From: Chitinophagales bacterium
GTDB lineage: Bacteria > Bacteroidota > Bacteroidia > Chitinophagales > Chitinophagaceae
Direction of reading: 5' to 3'
DNA length: 64,000 nt
Assembly: GCA_021323755.1 (NCBI GenBank)
Contig: JAJPKJ010000012.1
Coordinates: forward strand, 186,001 to 250,000
Position 1 is the stretch's first letter, and each line of letters begins with the position of its first letter. A program made the translations under genes and the position numbers. Under the pieces are notes generated by a model that was given only the letters and a program-made list of their open reading frames with translations, was not told where the DNA came from and searched no databases. Shown here in pieces: positions 1 to 64,000 of the stretch.

Positions 1-459
1 TGAGTTTGGTTCACTCATTGCTTTTGCGATATTACCTTGTAGCGAAGGGAAATTGAACATTTGAAAAAATTGGGGCTCAGCAATAACCACACCCCGCTGT
101 TCTTTAAATTTTTTTAGAACTGTCCCATCCTGCGCCGTTACATTTACCTGCGTATTGCCACTACCATAAATGGCAGCGACATTTGCCAACTGCGGAAAAT
201 CTGTTCGCATTGCCTGAGATACCGGGAAAGGAACACCACACCGATATTCCTTGCCTACTGCATTTTTCCCATTACGCACCAAACGATAAATATTGTCTTT
301 TCTCGGATGAAAGTCGTCGAAACTTTGTTCATATTGTATCACAAAAAATATCAAAAGGAAAGCCGCAAAACCAACTGTTAGTCCTGCAATGTTGATGAAG
401 GAATGACTTTTATGTCTTGAAAGGTTTCTCAGTGCTGTTTTTAAATAGTTCCTGAACAT
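1..459 (-). CDS. ABC transporter permease (FtsX/MacB-like), 5' part only
   Basis: The first 153 codons are read from an ATG at 459; the frame stays open to the window edge, so the gene is cut by the window rather than broken. The N-terminus MFRNYLKTALRNLSRHKS followed by FINIAGLTVG and a hydrophobic stretch is the first membrane segment of the MacB/FtsX permease family. It is followed by the start of the MacB-like periplasmic core domain (QYEQSFDDFH, DNIYRLVRNG). Family members are about 800 residues long with four membrane segments, and work with an ATPase to move or signal at the inner membrane; the substrate is not predictable. It is the last visible gene of a minus-strand array of paralogous permeases, 102 bp downstream of the next one. 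No ATPase gene is seen nearby. Confidence 0.85.
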   Translation of the reverse strand, partial: MFRNYLKTALRNLSRHKSHSFINIAGLTVGFAAFLLIFFVIQYEQSFDDFHPRKDNIYRLVRNGKNAVGKEYRCGVPFPVSQAMRTDFPQLANVAAIYGSGNTQVNVTAQDGTVLKKFKEQRGVVIAEPQFFQMFNFPSLQGNIAKAMSEPNS

Positions 460-517
460 GATAAAGTATTTCTGATTTGATGATTTTTGATTGCTTTATT
501 TTCGGGTTTACATTATA

Positions 518-534
518 GTTCGTTTCGTGATCGT
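518..534 (-). promoter_or_regulatory. GTTCGTTT-type motif in the gap between permease genes
   Basis: The 102-bp gap between two permease genes contains GTTCGTTTCGTGATCG. It resembles the paired GTTCGTTT-N-GATAC repeats that precede the first permease of the array at 5882-5918. Whether it is a protein-binding site is inference from this likeness only. Confidence 0.2.
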
Positions 535-561
535 TAATAGTTATTGGCTATATCCTTAAAG

Positions 562-2961
562 CTATTCGGTCCTCAAACTCTTTACCGGGTTTGCTATCGC
601 TGCTTTTATTGCCTGGAAGCATACGGTTAACAATGCAATGAAAATAATCGCCATTCCGGTCATTCCGAACACCCACCAGTCAATATTTATTCTGTATGCA
701 TAGTCCTGCAACCATTTATTCATTAACCACCACGTTATCGGTATTGAAATAATGAATGCAACAATAACAAGTCTTAAAAAATCCTTTGAGATTAGGCTGA
801 TGATGGTTGAAACAGATGCACCCAGCACTTTGCGGATACCGATCTCTTTAGTCCGGTTTACCACGGCAAGTGCAGCGAGTCCGAGAAGGCCAAGACATGC
901 CAGAAAAATAGCGATACCCCCTGCCCAGCCAATAATATTGCTTAGCCTTGATTCTGAAATATAAAAGCGACCGAGATCTTCATCAAGAAAATTATATTTC
1001 AATGGGTAATCAGGAGCTAGTTTTTTCCAGGTTGACTGTATCGCCGCCAACGCTTTCCCGGGATCGCCAGGTCGTAAGCGCACAAAAAAATGATAGGGTT
1101 TACTCATTGAAGCTGCGAACTGGTGAAACATCAATGGTTCTATAGTGTGAGTGAGATCCTGGTAATTAAAATTGCGGACAACGCCAATCACTATCGGATT
1201 TTCAATACCGAAATTTCCATAACCTTCCAATTTGCGACCAACACTATTTTCGGGGGTCCATTCCAATTCTTTCATCAGCGCTTCATTGATCATAACTGCA
1301 TTTACTGTATCTGATGCAATTGTCTGATCAAAATTTCTTCCTGCCACCAAATGCATGCCTAGCGTTGGCACATAATCAGGATCAATATAAAACTGAGCAA
1401 TATTTATTGATTTTCCACGGTAATCAAATCCGGTATGCATCATTCCTTCATGTTCTCCCAATCCATTGTCAGCACTGGCTATACTTGCAATTTCAGGTAG
1501 TTTGGATAACTCGTGTTTTAATACAGGAAAAAGCTGTTTGGTGTTTTGCACACTATATGCATTGACTTGTACCACGTTTTCCTTTTCAAATCCGGGGTTT
1601 CTTGATTGCATAAAATGTAATTGCTGCATAATGATAATAGCAGAAATAATAAGCGCAGCAGAAAGAACGAATTGAAAAGTAACAAGTGTCTTTGTAAAAA
1701 AATTAGCGCCTCCTAATTTTATTTTAGCCTTTAACACCTCCACCGCGTTGAAGCTTGATAATATCAAAGAGGGATAGCAACCAGATAGCAAACCAACAAG
1801 CACCATCAAGCCAATCATCAACGTTGTTAATTGCGGGAATTGCGCAAAAGAGAAATTTAATTCTCTACCCGATAATTGATTAAAAAAAGGTAAAAGGAGG
1901 TTGGCAAGCGCCAGACCGATCAGTGTTGATAGAAAAGCAAGCAATAATGATTCTGTTAAGAACTGAAGCATCAGCGCTTTCTTGCTTCCACCAATGACTT
2001 TACGAACACCAACTTCTTTTGCACGACTTGCTGAGCGGCCAATGGAAAGAGTGGTGAAATTGATACAGGCGATTAATAAAACACCGGCAGCGATGCTTAA
2101 TAATATCCAGATCATTTTTGGATCAACAGGCGCAACTTTAATACCAATCAGTTTTGGATTGGTGTGTATGTCCGAAATGCGCTCCAGATCGTATCCTCCA
2201 TTTCCAGCCTTAACATGCTTATGTTTAAAATCAGCAAGGAGATTATTGTTATTAGCCAACGTGCTTCCCGGTTTCAACTGAACAATGGTCATATAAGAAT
2301 TCCACCAGTCCTCACTTCCCAATTTCCCTTCTACGGTGTTCGCAAAACAATCAAAATGAATAAGCATGCTAAATTGAAATGAGGAATTGGATGGTGGGTT
2401 TTCCATAATGGCAGAAACAATAAAGGTTTCAAATACATCTTCGATCTTCACCTGTAATGATTCGCCAATGGCATTTGTTTTGCCAAACAGTCTATTGGCT
2501 GTTTCTTCAGTCAGCACCATGCTGTGCAGGTCACGAATAGCGGATTCATTATTTCCATATTTGAATTTAAATGAAAAGATGTTGAAGAACGAAGGATCTG
2601 CATAAGCGATATTTTCCCGTCTTCTTTCATCTTTGATCTTTATAAATGTTTCGTAAGGCTGAATAAAACGAACATAATTTTCAACCCCAGGCAACTCCCG
2701 TTTCATTGCAGGTCCAAGCGGCATAGGGGTATAGATATGCCCTTCAATTGTTTTCGGATATGGTTTCCCATTGCCTTCCAGAACGAGGTAGGTGTTAGCA
2801 GCATTTTTATGGAAACCATCAAAATTAAATTCATTGATCGCATACAGCATGAATAAACTGAAACAGGCGATGCCCACAGATAATCCAAATATATTGATGA
2901 AGGCAAGTGTCTTTTGTTTTGTAAGATTGCGGATGGCGATCTTAAAATAATTCTTCAACAT
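562..2961 (-). CDS. ABC transporter permease (FtsX/MacB-like)
   Basis: A whole 799-residue permease. I start it at the ATG at 2961 (MLKNYFKIAIRNL), because this matches the N-termini of its neighbours. The frame is open 21 codons further upstream, but that part lies inside an eroded permease remnant. Visible parts in order: membrane segment 1 (FINIFGLSVGIACFSLFML), MacB-like periplasmic core, a membrane trio around residues 280-420 with the family's coupling-helix signature AKEVGVRKVIGGS, a second periplasmic core, and a closing FtsX domain with NRTKEIGIRKVLGAS, ending in NPVKSLRTE. The duplicated layout (two core plus FtsX units) is usual for long Bacteroidota members. It ends with the same NPVKSLRTE as the next permease, so the genes are paralogues. 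The transported substrate is unknown. Confidence 0.9.
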   Translation of the reverse strand: MLKNYFKIAIRNLTKQKTLAFINIFGLSVGIACFSLFMLYAINEFNFDGFHKNAANTYLVLEGNGKPYPKTIEGHIYTPMPLGPAMKRELPGVENYVRFIQPYETFIKIKDERRRENIAYADPSFFNIFSFKFKYGNNESAIRDLHSMVLTEETANRLFGKTNAIGESLQVKIEDVFETFIVSAIMENPPSNSSFQFSMLIHFDCFANTVEGKLGSEDWWNSYMTIVQLKPGSTLANNNNLLADFKHKHVKAGNGGYDLERISDIHTNPKLIGIKVAPVDPKMIWILLSIAAGVLLIACINFTTLSIGRSASRAKEVGVRKVIGGSKKALMLQFLTESLLLAFLSTLIGLALANLLLPFFNQLSGRELNFSFAQFPQLTTLMIGLMVLVGLLSGCYPSLILSSFNAVEVLKAKIKLGGANFFTKTLVTFQFVLSAALIISAIIIMQQLHFMQSRNPGFEKENVVQVNAYSVQNTKQLFPVLKHELSKLPEIASIASADNGLGEHEGMMHTGFDYRGKSINIAQFYIDPDYVPTLGMHLVAGRNFDQTIASDTVNAVMINEALMKELEWTPENSVGRKLEGYGNFGIENPIVIGVVRNFNYQDLTHTIEPLMFHQFAASMSKPYHFFVRLRPGDPGKALAAIQSTWKKLAPDYPLKYNFLDEDLGRFYISESRLSNIIGWAGGIAIFLACLGLLGLAALAVVNRTKEIGIRKVLGASVSTIISLISKDFLRLVIVAFIISIPITWWLMNKWLQDYAYRINIDWWVFGMTGMAIIFIALLTVCFQAIKAAIANPVKSLRTE

Positions 2962-3181
2962 AAAAAATATTTTTGATTCTTTGGTACTTTGCATCAGCTT
3001 CAAAACCACCCTCCAAACGAACAAAATATTTTATTCCAGGTACATTTTGTGTAAACGTCGGTCCTTGTAAAAAACCGGTATTGCCATTTTGATCGTTTTG
3101 TTTTGATTCGATGTTGATGATAGAATAAACCTTGTTTCGTTCAAGACTTCTGAATGCGCTTTTTAAATGGTTTCTGAACAT
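2942..3181 (-). pseudogene. Eroded remnant of an FtsX/MacB-like permease
   Basis: The 79-codon frame starts MFRNHLKSAFRSLERNK then VYSIINI, a textbook permease N-terminus. Where membrane segment 1 should follow (compare INIAGLAIG in the neighbours) it jumps to a piece of the periplasmic core: GPTFTQNVPGIKYFVRLEGG, comparable to the GPAMKRELPGVENYVRF region of the next gene. It then runs into the start of the intact permease and stops. So the membrane segment and almost the whole 3' part are missing, by at least two deletions. Its last 20 or so codons overlap the start of the downstream permease, which may now depend on the remnant's transcription signals. It is unlikely to make a working protein. 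Confidence 0.75.
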
Positions 3182-3194
3182 ACATGAAATTTAT

Positions 3195-3222
3195 ATTTGC
3201 TCAATTAGGAAAATGAGCAAAT
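3195..3222 (-). terminator. Inverted repeat between permease gene and permease remnant
   Basis: A 9-bp perfect inverted repeat, ATTTGCTCA (3195-3203) and TGAGCAAAT (3214-3222), with a 10-nt loop. It lies just after the stop of the permease ending at 3236. On the minus strand it is followed by only a weak AT-rich run, so it may be a poor terminator or an RNA-processing hairpin. Confidence 0.4.
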
Positions 3223-3235
3223 CGTAAATTGGTAA

Positions 3236-5698
3236 TCATTCCGTTCTCAAACTTTTTACCGGATTGGCAACTGCTGCTTTAATAGCCTGAAAACTGATTG
3301 TAAAAAATGCTACAAAAACCGCCAGCATTCCCGCAATCGCGAAAATCCACCAACTGATATTAATCCGGTAAACAAAATTCTGTAACCAGTTATTCATAAC
3401 CAGCCAGCCAACAGCGGCAGCTATTATAAAAGCAATAAGAACCAACTTGATAAAATCCTTGGATAAGAGAAAAACAATATTGCTTACGGATGCACCAAGC
3501 ACTTTGCGAACACCAATTTCTTTGGTGCGTTGTGTTGTTGCAAATAATGATAATCCCAGCAAGCCAAGGCAGGCAATAAAAATGGCGAAGCTTCCAAAAA
3601 TGCCGAAAACTTCCCCGAATAATTCATCATTTTTATATTGTTCATTAAACTTATCATCAAGAAAATAGTAATCGAATAAATTGCCGGGGAAAAACTGATC
3701 ATACACTTTTCGTATTGAAGCCACGGTCGCCGAAACATCTCTTGAGTTAACTTTTATAGAAATGGTACTGCCATTACTGTATGCAGGAATGAACAACATT
3801 GGATCAATGGCATAACGCAGCGATTTTTGATGATAATCACCGATGACTCCTATAATATCCCATTTTTTGTCTCCTCTGTAAATTTCTTTCCCAATTGCAT
3901 CTTGCGGAGAAGAATACCCCAATAGTTTTATGGCAGTTTCATTTAAAATAACGGTATGCAGCTTGCCAAAATTGGGGTTGTAATCTGCATTATCAAAATC
4001 CCTTCCTGCTAATATCTTTACCTGGTAAGCATTCATAAACCCAATGCTGATGGCATTTTGACGCATGGTGTAATGTGTTTTTGCATCCTGATCACTTCTT
4101 CGGATCCCAAAATTTCTACCCGTTTCTGTGCCCATCACATTCCATGAAGAAACGGCAGCTTTTACATTGGGGATCTGCTTTATCTCCGAAGAAAAACTAT
4201 TTTCCCGCGAAATAAATGTAGAATCCCAATCGGTAAGATTAGGTGGCTTTACGATAAGCATTTGCGAAATGTTTGCGCCAAGATCTTGTTCGTTTACAAA
4301 TCGGATCTGTTTATACACCACAAAAGAGCCAATGATTAATGTTACCGTAATAGCAAATTGCCCGATGACCAATCCTTTGCGTAAAAGGATCCCTTTTTTT
4401 GAAGCGAAAAATCTTCCTTTCAAAACCATAACCGGTTGAAAAGCGGATAACACAAATGCAGGATAAAAGGCAGAAATAAAAATCCCGGTGATCATCAATG
4501 CAATAAATCCACCGGTGATGAAATAATTTATTTCACTTCTCTGAAACAGATCTGATAATGAAAGTTGATGTTGAATGAGTGTATTGAAAGGACGCTGAAC
4601 GAGATATACAATGATCAATGCGATCATTAATGCGGAAACATTTATAAATAATGATTCGGTCAGAAATTGTTTGATGAGTTGTTGGCGAGTGGCGCCAGAA
4701 ACTTTTCTCACGCCAACTTCTTTGGCTCGCTCAACAGATTTTGCAGTAGATAAATTAATATAGTTTACCCAGGCAATAACAATGATGAATAGTGCAATGA
4801 TCAACATACCCCACACAACGGTTGCACTGTCGGTGTTTGTAATTTCATACTCAAAATCCGAATAGAGATGCGCTTTTGCCAATGGTTGTAAATAAAATTT
4901 TTCAACACTCCCGGAAATTTTATTTCCCTGGAAATGTCTTTCACTGAACGCGGGAAATTTTGCCTGAAGCGCTTTGTAATTTGTTCCATGTTTCAGCTGT
5001 ACATAATGCCAGAAATCAGAATCAGTAAAATCATAGTCCGCTTCTTTCCATGGATTTTTTCCGGCGAGCATGGTTGAATAAGAAGCAAGAATATCAAACT
5101 GTAAATGAGAATTTTCAGGAACGTCTTTTAAGATCGCAGTTACTTTATATGGCAATGAATCTTTTCCCATGATAATTGTCGAACCAACCAGCGACGCGAG
5201 GTTCTTGTCAGCAACGCCAAAAATCTTTTTGGCAGCATTTGCAGTAAGTACTGTGTAATATGGTTCTTTCAAAGCCGTATTTGGATCACCCGCGATCATG
5301 GGATAGGAAAACATGGTAAGAAAACTATTTTCAACAGCGAGCACTTCCTGTTCACCGATTCTTTTGAAATTGTTAAGACTGATGATCGTTTTTCCCCATG
5401 GTTCCACCCTGGTATGATTGATGACCTCCGGAAAATCGTTTTGCATGGCTTTGCCGATCGCTGAATAAGTAATCGTTCCATGCTGGATTAATTTTCCATT
5501 TTGATACCGATCGTTATATACGCGATAAATATCGTCCGTATTCTTATTGAACTGATCATAACTCAATTGAAAGCTTACGTACTGCAAAATCAGCAAACAA
5601 GCAGCCATTCCAATGGCAAGACCAGCGATATTAATAAAGGAAAAAATTTTATTCTTTCTGAGATTGCGCCATGCAGTGGTGAAATAATTTTTTAGCAC
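3236..5698 (-). CDS. ABC transporter permease (FtsX/MacB-like)
   Basis: An 820-residue permease starting with GTG at 5698 (read as MLKNYFTTAWRNLRKNK). It has membrane segment 1 (INIAGLAIGMAACLLILQ), a MacB-like core, a central membrane block with AKEVGVRKVSGATRQQ, a second core, and a C-terminal FtsX block with QRTKEIGVRKVLGASVSN, ending in NPVKSLRTE. This is the first gene of the minus-strand array, so the signals for the array should lie in the 325 bp between it and hom. Members act in the inner membrane, coupling an ATPase to periplasmic events; the substrate cannot be predicted. The near-identical C-terminus to the next permease points to a fairly recent tandem duplication. Confidence 0.9.
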   Translation of the reverse strand: MLKNYFTTAWRNLRKNKIFSFINIAGLAIGMAACLLILQYVSFQLSYDQFNKNTDDIYRVYNDRYQNGKLIQHGTITYSAIGKAMQNDFPEVINHTRVEPWGKTIISLNNFKRIGEQEVLAVENSFLTMFSYPMIAGDPNTALKEPYYTVLTANAAKKIFGVADKNLASLVGSTIIMGKDSLPYKVTAILKDVPENSHLQFDILASYSTMLAGKNPWKEADYDFTDSDFWHYVQLKHGTNYKALQAKFPAFSERHFQGNKISGSVEKFYLQPLAKAHLYSDFEYEITNTDSATVVWGMLIIALFIIVIAWVNYINLSTAKSVERAKEVGVRKVSGATRQQLIKQFLTESLFINVSALMIALIIVYLVQRPFNTLIQHQLSLSDLFQRSEINYFITGGFIALMITGIFISAFYPAFVLSAFQPVMVLKGRFFASKKGILLRKGLVIGQFAITVTLIIGSFVVYKQIRFVNEQDLGANISQMLIVKPPNLTDWDSTFISRENSFSSEIKQIPNVKAAVSSWNVMGTETGRNFGIRRSDQDAKTHYTMRQNAISIGFMNAYQVKILAGRDFDNADYNPNFGKLHTVILNETAIKLLGYSSPQDAIGKEIYRGDKKWDIIGVIGDYHQKSLRYAIDPMLFIPAYSNGSTISIKVNSRDVSATVASIRKVYDQFFPGNLFDYYFLDDKFNEQYKNDELFGEVFGIFGSFAIFIACLGLLGLSLFATTQRTKEIGVRKVLGASVSNIVFLLSKDFIKLVLIAFIIAAAVGWLVMNNWLQNFVYRINISWWIFAIAGMLAVFVAFFTISFQAIKAAVANPVKSLRTE

Positions 5699-5746
5699 GA
5701 GTTTTTTGTTTTAGCGTTTGATGGGATACATTGATAAACAGCGAAA

Positions 5747-5770
5747 GGTAAGCCTTGCTGAATGCTTACC
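5747..5770 (-). promoter_or_regulatory. Small hairpin in the 5' region of the permease array
   Basis: A perfect 7-bp inverted repeat, GGTAAGC and GCTTACC, with a 10-nt loop, about 50 bp upstream of the GTG start of the first permease. There is no U-run on either strand, so it is not a terminator. A role in the leader RNA or as an operator is only a guess. Confidence 0.25.
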
Positions 5771-5881
5771 AGTCGCTACTAAATACTCTACTATGCTTTT
5801 CACAGTTCTAGTATTTCAATTTTATTGCCAGAACATAAACTTATGATTTGCAAAAGATTAATTTCCGAATAGTACGAAATA

Positions 5882-5918
5882 GTTCGTTTGCGATACACAC
5901 AGTGTTCGTTTATGATAC
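5882..5918 (-). repeat. Paired GTTCGTTT-N-GATAC direct repeats upstream of permease array
   Basis: GTTCGTTTGCGATAC (5882-5896) and GTTCGTTTATGATAC (5904-5918) match at 13 of 15 positions with a 22-bp period, about two helical turns. They lie about 185 bp upstream of the first permease and 105 bp past the hom stop. A similar GTTCGTTTCGTGATC sits in the gap at 518-534. Two sites on the same helix face fit a dimeric regulator, but no regulator gene is nearby. Confidence 0.35.
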
Positions 5919-5970
5919 AAAATGAAGGACGCTATTATGGCAATACTTGTTGCATCAGCAATTATAGAAG

Positions 5971-6007
5971 ACAAAAGCAGAAACCGGAATCCAATTTCTG
6001 CTTTTGT
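5971..6007 (-). terminator. Bidirectional-type terminator after hom
   Basis: A 13-bp perfect stem, ACAAAAGCAGAAA (5971-5983) and TTTCTGCTTTTGT (5995-6007), with an 11-nt loop. It starts 16 nt past the hom stop. On the minus strand the descending arm is itself U-rich (TTTCTGCTTTTGTCTTC), fitting an intrinsic terminator that closes the metY-metX-hom unit. Confidence 0.7.
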
Positions 6008-6023
6008 ATATGGCCGAACGATC

Positions 6024-7280
6024 TTATAATATTCCGGCAAGTTCTAAACTTTTCTTTCTAAGTTTTCTCACTTCAATATCTTCAATGATCGGTTCAGGAG
6101 CAAGAATAAGCGAAGTATTATTTTCTTTCCACCAGGTATTTTCTTTGATATAATTAAAGTGAATTACGCCAACAAGATATTTGCGATCAGCATCGGAATG
6201 CCATTCTTCGATCCACTCAAATTTTTCTTTTGGAATATATTTCAGCTCATCAAAACTCACGTACACTTTCACATAGAAATCATTGGTGAGTATATTTGGT
6301 TTGTGATGATATAATTTTTTATACTCGTATTTGTATTGATAGCGCAATGCAGACAGATCACTTAATACTGCGGACGCGGTAGGAAAACTTCCGGCACCTT
6401 TTCCATAAAAAAATTGTTTGTCCGCAAACCCGCTTTCAATTACCACACCATTGTATTCATTCCGTACAAAAGTGAGATGGTCATCATGCTTTACAAATTG
6501 TGGTAACACAAACGCGGCAACATTTCCATTAATGAGTTTTTTTGCCTGCGCTACCAATTTGATATCATAATGTTTTTCTTTCGCAACAACAGCATCCGTT
6601 GATTGAATATTTTGAATGCCGTTAAAAACAATATTATCCGGATGTTCAACAATTCCATAAGCGTGCAATAATAACAATGTCCATTTATTTACGGCGTCAT
6701 AACCTTCAACATCAAGCGATGGATCACTTTCAGCAAAGCCCAACTGCTGTGCCATTAATAATGCACTTTGGAAATCTATTTTTTCCTCAAACATTTTGGT
6801 TAGAATAAAATTGGTTGATCCGTTTACAATTGCTTTAATGGAATGTAGCAGATCATTGTCATAATATTCTTCCAGGTTGCGGATAACAGGAATAGATGCA
6901 CATGCCGCCGCCTCATATAATAAAGAGGTTTGGTATTTTTTTTGTAATCCTAAAAGTTCGGGCAAATAAGTAGCAAGCATTTTTTTGCTGGCGCTTACAA
7001 CCTCTTTCCCATTTTTTATTGCCGTAGAAACAATTTCAAATGCGGGTTCTGTTTCATTGATCACTTCAACGATTACATTAATCTCGGGGTCGTTGAGTAA
7101 AACGTTCTTGTCTGTGGTAAATAATTCAATTGGTGCATCTCTTTTTTTATCCGGGTTTTTAATACAGACTTTTTTTATAGTCGCGTTGAGAGAAGGGGTT
7201 TGCTGCAAAATCTTGTACAACCCTTCGCCAACCGTTCCAAAACCAAATAATCCGATAGTTAACTGCTTATGTGTTTCCAT
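6024..7280 (-). CDS. hom: Homoserine dehydrogenase
   Basis: 418 residues, monofunctional. It reduces aspartate semialdehyde to homoserine with NAD(P)H, the branch point to threonine and methionine. The N-terminal Rossmann loop GLFGFGTVGEG is at about residues 10-20. The catalytic domain shows NGSTNFILTKM, the substrate-site signature ESDPSLDVEGYDAVNK, with the catalytic lysine near its end, and GAGSFPTASAVLSD, which closes the cofactor site. A C-terminal extension of about 90 residues is present, where an ACT-like domain would sit in many homologues, but I cannot recognise ACT motifs in it. It follows metX by 90 bp on the same strand, so homoserine production is co-expressed with its acetylation and sulfhydrylation. 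A strong terminator follows the stop. Confidence 0.93.
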   Translation of the reverse strand: METHKQLTIGLFGFGTVGEGLYKILQQTPSLNATIKKVCIKNPDKKRDAPIELFTTDKNVLLNDPEINVIVEVINETEPAFEIVSTAIKNGKEVVSASKKMLATYLPELLGLQKKYQTSLLYEAAACASIPVIRNLEEYYDNDLLHSIKAIVNGSTNFILTKMFEEKIDFQSALLMAQQLGFAESDPSLDVEGYDAVNKWTLLLLHAYGIVEHPDNIVFNGIQNIQSTDAVVAKEKHYDIKLVAQAKKLINGNVAAFVLPQFVKHDDHLTFVRNEYNGVVIESGFADKQFFYGKGAGSFPTASAVLSDLSALRYQYKYEYKKLYHHKPNILTNDFYVKVYVSFDELKYIPKEKFEWIEEWHSDADRKYLVGVIHFNYIKENTWWKENNTSLILAPEPIIEDIEVRKLRKKSLELAGIL

Positions 7281-7370
7281 GTCGTATTAAATTAATTGCG
7301 TTTTATCAAGTATTTCATCACACCAGATCATCAAACCGTTTGACAATTCGTGTTTTGTTTTTAAACTATT

Positions 7371-8423
7371 TCAGTTCGAAGCGGCAAATTTACGCTTCGA
7401 AATTTTATTTGCGTGAATGAATTCGTTAATTAATTGACTGATTGATTCGTACTCCAGTAAAAAACCATCATGCCCAAAATTAGAGGGAATGGTCTTGTAC
7501 GATGCATCTGGAATATTTTTTGCAATAAACTGCTGTTCAACAAGTGGAAAAAGAATATCTGTTTCAATACCAATTGCCAGCGCTTTTGCTGTAATGAGTT
7601 TTAGCGCTTTTTCAATGCTGCCGCGGCCTCTGCCAACATTATGTGAATCCATGCTTTGGCTCAACTTATAATAACTGAATGCATTAAATCGTTTGGCCAA
7701 TTTGTCTCCCTGGTAACGTTGGTAAGATTCGCTTTTGAAATTTTGAATGTTTCCATCATTCTCATCGTGCTGACTCTCTAAATAAGTATCGTAGTGCCGA
7801 TAAGAAAGCAATGCGACAGAGCGAGCTACTTTCATTCCTTCAATTCCGGCAAGATCATTTTTTTCTTTCCAGGATGCGTCAGCTTCTATGCACAATCTTT
7901 GTGAAGCATTGAATGCGATTCCCCATGGCGAATGTTGTGCATTTGTTGCAAGCGGAAAAATAAATTCAAATAAATCAGGTTCTTCAATTGCCCATTCCAA
8001 TAATTGCTGGCCGCCCATTGAACCGCCAATGCCAATGTGAATTTTTTCTATACCTAAAAATTTTCTGAATGGTTGATAGGAGCGGATCATATCCCGAGGC
8101 GTGAAAAAAGGGAAATCGTGATAATATCGGTCATCTGTAAGTGAGCTATGATCTAATGGTCCGATACTCCCATAACAACTTCCCGGCATATTAACGCACA
8201 CAATAAAATATTTTGAAGGATCGAATAACTTTCCTTCACCAACCAGGCCTGGCCACCATTCTGCAGGATCGCTGTTTGCTGTAAGCGCATGAAATATCCA
8301 AACAACATTATCTTTTTTATCATTCAATTCTCCATGCGTGGTATAGGCAAGATGATATTGAGGAAGAATTATTCCAGATTCCAGTTTAAATGGATGTTCG
8401 TGTATGAAAGTTTGGTGCGGCAA
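7371..8423 (-). CDS. metX: Homoserine O-acetyltransferase (TTG start)
   Basis: 350 residues of alpha/beta-hydrolase fold. It moves an acetyl group from acetyl-CoA to homoserine, giving the substrate of MetY. The nucleophile elbow GGSMGGQQ places the catalytic serine at residue 135; the aspartate lies in IETDILFP and the histidine in NFGHDGFLLE. The oxyanion region reads GSCYGSIGP, where GSTGP is more usual. The start is a TTG at 8423: a TGA lies two codons upstream in frame and no ATG occurs before the core of the enzyme, so the rare start is well supported. A 24-bp palindrome ends 15 nt upstream of this start. The gene sits between metY and hom. Confidence 0.93.
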   Translation of the reverse strand: MPHQTFIHEHPFKLESGIILPQYHLAYTTHGELNDKKDNVVWIFHALTANSDPAEWWPGLVGEGKLFDPSKYFIVCVNMPGSCYGSIGPLDHSSLTDDRYYHDFPFFTPRDMIRSYQPFRKFLGIEKIHIGIGGSMGGQQLLEWAIEEPDLFEFIFPLATNAQHSPWGIAFNASQRLCIEADASWKEKNDLAGIEGMKVARSVALLSYRHYDTYLESQHDENDGNIQNFKSESYQRYQGDKLAKRFNAFSYYKLSQSMDSHNVGRGRGSIEKALKLITAKALAIGIETDILFPLVEQQFIAKNIPDASYKTIPSNFGHDGFLLEYESISQLINEFIHANKISKRKFAASN

Positions 8424-8437
8424 TTTTCAATTTTAAT

Positions 8438-8461
8438 TGCCACGGCTTTAAAGCCGTGGCA
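8438..8461. repeat. 24-bp perfect palindrome between metY and metX
   Basis: The half-site TGCCACGGCTTT is followed at once by its exact reverse complement (AAAGCCGTGGCA). As RNA it folds into a strong GC-rich hairpin 15 nt before the TTG start of metX and 12 nt past the metY stop. It has no U-run, so it is not a typical terminator. It could be a REP-like dispersed palindrome or an mRNA processing/stability element that sets the metX:metY ratio. Confidence 0.8.
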
Positions 8462-8473
8462 GGTCATTAAATT

Positions 8474-9847
<1,374 letters not shown>

Positions 9848-9895
9848 TTAATGGGCTTTTAATAAGAAACGATAAAGGTCCTGTAAAGGTTCGGG

Positions 9896-9924
9896 AAAAA
9901 ATTAAAGTATGCCTTGCGGCATAC
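9896..9924 (-). terminator. Attenuator-type intrinsic terminator in the metY leader
   Basis: Read on the minus strand, GTATGCC-GCAA-GGCATAC makes a perfect 7-bp stem closed by a GNRA (GCAA) tetraloop (9907-9924). It is followed directly by TTTAATTTTTTCCC. This is a complete intrinsic terminator about 100 nt upstream of the metY start codon, transcribed toward metY. Its 5' arm overlaps the last Cys codon and the following Met codon of the small leader ORF, and the leader's stop codon lies in the U-tract. It must be read through for metY to be transcribed from the promoter at 10012-10019. Confidence 0.75.
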
Positions 9925-9994
9925 AACAACAGCAACAAATACAACAAATGTTTTGCTGCGGAGGTAAAGAAATATGGTGCTGTTTTGTTTGCAT
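9902..9994 (-). CDS. Cysteine-rich leader peptide of the met operon (30 aa)
   Basis: An ATG at 9994 opens a 30-codon frame ending in TAA at 9902. Residues 1-16 are polar (MQTKQHH...PPQQNI). Residues 17-25 then read CCICCCCCM, seven Cys codons in eight followed by Met, and the end is PQGIL. The Cys24 and Met25 codons form the start of the 5' arm of the terminator at 9907-9924. The layout (short UTR, run of regulatory codons, terminator, biosynthetic gene) is that of ribosome-mediated attenuation. The operon behind it makes homocysteine from sulfide, so cysteine or methionine supply is a logical signal. Cysteine-rich attenuation leaders are known from Actinobacteria; I know of none described for metY in Bacteroidota. 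Rival view: the plus strand here is CAA-rich, so the Cys run might be only a simple-sequence tract. Confidence 0.6.
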   Translation of the reverse strand: MQTKQHHISLPPQQNICCICCCCCMPQGIL

Positions 9995-10011
9995 TAGAGC
10001 TGAATACCCAA

Positions 10012-10019
10012 CAAATTTA
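10012..10019 (-). promoter_or_regulatory. Bacteroidota -7 box for the metY leader transcript
   Basis: TAAATTTG on the minus strand fits the Bacteroidota -7 consensus TAnnTTTG exactly. It ends 17 nt before the leader ATG at 9994, so a start site 5-8 nt downstream gives a 5' UTR of only about 10-12 nt. No clear -33 TTTG is seen at the expected distance. Confidence 0.55.
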
Positions 10020-10279
10020 GTGGACTTTATTAATAATTCATTTTTTTCGGCATTATTTTTTTGAAAAGAATGTTAAGGTTAGCTGATTTTTAAATTGCAG
10101 GCAACCGTTCTGTTTATAATCATGTATTTGGTCTGTTGAATTTTGTCAACAATATTAACACCGACGAATTGTATTTCGATTGTTAATGAAAGGCAAATGC
10201 GAGATCAAAACCAAAGTCGGAACGGTTTTTGAAATTAATTTCTTAACGATGATCGTAATTCTACGTAAAACTACATAAC
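10020..10279. other. Intergenic region between the divergent metY leader and DUF4382 gene
   Basis: 260 bp of AT-rich sequence upstream of both the leader transcript (leftward) and the lipoprotein gene (rightward). I see no further ORF, no SAM-riboswitch signature and no strong hairpin in it. It presumably holds the promoter of the lipoprotein gene, but no box there fits the -7 consensus well. Confidence 0.4.
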
Positions 10280-11167
10280 ATGAAAACTAAAACAACAAGG
10301 CTCTACGCCATTATTGGCGTATTCACTCTCATTTTATTTGGAGCTTGTAACAAAGAAAACTCAATCAACTCCGGATCTAATATTCCGGCAGGGAAATCAA
10401 AGATGTCAATTTATCTGAGCGATGGACCGATCGATTATTACAAAGTATTGGTAGATATCAGGCAGGTTGCGGTGCTTATTGATACAGCTACTTTACAAAA
10501 TGACTCTGATGGTGTTAATCAATGGGATAATAACTATTGTGGTTTTCATCGCGGTCCTGATGACAGATCATTGATCTGGGATACCCTTTCCATCGCCCCC
10601 GGGGTTTATAATCTTCTTGATCTGAGAAACGGTACTGATACACTATTAGGTTCTGGAACCTACCCAACAGGAAAAGTATTGAAAGTAAGAATTACTTTAG
10701 GTTCTGACGATTCTGTTTATACCGATAGTGTAACAAGCTATCCTCTTGTGGTTTTCGGACCTAACCCTTATTTTGACATCAATGTTCGCAGAGAAAATGT
10801 ATTTAGTATTACGAACAATGATTTCAAACTTTGGCTCGACTTTAATTTGGAAAGATCGATTTTCTTTTGGAGCGGAACTTTCTACCTCAAACCATATGTA
10901 GTTGCATTCAATGACATGCATCTTGCAAAAATTGAAGGAGTAGTTTTACCGCCGGGAGCATCTCCGCTTGTTGAAGCCATTAGCAGTACAGACACTTTAT
11001 ATGCAATTCCATATTGGGGTGGCGGTTACATGTTCCGGGGAGTAAATGCGGGAACATACAGCATTTCTATCCTCGGTCACCATGGATATAATGATACCAC
11101 GCTTACCAATATTGTTGTTGACTCAGGTTCAGTAACAAAAGTGCCAACCGTTACTTTACATCAATAG
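10280..11167 (+). CDS. DUF4382 domain lipoprotein
   Basis: 295 residues. The N-terminus has a lipoprotein signal peptide with lipobox LFGAC, so the mature protein starts at the cysteine near residue 23 and should be tethered to a membrane facing the periplasm or cell surface. From about residue 40 comes the DUF4382 pattern MSIYLSDGPIDYYKVLVDI, a family common in Bacteroidota with a beta-sandwich character and no known reaction. The C-terminal 80 residues (IEGVVLPPGASPLV and on to the VNAGTYSISILG part) look like a carboxypeptidase-regulatory-like beta domain. It is a single gene with its own terminator. Function unknown; binding or cell-surface structural roles are the usual guess. Confidence 0.8.
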   Translation: MKTKTTRLYAIIGVFTLILFGACNKENSINSGSNIPAGKSKMSIYLSDGPIDYYKVLVDIRQVAVLIDTATLQNDSDGVNQWDNNYCGFHRGPDDRSLIWDTLSIAPGVYNLLDLRNGTDTLLGSGTYPTGKVLKVRITLGSDDSVYTDSVTSYPLVVFGPNPYFDINVRRENVFSITNNDFKLWLDFNLERSIFFWSGTFYLKPYVVAFNDMHLAKIEGVVLPPGASPLVEAISSTDTLYAIPYWGGGYMFRGVNAGTYSISILGHHGYNDTTLTNIVVDSGSVTKVPTVTLHQ

Positions 11168-11188
11168 GTTTTTCTATAATCAGCAAAG

Positions 11189-11216
11189 GCCCTGCAATCT
11201 GCAGGGCTTTTTTTTT
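11189..11216 (+). terminator. Intrinsic terminator after the DUF4382 lipoprotein
   Basis: An 8-bp GC-rich stem, GCCCTGCA (11189-11196) and TGCAGGGC (11200-11207), with a 3-nt loop, followed by nine T residues. It starts 21 nt past the stop codon. Confidence 0.9.
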
Positions 11217-11294
11217 CTTTATGACAGCAAACCAAATCAAATTGCTTTTGTTCTTATCTTAGGTTTCCATTATTAATTTTTGAAGAAGAATTTT

Positions 11295-14165
11295 ATGATC
11301 GTTTCAGAAGAGAAGATACGCAAGGACATTATTTTGCCAGATGATAATATTGAAGTTCAAGGCGCACGCGTACATAATTTGAAGAACATTGATATTAAGA
11401 TCCCCAAAAATAAATTGGTTGTTATTACAGGTATCAGCGGCAGCGGAAAATCATCCCTGGCATTTGATACTATTTATGCAGAAGGCCAGCGTCGCTACAT
11501 GGAAAGTTTCGGCGCTTATGCACGCCAGTTCATCGGAGATATGGAACGACCCGATGTTGATAAGATCACCGGATTAAGCCCGGTCATTTCTATTGAACAA
11601 AAAACGACCAATAAAAACCCGCGGAGTACAGTGGGAACGGTTACTGAAGTGTACGATTTTTTGCGATTGCTTTATGCGAGAATCGGCGAAGCATATTCGT
11701 ACAACACCGGAAAAAAAATGGTGAAATTCAGTGAAGAAGAAATAGTGGAAAATGTTTTTGCAAAATTCAAAAGCAAAAAGATCACATTACTCGCTCCTGT
11801 TGTTCGCGGAAGAAAAGGACATTATCGCGAATTGTTTGAAGACATTCGGAAAAAAGGATTTTTGAAAGTGAGGGTGGATGGAGAAATAAAGGATATCACT
11901 GCTAAAATGCAGGTCGATCGTTATAAAATCCATGATATAGAAATTGTGATTGACAGGCTTGCTGTAACAACTGATATGAAGGTGCGGCTGAGCCAAAGCG
12001 TTCAGAAATCATTGCAGGTCGGAAAGGAGTTAATGTTTATTTTGGTTAATGATGATGATAAAATAATTCAATACAGTAAACAATTGATGTGCGAAGACAC
12101 CGGCATTAGTTATGAAGAACCTTCGCCAAATAGTTTTTCATTCAACTCACCGTACGGCGCCTGTCCGACCTGCAAGGGATTGGGGGATGTTTACACCATA
12201 AGCATGGATTCTGTTTTACCCGATAAAACGAAAAGCGTTAACGCCGGCGGTATCGTGCCATTGGGTGAAGAACGCGATGCTAGCGTGTTTCAGCAAGTAG
12301 TTCGATTTTCCAAAAAACATAAGATCAGCTTGGATAGACCATTAAAAGATCTTCCTCAAGCCCAACTCGATTTGCTTTTATATGGAGATGGAAATGCAAA
12401 TAAAAGTTTTGACGTTGATGCAAATGATGAAACGATTCCGGAGACCTACACGGGAAATTATGAAGGAATAATTCCGATGTTGAAGCGATGGTTTTATTCA
12501 ACATACAGCACAGAAACACTGAGGGCCTGGGTTGAAAAATATATGGAATTAAAAAAATGTGAAGTATGCGGTGGCGCAAGATTAAAAATAGAAAGTTTGT
12601 GGTTTAAGATTGATGAAAAAAATATTTCGCAGATAAGCGAAATGAATCTGAACAAATTAATGTTGTGGTTCCAAGGAATTGAAAAAAGAATAAATAATAA
12701 GCAAAATATTATTGCCAAGGACATACTGAAAGAAATTCGTGAGCGATTGCAATTTTTATTAGATGTCGGACTGACTTATCTTACTTTAAACCGACCTTCC
12801 AGAACGCTGAGCGGCGGCGAGTCTCAGCGAATCAGGCTGGCAACGCAAATTGGCTCACAGCTGCAGGGGATAACGTATATATTAGATGAACCGAGTATCG
12901 GCTTACATCAACGTGATAATCATCGCTTGATTGATGCCTTAAAGAATCTGCGCGATATTGGCAACAGCATCCTTGTAGTTGAACACGATAAAGATATTAT
13001 GCTTGCAGCCGATTATTTGATTGATATCGGTCCACGCGCAGGTCATCACGGCGGAAAAATCGTTGCCCAGGGAATTCCAAAGGATTTATTAAAATTAGAT
13101 ACACTCACCTCATCTTATCTTAATCATCATAAAAAGATTGCGGTACCGGCAGAAAGAAGAAAAGGGAATGGGAAATTTTTGGAACTAAAAGGAGCGAAGG
13201 GAAACAATCTTAAGAACGTCGACGCAAAATTTCCGTTAGGAAAATTTATTGTGGTAACCGGAGTTAGTGGAAGTGGAAAATCAACGCTTATCAATGAAAC
13301 GCTTTACCCAATTCTCAGCAAGCATGCCTATAATTCAAAGTCAAATCCGCTGGAGTATAAGTCAATAAAGGGCTTGGAAAATCTTGATAAAGTGATTGAA
13401 ATAGATCAGTCGCCGATTGGGAGAACGCCGAGAAGTAACCCGGCGACCTACTGTGGGTTTTTTACCGATATCAGAACATTGTTTGCATCTGTGCCTGAAG
13501 CAAAAATTCGCGGGTATAATGCCGGACGTTTTTCTTTTAATGTAAAAAGCGGGCGTTGTGAAGTTTGCGAAGGCGGTGGAATGCGCGTGATCGAAATGAA
13601 TTTTTTACCAGATGTTTATGTGCACTGTGAAAAATGTAATGGTAAAAGATACAATCGGGAAACCTTAGAAATTCGTTACAAAGGAAAATCAATTAGTGAT
13701 GTGTTGGATATGACGGTTGACGAAGCAGTTGAATTTTTTCAAAATGTTCCATTCATCTATCGTAAAATAAAGGTATTGCACGAAGTGGGATTGGGGTATA
13801 TTACACTTGGGCAATCTGCCGTAACGCTCAGTGGTGGCGAAGCACAACGCGTTAAATTGGGAACGGAACTTTCGAAAAAAGATACCGGGAAAACCTTTTA
13901 TATCCTCGATGAACCAACAACAGGCTTGCATTTTGAAGATATCCAGCATTTACTTGATGTGCTTAATAAATTAGTTGACAGAGGAAATACAGTTCTGGTG
14001 ATAGAACATAATCTTGATGTAATAAAAGTCGCTGATTATATTATCGATCTGGGGCCGGAAGGCGGTGATGGTGGTGGAAAGATTTTGTTTGAAGGAACTC
14101 CGGAAGAATTAATAAAAAATAAAGAAAGTTTTACTGCAAAATTTTTAAAAGAAGAACTGAAGTAA
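11295..14165 (+). CDS. uvrA: Excinuclease ABC subunit A
   Basis: UvrA, the damage-recognition ATPase of nucleotide excision repair, here 956 residues. I use the ATG at 11295 ([11 protein letters not shown]); a TTG five codons upstream is open in frame but less likely. First ABC half: Walker [15 protein letters not shown], then the UvrB-binding and insertion regions ([10 protein letters not shown] and, later, [10 protein letters not shown] as zinc-type CxxC pairs), signature [12 protein letters not shown] and Walker [13 protein letters not shown]. Second half: [15 protein letters not shown], the C-terminal zinc finger CEVCEGGG to [10 protein letters not shown], signature [12 protein letters not shown] and Walker [13 protein letters not shown]. 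All expected motifs are intact and the length is normal. A 5'-nucleotidase gene follows after 9 nt, probably on the same transcript. Confidence 0.97.
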
Positions 14166-14174
14166 AAGAATTTT

Positions 14175-14702
14175 ATGGAAAGAGTAATTGTTGATATGGA
14201 CGAAGTAATTGCTGATCCGATGAATGAAATGATTGATTGGTACAGGAAAGAATATAAACAGGATGTGGATTGGGAAAAAATGCTTGTGGGCTCGTGGTTG
14301 AAAGGATTTCCGGATGAGCATCAACAATTGATTTTGGAAAGATTATTGGCGCCGGGATTTTTCAGAAATTTGCCGGTAATGCCTGACAGTGTTGATGTGC
14401 TAAAAGAAATGAACCAGCGCTATGAGGTGTTCATTGTTTCTGCTGCGACGGAATTTCCAAATTCATTAAAAGATAAAATGGAATGGCTTCTTGAACATTT
14501 CCCTTTTTTTACGTGGAAGCAAATTGCATTGTGTGGAGATAAAAGACTGGTGTACGGGGATTTTATGATTGATGATCATTTGAAAAATCTGAAATATTTT
14601 AACGGGAAAAAATATTTATTTACCGCGGCGCATAACCTGACGATCACCGGATACGATCGTATCAATAACTGGAAAGAGGCTGCGGGAATTTTTTTAAAAT
14701 AA
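14175..14702 (+). CDS. 5'(3')-deoxyribonucleotidase-like HAD phosphatase
   Basis: 175 residues of the NT5C-type HAD family, which removes phosphate from deoxyribonucleoside monophosphates. HAD motif I is VIVDMDEVIAD at the N-terminus (nucleophile Asp8, acid Asp10). Motif II is the serine in FIVSAATEF, and motif IV is DFMIDDHLKNL with its paired aspartates near residue 135. The gene starts 9 nt after uvrA in the same direction. The pairing could tie nucleotide clean-up to excision repair, but the neighbourhood is the only support. The substrate assignment is by family, not from specific residues. Confidence 0.8.
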   Translation: MERVIVDMDEVIADPMNEMIDWYRKEYKQDVDWEKMLVGSWLKGFPDEHQQLILERLLAPGFFRNLPVMPDSVDVLKEMNQRYEVFIVSAATEFPNSLKDKMEWLLEHFPFFTWKQIALCGDKRLVYGDFMIDDHLKNLKYFNGKKYLFTAAHNLTITGYDRINNWKEAAGIFLK

Positions 14703-14721
14703 TAAGCATCAATAATACAAA

Positions 14722-14748
14722 TAGCCTGCAATTACTCATCGCAGGCTA
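14722..14748 (+). terminator. Hairpin after the nucleotidase gene
   Basis: An 8-bp perfect stem, TAGCCTGC (14722-14729) and GCAGGCTA (14741-14748), with an 11-nt loop, 20 nt after the stop. No T-run follows. A second small hairpin, AGGTTA/TAACCT (14855-14870) with TTTGTTTT behind it, may be the real end of the uvrA transcript. The rest of 14749-14946 shows nothing I can name. Confidence 0.45.
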
Positions 14749-14946
14749 CTGAAGATATTGGATAGGATCCAAATTTTTGAAAATTCCAATAAGCGAATGC
14801 GGAGAGTGATTAATAAAATCATTTTTTAAGGGTACCAAAAATAGGGAACGGATCAGGTTACAATTAACCTTTGTTTTCGGATATCAGATTTTACCAATTT
14901 CCCCGCTGCTTATTGGTTTTAAGTTATAGCACTGCAAAGAACTTTT

Positions 14947-15360
14947 CTATTTGATGATCATACTGCCGTTCTCAATCTTTTCGTCGTCACACAATATTTC
15001 AAAATAATAATTCCCCTTCTGCATATTGGTGAACTGAATTCCCTGGCGATTGACAATATTATTTTCTGCAACCAAATTTCCCTCCACATCAAACATATAA
15101 AAGCGATACACTTTTTTTTGCTTGAGCTTTGTTGAAAAAAATAATGTCTGTTTTCCAGAAGGTGAATAAAACTTAAAATTCTTGTTGTCCAGGGATTTTT
15201 TTATAACGATAGTATCGTTACGCAGTAATAAATGATTTGATCGGTCAGGTGCTGCTGCTTTTATGTTCGCTGATGCTAATGCAGGCGATAATATAATTAT
15301 AGCAAGCAGGCATAAAATGAAAAAGCAGTTTTGTGTTTTCTTTTGTATAGTTTTCTTCAT
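14947..15360 (-). CDS. Small secreted protein with a beta-rich, sorting-domain-like C-terminus
   Basis: 137 residues. Residues 1-32 form a signal peptide (basic start, hydrophobic CFFILCLLAIIILSPALASA). The mature part has the pattern of a small beta-sandwich: FKFYSPSGKQTLFFSTK, then YRFYMFDVEGNLVAENN, then GNYYFEIL. This resembles the type IX secretion C-terminal domain, although it makes up nearly the whole mature protein, or a DUF3244-like module. It is probably exported; beyond that I do not recognise a function. It is followed at once on the left by non-coding sequence, and the outer-membrane barrel gene lies 71 bp upstream on the same strand. Confidence 0.6.
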   Translation of the reverse strand: MKKTIQKKTQNCFFILCLLAIIILSPALASANIKAAAPDRSNHLLLRNDTIVIKKSLDNKNFKFYSPSGKQTLFFSTKLKQKKVYRFYMFDVEGNLVAENNIVNRQGIQFTNMQKGNYYFEILCDDEKIENGSMIIK

Positions 15361-15431
15361 CGGGTATATTGATTTACTGAATCAATACAAAAAAAGGGTA
15401 CGGATCAACTAAATATCTTAAGATTCTTTTC

Positions 15432-16412
15432 TTAGAATCGTAATATCGGGCAACGTGTTGAATTTCTCCATTCTCTTCCATTACCAGCACCTAATCTTAT
15501 CGCAAGTTTAAAACCTGCAGTAAAATATGCATCATTCTGGGTTGGATCGCCTCTCTTATTTCCAGGATTATATCCGCTTCCACTTACTCCCTGCAATGGG
15601 CTTTTATTTGCCATTGCTGTTGCAATTGCAGCTTGTGCAGGTGACAAATATTTTGAAAATAAACTTGGATCCACAAAAGTTGTACTCACATCATCCAAAT
15701 AATCTGTAAACGTTTTACGATGTACAATTTCGAATGAAAGATTCACATTTTCGTTGAAGAAATATTTTACACCAATGCCCATCGGAATATTTATTTGGGT
15801 AAGTGAGTATTCTTTTCTGTCCGGATATTCTGCGAAGCCTTCACCTTCTGTATGCAGCGGTCTCAGATCAACCCATGTCGTTTGATGACTGGCAGGATCT
15901 GTATAACTTCCTTGTGGATTAAAATGAAAAACACCAATTCCGATTAAGCCATAAGGTCTTAATCTTCCTTGTACATCTGTAGGTTCATTTTCAAAAAAAA
16001 CGGTTGGATAAATTTCAGTTGCTACAAATGCTTCCGCTATTTTAGAACGGAAATCAAGATTTCTATCTTTACGAGAGACTTCATCACCACCTTTAGCGGT
16101 AATAAGGGCGTCATTACCAGAAACACCGCCGTAGTTGAATGCAAATCTGAAACCTAACCATTCTGCGGGATAAACTGCAACAAAAGCACCAACAGATAAT
16201 TTCGTGGTGTTCATATTATAGTCTTTCAGAAATGTAGTTCCCTTGCCAACATGGCCGCCAAGATCTCCTAAAAATCCCATCGGACCAACGGTTACGCCGG
16301 CTTCTACATAAGTACCTGCAGATAATTGACTGAAGGAAGAATAACTGAGTGCGAGTGTAAAGGTTAACAGCAGGGCACATTTACACACAAGTCCGTGTAA
16401 ACTTTTTTCCAT
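15432..16412 (-). CDS. Outer-membrane beta-barrel protein
   Basis: 326 residues. A signal peptide ends near SYSSFSQ (residue 29). The mature sequence alternates short amphipathic strands with turns: SAGTYVEAGVTVGPMGFLGDLGG, then TTKLSVGAFVAVYP, GFRFAFNYGG, KYFFNENVNLSFEIVHRKTF and AYFTAGFKLAIRLGAG. This is the look of the small Bacteroidota barrel families whose members start with a GDLGG-type first loop. The last residue is phenylalanine, as in barrel-assembly signals, although a polar tail of about 20 residues precedes it. Its role could be structural or a minor pore; no ligand can be named. It is apparently monocistronic or co-transcribed with the small secreted protein that follows. Confidence 0.75.
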   Translation of the reverse strand: MEKSLHGLVCKCALLLTFTLALSYSSFSQLSAGTYVEAGVTVGPMGFLGDLGGHVGKGTTFLKDYNMNTTKLSVGAFVAVYPAEWLGFRFAFNYGGVSGNDALITAKGGDEVSRKDRNLDFRSKIAEAFVATEIYPTVFFENEPTDVQGRLRPYGLIGIGVFHFNPQGSYTDPASHQTTWVDLRPLHTEGEGFAEYPDRKEYSLTQINIPMGIGVKYFFNENVNLSFEIVHRKTFTDYLDDVSTTFVDPSLFSKYLSPAQAAIATAMANKSPLQGVSGSGYNPGNKRGDPTQNDAYFTAGFKLAIRLGAGNGREWRNSTRCPILRF

Positions 16413-16559
16413 GAATATTAGATTTTAGTTTTCTATGGTTTGGATTCCAACTTCAAAATACTCAAAAGCTGGGTATCATACAAGAAACGCAGAAAATACT
16501 TTTTTTGTGTGTAGATGAACAGAAATTTTTTTATTATTTTTTTCCCAAATGAGGAATTG

Positions 16560-17006
16560 CTAAGAAACTGATAGTAACATTTCAATGTGTGGAATATTGT
16601 CCTCAATATATATATCACTTGTTTGAATAAAACCAAATGACTCGTAAAATTTTTTTAAGTGAAATTGAGCACCGATTCTTACCGGAATTCTGCCAAATCC
16701 ATTATACAACACCCTTAAGCTTTGTTGAACAAGCTCTCTGCCAATACCTGCGCCTCTTGCATTTGGTGAAGTTACGATACGGCCTATAGAAGAATCACTA
16801 TAGGAAATTTCCGGTGGAAGAATTCTTGAGTAAGCAAGTAATTTATTTTCCTGCCAACCCATTACATGATAACAATATTGATCTTTATTATCCGCATCCT
16901 GAAATACACAATTTTGTTCTACAACAAAAACTTCATTGCGCAATTGCAGGATAGCATATAATTCATGCGAAGTAAGTTCATCAAATTTTTTACAAATCCA
17001 TTCCAT
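16560..17006 (-). CDS. GNAT N-acetyltransferase, ElaA-like
   Basis: 148 residues. The start LYAILQLRNEVFVVEQNCVFQDAD matches the ElaA type of GNAT enzyme, in which a conserved LRxEVFVVEQ segment precedes the fold. The acetyl-CoA site is IGRIVTSPNARGAGIGRELV (the R/QxxGxG/A loop reads RGAGIG), and the C-terminal strand is FYESFGFIQTSD. The acceptor is unknown for this family. It lies 80 bp downstream of rarA on the same strand and could share its transcript. Confidence 0.85.
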   Translation of the reverse strand: MEWICKKFDELTSHELYAILQLRNEVFVVEQNCVFQDADNKDQYCYHVMGWQENKLLAYSRILPPEISYSDSSIGRIVTSPNARGAGIGRELVQQSLRVLYNGFGRIPVRIGAQFHLKKFYESFGFIQTSDIYIEDNIPHIEMLLSVS

Positions 17007-17086
17007 TTAGATTGAAACTTTTAGTTTAAGGTTTCGGGTTGGTGCGTCATGATACATTGGAACCACAAACTCAACATTGTAATCTA

Positions 17087-18346
17087 TCAATATCCATATT
17101 TTTCTTTCCATAGATTTTTTAAGAATTTCCTCAATTCTTCTTCTCTTGCATTTTTTCCCGGATCATAAAATTTTTTCCCTGAAATTTCCTTCGGCAAATA
17201 TTCCTGGCTTGAAAAATTGTTATCGAAGCTATGGCTGTACTGGTAATCTTTGCCATAATCCAGATCCTTCATCAATTTGGTCGGCGCATTGCGGATATGA
17301 AGCGGAACAGGAAGATCGCCGAACTGCGAAACTGCACTCATGGCACTTGCAATGGCAACAGTTGCAGCATTGCTTTTTGGTGATGAAGCAAGGTAGGTCG
17401 CACATTGGGACAATATAAGCATTGACTCAGGATAGCCGATTTTATTTACAGCTTCAAATGTTGCGTTGGCAAGAACCAGTGCGTTTGGATTTGCATTGCC
17501 AATATCTTCGCTGGCGAGTATTACCATTCTTCTGGCGATGAATTTTACGTCTTCTCCGCCTTCAATCATTCTTGCCAGCCAATAAACAGCAGCATTGGGA
17601 TCGCTGCCGCGCATTGATTTTATAAACGCTGAGATGATATCATAATGTTGCTCACCTTTTTTATCATAAAGCGCAATTCTTTTTTGAGCAACATCCATCA
17701 CCAGATCATCGGTTATTATTATGGAATTGTCATGAGCAGCATCGACAACCAACTCAAGTAAATTGAGTAATTTTCTTGCATCCCCACCTGAGATATTAAT
17801 CAATGCAGCGGTTTCTTTCAATTCGATTTTTTTCCTTTTTAATTCGTAATCGTTATCAATAGCAGTTCGTAAAAGTTGAACAAGGTCTTTTTCATCAAGT
17901 GGCTTTAATACATATACCTGGCAGCGACTCAACAACGCACTGTTGACTTCAAAAGAAGGATTTTCGGTTGTTGCACCAATCAATCTGATAATTCCTTTTT
18001 CTACTGCACCCAGCAAAGCATCTTGCTGTCCTTTATTGAAACGATGGATTTCATCAATAAATAGAATAGCTCCTGGTTTCTGTTTAGATTCTTCAATGAC
18101 TTCGCGCACTTCTTTTACTCCTGATGAAATTGCACTCAACGTGTAAAAAGGAACTTGTAATGTGTGTGCAATAATATTAGCAATCGTGGTTTTGCCGGAG
18201 CCTGGCGGCCCCCACAATATAATAGACGGGATCTTGCCCTGCTCAATTGCTGCACGCAAAATGCTACCTTTACCCGTGAGATGTTTTTGACCGACGAGTT
18301 GATCAAGTGTTTGCGGACGAAGTCGCTCTGCTAATGGAGATGTCAT
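17087..18346 (-). CDS. rarA: Replication-associated recombination protein A (AAA+ ATPase)
   Basis: 419 residues, the normal length for RarA/MgsA, a clamp-loader-like AAA+ ATPase that acts at stalled replication forks. It starts at ATG 18346 with PLAERLRPQTLDQLVGQKHL. Walker A is ILWGPPGSGKTTIAN, Walker B LFIDEIHRFNKGQQDALL, sensor 1 IGATTENPSFEVN, and an arginine finger follows in SALLSRCQVYVL. The C-terminal tetramerisation region (SDPNAAVYWLARMIEGGEDVKFIARR, and PLHIRNAPTKLMKDLDYGKDYQYSH) is complete. All motifs are intact. It is transcribed away from the divergent protease gene, 94 bp away. Confidence 0.96.
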   Translation of the reverse strand: MTSPLAERLRPQTLDQLVGQKHLTGKGSILRAAIEQGKIPSIILWGPPGSGKTTIANIIAHTLQVPFYTLSAISSGVKEVREVIEESKQKPGAILFIDEIHRFNKGQQDALLGAVEKGIIRLIGATTENPSFEVNSALLSRCQVYVLKPLDEKDLVQLLRTAIDNDYELKRKKIELKETAALINISGGDARKLLNLLELVVDAAHDNSIIITDDLVMDVAQKRIALYDKKGEQHYDIISAFIKSMRGSDPNAAVYWLARMIEGGEDVKFIARRMVILASEDIGNANPNALVLANATFEAVNKIGYPESMLILSQCATYLASSPKSNAATVAIASAMSAVSQFGDLPVPLHIRNAPTKLMKDLDYGKDYQYSHSFDNNFSSQEYLPKEISGKKFYDPGKNAREEELRKFLKNLWKEKYGY

Positions 18347-18440
18347 AACAAAATCAATAACAATAATACAACAACTTACCTGTTTTAGAGTTTTATTTCA
18401 AAGCAGGAATTCTATGTTTTTAAAAGGTGCTTACCAAAAG

Positions 18441-19796
18441 ATGAAAAGATTTCTTCCCGGATTTCTCCTTTCTACCTGTATTTGTATCAATGCAACTGCT
18501 CAGCATTATTCGGCTGTTGAAAATTATGCGTTGAACAGACCTGGAGTTGTAATGATAAAAACGGTCTTCTCTGCCAATGTATATGTTAAAGATATGCATG
18601 TGGCGAACCGGGAATTCAATAAGCTTCTGGATTCGATTCAACGTGTTGATACAAGCGGCGCGGCATTCACATCTGAACAAAAACTGGATATTGTTCTCAG
18701 GGAAATGAACAATCATCCATCTAAATTTTTTAAACCGACTCTTGATTATATTAAACAACCCGAGGAGATAACAGCTACAGGAACGGGGTTTTTTATCACC
18801 GGTGATGGTTACGTGGCAACGAATTGCCATCTTATTGAGAGCAATAACACATTTATTCGTCGTCAATTTATATTGACTGCATTTCAGCAAATTACGGATG
18901 CTAATATTCAGGCGCTTGAAAATTCCTGGGCAGCGAAATTTTCTGAACAACAACGCAGTTCCTTGTATAATACCTTTGCGTCTGTGTATTCTCGATTATT
19001 TGCGATGGAATTGTTTGACCTTAAAAAAAATGTGTTCATCGTCTATCGCTCTGATAATAATGGTAGGAATGATTCCACGGTAAGAAGACCCGCAACCGTA
19101 ATCGTAAAAGGCTCACCGATGCCCGGAAAAGATGTTGCGATTCTTAAAATTGAAGGTGACACAAGCTTGCCAACGCTTAAAATTGATGGGGGTGAATTGC
19201 CAAAAGTAGGAGAGCAATTGTTGGTATATGGATATCCGGGTCCTGTAACAAATAATGATTTTGTTTCTGTAGAATCAGCGATAGAACCAACTCTCACAAC
19301 AGGAATTGTCAGTGCAATAAAAAAATCAGTTAATGGTTGGCCCGTAATACAAATGGATGCAAATATTAATCATGGAAGCAGCGGCGGGCCGGTTTGTAAT
19401 GAAGAAGGTGACGTGGTTGGTCTTACTACTTTTGGTAGTCTTGAAAACTCAGGAGCCCTTGCTGCCGGACTTAATTTTTCAATTCCCGTTTCCATATTAA
19501 ATGAATTCATTGATTCAGCGGGCATTCAGCCTAATATAAGTAAAGCCACCAAACTTTTTTCTGAAGCACTTGGTTATTTTGGCAAGCAATATTACCGAAA
19601 AGCTTTGAACAGCTTTGAAGAAGCAAAAAAGCTAAATCCACATTATCCCACCATTGATAATTATATCGCGGATTGTAATAAGCGAATCGAAAAAAATGAA
19701 GATGTTGAATCGCGCAAGGCAAAGAGCATTCTGATAAGCATTGGTATATTTTGCTTTTTGCTGATCATTTTTATTTCATTCAGAAAAAAGAAATAA
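18441..19796 (+). CDS. Trypsin-like serine protease with C-terminal repeat segment and membrane anchor
   Basis: 451 residues. I take the ATG at 18441, directly before a signal peptide (MKRFLPGFLLSTCICINATAQ); an in-frame ATG at 18414 is possible. The catalytic triad of an S1C (DegP-like) protease is visible: His in YVATNCHLIES, Asp in GKDVAILKIEG and Ser in NHGSSGGPVCNEEG. There is no PDZ domain. After the protease comes a TPR-like helical pair (KLFSEALGYFGKQYYRKALNSFEEAKKLNP) and then one membrane segment (ILISIGIFCFLLIIFISF) with a KKK tail. So the protease probably faces the periplasm, is held by its C-terminus, and uses the helical part to bind partners. The PDZ-free, tail-anchored layout is unusual for DegP relatives. 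Confidence 0.8.
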   Translation: MKRFLPGFLLSTCICINATAQHYSAVENYALNRPGVVMIKTVFSANVYVKDMHVANREFNKLLDSIQRVDTSGAAFTSEQKLDIVLREMNNHPSKFFKPTLDYIKQPEEITATGTGFFITGDGYVATNCHLIESNNTFIRRQFILTAFQQITDANIQALENSWAAKFSEQQRSSLYNTFASVYSRLFAMELFDLKKNVFIVYRSDNNGRNDSTVRRPATVIVKGSPMPGKDVAILKIEGDTSLPTLKIDGGELPKVGEQLLVYGYPGPVTNNDFVSVESAIEPTLTTGIVSAIKKSVNGWPVIQMDANINHGSSGGPVCNEEGDVVGLTTFGSLENSGALAAGLNFSIPVSILNEFIDSAGIQPNISKATKLFSEALGYFGKQYYRKALNSFEEAKKLNPHYPTIDNYIADCNKRIEKNEDVESRKAKSILISIGIFCFLLIIFISFRKKK

Positions 19797-19805
19797 ATAA
19801 AAAAT

Positions 19806-20297
19806 TTATTGGGGATTATTATTGTTTTGCGTGAAAATAGTGTACCATTTCAGTAATCTGAAATTCAACAAAACATTCATAATGATACTCGCCGTAAATA
19901 GCAAAATAAAAATGGCGGTTAAGTGAATGGCGCTGATAAAATCCGATTCTTTTATTTGGGAAGGAATTTTAACCTGTTTTAGTAAATCTTTTGTATGCTG
20001 CAACATATAGATCGCATTGGTAAAAAGCATGAATGCAAAAAAAAGGGAAACATAACCCATCATTCTTATGCCCACGGGTGTTTGCCTACTTAATGGAATC
20101 GCAGAATTTAAAATGCTTTTTCTTAATTGTAACGAGGCATAACTGTGTAAAACAATGCACCCGACCAATACAAATGATATTAACACGGCAAGCGGTGGCA
20201 ATGCAATGATGAAAAACAATGAACATAGAGCTAAAAAACCTCCGATAACAAGATTAACCCAGGATAAAATATTGGAAACTGTAATTGCTCTTTTCAT
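19806..20297 (-). CDS. Small integral membrane protein of unknown function
   Basis: 163 residues with about four hydrophobic segments: ILSWVNLVIGGFLALCSLFFI, PLAVLISFVLVGCIVLHSY, GYVSLFFAFMLFTNAIYML and LTAIFILLFTASIIMNVLL. I recognise no family or catalytic motif. It starts 15 nt after the stop of aspS on the same strand, so it is probably transcribed with it, which need not mean a shared function. Confidence 0.65.
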   Translation of the reverse strand: MKRAITVSNILSWVNLVIGGFLALCSLFFIIALPPLAVLISFVLVGCIVLHSYASLQLRKSILNSAIPLSRQTPVGIRMMGYVSLFFAFMLFTNAIYMLQHTKDLLKQVKIPSQIKESDFISAIHLTAIFILLFTASIIMNVLLNFRLLKWYTIFTQNNNNPQ

Positions 20298-20312
20298 TAT
20301 TGATACATTTTT

Positions 20313-22139
20313 TTATTGCACGGTTAACTGGATCGAAAGTTCTTTCAATTGTTTTTCATCAATGGTTGATGGCGCATCAAGCATCATATCTCTTCCTGCG
20401 TTATTTTTTGGAAAGGCAATGAAATCGCGGATACCCTCACTACCACCGATAATTGCGCAAAGCCTGTCGAAACCAAATGCAATTCCACCATGCGGCGGCG
20501 CGCCATATTCAAATGCCCCAAGCAAAAATCCGAATTTATGTAATGCTTCATCTTTGCTCATGCCAAGCGCTGTGAACATTTTCTCCTGAAGTTCCCTTTG
20601 GAAGATTCTTATTGAACCACCGCCAACTTCATTTCCGTTCAACACCATATCATAAGCATTTGCTTTGATGTTCGCATAGGGATGTTTTAAATAATCTGCA
20701 GGATTTTCAATCACCGGATTATTATTGATCATGGTTCCAATATCACTTGGCTTTGGCGCGGTGAACGGATGATGACGGGCAACCCAGCGATTATCTTCTT
20801 CACTGTATTCAAACAAGGGGAAATCTAAAACCCATAATAATTTAAATTCATTATTTTTTCTGAAGCCTAATCGTTGACCCAGTTCCAATCGGAGTTCGCT
20901 TATTGCTTTTCGCGTTCTTTCCTCTGTACCTGCTAAAATCAGAATTAAATCGCCGGCTCTTGCTTTGGCAAAAGAAGCGATTGATTTTAATTTTTCTGCA
21001 CTATAGAATTTATCAATGCTGCTTTTAAAAGTTTCATCAGCATTGCATCGTATATTTACCATCCCCTGCATACCAATCTGCGGGCGTTTTACCCATTCAG
21101 TAAGCTCGTCAATTTGTTTGCGTGTATATTCACTGCAACCTGGAACAGCAATGGCAACAACAGTTTCAGCATTATCAAATACCCCAAAACCAGCACCATG
21201 GATAAGCTCTCCGGTTGCAATAATTTCTCCGTCCTTTTTGAACGCCGATTTCAAATTGGCAATTTTCATTTCAAACCTGATGTCGGGCTTATCATTTCCA
21301 TAATTCCACATGGCATCTTCCCAGGTCATACGCTCAAGGGTTTCTGAATAATCAATTCCTTTCACTTGTTTGAATATATATTTTATCAAACCTTCAAACA
21401 TATTCAAAATATCTTCCTGCTCAACAAAACTCATTTCGCAATCGATCTGCGTAAATTCAGGTTGCCTGTCTGCACGTAAATCTTCATCACGAAAACATTT
21501 GACGATCTGGTAATAACGATCATATCCGCTCACCATTAATAATTGCTTGAAAGTTTGCGGGCTTTGAGGCAATGCATAAAATTGTCCGGCGTTCATTCTT
21601 GAAGGAACAACAAAATCTCTAGCGCCTTCAGGTGTCGACTTGATTAAGAATGGCGTTTCAATATCCATGAAATTATTTTCATGCAAATAATTCCTGGCAG
21701 CACGATTAACTGCATATCGCAATTCAATATTTTTCTTCACTTCATGTCTGCGCAGATCAAGATAACGAAATTTCATGCGCAGATCATCACCACCGTCGGT
21801 ATCATCCTGAATGGTGAATGGGGGAGTCACTGATCTATTAAGAACAGAAAATGAACTGACTTTTATTTCGATATCCCCTGTTGGAAGATTCGCATTTTTG
21901 CTGCTTCTTTCTGAAACAGTTCCATTTACCTGCAAAACAAATTCTCTGCCCAATGCATTTTCATTTAATTGGTCATTCAGCTCTTCACCAAATAATAATT
22001 GCGTAATGCCATAACGGTCGCGCAGATCGATAAATGTGATGCTTCCGAATTTTCTTACTGTTTGCACCCAGCCGGCAAGCATAACTTCTATGCCGATATT
22101 TGTGCTTCTTAACTCGCCACAGGTATGTGTTCTGTACAT
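20313..22139 (-). CDS. aspS: Aspartyl-tRNA synthetase
   Basis: 608 residues, the bacterial long form, charging tRNA-Asp in the cytoplasm. The N-terminal OB-fold anticodon domain is seen in [15 protein letters not shown] and [22 protein letters not shown]. Class II motif 2 is [20 protein letters not shown]; motif 3 is the end segment [15 protein letters not shown]. The GAD insertion of bacterial enzymes lies between them. All expected landmarks are in place. The gene is divergent from an MtfA-like peptidase gene, with a good -7 box at 22166-22173 about 27 nt upstream. Confidence 0.97.
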
Positions 22140-22165
22140 ATTCTATTGATTTATAACACGCGCGG

Positions 22166-22173
22166 CAAATGTA
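22166..22173 (-). promoter_or_regulatory. -7 promoter box of aspS
   Basis: TACATTTG on the minus strand fits TAnnTTTG exactly and ends 27 nt upstream of the aspS start codon. No good -33 element is seen. Confidence 0.5.
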
Positions 22174-22375
22174 CATTAAAACGATGCACATTTTTTGCTT
22201 AAAAACTTTCATTTTTAAAGATTTCTTTCTACTTTGTTATCCCATCTATTATTCATTTCCTCTGAATTAAACTATCCATACCTTTTTTGCTCTTAGCAAC
22301 TAAGAAATAATGGTTCCATCCAAGCCAATGTAAGACCCAATCTTACAGATTGTTCAACCTCAATTACAAAAGAAA

Positions 22376-23242
22376 ATGGACCTTATGGAAATCATCATTA
22401 TTGCTTCATTTGTGTTGGGAATCCTTATTCTCCACAAGCCGGTTGCTTTCCTTTTTAACAAAATTTATATAAAGCAACAGTTTCGAAAATTTCTTTCCAG
22501 CGAAACATTCTACCATTCCGTTGTTTCAAGTCATGTTAAGTACTATAACAGGCTTGGCTTGGAGGATCAGCGTAAGTTTTTATTCAGAACATTTTTATTT
22601 AAAAAGGCAAAACGCTTTCATTATATAGAGGTACAGGAAAGCGCAGAAATGCCCATCCTTGTAAGCGCTGTTGCCGTTCAGCTTACCTTCGGTCTGGAAA
22701 AATTCATGCTCAATTATTTTTCAGATATTTTCATTTTGCGCGATGATTATCATTACGGATTCTATTCACGCCCTTTTATGGGTCACGTTGATCAATCCGG
22801 AATTTATTTATCGTGGGACAATTTTATTAAGGGTTTGTCTGGACAAATGCCTGATTGTAATATTGGTTTGCACGAAATGGGACATGCCTTAGCATACGTA
22901 AATTTTATTACTGCAACAGAAGAAGATAAAAATTTTATAAAAGAGTTTCCAAAATTTTCAAAAGTTGCAAAACCGATCTTTTCCGGGATGCAACTTGGGA
23001 ATAAAAATCTATTGGGCGATTATGCTGCGACAAATTACCATGAATTTTGGGCAGTTGCAGTTGAAATGTTTTTTGAAAGCCCGGTTCGCTTCAAACATGA
23101 ATTGCCAGAATTATATCAATCAATGACGCGTGTCTTGAATCAGGATCCATTGAGTGCCTTAAAAGGGAAATTGACAATAATTAGACGATCTGCAGAAAGG
23201 GAAACGGAAGGAAATAATTCAAAGAAAAAGGCGATAATATAG
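22376..23242 (+). CDS. MtfA-like zinc-dependent peptidase (M90 type)
   Basis: 288 residues. A single N-terminal membrane helix (IIIIASFVLGILILHKPVAFLF) is followed by the MtfA-type core: LSSETFYHSVV, then RFHYIEVQESAEMPILVSAVAVQLTFGL. The zinc site is HEMGHALAYVN (two histidines and the catalytic glutamate), with the third ligand expected in NYHEFWAVAVEMFFE. In enterobacteria MtfA controls the glucose regulator Mlc, but Bacteroidota lack that circuit, so only the peptidase class can be carried over. It is convergent with the FAD oxidoreductase gene, with a 16-bp gap. Confidence 0.85.
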   Translation: MDLMEIIIIASFVLGILILHKPVAFLFNKIYIKQQFRKFLSSETFYHSVVSSHVKYYNRLGLEDQRKFLFRTFLFKKAKRFHYIEVQESAEMPILVSAVAVQLTFGLEKFMLNYFSDIFILRDDYHYGFYSRPFMGHVDQSGIYLSWDNFIKGLSGQMPDCNIGLHEMGHALAYVNFITATEEDKNFIKEFPKFSKVAKPIFSGMQLGNKNLLGDYAATNYHEFWAVAVEMFFESPVRFKHELPELYQSMTRVLNQDPLSALKGKLTIIRRSAERETEGNNSKKKAII

Positions 23243-23258
23243 ATTCATATTTACATTT

Positions 23259-24317
23259 CTAGCTTCTGAGTAGAATTTTATTGAAGCGTTGTACATTCCC
23301 TTCTGGTAGGATGATGGAATTATTAATCATATTTTCCACAAGTTGTTTTGCAAAGTAAGGAGCCAACGAACAACCTTTTGTTCCCATTCCATTTAATATG
23401 CCAATGTTCTGGTGAGCAGGATGAAAACCCACAAATGGCCTGCGTTCCAGCGTTGCCGGGCGAACCGAGGCAACATGATCGACAATATTAAACGGCATTT
23501 TCAGCCACTGATGCAAAACAGATTCGGTTTGCATGCGAAAATTTTCAGAGTGCTGCTCATCTTTAAAATCCCACTCATACGATGAACCGATCCAGAATAA
23601 ATTTTTCTTTAGCGGAACAATATTGATTCCTTTTTTAAAAATATGCGAAGAAGGGAATTCTTTTATTTCAACGATCAATGCTTCCCCTTTATTTGGAGCA
23701 AAAGGAAGATTTTTAAAATAAGGATTATCCACTCCGTTTATTCCGTCACAAAAAATAATCTTATCCGAGCTGATATTCTTATATTGAATTTTATTTTCAA
23801 TTGTATGCAATTCATTAATATCAAATTTCTCTTCCATCAATTGACCATCCGCAATTAATTTTTCTCTAAAAGAAGAAAGCAATCCATTAATATCAACCAG
23901 AAAGATTGGCGCAATTTCTCCGAAACCAAATTCATAATTGAAGTTTTCTCTCCATTCATTTTCACTAGCCGGAAGATCCAAATAATCAGCATCTTCATTA
24001 AAGCGATCAATAAACGCATTGCGCATTTGCGGAGTCGGAAAAAAATCAATTATCTTTCTTTCCGTCATGCATTCCATATTTAGTTCATCACCGATCTGTT
24101 GATAGGCATTTTTTGAAAACGTCATCAGCTCATCGATCATCCAGGTTTTTACCATTCTTCTTCCGGTAACCGGGTTAATCATGCCCGCGGCTGCTTTCGA
24201 TGCCGTATTTGGCCGGGATTCATCAATAAGGATAAATGATAACGACTTTTTTTGAAGATAATAAGACAAGAAAGTTCCGGATATTCCTTGTCCGATAATA
24301 ATAACATCAATTTGCAT
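23259..24317 (-). CDS. FAD-dependent oxidoreductase (DAO family)
   Basis: 352 residues from the ATG at 24317 (MQIDVIIIGQGISGTF). The dinucleotide-binding GQGISG motif and the following acidic IDES end of strand 2 mark an FAD Rossmann fold. GMINPVTGRRMVKTW is close to the matching segment of the MnmC oxidase domain, and the C-terminus shows ASVRPATLERRPFVGFHP followed by GILNGMGTKGCSLAPYFA, the closing FAD-contact region of D-amino-acid-oxidase-type enzymes. It is likely to oxidise an amine or amino acid to an imine with production of hydrogen peroxide. An MnmC-like tRNA-modifying role or a glycine-oxidase-like role are both possible; no methyltransferase domain is fused. It follows the alpha-2-macroglobulin gene on the same strand. 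Confidence 0.8.
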   Translation of the reverse strand: MQIDVIIIGQGISGTFLSYYLQKKSLSFILIDESRPNTASKAAAGMINPVTGRRMVKTWMIDELMTFSKNAYQQIGDELNMECMTERKIIDFFPTPQMRNAFIDRFNEDADYLDLPASENEWRENFNYEFGFGEIAPIFLVDINGLLSSFREKLIADGQLMEEKFDINELHTIENKIQYKNISSDKIIFCDGINGVDNPYFKNLPFAPNKGEALIVEIKEFPSSHIFKKGINIVPLKKNLFWIGSSYEWDFKDEQHSENFRMQTESVLHQWLKMPFNIVDHVASVRPATLERRPFVGFHPAHQNIGILNGMGTKGCSLAPYFAKQLVENMINNSIILPEGNVQRFNKILLRS

Positions 24318-24406
24318 CTTGCAAGTTAATACCAATTTTATTTCTCCAGATTACATGAGCCTGCATTCATTTCTTCTGCGATGATCTGTATAATGCGTTG
24401 GACACA

Positions 24407-27400
24407 TTATTCAACCGAAACTCTTATGCCTTCGCTGTGGCTGGAAAACTCCGGTGCATACATCGATTCAATGGAAGTAATTCCGTTGCTAAAATTGCCG
24501 GTTGCCGTAATGAATAATGGATATTCAAAAACGTAAGTACCTTTTGGTAACCAGCTAAAAAAGAAATTGGTACTTGCATCTTTTGTACTTTCATAATAAC
24601 CCAGCCCATCCTGCCATTTATATTCACTCAATACATTTACCGGCTCCATGCAAGCGGCGCGCATATCTTTCATGTGCACATATTCCATAGCGCGATCAAC
24701 CCGCAATTCGATCCTTACCTTTATTTTATCACCGATCTTTAATGTTGCATTTTCAAGAACAGGTTCAAGAACCGGACCCCTGTCGGTATTTCTTTCAATG
24801 AATAATTTTTTTGTTAGACGTAGTGGTGTTGATGATGAACTTATTTTATCGAGATCTTCAAAATATTGCCAATACACGGCACCCCATGATGATGAACTGT
24901 TTGGTTGATTTTTTTGTTTGGGAATGGTTATACTGATATTCCCCATTTCTGGTTTTACAAAATTACCATCAATTATCTTTTTAAAATAACCTGTTCCCGC
25001 TTCTGTATCGTTATTGGCAGAAGATATGGCATTATTCCCTAAGCGAATTTGAACGTTTTTATCTTCAGCAAGCCAATTTGTTCCTTGTAATAATAAAGCA
25101 TAACACGCATCGGCTGTAGCTTTGGTGGTTTCCCAGTTCTGTGTTTGCTTTTGTTTGAGCAACCATGTCTTCATATCACTGACCGATATATTATCATTGT
25201 TGATTTCGGAAAAGGCCTCTATCAATAATGATTGCGTTTCAACAGGGGATTGGTACCAATAATATCCCGCAGCAATATCTTTCCAATACATCCCCATCTC
25301 TTCATTGTACAGTGCATTTTGTTTTAATGAAGCAAGAATATCTTTCGCTGTTTTTACATCACCTGTCCTGAATAATGATAAAGCGATCATCGCCTGCATG
25401 TATTTATTTTGGTGCAACCAGAATTGTTGCGATTGTTTTCTGTAATAATTCATTGCTTTAAATGTTTCTCCCGGAATCGAATATTCGGGGAAAAAACTGC
25501 GCATATATAAATACTGGATTTGCGTGTAACCAAGATGATCTTCGTTAAGATTGGATTTATATTTTATCAGATCATCATAATCTTCCTTTATTTTTTTATC
25601 CAGAGAAGAAATTGCATTAGTCTGCATTTCTTTTATTTTCTCATTTGCATTTGTAGGTATTGCATTTAATTTTTTTAGGTGGCCTATACCTGTTACAATA
25701 TATTGGGAAATATACCTGTCCGAATTTCCGCCTTTGAACCACGCGAAACTTCCATCTTCAAGCTGCATATCTTTTAACTTATTTATTGCAGATGCTAATT
25801 CGCTGTTCATTTTAAGCATGTCAAATAATAACGCAATATTTTTTTTCTGCTGTGATTCGCTTTTCGCTTGTAAAACCCATGGCGTTTCTTCCAGCAAAAC
25901 AGATTTTAATTCCTGATTTTTTTGCAGGTTAGAAAGAAGCGCTGAACTGTCCGCGGTCTTCCATTTCTCAAAAATTTCTTTGATGCGAGGAGAGTTGGTC
26001 ATGATTTTTGAGGCAAGTGAATTCGCATAAAAACGATTGAAGGTTTGTTCGGCGCATTCATAAGGGAATTCCATTAAATAAGGCAATGCCTGAACGGCGT
26101 ACCATGCAGGATTTGTAGTGAATTCGACTGTTAGTGCATGATTCGTCAGTGTTTCGCTTTTGCCGCTTTGCAACAATTTTTCAAATTTAAAGTCTTTCGT
26201 TCCTTCAGTACGCATATTTATCGGCATCGTTTCCGTGACCAATATCCGGTTACTCAACACCGGTAGCGCAGCTTCTTCGCCATCGCTGATATCTTTATAT
26301 CTCGCTATAATACGGTAAGCAATTGGTTTATTAAATTGATAGGGAACATCAATCGAAAAATTTACAGGGACGCTTTGTTTGGCCTCAGCAGTAAAATATT
26401 GATTGGCTTCCCGATTAATGAATAATCCGTCAACAGGTTCGTTTGTTGTTGCGTCGAAAAGCTGCAGCTCAGCCTGTCCGGTCATTTCAGAGTCTGTAAG
26501 ATTAACGATCTTTGCGCTCATTTCAATCTTGTCTCCCTCGCGTAAAAATCTTGGAAGGTTTGGTTGAACCATCAATTGCTTTTGAGTAACGATATTTTTT
26601 TCAGAATATCCGAATGAAAGATCTTTTGTGTGCGCAAATAACATCCATTTCCATTGTGTTAATGCTTCGGGGATGGTAAAAGAAAATTCAATATTTCCCT
26701 CTGCATCTGTTTTCAAATCGGGAAAAAAGAAAGCAGTCTCGTTAAAATTTTTGCGGACTTGAATAGTTGGTGGCCCTTTTTTGATTTCATTGTCTGTTCC
26801 TTCTTCGACTTGATCGAGCTTACGGGAAGTATCGGTCATCATTACCTTTGGTTCCCTCTGAATTCCTAGACCAGTTGCCGCAACTTCGTTAGGATCGTTG
26901 CGGTTAGCCATAATGGTTACGCCTGATGCTTTTGCTTCTAACACTTGTGGTGACGCCATCCCCCGTAATCGTAATAATCCATTATTATTAAAGCCAAAAA
27001 GGGCATCATAGTTTTTGGTGAAATAATGGTATGCATTATCATTCCAATCTCTTTCCTGCGAAAGGATTTGTAAGAAATTATTTCCCGGGTTCCAGCTGTT
27101 CTCAAAATTGTAGTTCACATAAATATCGGGCTTGCTCCAATTTTGTGGTTTAATTTGGTCAAGAGAGGCATCATACATACTGGTCAATATCTCTGCGGCT
27201 ACTTTTTCTTTTTTATTGCCTTCAATTTTCACTTTCCATTTTTCTTCACTGCCAGGTAATGTTTTATCGCGATAAGTTTCGTAACTAATACTGAGTTCTT
27301 TATTTGTCCAGGGAACATCAATTTTACTATTATCAAAATAAAAACGGTTGTTCTTTACAAAAACATAACTGATTCCAATGCCTCCGCGATCGGTTTCGGT

Positions 27401-30400
27401 TACCGGAATGGAGAAAGATTTTTTTTCATCACTCAACAAAAAGAATTTATAATGATTAGCGGTATCTTCAACCCCGGAGGTTGGAGTTCCGGCTTCGGAC
27501 TTTTTCTCAATCACAAAGACATTATTTGCGGAGGAACCAATATTCATTATCGCATTATTTCCCGGCATCACCATTTGGTAATTATTGAAAACCCAATTGT
27601 ATTGCGGGTTTGCCGGCTCCAGGGTCTTGGAATCATAAAGCTGAATGTATTGTATGTTCTTTACCGCCTCTCCATATTTGTCTTTTGCATTTGCTTCAAT
27701 TAGATACCATCCATTGGCCAAAGGAGCGTGGTGAATGACGAATACAGCGTTTTGCCTTGTAGAATCTGATTGTTCAAAAACCTTATCCGTTTTCTCCCAG
27801 GTTTGTTTTATTGTTTCGTTGCTAAATTCATCATTGGGGAAATATTTCAGGTATTCTTCCTTACTCATTACAAATTGATCGGGCTGTTGCCAGTAGCGTT
27901 CGCGGATCAATCTATCTGGAGATTTTAGTTTATAGATCGCAACATCGACTGCTGTTGGTTCAAATTCACCGGAAAGATTCTCTGTTTTGATATAGATATT
28001 TTTCAAACTGTCAGACGGAATATTATCTCCCAATGGCAAACTGATTGAAAGATTTAAAGCTTTATAACCAACCGAAACCTGTGTCAGCCCACTTCTTGTT
28101 TCCCCATTAATATCGGTTACGTCCGCAGAAATGGAATATTCAAACAAAGGCTCTAATTCTTTTTTAATTGTGTTATCGGGAATCGCAGCAAAAGTGATGA
28201 AGAAATTTCCTTCTCTATTCGTTTTAACTTCTCCATGTGCAATTTCCTTGGACTGGCTTCGCGGATTTCCCCAGCGCCAATAAAGCCAACTATATGGATA
28301 TCGCGATTGCCGCACCACCCTGTATTTTACATTTGCGCCATCAATATTATTTCCTGCATAGGCTTTTGCAGAGCCTGTTATTTTAATGGTGTCATTCATG
28401 CGATATGAACCTTTTATTTTTTCATAATCAACGTAAAATTTTGGGCGCTTGTATTCCTCAACAGCAATCATTTGTTCATTACCGGTAGAATCATCAGTGA
28501 TCTTAAATTCGCCATTTAATAAATTCTCCGGTAATTTAAATTTGCCATTATAGGAACCAAAATCGTTCGTAGTCACAAATACAGAATCAACTTTGCTTTC
28601 ATTCGCATCGTACAAAATGATTTTCGTTTTAAACTGAGTAAGAATCTTCGATTGTTTCGTGTTGAAATCTTTAGTGATTACAATGCCTTTGAAATATACT
28701 GTTTGCCCGGGGCGATAAATTGAACGATCGGTAAAGAAAAAAGTTCTGAGGTTATCTTTCTCATATTCTGATCTGATTGTGGCGTCATTATCCGCCTCGT
28801 CATTTCTATAATTGTATGAATTAATTTGATCATCATCAAGAAACAGATGATCATTGAACGATGTGAATTCAATGCTGAAGATACTGTTGTTATTGGTTTT
28901 TGGAGGGTTGACCTTGAAATAACCGTTCTTATCTGTAACAATATTTTCTCCTTTGCGTTCAAGATACCTTTTTTGTGAGTTGTTGTAATATTGGTACCAG
29001 AATTGTACATCCGTTCTTGGCAGAGGTTGGCCCGTTTCACGATTCAACACAAAATAATCGAGACCATTACTGATGTATGCAATATTAGAAACATAAAAAT
29101 ATTGCACCGACATAATATTTTTCTGCATAGTAAAATTCTCGTCAACGCTGGCAACCAAAGCATATTCGCCAAAGGGTAATGAATCAATTTTTACTTCAGC
29201 TCTATGCAATTGATAATCGCCGGTTTCAGGGAATTGTTGCGAGAAGGATCTTAATGATTTTTGTTCAATGATTTTTTTCCAATAGTCATCGATCCATTTA
29301 TTGTCTCCCAGCTTTTCTTTTAATGCCCGATCAATTTTAAGAATGCGGAAATAAAGTTGCGGACAATTCCTGTAGCTTACTAAAACACGAAATGGTTTAT
29401 CCGGGACATTGACTTTTTCTGTCTGCAAATTCAATTCCTTTCGTAAGATATCACCCAAGAGGTTTTGACAGTTTATACTGCCTCCTGAACTGTCTTTTCG
29501 CTGAATTACATTTTCACAAATTATTTTTGCTTTCCGGTATGCATAACGGGTAATGGTGTCAGCTAGTGGATTATATTCACTTGCTTTATTCGCATATTCA
29601 AGAGCTTGTAAATACCAGGCCTCGCTGGCCGCTTTTTCTTGAGCATACCTGTTGGTGATATTTTCCAGCGATTTCAGGTATAGCTCGTCTTTATGTTCCA
29701 TTATACCATATTGGTTGGCAAACTGAATTCGCTCAATGTCAACATCAATCAAAGCATCCGGATTTGCATCATTATTATGGAATAGAATCAGTTCCTGAAA
29801 TAACTGCAGCGCTTTAAAATGAAAAGAACTTGAATCACTGGATCTAAAATGATAATAAGCAAAAACATTTTTATCAGCAAACACTTCCGGATTATTTATT
29901 TCAAATGCATAAGCTGGTTTATTAATATCCATTTCGTCCGTTTTAAAATAATCCAATGCGCGGTGAGCGAGCAGGTCAAAAAGCGTCGGCCGCAGATAGC
30001 GCACATTTCCCTTGACAATAATTGCATCAAAAGATTCAAGTTTGGTTTGCTCTAAAATTCTATTCTTGGTAATGGAAGCAAGATATAATTCGCTTATTTT
30101 ATTATGAAAATCATCAATGCTCCACGTGGTCAGATCATCGTTTTTAAAATTGAGGGTTGCTGTCCGATTGTAAATTTTCCACCGGTATTGTTGAAAATAT
30201 TTCCAATAAGTTTCTGCAAGAATACTTTCCAGTATTGATTTCACCGGCTGATTGGCTGTACTTATTTCTTTACCCAGGTCGGTAATATTGACTTTTTCGG
30301 CTTCATCCAATTTCGTTTCCTGCAGATTCATTTTGTATAATAATGCTTTTAGGAGTTGCGCATCGTCCTTTTCTTTCTTCGCATACACATAAAGGTTACT

Positions 30401-30556
30401 GACTTCCTGTAATGCAGATTGAGTGAGCCCTTTTTTTGTAATGAGCGAGTCGATTTTCTTCCACTTTGCATCATAGTTCATTTGCGGATTTTGCGCCGGG
30501 AGAAGAAAAGAGCAGGTTATTAATGCCGTTGCGAGAGCCAAGATTTTCCAGATCAT
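24407..30556 (-). CDS. Alpha-2-macroglobulin family protein (thioester type), 2049 aa
   Basis: A very large exported protein with a signal peptide ending at LLPAQ (residue 22). The first 600 residues are helical and MG-like. From about residue 600 come the MG domains, with RTFFFTDRSIYRPGQTVYFKG, the bait-like middle, then the A2M domain FFPDLKTDAEGNIEFSFTIPEALTQWKWM (split: FFPDLKTDAEGNIEF, FTIPEALTQWKW). The internal thioester motif CAEQ is intact at about residue 1501 in YECAEQTFNR, followed by the alpha-alpha toroid complement-like domain (KDMQLEDGSFAWFKGG). A bacterial A2M traps attacking proteases by reacting through the thioester. No penicillin-binding protein 1C gene, the usual partner in proteobacteria, is nearby. 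At about residue 1220 the segment EVAATGLGIQRE resembles the SusC linker motif. Confidence 0.9.
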   Translation of the reverse strand: MIWKILALATALITCSFLLPAQNPQMNYDAKWKKIDSLITKKGLTQSALQEVSNLYVYAKKEKDDAQLLKALLYKMNLQETKLDEAEKVNITDLGKEISTANQPVKSILESILAETYWKYFQQYRWKIYNRTATLNFKNDDLTTWSIDDFHNKISELYLASITKNRILEQTKLESFDAIIVKGNVRYLRPTLFDLLAHRALDYFKTDEMDINKPAYAFEINNPEVFADKNVFAYYHFRSSDSSSFHFKALQLFQELILFHNNDANPDALIDVDIERIQFANQYGIMEHKDELYLKSLENITNRYAQEKAASEAWYLQALEYANKASEYNPLADTITRYAYRKAKIICENVIQRKDSSGGSINCQNLLGDILRKELNLQTEKVNVPDKPFRVLVSYRNCPQLYFRILKIDRALKEKLGDNKWIDDYWKKIIEQKSLRSFSQQFPETGDYQLHRAEVKIDSLPFGEYALVASVDENFTMQKNIMSVQYFYVSNIAYISNGLDYFVLNRETGQPLPRTDVQFWYQYYNNSQKRYLERKGENIVTDKNGYFKVNPPKTNNNSIFSIEFTSFNDHLFLDDDQINSYNYRNDEADNDATIRSEYEKDNLRTFFFTDRSIYRPGQTVYFKGIVITKDFNTKQSKILTQFKTKIILYDANESKVDSVFVTTNDFGSYNGKFKLPENLLNGEFKITDDSTGNEQMIAVEEYKRPKFYVDYEKIKGSYRMNDTIKITGSAKAYAGNNIDGANVKYRVVRQSRYPYSWLYWRWGNPRSQSKEIAHGEVKTNREGNFFITFAAIPDNTIKKELEPLFEYSISADVTDINGETRSGLTQVSVGYKALNLSISLPLGDNIPSDSLKNIYIKTENLSGEFEPTAVDVAIYKLKSPDRLIRERYWQQPDQFVMSKEEYLKYFPNDEFSNETIKQTWEKTDKVFEQSDSTRQNAVFVIHHAPLANGWYLIEANAKDKYGEAVKNIQYIQLYDSKTLEPANPQYNWVFNNYQMVMPGNNAIMNIGSSANNVFVIEKKSEAGTPTSGVEDTANHYKFFLLSDEKKSFSIPVTETDRGGIGISYVFVKNNRFYFDNSKIDVPWTNKELSISYETYRDKTLPGSEEKWKVKIEGNKKEKVAAEILTSMYDASLDQIKPQNWSKPDIYVNYNFENSWNPGNNFLQILSQERDWNDNAYHYFTKNYDALFGFNNNGLLRLRGMASPQVLEAKASGVTIMANRNDPNEVAATGLGIQREPKVMMTDTSRKLDQVEEGTDNEIKKGPPTIQVRKNFNETAFFFPDLKTDAEGNIEFSFTIPEALTQWKWMLFAHTKDLSFGYSEKNIVTQKQLMVQPNLPRFLREGDKIEMSAKIVNLTDSEMTGQAELQLFDATTNEPVDGLFINREANQYFTAEAKQSVPVNFSIDVPYQFNKPIAYRIIARYKDISDGEEAALPVLSNRILVTETMPINMRTEGTKDFKFEKLLQSGKSETLTNHALTVEFTTNPAWYAVQALPYLMEFPYECAEQTFNRFYANSLASKIMTNSPRIKEIFEKWKTADSSALLSNLQKNQELKSVLLEETPWVLQAKSESQQKKNIALLFDMLKMNSELASAINKLKDMQLEDGSFAWFKGGNSDRYISQYIVTGIGHLKKLNAIPTNANEKIKEMQTNAISSLDKKIKEDYDDLIKYKSNLNEDHLGYTQIQYLYMRSFFPEYSIPGETFKAMNYYRKQSQQFWLHQNKYMQAMIALSLFRTGDVKTAKDILASLKQNALYNEEMGMYWKDIAAGYYWYQSPVETQSLLIEAFSEINNDNISVSDMKTWLLKQKQTQNWETTKATADACYALLLQGTNWLAEDKNVQIRLGNNAISSANNDTEAGTGYFKKIIDGNFVKPEMGNISITIPKQKNQPNSSSSWGAVYWQYFEDLDKISSSSTPLRLTKKLFIERNTDRGPVLEPVLENATLKIGDKIKVRIELRVDRAMEYVHMKDMRAACMEPVNVLSEYKWQDGLGYYESTKDASTNFFFSWLPKGTYVFEYPLFITATGNFSNGITSIESMYAPEFSSHSEGIRVSVE

Positions 30557-30732
30557 AGAATGAATCTTTTTTAAAGTTACTTTTTTTATAGGTCTCTTAA
30601 TTGAGATGCAGCCAAAGGTAATAATGCATAATTTCTTTTAACATTATTATAATCACTGGTGTTTAAACGTTCTTTCTTCAAAGCCATCTTATTAATGTGT
30701 TTGAAATTTCCTAACAAGTAAAAACAAAAATT

Positions 30733-30999
30733 ATGAAATCAAAATTTACACTTTTATTAGCTGCGGGTTTATTCTTCGCAGTTGCTTCACAAGCTCAAAC
30801 GCTAAATTCAAGGCATGATTTGGCCGATGTGAGATATGATAAAAAAGAAATGTATGCCGACAAACGAAATATCCGTCATGATGAAGTGTTTGGTAATCAT
30901 CGCGAGGTCAGGCATGATCGCAGGGATTTACGCAAAGATCGCCGTGATCTCAGGTTCGATCGCAGACATTTGCGTCATCAAAAATTTCACAAATATTAA
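30733..30999 (+). CDS. Small secreted protein with Arg/His/Asp heptad repeats
   Basis: 88 residues. The first 22 are a clean signal peptide (MKSKFTLLLAAGLFFAVASQAQ). The mature 66 residues are almost all charged. The last third is a run of heptads, RHDRRDL, RKDRRDL and RFDRRHL, ending RHQKFHKY. Earlier parts (LADVRYDKKEMYADKRNIRHDE) carry a looser form of the same pattern. There is no cysteine. Heptad leucines with alternating R and D would allow a highly charged single helix stabilised by salt bridges, and the histidines could bind metal, but neither is shown. Similar short RHD-rich proteins occur in Bacteroidota as hypotheticals. It stands alone, with a strong terminator behind it. Confidence 0.8.
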   Translation: MKSKFTLLLAAGLFFAVASQAQTLNSRHDLADVRYDKKEMYADKRNIRHDEVFGNHREVRHDRRDLRKDRRDLRFDRRHLRHQKFHKY

Positions 31000-31037
31000 C
31001 ATTAAGATTTTCTGATTCCTTTGATTCGACAAAAGAA

Positions 31038-31070
31038 AAAACCCGGACGATGGTGTCCGGGTTTTCTATT
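31038..31070. terminator. Bidirectional intrinsic terminator
   Basis: An 11-bp perfect stem, AAAACCCGGAC (31038-31048) and GTCCGGGTTTT (31055-31065), with a 6-nt loop. It is followed on the plus strand by CTATTTT and on the minus strand by TTCTTTTG. It lies between the convergent heptad-repeat gene and the LamG gene and can serve both. Confidence 0.88.
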
Positions 31071-31092
31071 TTAATATCTTACGAAAATCGTT

Positions 31093-32364
31093 TTATTGGT
31101 TTTTTATGAATCGCGCCACCTGAGCCGTTTCTTTATTCACAACAAAATAGAATCCTTTAGCCAAAATAGAAACATCAACAACCTGCGATTGCGCTGCATA
31201 GATTTGTTTAACAGTTGCACCCGCAGCATCGAGTATCATAATATTTGCCGGCGCAGCCAATTGGATATTGATTGAAGAATGAGCGAGCGTTGGAAATACG
31301 GCAAACTTTACATCATTATTATTGGATACAAATACAATGTTTGAATATTTATTATCGGAACCAGGATCGATCATCAGCAAACGATAAAAATTATTTCCTT
31401 TGTCAGGATGAGGATCATCGAAATTATAATTGAAAGTACCTTCAACTTCATTTGCTTCGACAGTTCCGATGGATGAAAAATTATTCCCATCGGTGCTGTG
31501 CTGAACATCAAAACTTCCCGGATAAGGATCATTCTTATAAGCCGTCCAGGTTAAATGGACAATATCATTTGCCAACACTGCAGAAAAGTTAGTGAGGAAT
31601 ATGGGTAGTGTGGCACAACTCTGCCAACTGGGATCTGTACTTTCCACTGCACTGGTTGCTCCAAGTACTCCATTATTTCCATTTCCGGAAGCATCAGTAA
31701 TTGTTTGCCCGCTACCATCATCGAAATGATAAAGATCTGTTGTATTAACATCCGGGGTGAAAGCACTTGACGGAGGAGTGAAGTTTGATAAGTAGCGTGC
31801 ATCATCAGAAATTCGGAATTCATCCATGTAACCTGAAAAAGTAGGTTCAGAGGCAAACTCTGATTTTCCAAGCCAATCATCAGTTGTGCCGGAACCCCCA
31901 CCAAGAGCAGATGGAGTGTTGCTTAATGTTGTTGAGCCGATGGCATGACCATCGAGGTATAGGGTTGCAGTTCCACCCGATGAAACAATGGCAATATCAT
32001 GCCAGGTATTAATGGTAACTTTTGCACCGGTGATTATATCATCTTCTGTTCCCCCCACATTCAAAGAAAAAACTGGCGAATTATTTCCCGAAAAAAGCGC
32101 GAGTGTCATAAAATCACTGCTGCTGTTCCCGAAACTGAAAATACTTTCGGACTGAAGAAAGCTTAGGTTGCTTGTTGGATAGATCCATGCTTCGATGGTG
32201 AAATCTGCCGTCAATGATGAAGCCAGATTTTGAGGGAGGGTAGCAAACTGCTGCTGACCCCTGTTAAATTTTAATGCATCGGTAAAACATTGCGATCGGC
32301 TCGCGAGTGAAAGCACTAAAAAAATAAATAAGGAATATAATTTTCTTAAGGTAAAAATGTGCAT
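31093..32364 (-). CDS. Secreted LamG-domain protein with type IX sorting domain
   Basis: 423 residues. A signal peptide ends at LASRSQ (residue 25). Residues 28-205 form a LamG/concanavalin-A-like jelly roll: ADFTIEAWIYPTS, NTWHDIAIVSSGGTATLYLDG and GYMDEFRISDDARY are hallmark strands. A short DLYHFDDGSGQTITDASGNG segment follows. Then comes a fibronectin-like module (LTNFSAVLANDIVHLTW, then FYRLLMID). The last 75 residues (FAVFPTLAHSSINIQL to VARFIKNQ) match a type A type IX secretion sorting domain. So it is exported by T9SS and displayed or released at the surface, possibly binding sugars or matrix. It carries no visible enzyme domain. Confidence 0.85.
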   Translation of the reverse strand: MHIFTLRKLYSLFIFLVLSLASRSQCFTDALKFNRGQQQFATLPQNLASSLTADFTIEAWIYPTSNLSFLQSESIFSFGNSSSDFMTLALFSGNNSPVFSLNVGGTEDDIITGAKVTINTWHDIAIVSSGGTATLYLDGHAIGSTTLSNTPSALGGGSGTTDDWLGKSEFASEPTFSGYMDEFRISDDARYLSNFTPPSSAFTPDVNTTDLYHFDDGSGQTITDASGNGNNGVLGATSAVESTDPSWQSCATLPIFLTNFSAVLANDIVHLTWTAYKNDPYPGSFDVQHSTDGNNFSSIGTVEANEVEGTFNYNFDDPHPDKGNNFYRLLMIDPGSDNKYSNIVFVSNNNDVKFAVFPTLAHSSINIQLAAPANIMILDAAGATVKQIYAAQSQVVDVSILAKGFYFVVNKETAQVARFIKNQ

Positions 32365-32534
32365 CAGAGGTTAAGTTATATTCAAAATAGTAATAAAAAT
32401 TACGCTCGACCATTTTCAGGAAGGATAAGCAAATAGTTGGATACGGTAAAAAAGCTTGCTACAGAAGTTGATAAGGCAGGTCAGGTATAATACAATAATA
32501 TACATTGACGTGATAGAACAAGTAAGAGAAATGT

Positions 32535-32578
32535 CAACATGATGTGGAAAACCACAAAAACGGTTTTCTCACGTTGAA
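32535..32578. other. Structured intergenic hairpin downstream of sucD
   Basis: In the 274 bp between sucD and the LamG gene a compound stem is visible: GAAAACC (32548-32554) with GGTTTTC (32563-32569), GTG (32545-32547) with CAC (32571-32573), and TCAAC (32535-32539) with GTTGA (32574-32578), with small bulges. No U-run follows on either strand. It may be an mRNA 3'-end structure of sucD or a degenerate repeat; the rest of the gap shows nothing. Confidence 0.35.
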
Positions 32579-32638
32579 GCGTAAGTAAAATGCAGTATTA
32601 ATTTGTATAAGTAAACCGTTATGACAAATGCGAAAATA

Positions 32639-33508
32639 TCATTTCAACACCTTTGCCATCGTAGCGCCGATGTCTGCAGGACTTTGCACAACATGAATCC
32701 CGCACTCAGCCATAATTTTCATTTTAGCAGCTGCGGTATCATCAGCTCCGCCGATTATTGCACCTGCATGTCCCATGCGTCTTCCGGGGGGTGCGGTTTG
32801 CCCGGCAATAAAACCGACAACAGGTTTTTTACCATTTGCTTTTATCCATCTGGCGGCTTCAGCTTCCATACTACCGCCGATTTCACCGATCATTACGATA
32901 CCCTCGGTCTCGGGATCATTCATTAATAATTCAACAGCTTCCTTTGTTGGGGTGCCGATTATGGGATCTCCACCAATGCCCACTGCTGTTGAAATTCCGA
33001 GACCCGCTTTAGCAACCTGGTCGCTCGCTTCGTAAGTAAGTGTTCCTGATTTTGATACAATGCCTACTTTACCTTTTTTAAAAACGAACCCGGGCATAAT
33101 CCCCACTTTACATTCATCTGCGGTTATCACCCCAGGGCAATTCGGCCCTATTAATCGTGTGCGCGTCCCCGTTAGATAGTTCTTTACTTTCACCATATCC
33201 TGAACTGGAATTCCTTCGGTGATGCACACCACTAATTCAACTCCTGATTCTGCTGCTTCCATGATTGCATCCGCAGCAAAAGCCGGTGGAACAAAAATGA
33301 TAGAAACATTTGCGCCGGTTGTTTTTACTGCATCGGCAACCGTATTAAAAACGGGTCGGTCCAAATGCGCGCTGCCACCTTTTCCCGGGGTAACGCCACC
33401 AACTACTTTAGTTCCATATTCGATCATCTGCGTTGCGTGAAAAGTTCCTTCCGTTCCGGTAAACCCCTGCACAATAATTTTGGAATTTTTATTTACTAAA
33501 ATGCTCAT
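32639..33508 (-). CDS. sucD: Succinate-CoA ligase (ADP-forming) alpha subunit
   Basis: 289 residues, normal length. With SucC it makes succinate and ATP from succinyl-CoA in the TCA cycle. The CoA-binding start is [29 protein letters not shown] forms the next CoA contact, and the phosphorylated histidine is in [13 protein letters not shown] near residue 248. All key residues are present. sucC is not adjacent: the neighbours are a LamG gene and a divergent metallo-beta-lactamase gene, so the two subunits are encoded apart. Confidence 0.96.
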
Positions 33509-33527
33509 GTAATAAAATTAAGTGCAA

Positions 33528-33535
33528 CAAAAATA
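33528..33535 (-). promoter_or_regulatory. -7 promoter box of sucD
   Basis: TATTTTTG on the minus strand fits TAnnTTTG and ends 20 nt upstream of the sucD start codon. No matching -33 element is clear. Confidence 0.45.
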
Positions 33536-33692
33536 GGGGAAAATCAGTTTCGAGTTACGATTTCCTGTTTTGCTCACAAGTAATCGCTTTTTTGCTGCCG
33601 GCATTTGATTTTTAATTAGCATCCTTGTATCACAGATTTATACTGAATTAAAACTACCCGACACTTGGAACAAATTTTGGGTAATTGCGTAC

Positions 33693-33713
33693 ATTTAGCA
33701 GGCGGCGCTAAAT
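33693..33713 (+). promoter_or_regulatory. Inverted repeat just upstream of the metallo-beta-lactamase start
   Basis: A perfect 7-bp inverted repeat, ATTTAGC (33693-33699) and GCTAAAT (33707-33713), around the spacer AGGCGGC. It ends 14 nt before the chosen ATG at 33728. It could be an operator or a 5'-UTR hairpin close to the ribosome site. It is more GC-rich in the centre than its surroundings. Confidence 0.4.
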
Positions 33714-33727
33714 TTAAGGACAATTTT

Positions 33728-34462
33728 ATGCGACTTATAACCACAACATTAATCTCTTTATTTTTCTTAGCAAATATTTCAGCACAGACAACAGACAGCA
33801 GTTTGAAAATTTCTCATTTAAGTGGCGACTTCTATATTTTCAGAACATTTAATTTATATAAAGGCTCAAGGATATCGGCGAACGCCATGTATTTGGTTAC
33901 CGCTAATGGTGTTGTTTTGTTTGACACACCCTGGGACACAGCGCAATTTCAACCATTGCTCGATAGTATAAAAATCAGGCACCATAAAAATGTAATACTA
34001 TGCATTGCAACACATTTTCACGCCGACAGAACCGCCGGACTTGAATATTATCGGCAACAAGGTATTAAGACCTTTACGACAAGACAAACTGATGAACTTA
34101 GTAAAAAAAACGGCATGAAGAGGGCTGAATTCTTGATTGAAAATGACACTATTTTCACCATCGGGCAATATTCGTTTCAGACCTATTTCCCAGGACCAGG
34201 TCATACCGCAGACAATATTGTTATTTGGTTTGATAAGGAGAAAATTCTTTATGGGGGTTGTTTGATAAAAAGTGCGGACGCTGATGACTTGGGCTATCTC
34301 GGAGATGGTAATGAAAAACGGTATGCTTCAACGATTGAAAAAATTCAAAGAAAGTTCAAAAACCCTAAATACATCATTCCTGGGCATGATGACTGGAGCA
34401 GTACAAGATCTTTGGAACATACTTTAATCATGGCAAAACAACTCGAAAGGAAAAATCAATAA
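33728..34462 (+). CDS. Subclass B1 metallo-beta-lactamase
   Basis: 244 residues from the ATG at 33728, directly before a signal peptide (MRLITTTLISLFFLANISAQ). An in-frame TTG 21 codons upstream has no signal-peptide logic. The full B1 zinc set is present: His96, His98 and Asp100 in THFHADRTAG, His159 in PGPGHTADN, Cys178 in YGGCLIKS and His220 in IPGHDDWS. Lys181, which holds the beta-lactam carboxylate in B1 enzymes, is also there. So both zinc sites of an active carbapenem-type hydrolase are complete, and the protein should act in the periplasm. It is a single gene between sucD and mlaF with no mobile element beside it, which suggests a resident chromosomal enzyme, as in many environmental Bacteroidota. 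Confidence 0.92.
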   Translation: MRLITTTLISLFFLANISAQTTDSSLKISHLSGDFYIFRTFNLYKGSRISANAMYLVTANGVVLFDTPWDTAQFQPLLDSIKIRHHKNVILCIATHFHADRTAGLEYYRQQGIKTFTTRQTDELSKKNGMKRAEFLIENDTIFTIGQYSFQTYFPGPGHTADNIVIWFDKEKILYGGCLIKSADADDLGYLGDGNEKRYASTIEKIQRKFKNPKYIIPGHDDWSSTRSLEHTLIMAKQLERKNQ

Positions 34463-34517
34463 AAAGGATCTGAAGTATTGACCCTTTTGGCAAAAACTAT
34501 TAACGACGAACTCAAAC

Positions 34518-35327
34518 CTATTTAAGCAGTTCATCCATATCCCTATCATTATCAATTTTCCCTTTTGCTTCCAGCATGCGCATGTCTTTTGCATCGCGCA
34601 GAAACTCTGAGGCAAAAATGAAATCGTTCAGACGTTTGTTCTTGCTAAAAATAATTTCTTTTCTGCTCCCTTCCCATTCTTTCAATCCCTGGTACATGTA
34701 AATAATGTGGTCACCGGTTTCCATCACGCTATTCATATCGTGAGTGTTTACAATCGTTGTAATGTTGTACTCGATGGTGATTTCCTGGATCAACTTGTCA
34801 ATGAGCAATGATGTTTGCGGATCAAGACCTGAATTGGGTTCATCACAAAATAAATATTTTGGATTAAGAACGATGGCGCGCGCAATACCCACTCTTTTTT
34901 TCATGCCGCCACTTAGCTCCGCAGGAAATTTTTTATTAACGCCATTTAGATTAACCCGATCAAGAACTTCATTAACGCGTCTTAATTTTTCTGCATAAGT
35001 GTCATGGGTGAACATGTTCAGCGGAAACATCACATTTTTTTCAACATGCATACTATCGAACAATGCGGAACCCTGGAACAACATTCCGATTTGCTGACGC
35101 AATTCTTTTCGATGCTCGGTGTTCATATGTCCAAATTCCTTTCCATTATACAAAATCTCTCCGCTGTCTGGGACGAGCAATCCAACCATACATTTCATCA
35201 ATACTGTTTTTCCACTTCCGCTTGTGCCGATGATAAGATTGCATTTGCCAGATTGCATCACTGCGCTGACTCCATCAATAACTATTTTGTCGCCGAAACT
35301 TTTTTTGATATTTTTTATTTCGATCAT
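34518..35327 (-). CDS. mlaF: Phospholipid-transport ABC ATPase (MlaF-like)
   Basis: 269 residues. Walker A is IIGTSGSGKTVLMKC, Q-loop MLFQGSALFDSM, signature LSGGMKKRVGIARAI and Walker B YLFCDEPNSGLDPQ. The QGSALFDSM and LSGGMKKR wording is typical of MlaF/Mkl ATPases of MCE-type lipid transport. A C-terminal extension past residue 230 (FSKNKRLNDFIFASEF) is also usual. It powers lipid movement between inner and outer membrane together with MlaE. The gene begins 3 nt after mlaE. No MCE-domain (MlaD) gene follows; the next gene is convergent. Confidence 0.92.
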   Translation of the reverse strand: MIEIKNIKKSFGDKIVIDGVSAVMQSGKCNLIIGTSGSGKTVLMKCMVGLLVPDSGEILYNGKEFGHMNTEHRKELRQQIGMLFQGSALFDSMHVEKNVMFPLNMFTHDTYAEKLRRVNEVLDRVNLNGVNKKFPAELSGGMKKRVGIARAIVLNPKYLFCDEPNSGLDPQTSLLIDKLIQEITIEYNITTIVNTHDMNSVMETGDHIIYMYQGLKEWEGSRKEIIFSKNKRLNDFIFASEFLRDAKDMRMLEAKGKIDNDRDMDELLK

Positions 35328-35330
35328 AGT

Positions 35331-36083
35331 CTACGCTCCAGGTGAATTCAATAACAATTGTGCTAATAAATAATCTGCGAATAAAATCATTATACAACTT
35401 ACTACAACTGATTTTGTACTCGCTCTTCCGATTTCCAACGCACCTCCTTTTACATAATAACCATAATAAGCCGGGATGCTTGAAATGATAAATGCAAAAG
35501 TGTAGGCTTTTATCAATGCAAAAAAAACATTGTAGGGCTGGAAATATTGAAGCAGCCCCCTGTCGAAAATCTGCGCTGAGAGTATGCCAGTTACTGTGCC
35601 TGCGAATTTTCCACCCCAAATACCAAGTACACCGGAAATGACAACCAGCATCGGGATTACCACCAATGCGGCAACGATTTTGGGCATCACGAGGTAAGTT
35701 TTTGTATTGATACCCATGATCTCCAGTGCGTCAATTTGTTCGCTAACACGCATATTGCCCAACTCACTGGCAATTTTGCTGCCAACAACTCCGGCAAGAA
35801 CAATACAAACCAATGTGGGCGCGAACTCCAGGATCACTGTGTCTCGAACGATTTGCGCAATGGTGGCTTTGGGAATGAACGGACTTACTAACTGGTATGC
35901 TGTCTGCAAGGTAGAAACAGCACCCATGAAAACAGAAATGATCGCAACAATTCCTAGAGAACCGATACCAAGTTCCGAGCATTGGTGCATGAATTCTTTC
36001 CAATACATCCTGCCGTTTTCCGGTTTGGAAAACATGCCTTTCAACATTAACAGGTAACGACCGAATTCAGTAAAAAATGTCAT
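35331..36083 (-). CDS. mlaE: Phospholipid-transport permease (MlaE-like)
   Basis: 250 residues of the MlaE/YrbE permease family with about five membrane segments. The marker region AIISVFMGAVSTLQTAYQ is followed by VRDTVILEFAPTLVCIVLAGVVGSKIASELGNMRVSEQIDALEIMGIN (split here: VRDTVILEFAPTLVC and GSKIASELGNMRVSEQIDAL), the most conserved stretch of the family. The C-terminal SSIPAYYGYYVKGGALEIGR is present. It forms the inner-membrane channel of the Mla lipid-transport complex. It is the first gene of the two-gene mlaEF unit; the 200 bp upstream separate it from dps. Confidence 0.92.
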   Translation of the reverse strand: MTFFTEFGRYLLMLKGMFSKPENGRMYWKEFMHQCSELGIGSLGIVAIISVFMGAVSTLQTAYQLVSPFIPKATIAQIVRDTVILEFAPTLVCIVLAGVVGSKIASELGNMRVSEQIDALEIMGINTKTYLVMPKIVAALVVIPMLVVISGVLGIWGGKFAGTVTGILSAQIFDRGLLQYFQPYNVFFALIKAYTFAFIISSIPAYYGYYVKGGALEIGRASTKSVVVSCIMILFADYLLAQLLLNSPGA

Positions 36084-36284
36084 CGCTGTTTAGATAATGA
36101 TTGGTGTTAAATCAAATGAATATTACAAGAATTCCTGTAATCCGACTTTAATTCATATGATAAATATTAATTCAGTCAGCCGAAATAATATCAAGCATTG
36201 AATCAGCAATGAAAATACAATTTTCTTTTTTGCCGATTGAGAAAACTATATGAGAGTGCAAGGATTGAATATTATTTTTAAAGG

Positions 36285-36758
36285 TCATTTCAGGTGACCG
36301 CGTAAAAACCAGGCCATTTTTTCATGCTTTTCCATTAGCCCGGTCATAAAATCGCTGGTGCCCGCATCCTGAAGATCGCTTGCAATATGATTGATGTTTT
36401 CGCGTAATTTGATAATGATGCTTTCGTGGTCGCTGAGCAATTCTTTGATAAATCCTTCACTTGAATTATTATTCTTTAATTGTTCTGTCAGGCGCGTGAG
36501 CGACAAAAAGGTTTTTAAGGTTGCGGGCGTGTAATGTCCCAGCGTGCGAATTCTTTCTGCCACCTCATCAATAAATTCGTCGAGTTCACCGAACTGTTTT
36601 TCAAAAAAGGTGTGCTTGGCATAAAAATCAATGCCTTCAACATTCCAATGTGCATTGCGTGTTTTGGTATAAAGAACATATTCATCTGCTAGCAACACAA
36701 ATAAGATTTCAGCAACCGCCAATGAATTTTTTTTGGAAATGCCAATGTTCGCGTTCAT
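36285..36758 (-). CDS. dps: DNA-protecting ferritin-like protein Dps
   Basis: 157 residues, the normal Dps length. The inter-subunit ferroxidase site is visible: His in RNAHWNVEG, and Asp/Glu ligands in FGELDEFIDEVAERIR. The end WFLRGHLK and the four-helix pattern agree. Dps forms a dodecamer that oxidises and stores iron with hydrogen peroxide and protects DNA. The gene begins 21 nt after the maeB stop in the same direction, so it may be read with maeB or from a promoter within its 3' end; no oxidative-stress operator is apparent. Confidence 0.93.
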   Translation of the reverse strand: MNANIGISKKNSLAVAEILFVLLADEYVLYTKTRNAHWNVEGIDFYAKHTFFEKQFGELDEFIDEVAERIRTLGHYTPATLKTFLSLTRLTEQLKNNNSSEGFIKELLSDHESIIIKLRENINHIASDLQDAGTSDFMTGLMEKHEKMAWFLRGHLK

Positions 36759-36779
36759 AATTTTTATTTTTAGTGATTT

Positions 36780-39140
36780 TTAATTATTGTTAACCTCAGT
36801 CTTTGCGGGTTTTTTTAAACGCTTCCACCAATGTGATTTATTAATCGCTTCTTCTCCTGAATTCTTACATTTTATTTGCGCATCAATGACGGCAACCAGA
36901 CACATATTGTATATGCTGCGCACCGAACTTCCTAATTGCAATACATGCACCGGTTTTTTTAACCCCAATAATATGGGTCCGATCGCATCTGCGCCCCCTA
37001 CTTCTTTTAATAGATTGTAAGCGATGTTGCCTGCAGCAAGATTCGGGAATATCAATGTATTCACTTCCTCATCAATCAATGAACTGAAGGGATAATTCTC
37101 TTTGAGGATATCATTGCTAAATGCCATACTGGCCTGCATTTCGCCATCAACGATCAAAGAAGGATCTTTTTGTTTTACCAATTTTGTTGCCTGTGCTACC
37201 AGTCTTGCTTCTGCAGAATCACTTGTTCCGAAATTAGAATAACTCAGCATCGCAATTCTTGGTTTCAAATTAAAATTGCGGACTTCTTTTGCTGTCATCA
37301 AAGTAATGTCTGCCAATTCTTCAGCGGTCGGGTTAAAATTCACTGTGGTATCTGCTAAAAAAAGCGGACCACGCTTGGTAAGCATGAGATACATACCGGC
37401 GATCTTTTTAACACCTTCTTCTGTCCCGATTATTTGAATAGCCGGACGAATAGTATCGGGATAATTTTTTGTCAGACCGGAGATCATGGCATCAGCTTCG
37501 CCATTTTCCACCATCATGCATCCAAAATGATTTCTATCGCGCATTACTTTGAGCGATTCATATTTGTTAAAACCGCGACGTTGTCTTTTCTTGAAGAATA
37601 TCTCCGCAAAAATTTTTCTTTTTTCATCCTGCTCATCGCTTCGTGGATCAATGATCGGTAATTCCTCTATATCAATATTATTGGCGGCTGCGATGCTTTT
37701 TATCTTGGTCTCATTGCCCAATAAAATCGGATAAGCGATTCCTTCGTCATAAACGATCTGTGCGGTCTTTAATATTTTTAAATTATCCGCTTCAGCGAAA
37801 ACAATTCTCTTCGGTTCGCGTCTCGCCTTATTACCGACAACACGAATCAGCTGATTATCCAATCCTAACCTTTTATTCAGCTCTATTGAATAGGCATCCC
37901 AGTTAGTAATGATGTGCTGGGCAACACCACTTTCAATTGCAGCTTTAGCAACTGCCGGCGCGACGGTTGACAATAATCGCGGATCAAGCGGTTTTGGAAT
38001 AATATAATTAGGTCCGAATGAAATATTTTTTTCATTGTAAGCCATGTTCACCATATCCGGCACAGCTGTTTTGGCGAGTTCAGCCAAAGCCTTTACTGCA
38101 GCCAGTTTCATGGCTTCATTGATCTGCGTTGCGCGAACGTCAAGTGCACCACGAAAAATGAACGGGAAGCCAAGAACATTGTTAACCTGGTTTGGATAAT
38201 CGCTTCTTCCTGTTGCCATGATAACATCCTTGCGGGCATTCGTTGCAGCTTCATAACTTATTTCCGGATCCGGATTAGCCATCGCAAAAACAATTGGATG
38301 CTTGGCCATTGCTTTCACCATTTCTTCTGTAACGGTGTTGCCTACACTAAGTCCAATAAATACATCTGCATCTTTCATTGCATCCAATAATGTCAGTGTG
38401 GTGATCTTTGAGGTTGCAAATTTTTTCTTTTCTTCATCAAGGTCCTGTCTTTCTGCGTGCAACGCACCTTTTCGATCGAACAAAATAAAATGCTCATGCT
38501 TCGCACCAAGTGCAACATAAAGTTTGCAACAGGCCATGGCTGCGGCCCCTGCGCCATTCACTACAAATTTTACTTTGTCAATCTTTTTCTTTTGTATTTC
38601 CAATGCATTCAGTAATGCTGCAGAACTGATGATCGCTGTTCCGTGCTGATCATCGTGCATTACCGGAATCTTCATTTGTTCTTTCAGCTTCTGTTCAATA
38701 TAAAAACATTCAGGTGCTTTGATGTCTTCTAAATTGATTCCACCAAAAGTCGGCTCAAGGGATTTAACTATCTGCACAAATTTTTCCGGATCTTTTTCAT
38801 TTATCTCAATGTCGAATACATCAATGTCTGCAAATATTTTAAATAAGACCCCTTTCCCTTCCATCACCGGTTTGCCAGCCTCCGGGCCAATATCGCCCAA
38901 ACCCAACACGGCAGTTCCATTACTGATGACGGCAACCAAATTTCCCTTCGCCGTATACTTATAAACGTTCTCCACATTATCGCGGATTTCTTTGCAAGGC
39001 TCTGCCACCCCTGGTGAATATGCCAGGGACAGATCACGTTGTGTTTTTGCTTCTTTTGTTGGAACCACTTCAATTTTTCCAGGTCTTCCTTTGGAGTGAT
39101 ATTCAAGAGCCTGTTCCTTCCTCAACTGCTTTTTTTGCAT
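36780..39140 (-). CDS. maeB: NADP-dependent malic enzyme with phosphotransacetylase-like domain
   Basis: 786 residues, the two-part MaeB form. The N-terminal 430 residues are the malic enzyme: [14 protein letters not shown], then [20 protein letters not shown] and [23 protein letters not shown] with the metal aspartates; the NAD(P) loop is [13 protein letters not shown]. Residues 450-770 resemble phosphotransacetylase ([42 protein letters not shown]), a part that in this enzyme class acts as an acetyl-CoA-sensing regulatory domain. It converts malate to pyruvate and makes NADPH. Dps follows on the same strand after 21 nt. Confidence 0.95.
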
Positions 39141-39282
39141 ATAAGAATTTTATGTAACCATCTTCCGCAACTTTACTCGGCATCGTTGCGTCGTGCACTG
39201 AGCAGATAATCTACTATTCAGCAAATGGGCAGCAAAAATACGAAATAAAAAATGATGGCATTTTCAGATGCTTTGTCGTTCA

Positions 39283-39510
39283 TTACCCCGGTTTTCTCTC
39301 CGACTGTGATTTAATAAAGGCAATTATTAAAAATAATATTCCTCCTCCAATGGTCAACCGGCTTATTATCGGGCTTATTGCTTTCATATTCCATTCAGCC
39401 GGCCATTTTATTACTCCGGCATTGCTTAAGTGCGCAAGCAGCGGATCAAGCATAATGAAAATAATGCCAAGGCTGAACCAAAATCTTGCACTGATCTTTT
39501 TCAATTTCAT
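39283..39510 (-). CDS. Small two-helix membrane protein
   Basis: 75 residues with two hydrophobic segments, FWFSLGIIFIMLDPLLAHL and IGGGILFLIIAFI, and a charged tail (KSQSERKPG). It starts 10 nt after the stop of the CocE-type hydrolase gene on the same strand, so the two probably share a transcript. I recognise no family; the first helix end (MLDPLLAHL) suggests a conserved small protein rather than a chance frame, and the strand and spacing support it. Confidence 0.6.
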   Translation of the reverse strand: MKLKKISARFWFSLGIIFIMLDPLLAHLSNAGVIKWPAEWNMKAISPIISRLTIGGGILFLIIAFIKSQSERKPG

Positions 39511-39520
39511 AATTTACTTT

Positions 39521-41365
39521 TTACTGATGATTTTCCATCACTGACAACTCAATATGGGAAGGCGATTCCACGCTTCGATAAATTGTTTGTGTTGCTTTTT
39601 GAAAATCTTCCCCGGCCGCTTCAAAAATATTGGGAACAAATTTCTGCGGATTACGATCAATAAGGGGAAACCAGGTGCTCTGTACCTGCACCATTATTTT
39701 ATGTCCTTTTTTGAAAACATGATTGAGGCTGTGCAGATCAATCGTATATTCTTCCACTTTATTTGGTGTAATAGCTTCCGGTATCTCAAAACTTTTTCTG
39801 AATCTTCCCCGAAAGACATCGTTGGCAACCATGAATTCATAGCCAGCCATTTTCGGTTCTTTCGGATATTTTTCAGGATATACATCTATCAGTTTCACGA
39901 TCCAGTCTGCATCGCTGCCTGTCGTTGCCGCAAATAATTTGGCAAAAATATTTCCGGTAACCGTAATGTCATCTGTTAAATTTTCTGTCTCCCAGCTAAA
40001 CACATCCGGTCGATTTTGAACGAAACGCTGATCTTCTGTGAGCCATGTGTACCATCGGGAACCCGGGCCATAAGTTTCTTCAATGGGTCTTGTACGATAA
40101 GGAACCGGGTGGGCAGGATCTGATATATAACTATCATGTGTATCCGTAGTTTCAGACAATGGTTTTTCAAAGGATAATTTTCCGTTTGCCTGGAAATACA
40201 GATTTTTTTTCACTGCTTCTTTTGGTGGCCAGCTGTTGTAGGTTTTCCAGGTATTACTTCCTGTTTGAAAAGTGATCGCTTCTGCAAAATTTCCATCACC
40301 CTTTCCCTTCAAATAGTAAGCGAACCACCGCGCCTGTATATTCTTCCTGAAAAATTCTCCGGTTGCAGAATCAAAACTGATATTACCTAACTTACTTGCC
40401 GGGCCAAAAGCCCACCCCCCGTGATTCCACGGACCAATCACGATATAATTTTTATGGTGTGTGTCCTTCTTTTCCCATTGCTCATAGGCTTTTTGCGGGC
40501 CATAAAAATCTTCCTGATCCCACCAGCCGGCAACATTCATAATATTAACACGAGGAGAATCCAGGCGATAGGGAGTTGACTGTTTTTTCCAGAAATCATC
40601 GTAATTCGGATGTTTTGTAAAATCATTCCAGGAAGGAAGTTTCTCAAAAAAATATTTTTTATTCACATTTGATAAGGGCCCGAGCTTCAGATACCATTCA
40701 TATGTATCATAATTATCAAAAGGAAAAAGTGAATCTGTTTTCGTTGCCTCCTCCATAAATGCATATTCAAATCCATAGCTTAAACGGAATGCGCCATTAT
40801 GATGAAAATCATCTCCCAAAAACATATCAGAAGGTGTTGCCTGTTCCGAAATGGCGACCAGCGCAGGATGCGGATCAATAGCGCCCATTACGGTTGTCCA
40901 TCCATCGTAAGAAATTCCAAACATGCCGGCCTTGCCGTTATTGTTTGAAACACTTTTCAGTAACCAGTCAAATGTATCGTAGGTGTCGGTGCTTTCATCA
41001 ATTGCTTTGGGATCTTTTTTATTGCGATTGAATCGCTGCATTTCAAATTTGCCTTCAGACAAATAACGGCCACGAATATCCTGAAAAACAAAAATATATC
41101 CTTCATCAGCCATATCCTTTATGTAGGGAAATTTTTCAGGACTTGGGTATTGTGTTACTCCGTAAGGTGTGCGCTCTAATAAAAATGGCAAAGCCTCAGT
41201 TTGATTTTTTGGAATGAAAATAACAGTATGTAGTTTGATGCCGTCACGCATCGGTATCATCACTTCCCGGCGATCATATTTATCATTATCGGATTGCGCG
41301 ATATTTTTTTCAGCTAAGCAGAACGAAAAAAATAAAATGAAAACGGCAGCAGCAATTCGTTTCAT
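39521..41365 (-). CDS. CocE/NonD family exported hydrolase
   Basis: 614 residues with a signal peptide (MKRIAAAVFILFFSFCLAEKN). The alpha/beta-hydrolase S15 core starts with REVMIPMRDGIKLHTVIFIP. The oxyanion region is RTPYGVTQYP, and the nucleophile elbow GISYDGWTT puts the catalytic serine near residue 154. NVAGWWDQEDFYG carries the catalytic aspartate region and GPWNHGGWAFG the histidine. A C-terminal jelly-roll (residues 400-610, ending in SPSHIELSVM) is the X-Pro peptidase C-terminal domain. Relatives cleave acyl-amino-acid, glutaryl-cephalosporin, cocaine-like esters or X-Pro peptides; the natural substrate here cannot be named. It is presumably periplasmic. Confidence 0.88.
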   Translation of the reverse strand: MKRIAAAVFILFFSFCLAEKNIAQSDNDKYDRREVMIPMRDGIKLHTVIFIPKNQTEALPFLLERTPYGVTQYPSPEKFPYIKDMADEGYIFVFQDIRGRYLSEGKFEMQRFNRNKKDPKAIDESTDTYDTFDWLLKSVSNNNGKAGMFGISYDGWTTVMGAIDPHPALVAISEQATPSDMFLGDDFHHNGAFRLSYGFEYAFMEEATKTDSLFPFDNYDTYEWYLKLGPLSNVNKKYFFEKLPSWNDFTKHPNYDDFWKKQSTPYRLDSPRVNIMNVAGWWDQEDFYGPQKAYEQWEKKDTHHKNYIVIGPWNHGGWAFGPASKLGNISFDSATGEFFRKNIQARWFAYYLKGKGDGNFAEAITFQTGSNTWKTYNSWPPKEAVKKNLYFQANGKLSFEKPLSETTDTHDSYISDPAHPVPYRTRPIEETYGPGSRWYTWLTEDQRFVQNRPDVFSWETENLTDDITVTGNIFAKLFAATTGSDADWIVKLIDVYPEKYPKEPKMAGYEFMVANDVFRGRFRKSFEIPEAITPNKVEEYTIDLHSLNHVFKKGHKIMVQVQSTWFPLIDRNPQKFVPNIFEAAGEDFQKATQTIYRSVESPSHIELSVMENHQ

Positions 41366-41421
41366 AAAAAAGATTGAACAATCAAGATACTTAAAAGACA
41401 GAAACCTTCTGGTGAAAATCT

Positions 41422-42618
41422 TTATATATTATCTATAGAGCTGGCAAGCCAAGCCATTATTCCCATGCCAATTTCGATGGCAGACTCATCAATATTAAAT
41501 GTAGGAGTGTGAACACCGGAAGTGATTCCCTTCTCTTTATTCATTACACCAAGACGAAAGAAGCATCCGGGAATTTTTTGCGTGTAAAATCCAAAGTCTT
41601 CAGCCCCCATGCGCATTTCGGTTTGCTCAATATTATCTTTACCTGCGAAAATGATGGCCTGCTCAGCAGCGAGTGAATGTAATTTTTCATCATTTTGAAC
41701 GACAGGATAGCCAACATCAATATGAAGATCAATTTCTGCGCCCATACTTTCAACCAATCCGGTTGCTTCTTTTCGAATCAATTCATGGGCTTTGAATCGC
41801 CACTCTTCATCCATCGCCCGGAAAGTGCCCATCAGCTTCACCTCACTGGGAATGACATTTGTTGTGTAACCACCCTGAAAAGATGAAATGGTTAAGACTG
41901 ATGGCGAAAATGGATTTCTATTTCTGCTGATAATTTGTTGTAATGCCACGACCAAATGTGAAGCAATTAAAATAGTATCTGCCGTTGTATGCGGCGAGGC
42001 AGCATGCCCACCCTTGCTCCTGACTGTTATGAAAATCTCATCTGCGCTGGCCATTACCACTCCGTTTCGAAAACTGAGTTTGCCCGTTTGCAACCCAGGA
42101 TGTACATGCAAAGCTACAATTGCGGACGGTTTTGGATCTTCGAGCACGCCTGCTTTTATTAATAAGCTGGCGCCCCCGGGATTTCTTTCTTCGCCAGGCT
42201 GAAAGATCAGTTTTATTGTTCCTTCAAATTCATTTTTTAATTCGTTTAATATTTTTGATGCGCCAAGCAAAACGGAGGTGTGCACATCATGTCCGCATGC
42301 ATGCATCACGCCTTCGTTTTGCGATTTATAGGGAACGATATTCTCCTCTTTGATCGGCAAAGCATCCATATCTGCACGCAAAGCAATAATCTTTTTGGAT
42401 GGATTTTTACCTTCTATTAATCCGATAACCCCGGTTGTCGCCTTTATTTCAAACGGAATTCCGAATTCGGTTAATTTTTGCTGGATCAAATTTGAAGTTT
42501 CAAATTCTTTATAACTTAATTCAGGATGTGAGTGTAAGTGATGACGAATTTCTATAAATTCCGAAGCATATTTATTGGCGAGTTGTTTGATTCTTTCTTT
42601 CAATGATGAATTAGTCAT
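41422..42618 (-). CDS. M20 family amidohydrolase (N-acyl-amino-acid type)
   Basis: 398 residues, cytoplasmic, with no signal peptide. The zinc site is built from HACGHDVHTSVLLG (near residue 107), the catalytic glutamate in IFQPGEERNPGGASLLI, then ALHVHPGLQTGK and MGAEDFGFYTQKIPG. The dimerisation lid (GGHAASPHTTADTI) is in the middle. These features match hippurate/N-acetyl-amino-acid hydrolases (AbgB/HipO branch), which release amino acids from acylated forms. The adjacent CocE gene on the same strand, 56 bp downstream, may also act on acylated peptides, but that link is speculative. Confidence 0.9.
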   Translation of the reverse strand: MTNSSLKERIKQLANKYASEFIEIRHHLHSHPELSYKEFETSNLIQQKLTEFGIPFEIKATTGVIGLIEGKNPSKKIIALRADMDALPIKEENIVPYKSQNEGVMHACGHDVHTSVLLGASKILNELKNEFEGTIKLIFQPGEERNPGGASLLIKAGVLEDPKPSAIVALHVHPGLQTGKLSFRNGVVMASADEIFITVRSKGGHAASPHTTADTILIASHLVVALQQIISRNRNPFSPSVLTISSFQGGYTTNVIPSEVKLMGTFRAMDEEWRFKAHELIRKEATGLVESMGAEIDLHIDVGYPVVQNDEKLHSLAAEQAIIFAGKDNIEQTEMRMGAEDFGFYTQKIPGCFFRLGVMNKEKGITSGVHTPTFNIDESAIEIGMGIMAWLASSIDNI

Positions 42619-42706
42619 GTTTACGAAAAATTTTCAATACGCGAACTAAAGTTAAATTTTATTACAGGAATACAAAATCGATATTCATTCCTTCACGTAC
42701 TTCGTT

Positions 42707-43126
42707 TCAATTCGTGGTTCCATCCGGTTTTAGTTCAATGATATCATGAATAATATAAACACCTGTTGGATACAATTTGATGAGTTTATCAAAATACGGC
42801 TGCGCCTCTTCCTGAGTCCTAAAATTGCCCAGTTTCAATTTATAATTTGGCGCCTGATACATAATGTATGGCTGAAGCTCGGGATATTGCGAATAGACGG
42901 TCGATTTTACAGCAAACACTTTGTTTCTGTCGTTTGAAGTAATGACCTGTATGCGAAAGCCAGGGATATTACGGCGGCTGTCTTTTGTCGTTTCTTCATT
43001 AATCTGAATCTGTTTACTGATTAAGGAATCCACGCGCGCATCTTTATGCACGACTACTGAACCTGAATTTGTTTGCGCGTATAATTTGTTTGAAAGAATT
43101 AGCGCGATGATAATAACCTCTTTCAT
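42707..43126 (-). CDS. Exported SPOR-domain protein
   Basis: 139 residues. A short signal peptide ends at KLYAQ (residue 18). After a linker, residues 55-130 form a SPOR domain: GFRIQVITSNDRNKVFAVK, YKLKLGNFRTQEEAQPYFDK and TGVYIIHDII. SPOR domains bind denuded septal peptidoglycan, so a periplasmic cell-wall role is likely. It starts one base after deoC ends, so it is translated from the deoC transcript; deoC-linked SPOR proteins have no obvious functional link with nucleoside catabolism. Confidence 0.8.
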   Translation of the reverse strand: MKEVIIIALILSNKLYAQTNSGSVVVHKDARVDSLISKQIQINEETTKDSRRNIPGFRIQVITSNDRNKVFAVKSTVYSQYPELQPYIMYQAPNYKLKLGNFRTQEEAQPYFDKLIKLYPTGVYIIHDIIELKPDGTTN

Positions 43127-43127
43127 T

Positions 43128-43802
43128 TTAATAATTTACTTTTTCATTAACGGGTTGGCTTGAAACTATTGCCACACTTGCGCTGCAGCCCAGCCTGCTT
43201 GCGCCTGCATCAATTAATTGTTTGGCGAATTCATAAGTCTTGATGCCTCCGGATGCTTTTATTTTCACTGAATCTGGTAAATTTTTTTTCATTAATACCA
43301 CGGCTTCAATGGATGCGCCTTTTTCAGCATAGCCGGTGGATGTTTTTAAAAAATCTGCACCTGCTGTTCCATATAAGGCGCAACATTTAACAATTTCTTC
43401 ATCTGTCAGGATGCCGCTTTCAATGATAATTTTTATGATCTTTTTTTTGTGATGAATCATCGGAATAATGGTACTGATCTCACTGGCGAGGTATTGCCAA
43501 TCGCTATTCTTTAATGCGGCAATATTAATGACCATATCCAATTCATCAGCCCCATCAATCATGGCCAAAATTATTTCAGCGACTTTTGCTTCAATGGCCG
43601 AATATCCAAACGGGAAACCGATCACTGTAGCCGTTTTCACGTTTGAGGCAGCTGTTAATCTTTTTGCTTCTTTTACAAAGACCGGTGGTATGCACACAGC
43701 TGCAAATTGATACTGTTTTGCTTCTTCGCAAACTTTTTTAATATCAGCTATTGTGGTCGTTGGTTTCAAAAAGGTGTGATCAATGTAAGAACAGATATTC
43801 AT
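43128..43802 (-). CDS. deoC: Deoxyribose-phosphate aldolase
   Basis: 224 residues from the ATG at 43802 (MNICSYIDHTFLKP). It splits 2-deoxyribose 5-phosphate into acetaldehyde and glyceraldehyde 3-phosphate. The Schiff-base lysine is in GADFLKTSTGY, the second catalytic lysine in IKASGGIKTYEFA, and the aspartate of the proton relay in ADELDMVINIAAL. TVIGFPFGY forms the phosphate-side loop. All key residues are intact. The gene is the first of a pair with the SPOR protein, and is divergent from the large amidohydrolase gene 94 bp away. Confidence 0.95.
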   Translation of the reverse strand: MNICSYIDHTFLKPTTTIADIKKVCEEAKQYQFAAVCIPPVFVKEAKRLTAASNVKTATVIGFPFGYSAIEAKVAEIILAMIDGADELDMVINIAALKNSDWQYLASEISTIIPMIHHKKKIIKIIIESGILTDEEIVKCCALYGTAGADFLKTSTGYAEKGASIEAVVLMKKNLPDSVKIKASGGIKTYEFAKQLIDAGASRLGCSASVAIVSSQPVNEKVNY

Positions 43803-43896
43803 CAAAACGATTTGCCGTTAATAAATTTATATCGCCGAAATTACTTCATTTACTTAAATTCGAAATCCTTTTCCAACAATATAAAACCAAACGCAT

Positions 43897-46800
43897 ATGG
43901 GAAAACTCCGATTTTACTCTTTGAGTAAATGTCTTTTTTTATTCCTGTTTTTTTTGTTATCAGCTTATTCCTTGGTCGCGCAAACAACTTTTCCTGAGAA
44001 TGATGTAGCTGATCCGCGCAACAATGTTTTTGCATTCACCAATGCGACTATTGTAAAGGATGCACAAACAACATTAACGAATGCCACACTTGTGATTCGC
44101 GAAGGAAAAATAATTGCTGTTGGCAGCAATGTTGAAGTACCGAAAGATGCAGTAATAATAGATTGCAAAGGAAAATTTATCTATCCTTCCTTCATTGACA
44201 TGTACGCTGATTACGGTATTGCGGTTCCTGAACGCCAGCGCACCGGATTCGATTTCCGTGCTCCCGCACAAATGACTTCAAACACTAAGGGCGCTTTCGA
44301 TTGGAACCAGGCGATCAAACCTGAAACAGATGCATCAAAAATTTTCACTGTTGATGACAGTAAGGCGAAACCCTTGCGCGACCTCGGTTTTGGCGCTGTA
44401 CTCACACATCAGAAAGATGGTATCGCCCGCGGCACCGGTGTTTTTGTTTCGCTCGGAAATGAAAAAGAAAATCTCGTTATCATAAAAGAAAAAGCTTCTG
44501 CACATTATTCACTTAGTAAAGGAACTTCAACACAAAGCTATCCAAGTTCGATGATGGGGACAATCGCTTTGCTGCGTCAGAGTTACTTGGATGCACAATG
44601 GTATAAGAGCAAACCTGCAAAAGAAGGGCTGAACCTAAGTTTGCAGGCATGGAACGATAATCAGAATTTGCCGCAGATCTTTGAGGCAAATGATAAATGG
44701 AATGATCTGCGAGCGGATAGAATTGGGGATGAGTTTGGTGTGCAATACATTATTAAAGGAGGTGGAAACGAATATCAACGCATTGATGATATTGCTGCAA
44801 CAAAAGCTGCATTTATTTTATCACTCAATTATCCGCAAGCAATGGATGTTGAAGATCCAAACGATGCCCGTTTTATTTCGCTTGCAGATATGAAACATTG
44901 GGAACTTGCTCCATCAAATCCGGCCGCCTTTGAAAAAGCGAATATCACGTTTTGCTTAACGACAGCTGATTTGCGTGACGTAAAACTATTCACAGCCAAT
45001 CTCCGAAAAGCATTTGATTTTGGATTAAGTGAAACAAAAGCGCTGGAAGCATTGACAAAGATTCCAGCTACAATACTAAACGTGTATGATAAGGTCGGAA
45101 GCCTTGATGCAGGTAAACTTGCCAATTTTTTGATTACATCAGGACCCATTTTCAACGAAAAAACGACGATCATCCAAAACTGGATCCAGGGGAAAAAATA
45201 CGGGGTAAAGGAAGAGGAGTGGAATGATATCAAGGGCACCTACAACTTGACGATCACTTCAGCCAATGGGTCACTCAATTACGTTCTTGATGTGAAAAAT
45301 AATAACAGTGCGAATGTAATTGCGAAGGATACATTGACAACAAAATTCAATTTTGATGGAAAGCTGATCAAACTAAGTTTCTCTTCTGCAAGCAATAACA
45401 GAAGACAACAATCGCACGACACCACAGCCCAGAGTGCTATGCAGCAGCGCGGCAGGTTTAACGCCGGAAGAGGCAGCGCAACATTTTTATTAAGCGGCGT
45501 TGCCAACGGTGAAGTATGGAATGGAAATGGAGAGGACAGCGCTGGCAATAGATTTACCTGGACCGCAAATTTTGTAAAAACAGCGCCGACCGCAACAGAT
45601 AGCACACGGAGAAAATTCCCACCCCGCGTTGGAAAAGTTGCTTATCCTTTTGATGGATACGGATGGGATGAATTGCCGAAGCCGGAAAATATTCTTATTA
45701 AAAATACAACGGTGTGGACCAGTGAAACTGAAGCTAGGTTGGATAATACCGATGTGTTGGTGAAGAATGGAAAGATAGCACAGATCGGAAAAAATCTATC
45801 TGATGCTTCTGCAAAAGTCATTGATGGATCCGGAAAATATCTTACCGCCGGAATTATCGATGAGCACTCTCACATTGCCGCATCTTCTATCAATGAGGGT
45901 GCCCATTCAGTAACTTCTGAAGTGAGGATCGGTGACAACCTCAATCCAGAGGATATAAGTATTTACCGCGAACTTTCTGGAGGCGTAACTTCTGCTCACA
46001 TCCTTCATGGATCTGCAAACAGTATCGGCGGGCAAACACAATTGATAAAATTGCGCTGGGGCCTTGACGATGATGGATTGAAATTTAAGAACTGGGATCC
46101 TTTCATCAAATTCGCGTTGGGCGAAAATGTAAAGCACACCACTTCACAAAACAATATCCGCTTTCCCGATACACGCATGGGTGTTGAAGAAGTGATGATG
46201 GATGCATTTACGCGTGCGCGGGATTATGAAAACGAAATGAAAGCAGCAGATGCCAACAACAAAAAGAAAGGGGTGACTCCGATGGTTGTACGTAGAAATC
46301 TTCAGCTCGACGCGCTTGTTGAAATTTTAAATAAGAAAAGATTTATTACCTGTCACTCTTATGTGCAAAGCGAAATAACCGCACTTATGCGTGTTGCAGA
46401 AAAATTTGGATTTAGGGTGAATACGTTTACACATATACTTGAAGGGTATAAGGTCGCCGATAAGATGAAAGCGCATGGAGCTAATGCTTCTACATTCAGC
46501 GATTGGTGGGCTTATAAAACGGAAGTGCAGGATGCGATCGCTTATAACGCGACGATCATGCAGAAAGAAGGATTAAATGTTTGTATTAATTCTGATGACG
46601 CTGAAATGGCGCGCAGATTAAATCAGGAAGCAGCGAAGAGTGTGAAATACGGAGGGATGAGTGAAGATGAAGCATGGAAAATGGTTACTATTAATCCCGC
46701 AAAAGCATTACATGTGAGCGACAGGACAGGAAGTATCAAAGTGGGCAAGGACGCTGATCTTGTGTTGTGGAGCGATAATCCGTTAAGCATCTATGCAAGA

Positions 46801-47058
46801 CCATTAACTGATATTATTGACGGAACAATTTATTATGATGTGGAGCGCGACCTGATGTTGCGAAAACATATTTCTCAGGAACGCAACCGTTTAATTCAAA
46901 AATTGCTTGCAGAAAAAAAATCGGGTGCACCTACACTACCGGGCACACCAAGTTTTGAAGTATTATTAAGTTGCGGTGATCATGCACATCATGATGGATT
47001 GATAACCATTGACGAAAATGAAGCTGATGGCGATGTAGAAATAAATTCAAATAAATAA
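43897..47058 (+). CDS. Large exported amidohydrolase, two tandem domains
   Basis: 1053 residues with a signal peptide ending near SLVAQ (residue 29). Two amidohydrolase (imidazolonepropionase-like) domains are in tandem. The first (35-450) has the small beta domain (ATLVIREGKIIAVGSNVEVP, then FIYPSFIDMYADYG), but where HxH should follow it reads DMYAD, so its metal site looks lost. The second (about 590-1000) reads TAGIIDEHSHIAASS with HxH, then VTSAHILHGSANSIGG, HSYVQSEI, FTHILEGY and NSDDAEMARRLNQEA, a full metal set. Both end with GKDADLV-type C-terminal beta segments. A linker (450-590) is a beta-rich domain of unknown kind. It is presumably a periplasmic peptidase- or lactam-type hydrolase. 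It forms an operon with the next gene, 2 nt away. Confidence 0.88.
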   Translation: MGKLRFYSLSKCLFLFLFFLLSAYSLVAQTTFPENDVADPRNNVFAFTNATIVKDAQTTLTNATLVIREGKIIAVGSNVEVPKDAVIIDCKGKFIYPSFIDMYADYGIAVPERQRTGFDFRAPAQMTSNTKGAFDWNQAIKPETDASKIFTVDDSKAKPLRDLGFGAVLTHQKDGIARGTGVFVSLGNEKENLVIIKEKASAHYSLSKGTSTQSYPSSMMGTIALLRQSYLDAQWYKSKPAKEGLNLSLQAWNDNQNLPQIFEANDKWNDLRADRIGDEFGVQYIIKGGGNEYQRIDDIAATKAAFILSLNYPQAMDVEDPNDARFISLADMKHWELAPSNPAAFEKANITFCLTTADLRDVKLFTANLRKAFDFGLSETKALEALTKIPATILNVYDKVGSLDAGKLANFLITSGPIFNEKTTIIQNWIQGKKYGVKEEEWNDIKGTYNLTITSANGSLNYVLDVKNNNSANVIAKDTLTTKFNFDGKLIKLSFSSASNNRRQQSHDTTAQSAMQQRGRFNAGRGSATFLLSGVANGEVWNGNGEDSAGNRFTWTANFVKTAPTATDSTRRKFPPRVGKVAYPFDGYGWDELPKPENILIKNTTVWTSETEARLDNTDVLVKNGKIAQIGKNLSDASAKVIDGSGKYLTAGIIDEHSHIAASSINEGAHSVTSEVRIGDNLNPEDISIYRELSGGVTSAHILHGSANSIGGQTQLIKLRWGLDDDGLKFKNWDPFIKFALGENVKHTTSQNNIRFPDTRMGVEEVMMDAFTRARDYENEMKAADANNKKKGVTPMVVRRNLQLDALVEILNKKRFITCHSYVQSEITALMRVAEKFGFRVNTFTHILEGYKVADKMKAHGANASTFSDWWAYKTEVQDAIAYNATIMQKEGLNVCINSDDAEMARRLNQEAAKSVKYGGMSEDEAWKMVTINPAKALHVSDRTGSIKVGKDADLVLWSDNPLSIYARPLTDIIDGTIYYDVERDLMLRKHISQERNRLIQKLLAEKKSGAPTLPGTPSFEVLLSCGDHAHHDGLITIDENEADGDVEINSNK

Positions 47059-47060
47059 TT

Positions 47061-48374
47061 ATGAAAAATAAAATTATAACATTGATACTTACGCTGATTG
47101 TTGCAACAGCATTTGGACAAGACGACGTGTATCCTGCAAAACCATTCAGCGGACGATTATTCATTATTAACGGGAATGTACATGTTGGAAATGGACAAGT
47201 CATCGAAAATGCCACAATAGAAATAAATAATGGAAAGATCATTCAGGTCGCTCAAAATATTGCCATTCCCCAAGGGGATGTAAGAGTGGTTGATGCGAAA
47301 GGGAAACAGGTATATCCCGGGTTGATACTTTCTGTTACAGACTTGGGTTTGAAAGAAATTGCGGAAAGTGTTCGTGGTTCAAATGACTTCCGTGAATTAG
47401 GCGATCTCAATCCGAGCATCCGTTCAATTGTTGCTTATAATACCGATTCAAAGATCATCGGCACATTACGGGCAAACGGAATTCTGCTCGCCGGCGTAAC
47501 ACCGGATGGCGGCACAATCAGCGGATCCTCCTCGGTAGTACAGCTTGATGCGTGGAATTGGGAAGATGCTGCATACAAAATGGATAATGCCATTCATCTG
47601 AATATGCCAACATTCATCATCAGACCGAGAAGATTTGGCGGAGGTGGCGGAAGATTGCAACAGGAAGAAGCTGATCCAACAAAACAGGCGCTCGATAAAA
47701 TAAATGAAATAAAAAATTTTTTTCGCCAGGCAAAAGCATATTCACAGGAAGCTATCCACACCGAAACAAATTTAAAATTCGAAGCGGTAAAAGGATTGTT
47801 TGATAAAAAGCAAAAATTATTTGTTCATGCTGACCAGGTAAAACAAATGCTCATCGCTATTGATTTTGCAAAAGAATTCGGTTTTGATGTCGTGGTTGTC
47901 GGTGGCAGCGAAAGTTTTTTAATTGCAGATCTCTTAAAACAAAATAATATTGCCGTCATCTTGCATGAAGAACATTCATTGCCAGCGATGGAAGACGATG
48001 ATGTAGATCAACCTTATAAGACACCGGCTCAATTGCAAAAGGCAGGCGTGTTGTTTGCGTTGAATGATGAGCACGAAGAAAGTCGTTTCCGCAATCTTAT
48101 GTTCAACGCCGGAACTGCGGCCGCATATGGATTAACAAAGGAACAGGCATTGCAGGCAATCACGCTCAATGCTGCAAAGATCTTAGGAATTGATGATCGC
48201 ACAGGTTCTATTGAAACTGGAAAAGACGCAAATATCATCATTAGCGAAGGCGATATTCTTGATATGCGTACAAGTATCCTCGTTCATGCATTTATTCAAG
48301 GTCGAGAGGTGAGCTTGGAAAATAAACAAACGCAATTATATCATCGATACATGACCAAATATGGATTGAAATAA
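47061..48374 (+). CDS. Exported amidohydrolase-like protein, probably without a metal site
   Basis: 437 residues with a signal peptide ending near ATAFG (residue 19). The amidohydrolase small domain is clear (LFIINGNVHVGNGQ, ATIEINNGKIIQV, VVDAKGKQVYPGLI). Where the metal-binding HxH should stand, it has LSVTDLGL. Later regions keep the fold (NDEHEESRFRNLMFNAGTAA, LNAAKILGIDDRTGSIETGKDANIII), with an NDEHEE run in place of the usual aspartate. It therefore looks like a catalytically dead partner, matching the first domain of its upstream neighbour, and could form a mixed complex with it. It starts 2 nt after that gene, so coupled translation is likely. Confidence 0.85.
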   Translation: MKNKIITLILTLIVATAFGQDDVYPAKPFSGRLFIINGNVHVGNGQVIENATIEINNGKIIQVAQNIAIPQGDVRVVDAKGKQVYPGLILSVTDLGLKEIAESVRGSNDFRELGDLNPSIRSIVAYNTDSKIIGTLRANGILLAGVTPDGGTISGSSSVVQLDAWNWEDAAYKMDNAIHLNMPTFIIRPRRFGGGGGRLQQEEADPTKQALDKINEIKNFFRQAKAYSQEAIHTETNLKFEAVKGLFDKKQKLFVHADQVKQMLIAIDFAKEFGFDVVVVGGSESFLIADLLKQNNIAVILHEEHSLPAMEDDDVDQPYKTPAQLQKAGVLFALNDEHEESRFRNLMFNAGTAAAYGLTKEQALQAITLNAAKILGIDDRTGSIETGKDANIIISEGDILDMRTSILVHAFIQGREVSLENKQTQLYHRYMTKYGLK

Positions 48375-48453
48375 AAGAAAAGCGAAAGCAAATTGATAAC
48401 AATAGTTTTATTTTATAATTGCCTTTACACTTCCTAAAAACAAAATGATTTTA

Positions 48454-48461
48454 TAAGTTTG
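48454..48461 (+). promoter_or_regulatory. -7 promoter box of the small lipoprotein gene
   Basis: TAAGTTTG fits TAnnTTTG exactly and ends 26 nt before the ATG at 48488, leaving a 5' UTR of about 20 nt. No -33 element is clear. Confidence 0.5.
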
Positions 48462-48487
48462 CACAACTCTTAATTAAAGCAGCACTT

Positions 48488-49099
48488 ATGAAAAAATTAA
48501 TTTTGGCAGGTTCTGCCCTTGTCCTTCTTTTTATTTCATGTAAAAAAGATAGTAGTGGAACAAGCGGCGGCTCAACTGCGCTTTCAGGAACATGGAAATT
48601 CACTTCACTTGCATCTCAAACCCAGGCTACCGATGAATACAATATTGGCGGGGATGATTTTAAAGATGTAACAACCAGTAATTACACCTCTGAGAATAAT
48701 GCCGGAACGATCACTTTTTCAGGTAATACCGCGGCTACTAGTGCGGTTGCTTATGATGTCAATACAACGTTATTTTTATCTAGTTATGAAGATAATGTTC
48801 TGGTGGATACATTAAGTTCGCCTTTATCCATTTCTATTCCGTCATCAAGCGGCACTAGCAATTATAAGGTCATCGGAACGGATTCTGTTTTCTTTTCAAA
48901 TGGATTTGTTACTTCGGCTGATCTTACCAACGGTATGCCTCAAGCGGCAACTCCAATCGGTTATAAATTTCATATTAATGGTAATGTATTAACAATGACC
49001 TCGGCAATTGTTAAAGATACGGTTGAAGACCTGGGTGGTGGAACTCTGGCTCAGGTTCATGAGGCTGCTTCTTTAAGCGTGACATTGACAAAACAATAG
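48488..49099 (+). CDS. Lipocalin-like lipoprotein of unknown function
   Basis: 203 residues. A lipoprotein signal peptide with lipobox LFISC puts the lipid-bearing cysteine at residue 18, followed by a serine/glycine linker (KKDSSGTSGGST). LSGTWKFTSLAS is the typical opening of the lipocalin-like beta domains of Bacteroidota lipoproteins, and the remainder alternates short strands (GTITFSG, SNYKVIGTDSVFFSNG, YKFHINGNVLTMTSA). No enzyme motif is seen. It is a single-gene unit with its own -7 box and terminator. Confidence 0.75.
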   Translation: MKKLILAGSALVLLFISCKKDSSGTSGGSTALSGTWKFTSLASQTQATDEYNIGGDDFKDVTTSNYTSENNAGTITFSGNTAATSAVAYDVNTTLFLSSYEDNVLVDTLSSPLSISIPSSSGTSNYKVIGTDSVFFSNGFVTSADLTNGMPQAATPIGYKFHINGNVLTMTSAIVKDTVEDLGGGTLAQVHEAASLSVTLTKQ

Positions 49100-49123
49100 T
49101 TTGGAAATTTTTGTGTTCACTGG

Positions 49124-49147
49124 ATCCCGCAATGGCGGGATTTTTTA
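49124..49147 (+). terminator. Intrinsic terminator after the small lipoprotein
   Basis: A 7-bp stem, ATCCCGC (49124-49130) and GCGGGAT (49135-49141), with an AATG loop, followed by TTTTTATT. It begins 25 nt past the stop. Confidence 0.88.
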
Positions 49148-49237
49148 TTGGTAAATCGCCTCGCTTTTCAATCAAACAAAAACAATTTCAACCTTTAAGT
49201 GTTACATTAACCTAATAAAATAAATCAAAGTAAAATT

Positions 49238-50287
49238 ATGAGTAATACAAAAGCATTTGCCGCACAAAGCGCCACCACTCCTTTAGCACCATTTGGATTT
49301 GACAGAAGAGAAGTCGGCGCGCATGATGTACAGATCGAGATTTTATATTGTGGGGTTTGCCACTCTGATATTCACCAGGTAAAAAATGAATGGGGCAATT
49401 CCATTTTTCCTATGGTGCCGGGACATGAAATTGTTGGCCGCATCATCAAAACAGGAGATCACGTAAAAAAATTTGCAATTGGCGATTTGGCCGGTGTTGG
49501 ATGTTTCGTTGACAGTTGCCGTGAATGCCCTCAATGCAAAGCCGGACTGGAACAATATTGTGATGTAGGTATGGTTGGAACTTACAATGGATATGAAAAA
49601 GATGGTAAGACGGTTACCTATGGAGGGTACTCTACCAATATTGTTGTTGATGAAAATTACGTGCTGAGAGTCTCTGAAAAATTGCCGCTTGATGCTGTTG
49701 CTCCTTTACTTTGTGCCGGAATTACCACCTATTCCCCGCTGCGTCATGTTGGCGTCAAAAAAGGACATAAAGTTGCAGTAGTTGGTCTTGGAGGTTTAGG
49801 TCATATGGCTGTTAAGTTCGCTGCATCTTTTGGCGCAGAAGTTACCATGCTCAGTTCCTCCCCTTCAAAAGAAGTTGATGCAAAAAAATTAGGCGCACAT
49901 CATTTCGTACTGACCAGTGATGCAAAACAATTGAGCAAAGTGAAAAATCATTTTGATGTGATTCTGAACACTGTTTCTGCCCCACATGAATATGTTACTT
50001 ATCTCGACCTGCTTACAACCAACGGAACAATGATCGTTGTCGGCGCTCCGCCAAAACCTTCGGAAGTTCCAGCTTTCAATCTTATTATGAAACGCCGTTC
50101 GATAATCGGTTCCCTTATTGGCGGCATTGCCGAAACACAGGAAATGCTCGACTATTGCGCCGAACATAATATCGTTTCTGACGTGGAGGTGATTGACATT
50201 TCATATATTAATGAAGCTTATGAGCGCATGTTGAAAAACGATGTAAAATATCGGTTTGTAATTGACATTGCTTCACTGAAAAATTAA
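49238..50287 (+). CDS. Zinc-dependent NADP alcohol dehydrogenase (cinnamyl/YahK type)
   Basis: 349 residues, medium-chain dehydrogenase fold. The catalytic zinc ligands are in YCGVCHSDIHQ and VPGHEIVGRI; the structural zinc cysteines are in VDSCRECPQCKAGLEQYC. The cofactor loop is VVGLGGLGHMAVKFA, and TMLSSSPSKEVDA after it favours NADP over NAD. The wording of these motifs matches YahK and cinnamyl-alcohol dehydrogenases, which reduce a broad range of aldehydes, so an aldehyde-detoxifying role is likely. It is a single gene ending in a strong hairpin terminator. Confidence 0.92.
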   Translation: MSNTKAFAAQSATTPLAPFGFDRREVGAHDVQIEILYCGVCHSDIHQVKNEWGNSIFPMVPGHEIVGRIIKTGDHVKKFAIGDLAGVGCFVDSCRECPQCKAGLEQYCDVGMVGTYNGYEKDGKTVTYGGYSTNIVVDENYVLRVSEKLPLDAVAPLLCAGITTYSPLRHVGVKKGHKVAVVGLGGLGHMAVKFAASFGAEVTMLSSSPSKEVDAKKLGAHHFVLTSDAKQLSKVKNHFDVILNTVSAPHEYVTYLDLLTTNGTMIVVGAPPKPSEVPAFNLIMKRRSIIGSLIGGIAETQEMLDYCAEHNIVSDVEVIDISYINEAYERMLKNDVKYRFVIDIASLKN

Positions 50288-50303
50288 AAAATCCATCAAT
50301 AAC

Positions 50304-50341
50304 AAAAAGTGCAGCAAGGTAAAATGATGGCTGCACTTTTT
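50304..50341. terminator. Bidirectional intrinsic terminator
   Basis: A 12-bp perfect stem, AAAAAGTGCAGC (50304-50315) and GCTGCACTTTTT (50330-50341), with a 14-nt loop. It lies between the convergent alcohol dehydrogenase and adenylyltransferase genes; T-runs on both strands allow it to serve both. Confidence 0.85.
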
Positions 50342-50396
50342 ATTTGGAAAAATATTTTAATCTCTTACTTGTCCGCTCCTGGTCTAATGGCCACTT

Positions 50397-51254
50397 TTAT
50401 CTTCCAACTTCATTAAACAATTGCTTCAAATAGCTCCTTACATTAAATTCGTCTTCTTTATTGTATTTGAACTGCAATTCCCTTGAAATTTCATTTGCGA
50501 ATGCACTGAACAATTCTGTCATCAGAAACAGGGCATTCCAAATATTTTCCCCTTGATGATCAGGATAAGTTAAAAGAATCTTTTCAAACAATTCTTTCGC
50601 AAAGTAATTTTTCATGTATTTCCCGCTCTTTCCAAAAGAAACAGAAAAAGCATTTTCAATACCGATCTTCCATTCAATTATTTTAAAAAACATTTTACGA
50701 ACCGGAACTTCAAACATCTCTTTTGCATATACTATTTCATTCCTGCATAAACCTTTTGCAACATAAGTGCATACCCACCAAAATTCATTGCAACAATCGC
50801 TAAATTCCTTTTCTGTTGGTCGTTTTATTAAATAATCTTTCTCACTTGGTGCAGGAAGGTTTAAAAATAAGTTGTCTTTATCAAGCAATACAACGGATAA
50901 ACTATCTTTTATAAATTCATTTTTAAATTTATCAGACGGGTATAAAGTGAGATCAATTCTATTTCCGTCTTTAAAAAGCATCAGATAAGCAAATGAAGAT
51001 CCCTGCTTTTTATTATCAATGATCATTTCATCGGGCATTTGCATAATAAGCAAATCGCCAAAAATTCTTATCCAACTGTGATCCGATAAAAAACTTTCTG
51101 TTTCACTGACTATATAAACTATATCAAAATCCTGAAATTTATCCCTCGCGATTTTTGCGTTTGCCCGTGAACCATTCAATAATACGGACCTGATCCTGGA
51201 ATCATTTTCCGCTTTATCCAGGATCATTTTTTTAATTTCTTCATCCCTGTTCAT
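50397..51254 (-). CDS. Aminoglycoside 6-adenylyltransferase-like enzyme
   Basis: 285 residues of the ANT(6)/AadS nucleotidyltransferase family, which moves AMP from ATP to the 6-hydroxyl of streptomycin. The nucleotidyltransferase signature is VLLNGSRANAK (Gly28-Ser29), followed by the paired metal aspartates in QDFDIVYIV (Asp42, Asp44). RIDLTLYPSDKF carries the third acidic residue. The C-terminal helical domain (EFWWVCTYVAKGLCRNEI, VPVRKMFFKIIEWKIGIE) matches the family. The length is normal. Members occur both as resistance genes and as resident genes of unclear substrate in Bacteroidota; I see no mobile element beside it. It starts 5 nt after a membrane-protein gene, so both are on one transcript. 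Confidence 0.85.
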   Translation of the reverse strand: MNRDEEIKKMILDKAENDSRIRSVLLNGSRANAKIARDKFQDFDIVYIVSETESFLSDHSWIRIFGDLLIMQMPDEMIIDNKKQGSSFAYLMLFKDGNRIDLTLYPSDKFKNEFIKDSLSVVLLDKDNLFLNLPAPSEKDYLIKRPTEKEFSDCCNEFWWVCTYVAKGLCRNEIVYAKEMFEVPVRKMFFKIIEWKIGIENAFSVSFGKSGKYMKNYFAKELFEKILLTYPDHQGENIWNALFLMTELFSAFANEISRELQFKYNKEDEFNVRSYLKQLFNEVGR

Positions 51255-51259
51255 GATGA

Positions 51260-51991
51260 TTATTTTCCGCTGTATTGTTCGTTGATCATCGCAATTATTT
51301 GCCGGCTTTGGCTCATTACTTGGTGATAGCGTTCCAGTGCTTCATTTGCAGCCTGTCCTGCGGAAAGATAATTTTGCATTTCCGGAAGAAAAAATAATTC
51401 GGCGAGGTTATTCGAACCGTCTTTTCTCCGAACAAATTTCTGGTATAGAAATGGGATCAGGGAATGTTGTTTAGTAAAACTGATCGCGTCATTGGTCATG
51501 TTAAGTCCGGTTATTTTGTATTGATACAGATCCAATATCTGGTTCAATAATTCTTTGTTTTCGATCACAAATAACTGACCACTGCTTTTCAGACCTTCAA
51601 AGCGGCTGTTATTGCAAATAAAAGTTGTCGTGTTAAAAAGTTTGTTGCTGTATTTATTCAGGCTGTCATTATCAGCAATTTTCCCGTTGATTCCACAGCG
51701 ATAAAAATAATCCCATCCGCGGAGCAATAATGCATAAGATAAACTGTCATCAGTTTCTTGTTGCAGATCGCTGCCAAGATCGGTTTTCAGGTCAATCAAA
51801 AAATTCTTTTCAACCTCACGTTCATGAACGTTCTCGCGCCAGCGCTCCACCATCAATGAAAGAGTAATGGCAAAAACAATTATCGCAATCTCAATTCCAA
51901 TCTCCACTGCTTTTTCCTTCCATTTCAAATGCGGATTTGTCCAGACAGTATAGACAGCTTTGGTATGTTTCGCAATATCATGTTCAGACAT
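51260..51991 (-). CDS. Membrane-anchored protein of the DUF6090-like type
   Basis: 243 residues. One membrane helix near the N-terminus (KAVEIGIEIAIIVFAITLSLMVE) is followed by WRENVHEREVEKNFLIDLKTDLGSD (split: WRENVHEREVEKNFL, IDLKTDLGSD), a pattern seen in DUF6090-type proteins of Bacteroidota, in which a charged helix directly follows the membrane segment. The rest is helical and polar, with SRFEGLKSSGQLFVIENKEL resembling the conserved SSG-type segment of this family. Function unknown. The adenylyltransferase gene starts 5 nt downstream, so the pair is co-transcribed, but nothing in the sequence ties the two products together. Confidence 0.6.
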   Translation of the reverse strand: MSEHDIAKHTKAVYTVWTNPHLKWKEKAVEIGIEIAIIVFAITLSLMVERWRENVHEREVEKNFLIDLKTDLGSDLQQETDDSLSYALLLRGWDYFYRCGINGKIADNDSLNKYSNKLFNTTTFICNNSRFEGLKSSGQLFVIENKELLNQILDLYQYKITGLNMTNDAISFTKQHSLIPFLYQKFVRRKDGSNNLAELFFLPEMQNYLSAGQAANEALERYHQVMSQSRQIIAMINEQYSGK

Positions 51992-52142
51992 AAAAGAAAT
52001 TGAAGGGCAAAATAATTCTTTCTTATTGTTTTAAAAAAATTCAATAGACAGAAATATTTATTTACGAACCAACGATATTGCAATGTTCAAGCATACTGGA
52101 TTTGCGCATTTGTATTAAAAAGATGCCATTAAGCAATAAATT

Positions 52143-52625
52143 TTATTGTTTCATTTTCAAAACAGCATCCAAAGATCTTTTTCCCGCGCCTTCAATGAGC
52201 AGAAAGATACAAACCAATAATTGCGCATAATCCGAGCGTATCTCATGAAGTACCGCCCAGATGCCGATTTTAGGAGGGGCAGGCGGCAGCGGTAATGGAC
52301 TTGTTCCCAGGTACAAAGATATTTTGGTCGATAGAATGGCAATTATCATTTCAATAATGAACCAAAAAGCAGTAAATCTTGTAAACAATCCAAATAGTAA
52401 AAACAGCCCCCCTAAAATCTCTGTAGTAGCTACAAAATTTGCTGTTAACTCAGGCATGGGGAACCCTAATTTCGTAAATCTGCCCAATCCCTGGTTTGTG
52501 TAAACAAATTTTAAGATGCCTTCCCAAAAAAATACCCCGCCAGCCATCAAACGAAGAACAAGAATAGTCGACTGCCCGGTAACAGGCGGATTACTGAACC
52601 AGTAGAATGCTTTTTTCATTTTCAT
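52143..52625 (-). CDS. DoxX family membrane protein
   Basis: 160 residues with four membrane segments. LVLRLMAGGVFFWEGILKF is the typical first DoxX helix, and GLGRFTKLGFPMPELTANFVATTEILGGLFLLFG (split: GLGRFTKLGFPMPEL, VATTEILGGLFLLFG) the second, most conserved part. The last helix is LLVCIFLLIEGAG. The family is linked with thiol and redox homeostasis at the membrane, but its reaction is unknown. Two start codons (52625 and 52619) are equally possible. It is a single gene on the minus strand, divergent from the sensor kinase. Confidence 0.85.
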   Translation of the reverse strand: MKMKKAFYWFSNPPVTGQSTILVLRLMAGGVFFWEGILKFVYTNQGLGRFTKLGFPMPELTANFVATTEILGGLFLLFGLFTRFTAFWFIIEMIIAILSTKISLYLGTSPLPLPPAPPKIGIWAVLHEIRSDYAQLLVCIFLLIEGAGKRSLDAVLKMKQ

Positions 52626-52712
52626 TTTTTAAACGATGATTAAATAATTTCATCACAAAAGAAAAAAAAGGAAAATCCAACCCAAAACTAATTACATTAA
52701 CCATGAAAACTT

Positions 52713-52749
52713 CTTGATTATCGGGTTTTTTGGATAATCAAGTTTTTTT
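52713..52749 (+). promoter_or_regulatory. 10-bp inverted repeat with T-run upstream of the LytS kinase
   Basis: CTTGATTATC (52713-52722) and GATAATCAAG (52733-52742) form a perfect 10-bp stem around a 10-nt loop, followed by TTTTTTTG. It sits 66 bp upstream of the kinase start and 88 bp from the divergent DoxX start. It may be an operator for the regulator of this locus, or a leader terminator. Confidence 0.45.
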
Positions 52750-52814
52750 GTAGTTTGATATAAAAGATAAGATTGGCGTCATGCTCCTTAGTATTTTTGA
52801 ATAGAATTTTTACA

Positions 52815-53837
52815 ATGAAAAAAATTGGGAATAAAATTGGATTACAAATTTTGTGCTGGGCATTGCTGTATTTTTTTTGGGTGTTGGTTTTTCAAAAAAG
52901 GGCATTTGCGTTTTCCCGCACAGCTACTGTTGAATTTTGCTATTTGATTTTTGTTGCTGCAAATTATTATTTCAATATTTATTTCACTATTCCAAAATAT
53001 TTATATCGGAAAAAATATTTTGTTTTCGTTACCAGCATGTTTGCCGGTATTGTATTCACAGCTTTGCTGAGAGTGCCGCTGGCCGCATATCTTAATCAAC
53101 ATTATTTCTTAGTTGGAAAACCGCAACCGGAATTTAGCGCATTGTTCCTGAATTCTTTGCTTAATATTTTTGTTTGGGTGGTTTGTATTGTCGCTGCCAG
53201 ATTAATGATGGACAGAATGCGCATTCAGCGTCGTGTTGATGAAATGACAAAAGAAAAAGAAAAGGCCGAACTTGATTTTTTAAATGCTCAATTCAATCCT
53301 CATTTTTTGTTCAATTCTATTAATCTGATCTACGGTCATATTGATAAACAAAATGCGATTGCAAGAAATATGCTCATCACCTTTTCCGATATGCTCCGTT
53401 ATCAATTGTATGATTGCAGCAGCAATTCCATCAATATTGAAAAGGAAATGAATTATATAAGAAATTATGTCGCATTGCAAAAAGCAAGAAAAGAAGAAAA
53501 CCTTGTTGTAAATCTTTGCGTTGAAGAAAACGTAAAAAATTTTATGATCGCGCCTTTGTTGTTTATTGCTTTTATTGAGAATGCATTCAAGTATGTAGGT
53601 AATGGCGATGAAAGAGAAAATGCAGTTAAAATTTATTTTCAGAAACAGGATGATGTTTTATTATTCAGATCATGTAATACCAAAGAGGCTAACGCAAATA
53701 ACAGTATTGAACACAAAGGTATCGGCATTGCCAACGCCAAACGCAGACTGGGATTACTTTATCCGGATAGACATGAACTAACTATTTATGATAATAATGA
53801 TTTTTACGAAGTGATTTTGAAAATATCGTTAGGTTAA
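52815..53837 (+). CDS. LytS-type sensor histidine kinase
   Basis: 340 residues from the ATG at 52815 (MKKIGNKIGLQ). Four membrane helices occupy residues 10-140. The kinase starts with a coiled-coil linker (EMTKEKEKAELDFLNAQ) and the His-kinase box QFNPHFLFNSINLIYG, whose histidine is phosphorylated. The N-box is FIENAFKYVGNG, and the G-box GIGIANAKRRLGLLYP. This is the LytS/YehU branch, which has a short membrane sensor and no separate input domain. It is paired with a LytTR regulator 59 bp downstream, so both form a two-component system; the signal is unknown. Confidence 0.93.
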   Translation: MKKIGNKIGLQILCWALLYFFWVLVFQKRAFAFSRTATVEFCYLIFVAANYYFNIYFTIPKYLYRKKYFVFVTSMFAGIVFTALLRVPLAAYLNQHYFLVGKPQPEFSALFLNSLLNIFVWVVCIVAARLMMDRMRIQRRVDEMTKEKEKAELDFLNAQFNPHFLFNSINLIYGHIDKQNAIARNMLITFSDMLRYQLYDCSSNSINIEKEMNYIRNYVALQKARKEENLVVNLCVEENVKNFMIAPLLFIAFIENAFKYVGNGDERENAVKIYFQKQDDVLLFRSCNTKEANANNSIEHKGIGIANAKRRLGLLYPDRHELTIYDNNDFYEVILKISLG

Positions 53838-53896
53838 GTTTGGAAATGAATTATTAATGGCACGAATTGCCACCATTACATCATGTATTAAAATTT

Positions 53897-54622
53897 ATGA
53901 AACTGAAATGCATTATAATCGATGATGAACCTGCAGCAAGAAAATTATTAGAGGAATATATCAGCGACACCGATTTTTTGCAATTGATCGGTAAAGCGGA
54001 AAATCCTTTGAAGGCAAACTCTTTGCTTAATAATAATAAGGCTGATCTCCTTTTTTTGGACATCAACATGCCAAAGATGAGCGGCATTGAATTTCTGCGA
54101 AGTTCAAGCGAGTTACCACTCTCGATAATGACAACGGCTTATACTGAATATGCTATTGAAGGTTTTGAATTGGATGTACTTGATTATCTGGTGAAACCAT
54201 TTTCATATGAACGTTTTTTGAAAGCATGCACTAAAGCGAAGGAATATTATGAACTCAAAAATGTGCAATCGGAACATACAACGAACGCGCTGCAGCTAAA
54301 TTATTTTTTTGTAAAGTGTGATGGGCGCATTGAAAAAATGTTTTACGATGAATTGATATATGTTGAAGCTTTGCTTAATTATATAGTGTTGCATACGGAA
54401 AATAAAAAGCTGATCGTTTATTTAACGATCAAGGGAATTGCCGAACAGCTGCCGGAGCATATTTTCCTAAAAATTCACAAATCAACTATTGTGAACATTA
54501 ATAAAATAAAAAACATTCAGGGAAATGAAATCGATCTTGGCAAATCAAAGGTTACCATAAGCCAGGGTCAATATGAAAAGGTGATGAAAGAGATATTGAA
54601 AGGAAGGATGATTAAGCGATGA
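53897..54622 (+). CDS. LytTR family response regulator
   Basis: 241 residues from the ATG at 53897 (MKLKCIIIDDEPAARKLLEE). The receiver domain has the acidic pair IIDDE, the phosphorylated aspartate in LLFLDINMPKMSG and the lysine in DYLVKPFSYERF. Residues 140-238 form a LytTR DNA-binding domain (FVKCDGRIEKMFYDELIYVEAL, split: FVKCDGRIEKMF, ELIYVEALLNYIVLHT, then FLKIHKSTIVNINKIKNIQ). LytTR domains bind direct repeats, so the neighbouring inverted repeat at 52713 is not the classical target. It is partnered by the LytS kinase directly upstream. Confidence 0.94.
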   Translation: MKLKCIIIDDEPAARKLLEEYISDTDFLQLIGKAENPLKANSLLNNNKADLLFLDINMPKMSGIEFLRSSSELPLSIMTTAYTEYAIEGFELDVLDYLVKPFSYERFLKACTKAKEYYELKNVQSEHTTNALQLNYFFVKCDGRIEKMFYDELIYVEALLNYIVLHTENKKLIVYLTIKGIAEQLPEHIFLKIHKSTIVNINKIKNIQGNEIDLGKSKVTISQGQYEKVMKEILKGRMIKR

Positions 54623-54685
54623 GTTGGAGAAATGGCGGCAAGAACCTTGTAGATGCTGTTGGTCGCCGACATCGGCAAAACCGGG

Positions 54686-54720
54686 AAAGAAAACACAAAG
54701 CCGCACATTCCGCGCGGCTT
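54686..54720 (-). terminator. Intrinsic terminator after secA
   Basis: Read on the minus strand, AAGCCGC and GCGGCTT (54698-54720) form a 7-bp GC-rich stem with a 9-nt loop. It is followed by TGTGTTTTCTTTCCC. It starts 24 nt past the secA stop and also lies behind the convergent LytTR gene. Confidence 0.75.
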
Positions 54721-54744
54721 CAATTTCTTTAAAAAGATAATTTT

Positions 54745-57700
54745 CTACGCTGCATCCTTCCCGTGGCAGTTCTTATACTTTTTTCCACTGCCGCATGGGC
54801 AAGGGTCATTACGTCCGATTTTTGGTCCCACTTTTACAGGTTCGCGTTTTACCGGTTCTGTCGGTTCATAATAATCAGGACCTTCATTGATGATCTCACG
54901 ACCATGGCTATCCGTAGATGTTACTAGTTCATCTTTACGTACTTTCATTTTGCTCATGTCGGTTTTCTGCTCTCTTCCTTCGCGGATCGGCGCATTGTTT
55001 TCTTCAATCGGTATTGCAGAGTGACAAAGGAAACTCACTATTTCACGGTTCATCTCATTATCCATGTTTCTGAATAATTCAAATGCTTCCATCTTATAGA
55101 TCACCAGCGGATCTTTCTGCTCGAGGTAAGCTGTTTGCACACTTTGTTTCAGATCGTCCATTGCCCGCAAATGTTCTTTCCACGTATCATCAATAATACC
55201 AAGGGTGATTTGTCTTTCAACAGCATTCATCAACTCACGACCCTGTGTATCCAAGGTCTTTTGCAGATTGGCAAGCACGTTGATCGATTTTTTGCCATCG
55301 GTAAACGGAACAACAACATTTTCAACATGTCTCCCCTGGGTTAATAAAATATTTTTAAAAACAGGAACCGATTTCTTACTCACTTCATCCATTTTGTGTT
55401 CGTAGTTCTGTGTTGCTTCTGTATACAATTTTTCTGCAAGCTGCGCTGCATCCTGTTGCAAAAAATCATCTTTGGTGATGCTGCTGTCAACGCTGAAATT
55501 CACAATAGAAGCGAGTTTGAAGCCTTCATAATCATCTTGCTCTTTAAATGAGTTTATCAAACTTTCAGCAACAATATAAAATGCGTTATCAAGGTCCAGC
55601 GCCAACCTGTCGCCAAATAATGCGTGATTTCTTTTTTTGTAAACAACATTGCGTTGCTTGTTCATCACATCATCATATTCCAGCAAGCGCTTTCTAATTC
55701 CGAAATTATTTTCTTCTACTTTCTTCTGGGCGCGCTCAATACTTTTTGTAACCATACTGTGCTGAATCATCTCACCTTCCTTATAACCCATTTTATCCAT
55801 TAATGAGGCGATTCGCTCGCTGCCGAACATGCGCATCAGGTCATCTTCAAGTGAGACATAGAATTGGGTTGTTCCCGGATCACCTTGCCTGCCCGAACGG
55901 CCACGCAACTGTCTATCCACACGACGACTCTCATGCCGCTCCGTTCCGATGATTGCCAGACCACCTGCCTCTTTCACGCCAGGTCCGAGTTTAATATCTG
56001 TTCCGCGACCAGCCATATTGGTTGCAATGGTAACCGCGCCCGCCAAACCTGCTTCGGCAACAACCTGTGCTTCACGCGCATGCTGTTTCGCATTCAGAAC
56101 ATTATGGGGGATTTTTTTAACACCAAGCATTTTGCTCAGTAACTCGCTCACTTCAACAGAAGTTGTACCAACCAATGAAGGACGACCTTGTGCGCGTAAT
56201 CTTTCAATCTCATCAATTACTGATTTATATTTTTCGCGTTTTGTTTTATAAACCAAATCCTGGTGGTCTTTTCGAATCGCCGGAACATTGGTAGGAATGG
56301 TAACAACATCGAGTTTATAAATGTCCCACAATTCTGCGGCTTCCGTCTCCGCAGTCCCAGTCATCCCCGCAAGTTTATGGTACATACGGAAATAATTTTG
56401 AAGTGTAACCGTAGCGTAAGTTTGTGTAGCAGCTTCGATCTTCACATTTTCTTTTGCTTCAATCGCCTGATGCAAACCATCACTGTAACGGCGACCATCA
56501 AGAATACGACCGGTTTGTTCATCAACAATTTTTACCTGTCCATCGAGAACTACATATTCAACATCTTTATCGAATAATGTGTATGCTTTTAATAATTGCT
56601 GAACTGTGTGAATGCGATCTGCTTTAACAGCATAATCATTTAATAAGACTTCTTTGCGTTGTAATTTATCTTCCGGGCTGAGATCGCTTTTTTCAATATC
56701 GGCGAGTTTGATGCCGATATCGGGAATCACAAAAAATTCCGGATCCTCACCTTCACGTGTGATCATTTGGATCCCCATGTCCGTTAGATCTACCTGGTTA
56801 TTTTTCTCATCGATATGAAAGAATAATTCCCTGTCAACAATCGGCATCTGCTTTGATTGTTCTGCCAGATAATGATTTTCCGATTTCTGCAACTTCACAC
56901 GTATACCCGGTTCACTCAGATATTTTATTAATGCGCCATTTTTTGGTAATCCTCTAAATGCGCGCATCAATGCCAGTCCGCCATCTTTTGGATCATCATT
57001 ACCTTCTGCAATTTTTTTCTTGGCTTCATTTAAAAAAGTGTTAACCACTTTTTTCTGGGCGTCGATCAATCTCTCCACCCGTCCTCTTAAAATATGATAT
57101 TGCTGGTCATCGCCTTTTGGAACTGGACCAGAAATGATCAGCGGGGTTCTTGCATCATCGATCAACACACTATCTACTTCATCCACCATGGCATAGTGAT
57201 GCTTGCGTTGCACCATTTCATCGGGAGAATGCACCATATTATCGCGGAGGTAATCAAAACCAAATTCATTATTTGTTCCGTAAGTAATATCGGCATAATA
57301 TGCTTTGCGACGTGCTTCGCTGTTTGGTTCGTGCTTATCAATACAATCAACCGTTATGCCGAGCCATTCAAATATAGTTCCGTTCCATTCCGCATCACGG
57401 CGTGCCAGATAATCATTCACGGTTACAATATGAACGCCTTCACCGGCAAGTGCATTCAAATATGCAGGCAAGGTTGACACGAGCGTTTTACCCTCACCAG
57501 TTGCCATCTCCGCAATTTTTCCTTCATGTAAAACCGCCCCTCCAATCAACTGCACATCATAATGAACCATGTTCCAGGTTATCAATCCGCCGGCGGCAGT
57601 CCAACTATTTTTATAAACAGATTTATCTCCATCAATGGTAATATGATCTTTCTTGATACTAAGATCCCGATCCATCTGTGTTGCAGTAGCAATTACTTCT

Positions 57701-58077
57701 GTATTTTCCTTAAAACGTCTTGCCGTTTCTTTTACCACAGCAAATGCTTCAGGTAAAATTTCTTTTAATATTTTCTCAATTTCTTTGTCACGCTCTTTTT
57801 TGAGCACATCCACTTCGTTATAAAAGCTGTCCTTTCCGGTAAGATCGTTAAAAGGCAGTTCTTCGGCTTTCTTATTAAGATTGGAGATCTCAGTATCTAT
57901 GTTTTGCAAATAGTCTTTAATGCGTTGCTTAAACTCATCTGTCTTTGCTCTCAATTGATCGTTTGATAATGATTGATAAGAAGCAAAATGCCTGTTTATT
58001 TCTTCAACAACAGGAGCAATAAGTTTGATATCTTTTTCAGATTTATTACCGCCAAAAATTTTCGAAAATATACTCAT
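54745..58077 (-). CDS. secA: Preprotein translocase motor ATPase SecA
   Basis: 1110 residues, the long Bacteroidota form with insertions. Walker A is EMATGEGKTLVST, the DEAD-like box VDEVDSVLIDDARTPLIISG (split: DEVDSVLIDDAR, TPLIISG), the preprotein-crosslinking domain follows, and motif VI is IGTERHESRRVDRQLRGRSG. The C-terminal SEC-C zinc motif GRNDPCPCGSGKKYKNCHG is complete. It drives Sec-dependent export at the inner membrane with SecYEG. It is a single gene with its own -7 box and terminator. Confidence 0.97.
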   Translation of the reverse strand: MSIFSKIFGGNKSEKDIKLIAPVVEEINRHFASYQSLSNDQLRAKTDEFKQRIKDYLQNIDTEISNLNKKAEELPFNDLTGKDSFYNEVDVLKKERDKEIEKILKEILPEAFAVVKETARRFKENTEVIATATQMDRDLSIKKDHITIDGDKSVYKNSWTAAGGLITWNMVHYDVQLIGGAVLHEGKIAEMATGEGKTLVSTLPAYLNALAGEGVHIVTVNDYLARRDAEWNGTIFEWLGITVDCIDKHEPNSEARRKAYYADITYGTNNEFGFDYLRDNMVHSPDEMVQRKHHYAMVDEVDSVLIDDARTPLIISGPVPKGDDQQYHILRGRVERLIDAQKKVVNTFLNEAKKKIAEGNDDPKDGGLALMRAFRGLPKNGALIKYLSEPGIRVKLQKSENHYLAEQSKQMPIVDRELFFHIDEKNNQVDLTDMGIQMITREGEDPEFFVIPDIGIKLADIEKSDLSPEDKLQRKEVLLNDYAVKADRIHTVQQLLKAYTLFDKDVEYVVLDGQVKIVDEQTGRILDGRRYSDGLHQAIEAKENVKIEAATQTYATVTLQNYFRMYHKLAGMTGTAETEAAELWDIYKLDVVTIPTNVPAIRKDHQDLVYKTKREKYKSVIDEIERLRAQGRPSLVGTTSVEVSELLSKMLGVKKIPHNVLNAKQHAREAQVVAEAGLAGAVTIATNMAGRGTDIKLGPGVKEAGGLAIIGTERHESRRVDRQLRGRSGRQGDPGTTQFYVSLEDDLMRMFGSERIASLMDKMGYKEGEMIQHSMVTKSIERAQKKVEENNFGIRKRLLEYDDVMNKQRNVVYKKRNHALFGDRLALDLDNAFYIVAESLINSFKEQDDYEGFKLASIVNFSVDSSITKDDFLQQDAAQLAEKLYTEATQNYEHKMDEVSKKSVPVFKNILLTQGRHVENVVVPFTDGKKSINVLANLQKTLDTQGRELMNAVERQITLGIIDDTWKEHLRAMDDLKQSVQTAYLEQKDPLVIYKMEAFELFRNMDNEMNREIVSFLCHSAIPIEENNAPIREGREQKTDMSKMKVRKDELVTSTDSHGREIINEGPDYYEPTEPVKREPVKVGPKIGRNDPCPCGSGKKYKNCHGKDAA

Positions 58078-58169
58078 GATATCAGTAGTTAATAATAATT
58101 CAGATTAACAATAACAATGCTTGTCAAAAAAAGTGCTACAAAGCCTTGTAAGCCAAATTGACAGGGGGG

Positions 58170-58177
58170 CAAAGTTA
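58170..58177 (-). promoter_or_regulatory. -7 promoter box of secA
   Basis: TAACTTTG on the minus strand fits TAnnTTTG and lies about 92 nt upstream of the secA start codon, which would leave a leader of about 85 nt. No hairpin or secM-like arrest ORF is apparent in it. Confidence 0.45.
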
Positions 58178-58563
58178 AGGAAAGGATGTGAGATGCCGGA
58201 TACCGGTTATTGGATGCCAGATAGCGGAAACAGGCTACTGGAAACTCTTATGATATGAGCTTCGGTTCCCTGTTCAACATGATTGTGCCTCAACCCGTTC
58301 AACTTACCATGGCCACTGAGCTTTAGCATTCACCCATAACCATTATTAACAAAATCTTTTTCTGTGTCAGCCACCTTATAGCATAACTGCCCGAAACTGC
58401 AATGTCATTTTCAAATTACCATAAGATTGCCCATTCATTAACCAGGTTCAGCTGTCTTTTGCCGTTTTCTACAAAACAAAAGGAGTATTGCCATTCCCGG
58501 ACCATCATCTGTCGCCTCTAATATTTCCCCTGCAGTCCGTGTTCGAGCAGATAAGAATTTTTT
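58178..58563. other. Long non-coding region between secA and the XRE/S24 regulator
   Basis: About 390 bp without a credible gene. It contains two near-repeats, GATGCCGGATACCGG (58192-58206) and GATGCCAGATAGCGG (58213-58227), matching at 13 of 15 positions with a 21-bp period, followed by another GCGGAAACAGGC-like stretch. The rest (58230-58560) is less AT-rich than its surroundings and could be a decayed gene or spacer; I see no tRNA or convincing structured RNA. Confidence 0.4.
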
Positions 58564-58600
58564 TGAATTGTCAAATATATTAGTAATTTTATTCTAAAAT
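58562..58600 (+). promoter_or_regulatory. Promoter and likely auto-operator of the XRE/S24 regulator
   Basis: TTTG (58562-58565) and TAATTTTA (58584-58591) have an 18-nt spacing, close to the Bacteroidota -33/-7 layout. The -7 box overlaps a palindrome, ATTTTA-TTC-TAAAAT (58586-58600), ending 8 nt before the ATG. A repressor that binds this palindrome would block its own promoter, the standard plan for LexA-like regulators. Confidence 0.5.
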
Positions 58601-58608
58601 AATTAGTT

Positions 58609-59364
58609 ATGTCAATTGCCTGCAAGAATTTAAAATACCTGCGTAAACTCCGTGGATGGACGCAGGAAGAATTTGCTGCGAAACTAAAGATCAAACGTTC
58701 ATTGCTCGGCGCTTATGAGGAAGAGCGTGCCGACCCACGCATTGAAGTGCTGGAAATTGCGGGAAATATTTTTAAGCTAACACTGGATGAATTGTTGCGC
58801 AAAGATCTGGGTGAAACGAAAGGCGGAGGTGGTTATTTGGCAAAACGGCGCGCATTAAAGCTGGCTGCGGCTTCCAACGATATTCAGTTGGTTCCTGTCA
58901 AAGCAGCAGCGGGTTATCTCGCTGGCTATGGCGATCCGGAATTTTTGGATGAGCTAAATACATTCACATTACCTATGCTTGCTCCCGGAAATTACCGGGC
59001 CTTTGAAATTGTAGGCGATTCAATGCTGCCGACCGCAAGCGGTTCGGTAATTGTTGGTGAAAAAATAAATAGCACCGAAGATGTGCGGAGCAACGATACC
59101 TATGTTGTGGTTTCACGAAGTGAAGGCATTGTTTATAAAAGAGTGATGAAGAATAATAAGCTAAAAAATAAATTGACTTTGGTGAGTGATAATACGTCTT
59201 ATCAGCCCTACAACGTAAATACCGAAGATGTGATAGAATTGTGGAAGGCACAGATGATCATCAGCAAGGCAAACACACAACAACGATGGGATGTTAATCA
59301 GCTAGCAAGTCTTGTGAGCAATTTGCAGGAACAGGTGAGTGTGATCAAGAAAAAAATGAATTAA
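58609..59364 (+). CDS. XRE-family regulator with LexA-like S24 peptidase domain
   Basis: 251 residues. The N-terminal helix-turn-helix (residues 5-62: LKYLRKLRGWTQEEFAAKLKI, split LKYLRKLRGWTQ, EEFAAKLKIKRSLLGAYE) is of the XRE type. The S24 autoprotease domain spans residues 95-220, with the catalytic Ser138 in IVGDSMLPT and Lys177 in IVYKRVM. The likely self-cleavage bond is Ala101-Gly102 in VKAAAGYLAGYG. A short coiled coil closes the protein (VSNLQEQVSVIKKKM). By family it is a repressor inactivated by self-cleavage when RecA filaments form. The adjoining DNA-repair genes make a damage-response role plausible. Its own promoter carries a palindrome suitable as an operator. Confidence 0.88.
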   Translation: MSIACKNLKYLRKLRGWTQEEFAAKLKIKRSLLGAYEEERADPRIEVLEIAGNIFKLTLDELLRKDLGETKGGGGYLAKRRALKLAAASNDIQLVPVKAAAGYLAGYGDPEFLDELNTFTLPMLAPGNYRAFEIVGDSMLPTASGSVIVGEKINSTEDVRSNDTYVVVSRSEGIVYKRVMKNNKLKNKLTLVSDNTSYQPYNVNTEDVIELWKAQMIISKANTQQRWDVNQLASLVSNLQEQVSVIKKKMN

Positions 59365-59430
59365 GAAAAATCCGCAGTTAAACTCCGAAACACAGAATAA
59401 ATCTCCCCGCTTTTTTGTGCTTCAACGTCT

Positions 59431-59742
59431 ATGTTTATGAAAGAATCAACTTCCATATTAACCAGGAATTTTTCTGAAAAGGAATTGTCCTTGCGTGAAT
59501 TGCAGCTCATTCCGGGCGTTGGTAAATCCATTGCCAATGATTTGTACAATATCGGCATTCGCAAAGTGAGTGATCTGCGTAGGAAAAACCCGGACAAATT
59601 ATATCAATTATCAAATCTGCGAATCGGTGTAACTCAGGATCGATGCCTGCTCTATGTTTTCCGTTGTGCAGTTTATTTCGCGGAGACTCCCAAACCGGAA
59701 AAGGAAAAATTGAACTGGTGGTGGTGGAAGGATAAGGTCTGA
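59431..59742 (+). CDS. Helix-hairpin-helix protein of the Cdd1 (pathogenicity locus) type
   Basis: 103 residues. The helix-hairpin-helix motif LQLIPGVGKSIANDLYNIGI at about 30-50 is followed by RKVSDLRRKNPDKLYQLSNL and by DRCLLYVFRCAVYFAET, the conserved end of the Cdd1 family. Helix-hairpin-helix domains bind DNA backbones without sequence preference. It lies 66 bp after the XRE/S24 regulator on the same strand and may be controlled with it. Its exact role is unknown; a link to repair or recombination is inferred from the fold and the neighbours. Confidence 0.8.
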   Translation: MFMKESTSILTRNFSEKELSLRELQLIPGVGKSIANDLYNIGIRKVSDLRRKNPDKLYQLSNLRIGVTQDRCLLYVFRCAVYFAETPKPEKEKLNWWWWKDKV

Positions 59743-59843
59743 AATACCGATTTTTGGATTTTTTGATTTGATCATGATCAATTTTGCCTCATTTTATTTC
59801 ATTTCTTTTCCCCCATTTTCAATAAATAAAAAGGAACAACAGG

Positions 59844-60554
59844 TCACTGCAACTGAACAATCTTATTCTGCACAATCGCAAATATATTTTCATTTTTATT
59901 AGGTTCAATTACTGCAACTCCAGTAAAACGACTGAATGCCGGGAGTACCGCATAATCCTTTCCAAAATAAAAGCAGGGAAAGCATAATGATTGTTTTCCT
60001 GCGCCATTTACGCGTATTCCAGGATGCACGTGTCCGGAGAAGAAATAGTTTGTATTTTGTCGTTTCCGGTTTGCTGTTCTTTGAGAATGGTGTAATCCAA
60101 TAGCTGAAATCTGTTGACCTGCTACGGTAATATCATGGATAAATGAAAATTCACTCAGGCTTAAATGCTCATCATAGAGTTGGATGTCGCATGAGCCATA
60201 CCATTCATTCTCCAAAATATCATGATTTCCTTTGATAAGATGAATTGAAATTGCTGAAAAATTTTCTCTCCACTTTTTAAAAAGATCCAATTCTTTGTTG
60301 GCAGTGCTGTGAAAAAAATCTCCGACAATGATTAATTGCGTTGGTTGAAAATATTGTATCTGCGCAACAAGTCTTTGCAGATCTTCTTTGTAAACAGATT
60401 GCGGAACCGCAATTCCCGATTTTCTGAAATGCCCTGTTTTGCCAAAATGTAAATCGGAAATGATCAATGCTTTTTCATTTTCCCAAAACGCCAATCGCTC
60501 TGGGCTCAGCCACAGCTGCTGATTTTGAACGGTATACGGAATTGGCGAATGCAT
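59844..60554 (-). CDS. pdeM: Ligase-associated DNA-damage-response metallophosphoesterase PdeM
   Basis: 236 residues. The metallophosphoesterase motifs are all present: DLHFGKTGHFRKSG, then VGDFFHSTANKE, KGNHDI, and FIHDITV, closing with FSGHVHPGIRV. The HFRKSGIAVP wording is that of the ligase-associated PdeM family, which works together with a DEXH helicase, a nuclease and an ATP-dependent ligase. Here the helicase gene is 0.7 kb upstream on the same strand, and a heme-binding gene lies between. The ligase and the exonuclease of the set are not in the window. Confidence 0.92.
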   Translation of the reverse strand: MHSPIPYTVQNQQLWLSPERLAFWENEKALIISDLHFGKTGHFRKSGIAVPQSVYKEDLQRLVAQIQYFQPTQLIIVGDFFHSTANKELDLFKKWRENFSAISIHLIKGNHDILENEWYGSCDIQLYDEHLSLSEFSFIHDITVAGQQISAIGLHHSQRTANRKRQNTNYFFSGHVHPGIRVNGAGKQSLCFPCFYFGKDYAVLPAFSRFTGVAVIEPNKNENIFAIVQNKIVQLQ

Positions 60555-60556
60555 GA

Positions 60557-61045
60557 TTAATCTTTCTTTTCAGGTTCATCGGGCAAATTATTTTTTGCTT
60601 TTATATCACGCGCTAGACTGTCTGCCCAGGAAACCAATAGGTGTTTTTGCTGCGAGTCTAAAATGGCATCTTTATGGATCCACAAATAACTATCCAGCGG
60701 CATCCACCCGTCTTTCTGTGAATCAATGACGCTATTTAATTTGTGATATTGCTTCTTTGGTGCATAGCTCGCAAATTCATTAAAATTCAATTCATGTTTT
60801 CCTTCGTTCACATGATTGGCCAGCCACCATGCAACCGGCTGAATATTGTTATACCAGGGATAAACCGTGTTATTGCTGTGACAATCATAACACGATTTTT
60901 TTAAAATGTTTTGCACATTTTCCGGAACCGCAAAATGAAGGGTAATATCATTTGGTGAGGCTGCCGTGGAAATATTTTTTGTAGGGTGGAAAAATTGTAT
61001 CACAACAATAGCAATCAATAAGAGCCATAAAATCTTTTTTATCAT
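60557..61045 (-). CDS. Heme-binding domain protein (single CxxCH)
   Basis: 162 residues. An N-terminal membrane anchor or uncleaved signal (KKILWLLLIAIVVIQFF) is followed by a soluble domain with one c-type heme site, CYDCHSNNTVYPWY. WWLANHVNEGKHELNFNEFA after it is typical of the Bacteroidota heme-binding domain family, as is the DGWMPLDSYLWIH segment. It should face the periplasm. It ends 2 nt before the start of pdeM, so the two are tightly coupled, although a periplasmic heme protein has no obvious link with DNA repair. Confidence 0.85.
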   Translation of the reverse strand: MIKKILWLLLIAIVVIQFFHPTKNISTAASPNDITLHFAVPENVQNILKKSCYDCHSNNTVYPWYNNIQPVAWWLANHVNEGKHELNFNEFASYAPKKQYHKLNSVIDSQKDGWMPLDSYLWIHKDAILDSQQKHLLVSWADSLARDIKAKNNLPDEPEKKD

Positions 61046-61218
61046 GTTGTAGTTTTTATGCCTAAAAATAGTAATTAGGTTCCAAATGAATTCTTTTTGA
61101 ACTTACACCCATTCTTTTTTCAATATCCATGGAACGCAATCTTGTCATTTAAAATTCCATTCTTTTTCAGCCTTTCGACCGCGAGCCCGTCTTTATGATC
61201 CAGACGGCTTTGAGTCCT

Positions 61219-63747
61219 TTATCTTCCCAACTGCATTTGCATTTTTTTCACCCTGTCCTCCAATTGCTCCGATGAAAAATTTTCTCTCATACTGTCAACC
61301 TTTAACGGGAAACAAAATGGCGTTAGTTGTTGGGGAAAAGTAATAACGATTCTTCCTTGCTGAACTCTTTCCAGCATGTTCCTTAATCTCGCTTCTTCCA
61401 TTTGTTGCTCCATTACTTCGTTGTAAGCTTGACGCAATAATAAATTGTTTTTGTCATATTCTGTCAGCACATTAAATAATAATGAGGCCGAAGATTGAAT
61501 ATGCCTGGCTTTGATGAATTCACCCGGGTAACCTTGAAAAATTAGTCCGCCGATTACGGCAATATCCCGGAATTTTCTTCTCGCCATCTCGGCACTGTTC
61601 ACGCTTCGCTGGATATCTGAATTTAGATTTTCAGGAGAAAATAATTCATAGGCATTGCTATCGTCAACAGGGATCGGTTGATCGCTCAACAGTTCAAAAC
61701 CATAATCGTTCATCGCAAATGAAAAAGTGATCGGAATTATTCTACTAATACGATAGGCTAACAATGCAGCCATTGCTTCATGAACCAATCTTCCTTCAAA
61801 GGGATAAGCAAAGAGGTGATAACCATCTTTGGTTTCGATATGTTCGATCAGCAATTCATTCTCTTTGGGAACGTGTGAAAGATTTTCCTGCAATTCAAAA
61901 AGCGGTTTCAGCGCCTCAAGCTCAATTTCTTTTTTTGCTTTATAGGCAGCCAAAGGGTTAGATCCATCAGATGACGCTGATGCTTCATTCAATTTTCTTC
62001 TCAACATGATCCCGAGATTTGCAGAAAGAGGCATTCTTCCGCCTTGCCAGCTCGGGACGATCGATTTTTTCGAATTCGATTTTTTCACCAATGCCGTCAT
62101 GTCCTTTATCATCAGGAATTCTAAATTTCTTCCGGCTAAAGTAAATACATCGCCTGGGGATAGTCTTGAAATAAAATATTCTTCAATCACTCCAACATAT
62201 CCGCCGCTCATAAATTTTACTTTCATCATGGCGTCGCTCACGATCGTTCCAATGCTCAAACGGTGCCGCATCGCCACTTTGCGACTATTGATCTTATACA
62301 AACCATTAATCACTTCCACTTTTTTAAATTCATCATATTGCTGTAACGCAACACCGCCCTGAGAAATGAAATGCAGGATCTCCTTCCATTCTTCTTCCGT
62401 CATTTCGCTGTAGCAATGTGTTGATTTTACCTCCTGATAAATTTCGTCAGGATAGAAACCATCGGAAATGGCAAGCGTTGAAAGATATTGAATGAGTACA
62501 TCAAAACACAATATCATCGGTTGCCTGCTCTCAATGAAATTCAGTTGCATGGCTGTTTTCAGCGCGGCCCCTTCAACAAGTTCCAAGGAATGTGTAGGAA
62601 GGAAATATATTTTGCTCACTTCTCCGGGTTGATGCCCGCTTCTTCCGGCACGCTGCAGAAATCTTGCAACGCCCTTGGGTGAACCAACTTGTATCACGGT
62701 TGCGACAGGACGAAAATCTACCCCCAAATCCAAACTCGCGGTGCAAACAACCGCTTTTAATTTTCCTTCATGCAATGCTTCTTCCACCCAAGTGCGCAAA
62801 TCCATATCAATTGAACCATGATGCAATGCAAGCGCCCCGGCCAGATCAGGAGATGCCGTTAATAATCGTTGATACCACGTCTCACTCATTCCGCGCGTAT
62901 TGATGAAGATGAGTGTTGTTCTGTTTTCATGAATAATGGGAATTACCTTGTCAATCAACTTAATCCCTAAATGCCCCGACCATGGATATTTTTCAATTTC
63001 ATCCGGAAGTATGGATTCAATTTCAATATTTTTCTTGATGAGTGCTTTAACAATAACACCATTTGTTTTTAGCGGGGACAATAATACTCCTTTCGCTTCC
63101 TGTAGGTTGCCAATGGTGGCGGAGATGCCCCATAGAGAAAGTTTTGGGTCTTTTGGGTTACTCATCGCTTTTGACTCGCTGCCTGCTGCCACATTCACTA
63201 TTCTCGAAATCGCCAGCTCTACCTGTACTCCGCGTTTGCTACCCAATAACTCATGCCATTCATCAACAGCAATTATTTTTAATGATTGAAAAATATCGCG
63301 ATAGTTTTTTTGGGCTAATAATAAATGCAAACTTTCAGGAGTAATGATCAGCACTTCAGGCATTTGCCTTCTTTGTTTTTGCCTTTCGCTCAGGTCGGTA
63401 TCACCATTGCGGATTCCTATTTTCCAATTCATCGCTAATTCATGAACCACTTCTTCCATCGCACGACCAATATCTTTTGCTAATGCACGAAGCGGCGTTA
63501 TCCATAATAACTGCAAACCATTTTTTGATTTATTTTTATAATTTGTTGGATGACGATTGATGAAATCTATAACTGATCCAAGAAAAACCGAAAAAGTTTT
63601 TCCACATCCTGTCGGGGCATTGACCAATCCTGAATTTCCATCAATGATATGCTGCCATGTTTCTTCTTGGAAGGGAAATGGCTGAATTTTTTTTGAATGA
63701 AACCATTCGTTGATGATTTTATAACCTATGGTTTTATGAAGATGCAA
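61219..63747 (-). CDS. Ligase-associated DNA-damage-response DEXH helicase (Lhr-like), TTG start
   Basis: 842 residues. Motif I is NAPTGCGKTFSVFLG, motif II VDEWHELLGSKRG (a DEWH box), and motif VI QRAGRSGHQPGE. The Lhr-type winged-helix and C-terminal domains follow (FMSGGYVGVIEEYFISRLSPGD, split: FMSGGYVGVIEEYF, SRLSPGDVFTLAGR). It belongs to the ligase-associated DEXH helicases, which act with PdeM in DNA repair. The start is a TTG at 63747: a TAG stands directly upstream in frame, and the next ATG is deep in the helicase domain. The N-terminal IINEWFHSKKIQPFPFQEETW is the usual family start, so the protein is complete. Confidence 0.92.
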   Translation of the reverse strand: MHLHKTIGYKIINEWFHSKKIQPFPFQEETWQHIIDGNSGLVNAPTGCGKTFSVFLGSVIDFINRHPTNYKNKSKNGLQLLWITPLRALAKDIGRAMEEVVHELAMNWKIGIRNGDTDLSERQKQRRQMPEVLIITPESLHLLLAQKNYRDIFQSLKIIAVDEWHELLGSKRGVQVELAISRIVNVAAGSESKAMSNPKDPKLSLWGISATIGNLQEAKGVLLSPLKTNGVIVKALIKKNIEIESILPDEIEKYPWSGHLGIKLIDKVIPIIHENRTTLIFINTRGMSETWYQRLLTASPDLAGALALHHGSIDMDLRTWVEEALHEGKLKAVVCTASLDLGVDFRPVATVIQVGSPKGVARFLQRAGRSGHQPGEVSKIYFLPTHSLELVEGAALKTAMQLNFIESRQPMILCFDVLIQYLSTLAISDGFYPDEIYQEVKSTHCYSEMTEEEWKEILHFISQGGVALQQYDEFKKVEVINGLYKINSRKVAMRHRLSIGTIVSDAMMKVKFMSGGYVGVIEEYFISRLSPGDVFTLAGRNLEFLMIKDMTALVKKSNSKKSIVPSWQGGRMPLSANLGIMLRRKLNEASASSDGSNPLAAYKAKKEIELEALKPLFELQENLSHVPKENELLIEHIETKDGYHLFAYPFEGRLVHEAMAALLAYRISRIIPITFSFAMNDYGFELLSDQPIPVDDSNAYELFSPENLNSDIQRSVNSAEMARRKFRDIAVIGGLIFQGYPGEFIKARHIQSSASLLFNVLTEYDKNNLLLRQAYNEVMEQQMEEARLRNMLERVQQGRIVITFPQQLTPFCFPLKVDSMRENFSSEQLEDRVKKMQMQLGR

Positions 63748-63869
63748 CTAAAATTTGTTAGTGAATAATATTTTATAAGTGGTGCTGAATAGAAATACAA
63801 AAATACGGGAGACGATGCAAAGACGTTGAAAATAGAATTGAAGTCGGTTACCAAAAAGGGAAATAAATA
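63748..63869. other. Short intergenic gap between cytochrome and helicase genes
   Basis: 122 bp of AT-rich sequence with no ORF or strong hairpin that I can see. It must hold the start region of the helicase transcript if that is not read through from the cytochrome gene. Confidence 0.3.
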
Positions 63870-64000
63870 TCACAGCGTTTTCAAATATTCAATAATCGCT
63901 TTCCTTCCTTTGTCGGTTAAATTATCTCCATAATAATGCCCATAATTTCCGTAGCCGTGCAGATCGGTATCATAAACGGTTGTACCTCCTGGCGCATCTA
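63870..64000 (-). CDS. 3' end of a cytochrome c family gene
   Basis: The last 43 codons of a minus-strand gene that begins outside the window; it stops with TGA at 63870. The end reads DAPGGTTVYDTDLHGYGNYG, then HYYGDNLTDKGRKAIIEYLKTL in two parts (HYYGDNLTDKG, RKAIIEYLKTL). The YDTxLxGYxNxGHxxGxxLTDxGRxAIIEYLKTL pattern, a GH histidine near a distal helix closing with EYLKTL, is that of the C-terminus of periplasmic di-heme cytochrome c proteins. No heme CxxCH lies in the visible part, so this is by likeness only. Confidence 0.6.
   Translation of the reverse strand, partial: DAPGGTTVYDTDLHGYGNYGHYYGDNLTDKGRKAIIEYLKTL

Follow-up and report, generated by a model that had tools for sequence, protein, structure and literature searches.

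A conserved cysteine-rich leader peptide and adjoining hairpin upstream of metY-metX-hom in Bacteroidota, probably a ribosome-mediated attenuator

Attenuators of the his and trp type combine a leader peptide that holds many residues of the regulating amino acid with a terminator-like hairpin placed before the operon. In contrast to this type, no alternative antiterminator was identified at the locus described here, and occlusion of the hairpin by the ribosome would have to suffice. Mycobacteria carry poly-cysteine frames that are leaderless, a layout akin to that of the near-leaderless frame in our window (the whole 64,000-nucleotide stretch of DNA that was analysed). These leaderless short ORFs of mycobacteria, in work by Canestrari from 2020, are said to exert their effect on translation. 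Cysteine-rich leader peptides from Mycobacterium, P. acnes and B. longum (cbs) are described in a passage of an earlier report which, for Mycobacterium, reports the lack of a conserved hairpin able to serve as a terminator (PMC1262725). The actinobacterial leaders resemble ours in that a short frame with a series of Cys codons close to its end precedes genes of cysteine metabolism; ours differs in having a conserved hairpin that holds or adjoins the stop codon, and in belonging to another phylum and another gene, metY (PMC1262725). In Rhodobacterales, ribosome-mediated attenuation has been proposed for the uORFC-8-2 motif found before cysS. The relevant section of that study depicts conserved Cys codons within a stem followed by an intrinsic terminator, as here, but with two tandem Cys codons, two prominent stems, a U-run in all cases, a cysteinyl-tRNA synthetase as target and a home in the Alphaproteobacteria (PMC8632094).

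Within the Bacteroidota, a passage on Flavobacterium psychrophilum sees hints that operons for amino acids are preceded by attenuators of the leader peptide kind, leaving cysteine unnamed, with a case possible in its supplement (PMC9723704), and one on B. thetaiotaomicron mentions sORFs that resemble leader peptides (PMC7366714). No described cysteine attenuator from this phylum was found in the literature covered, subscription papers and supplements lying outside its scope. Cysteine attenuators as such are already known in Actinobacteria and Rhodobacterales; what sets the present element apart is the unusual hairpin with the stop codon in its loop and, in relatives, the presence of a SAM-I riboswitch as partner. 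The latter (RF00162), a SAM-binding element found upstream of metY in many relatives, has no match above the gathering score in the window or in the whole genome to which the window belongs.

The locus reads on the minus strand. Every element named in the initial annotation (box, short ORF, Cys run, hairpin, U-rich tract, CAGCAA/TTGCTG pairing and distance to metY) is present where that annotation had placed it:

10012 to 10019, minus strand: -7 box TAAATTTG, read directly, which we take to be of the Bacteroidota type
9902 to 9994, minus strand: leader ORF of 30 codons (9994-9902), MQTKQHHISLPPQQNICCICCCCCMPQGIL followed by a stop, near-leaderless, its start 17 nt past the end of the box
9923 to 9946, minus strand: Cys codon run CCICCCCC, residues 17-24, from the translation and the family frame test
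9930 to 9958, minus strand: CAGCAA/TTGCTG, which may form a further hairpin upstream, across the first Cys codons, and is paired in the predicted fold
9907 to 9924, minus strand: hairpin GTATGCC-GCAA-GGCATAC, candidate attenuator terminator, from the fold, the terminator scan and pairing in the family
9896 to 9906, minus strand: U-rich tract TTTAATTTTTT, directly 3' of the hairpin and containing the leader stop codon (9904-9902)
9797 to 9895, minus strand: untranslated spacer between leader and metY, read directly
8474 to 9796, minus strand: metY, O-acetylhomoserine sulfhydrylase (TIGR01326, 691.6 bits, cut-off 495.1)
7371 to 8423, minus strand: metX, homoserine O-acetyltransferase (TIGR01392, 323.3 bits, below the NCBIfam cut-off of 500)
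6024 to 7280, minus strand: hom, homoserine dehydrogenase (NF004976, 310.9 bits, cut-off 205)

Residues 17-25 of the leader peptide read CCICCCCCM, and the 5' arm of the hairpin begins within the Cys24 codon, at its second base. The metY ATG is at 9796 (minus strand), about 105 nt downstream of the leader stop.

We propose that this arrangement constitutes a ribosome-mediated, cysteine-responsive attenuator of metY-metX-hom, a reading to which we assign a probability of about 0.68. Transcription would begin a few bases past the -7 box, and a ribosome would load immediately at the near-leaderless start codon. A shortage of Cys-tRNA would make this ribosome stall at the last Cys codons and cover the 5' arm of the hairpin, and RNA polymerase would continue into metY. 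When cysteine is ample, the ribosome would run on to the stop codon, within the hairpin or directly after it, and leave; the hairpin would then form and most transcripts would end, those of the window at the U-rich stretch 9906-9896. Homocysteine made by MetY would be converted to cysteine by cystathionine beta-synthase and an enzyme of the cystathionine gamma-synthase/lyase type, hence the sensing of cysteine. We infer the start of transcription, the stalling, the termination, the direction of the response and the pathway. One point against the proposal is that a ribosome following the polymerase closely might occlude the hairpin on its own, which requires its release to be fast.

Comparison among relatives supplies the frame, its Cys codons, the hairpin, their fixed arrangement and the gene content. 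We used 80 metY loci from named genomes and searched 195 genomes of the family, only 89 of which contain metY at an E-value of 1e-100 or better; 87 of the 89 were retrieved (G075 and G076 were left out). Removal of 24 duplicates from 168 upstream regions left 144, the window included, 139 of which measure at least 330 nt. In each we looked for a short frame with its end 60-200 nt upstream of metY, Cys being counted per 9 codons. Frames with at least 3, 4, 5 and 6 Cys in 9 codons were present in 86, 72, 53 and 23 of the 139 regions, as against 107, 9, 1 and 0 of 1390 dinucleotide shuffles and 40, 10, 3 and 1 of the 139 reverse strands. A strong frame (at least 4 Cys in 9 codons) is missing from 67 of the 139 metY upstream regions, about half, and a genome of the same genus (G035, locus L014) has metY without a leader.

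The hairpin was located in 90 regions, subsets of which served for the terminator (75), profile (70), codon (62) and openness (57) analyses. Among the 496 codons that make up the eight positions before the hairpin in the 62 anchored loci, which were partly chosen for their Cys, we counted 204 TGT, 71 TGC, 1 TGA and no TGG. Third positions of the Cys columns vary between T and C and hardly ever show A or G, a result that the partial selection of loci by Cys content favours. The N-terminal half of the leader varies freely; the Cys run adjoining the hairpin is kept. Alignment of the relatives, inspected for loss of the frame, of Cys identity or of the hairpin, brought no refutation on these counts. 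The cis-acting Cys leader peptide that the initial annotation had suggested for metY-metX-hom is borne out: in many relatives the frame and the identity of the Cys residues are kept, with synonymous TGT/TGC changes and a conserved hairpin adjacent. We regard a real, conserved, cysteine-specific leader peptide element as very probable. A phylum-wide search with a model of the hairpin matched 15 of 395 genomes. Two of the matches were the window's genome and a family locus known beforehand; judged by eye the rest are mostly noise, apart from one clear new case, L179, under strict filters that make misses likely. In the distant family concerned (L179, L247) a Cys leader precedes CoA_binding_2, metY, OsmC and metX (536-4246 in L247).

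Upstream of the frame, 57 loci, the window among them, show AAAGTCYAC before the box and a weak TTTnG 21-25 nt upstream, the core letters of the box being fixed by the pattern search. The box and an in-frame ATG are both present in 59 of 68 loci, and the distance from the end of the box to the first such ATG is 5-40 nt (30 nt or less in 58 of the 59). Because this ATG is so near the box, from which the start site is deduced, the leader mRNA is probably leaderless or nearly so. AAAGTCYAC (10020-10028 in the window) and a TnGnGTA after the box are conserved in relatives; together they resemble an inverted repeat with mismatches and may form an operator.

The commonest family form of the hairpin is GUAUGCC-GUAA-GGCAUAC, entered from the last Cys codon, and its loop supplies the UAA at which the frame stops. 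In other forms, such as that of the window with its GCAA loop, the frame extends across the stem, its stop following a few bases on at most. A hairpin search that looked for ATG in the 5' arm and was blind to the position of the stop gave a row for 49 of 81 regions and none for 32. The leader stop fell in the loop in 30 of the 49 and in or just past the 3' arm in 15, together 45; three of the four exceptions are unrelated hairpin picks. This is a fairer count than a separate one that placed the stop near the hairpin in 68 of 68 cases, which is biased, as that search looked for hairpins near the stop. For the alignment, 21 of the 90 hairpin loci were dropped by eye as unrelated or diverged and 67 of the remaining 69 were aligned, and the figures hold for this chosen set: 91.3% of stem cells are paired over 65 distinct rows, against at most 41.3% when the partner is slid, and the stem is kept through changes from C-G to G-C (L042, L050, L062) and to U-A (L016). 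Covariation is weak. Both sides change at a single pair, in 4 rows and in about two events; one covarying pair compares with a shuffle mean of 1.1 (406 of 500 shuffles have as many pairs), while 13 of the 500 equal the observed number of cells and 11 the covariation score.

The U-rich tract that the initial annotation had noted behind the hairpin exists in the window, where hairpin and tract together pass crude terminator scans, but a strong U-tract is no feature of the family: by a crude test for intrinsic terminators, the hairpin qualifies in only 25 of 75 loci, a few unrelated hairpin picks counted among the 75. The tail that follows is A/T-rich and nearly G-free in the family, with G at 4% or less at each position from +9 to +21 relative to the start of the loop (70 anchored loci), and a terminator-like site further downstream is found in 19 of 75 loci compared with 16 of 225 mononucleotide shuffles. 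One could envision a Cys leader with a different output, in which the Cys hairpin (hairpin 1) would be a device for pausing or release, and termination would take place with the assistance of Rho/NusG in the G-poor stretch, or at a later hairpin. The unconserved U-tract, the scarcity of G and the enriched downstream sites all fit this view. However, the window's hairpin and T-tract form the sole terminator-like site found in 9700-10300 (shuffles give a mean of 0.3, sd 0.5), and an ungapped anchored profile shows hairpin 1 to be far better conserved than anything downstream of it. We hold this alternative to be rather unlikely.

An antiterminator mutually exclusive with the hairpin was sought by eye in the family leaders, and none of general occurrence was found, complementarity of the 5' end being confined to some clades. 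There, the pairing between the 5' end and the segment behind the hairpin (TAGAGTA/TACTCTA) looks real, and over 81 loci the mean stem score is 12.97 versus 12.08 for crossed pairs, a value equalled by 1 of 2000 permutations. As a general device this long-range pairing was rejected, being weak in many loci, that of the window among them. Complementarity between the bases at the transcript 5' end and those just after the hairpin was noted in L020, L021, L027, L035, L064, L079 and others, with letters that differ by clade. A second hairpin of intrinsic-terminator type, with T5-T6, is seen some 20 nt past the Cys hairpin in L042, L045, L062 and L132.

Translational attenuation in the mycobacterial style would have the stalled ribosome free the metY start from a sequestering structure. 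The near-leaderless poly-Cys frame matches the mycobacterial layout, and the predicted openness of the metY start changes by more than 0.1 in 4 of 57 leaders, for example from 0.70 to 0.94 in L045. In the other 53, the window included, placing a ribosome on the last Cys codon shifts the predicted value by 0.1 or less; the mean over positions -25 to -1 is 0.65 with the leader free and 0.66 with the ribosome stalled, the corresponding values for the window being 0.63 and 0.64. In the predicted folds of these 53, no sequestering structure that a stalled ribosome would open is apparent, and we judge this mode of action very improbable. Since a stalled ribosome hardly alters the openness of metY, termination of transcription is the favored output, possibly with help from Rho/NusG in relatives, and transcription attenuation is the likely function of the element. 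A further idea is that the frame serves to make its peptide, which would bind thiols or metals as its high Cys content might suggest; it must be considered highly improbable, for the Cys run is kept beside the hairpin while the N-terminal half is free to differ, the placement of the stop is tied to the hairpin, and searches with three of the peptides yielded nothing in NCBIfam and, in Pfam, a single hit at chance level, below its cut-off (13.6 versus 32.1 bits).

In the window, the fold of the 110-nt leader is 3.55 sd lower than that of dinucleotide shuffles, 0 of 200 being as good. The CCxCC pattern TGYTGYNNNTGYTGY has 39 matches in the genome, among which two overlapping ones in the leader and one at L234 are the only ones to lie outside open frames of at least 100 codons in any frame. 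The covariance model of the element scores 54.2 bits at the window leader, which is in its training set, and at most 17.4 elsewhere in the genome; neither this model nor the Cys-pattern search found a second leader copy there. The leader region is rich in TTG, yet a chance stretch of simple CAA/TTG sequence is extremely unlikely, given that 72 of 139 regions have a Cys-rich frame and 9 of 1390 shuffles do, and given the uniqueness of the leader within its genome by the covariance model.

Sensing of methionine, which the initial annotation had entertained alongside that of cysteine, finds no support in the window's family. In L039, L061 and L064 the hairpin stands in a different frame; the Cys run still abuts it and Cys-Met-Pro is lost. 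On account of these frame-shifted hairpins, hairpin and Cys run seem to be maintained independently of each other, each in its own right, which does not hold for the Met codon; the latter looks like a by-product of the hairpin sequence. ATG accounts for 16 of the 496 codons in the eight positions before the hairpin (raw count), and methionine was discarded as a sensed residue in this family.

The presence of Cys codons before a "methionine" operon may find its explanation in the gene content of the window genome, whose completeness is 99.81%. Five genes of the PALP family are above the cut-off (one further row, the sixth, represents a fragment adjacent to one of the five). P0001, of 453 aa, is of the cystathionine beta-synthase type, with a full-length match of 477.9 bits to TIGR01137 (cut-off 510.25) and a CBS domain. 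Three others, above their cut-offs, are IlvA (threonine ammonia-lyase), TrpB (tryptophan synthase beta) and ThrC (threonine synthase); the remaining one, L195, matches no NCBIfam model at 1e-40 and seems to resemble an ACC deaminase. No separate cysteine synthase was recognised among the PALP-family genes examined, and the best match to a serine acetyltransferase in the genome is 41.1 bits. L197 is above the cut-off for cystathionine gamma-synthase and close to the bifunctional gamma-lyase model. Because an enzyme of the cystathionine beta-synthase type is present and neither cysteine synthase nor serine acetyltransferase was recognised, the homocysteine made by MetY is probably a precursor of cysteine; to judge from gene content, cysteine is probably made from homocysteine in this genome. 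The MetZ-like L199 (524.9 bits, cut-off 522) could be a second source of homocysteine, which counts against this scheme. The Cys codons would be explained by homocysteine from MetY probably feeding cysteine, and, if the proposal is true, bacteria with the leader are predicted to treat MetY as a cysteine entry step.

Among 87 family genomes, the leader is present in 14 with and 25 without a cysE-like gene and absent from 35 with and 13 without (Fisher p = 0.001), cysE-like denoting an E-value of 1e-30 or better, with no gene reaching the curated cut-off. The trend persists at the level of 49 genera, where it is not significant (p 0.07-0.08; kinship is otherwise ignored). The cystathionine beta-synthase model at 1e-60 matched 186 of 195 family genomes, none at the cut-off, and also 12 of 14 control genomes; the search is undiscriminating because it catches cysteine synthases too.

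To place the leader in the phylum, 40 metY upstreams were hand-picked for family spread from 252 genomes with metY. An aptamer of the SAM-I type lies in 35 of the 40 (34 RF00162 and one RF01725, SAM-I/IV). Short frames that start with ATG, GTG or TTG and reach 4 or more Cys in 9 codons were found in 10 of the 40, a raw count over 1.2-kb stretches; in eight of these ten, from three families, the ATG of the Cys frame is 3-9 nt past the aptamer. Two loci of the same families, L254 and L255, keep an ATG at a like distance and have a frame without the Cys run, so that the post-aptamer frame may have a separate function. Within the family of the window, SAM-I occurs within the fetched flank in 48 of 80 relatives, 20 of the 80 having been picked by a SAM-like pattern. 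Layouts vary: L007 and L150, read by eye, have SAM-I with its own terminator-like hairpin, followed by a second promoter and the Cys leader; in L004 a gene resembling cystathionine gamma-synthase/lyase stands between SAM-I and the Cys leader; L013 is an example of SAM-I without a Cys leader, and L003 has a Cys leader and no SAM-I within 3 kb. It is tempting to speculate that metY of Bacteroidota is under a two-input RNA device, a SAM-I aptamer and a Cys leader in series, the two being 3-9 nt apart in some families, where SAM binding could gate entry of the leader ribosome; the window lineage would have lost the SAM half and kept the Cys half under its own promoter. We advance this as a tentative picture, possible but falling short of an even chance. 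If the attenuator proposal is true, a riboswitch and a leader peptide guarding one gene, and combined, separated or lost by family, would offer a compact and testable case. The loci with a Cys-rich frame directly after the SAM-I aptamer are L252, L253, L257-L260, L264 and L265, and no terminator is seen between the two elements. In further families (L272, L277, L278, L286) Met codons are mixed with Cys, and sensing of methionine is not rejected there. The mixed Cys and Met frame stands alone in L272, where no SAM-I was found, and lies upstream of SAM-I in L277, L278 and L286.
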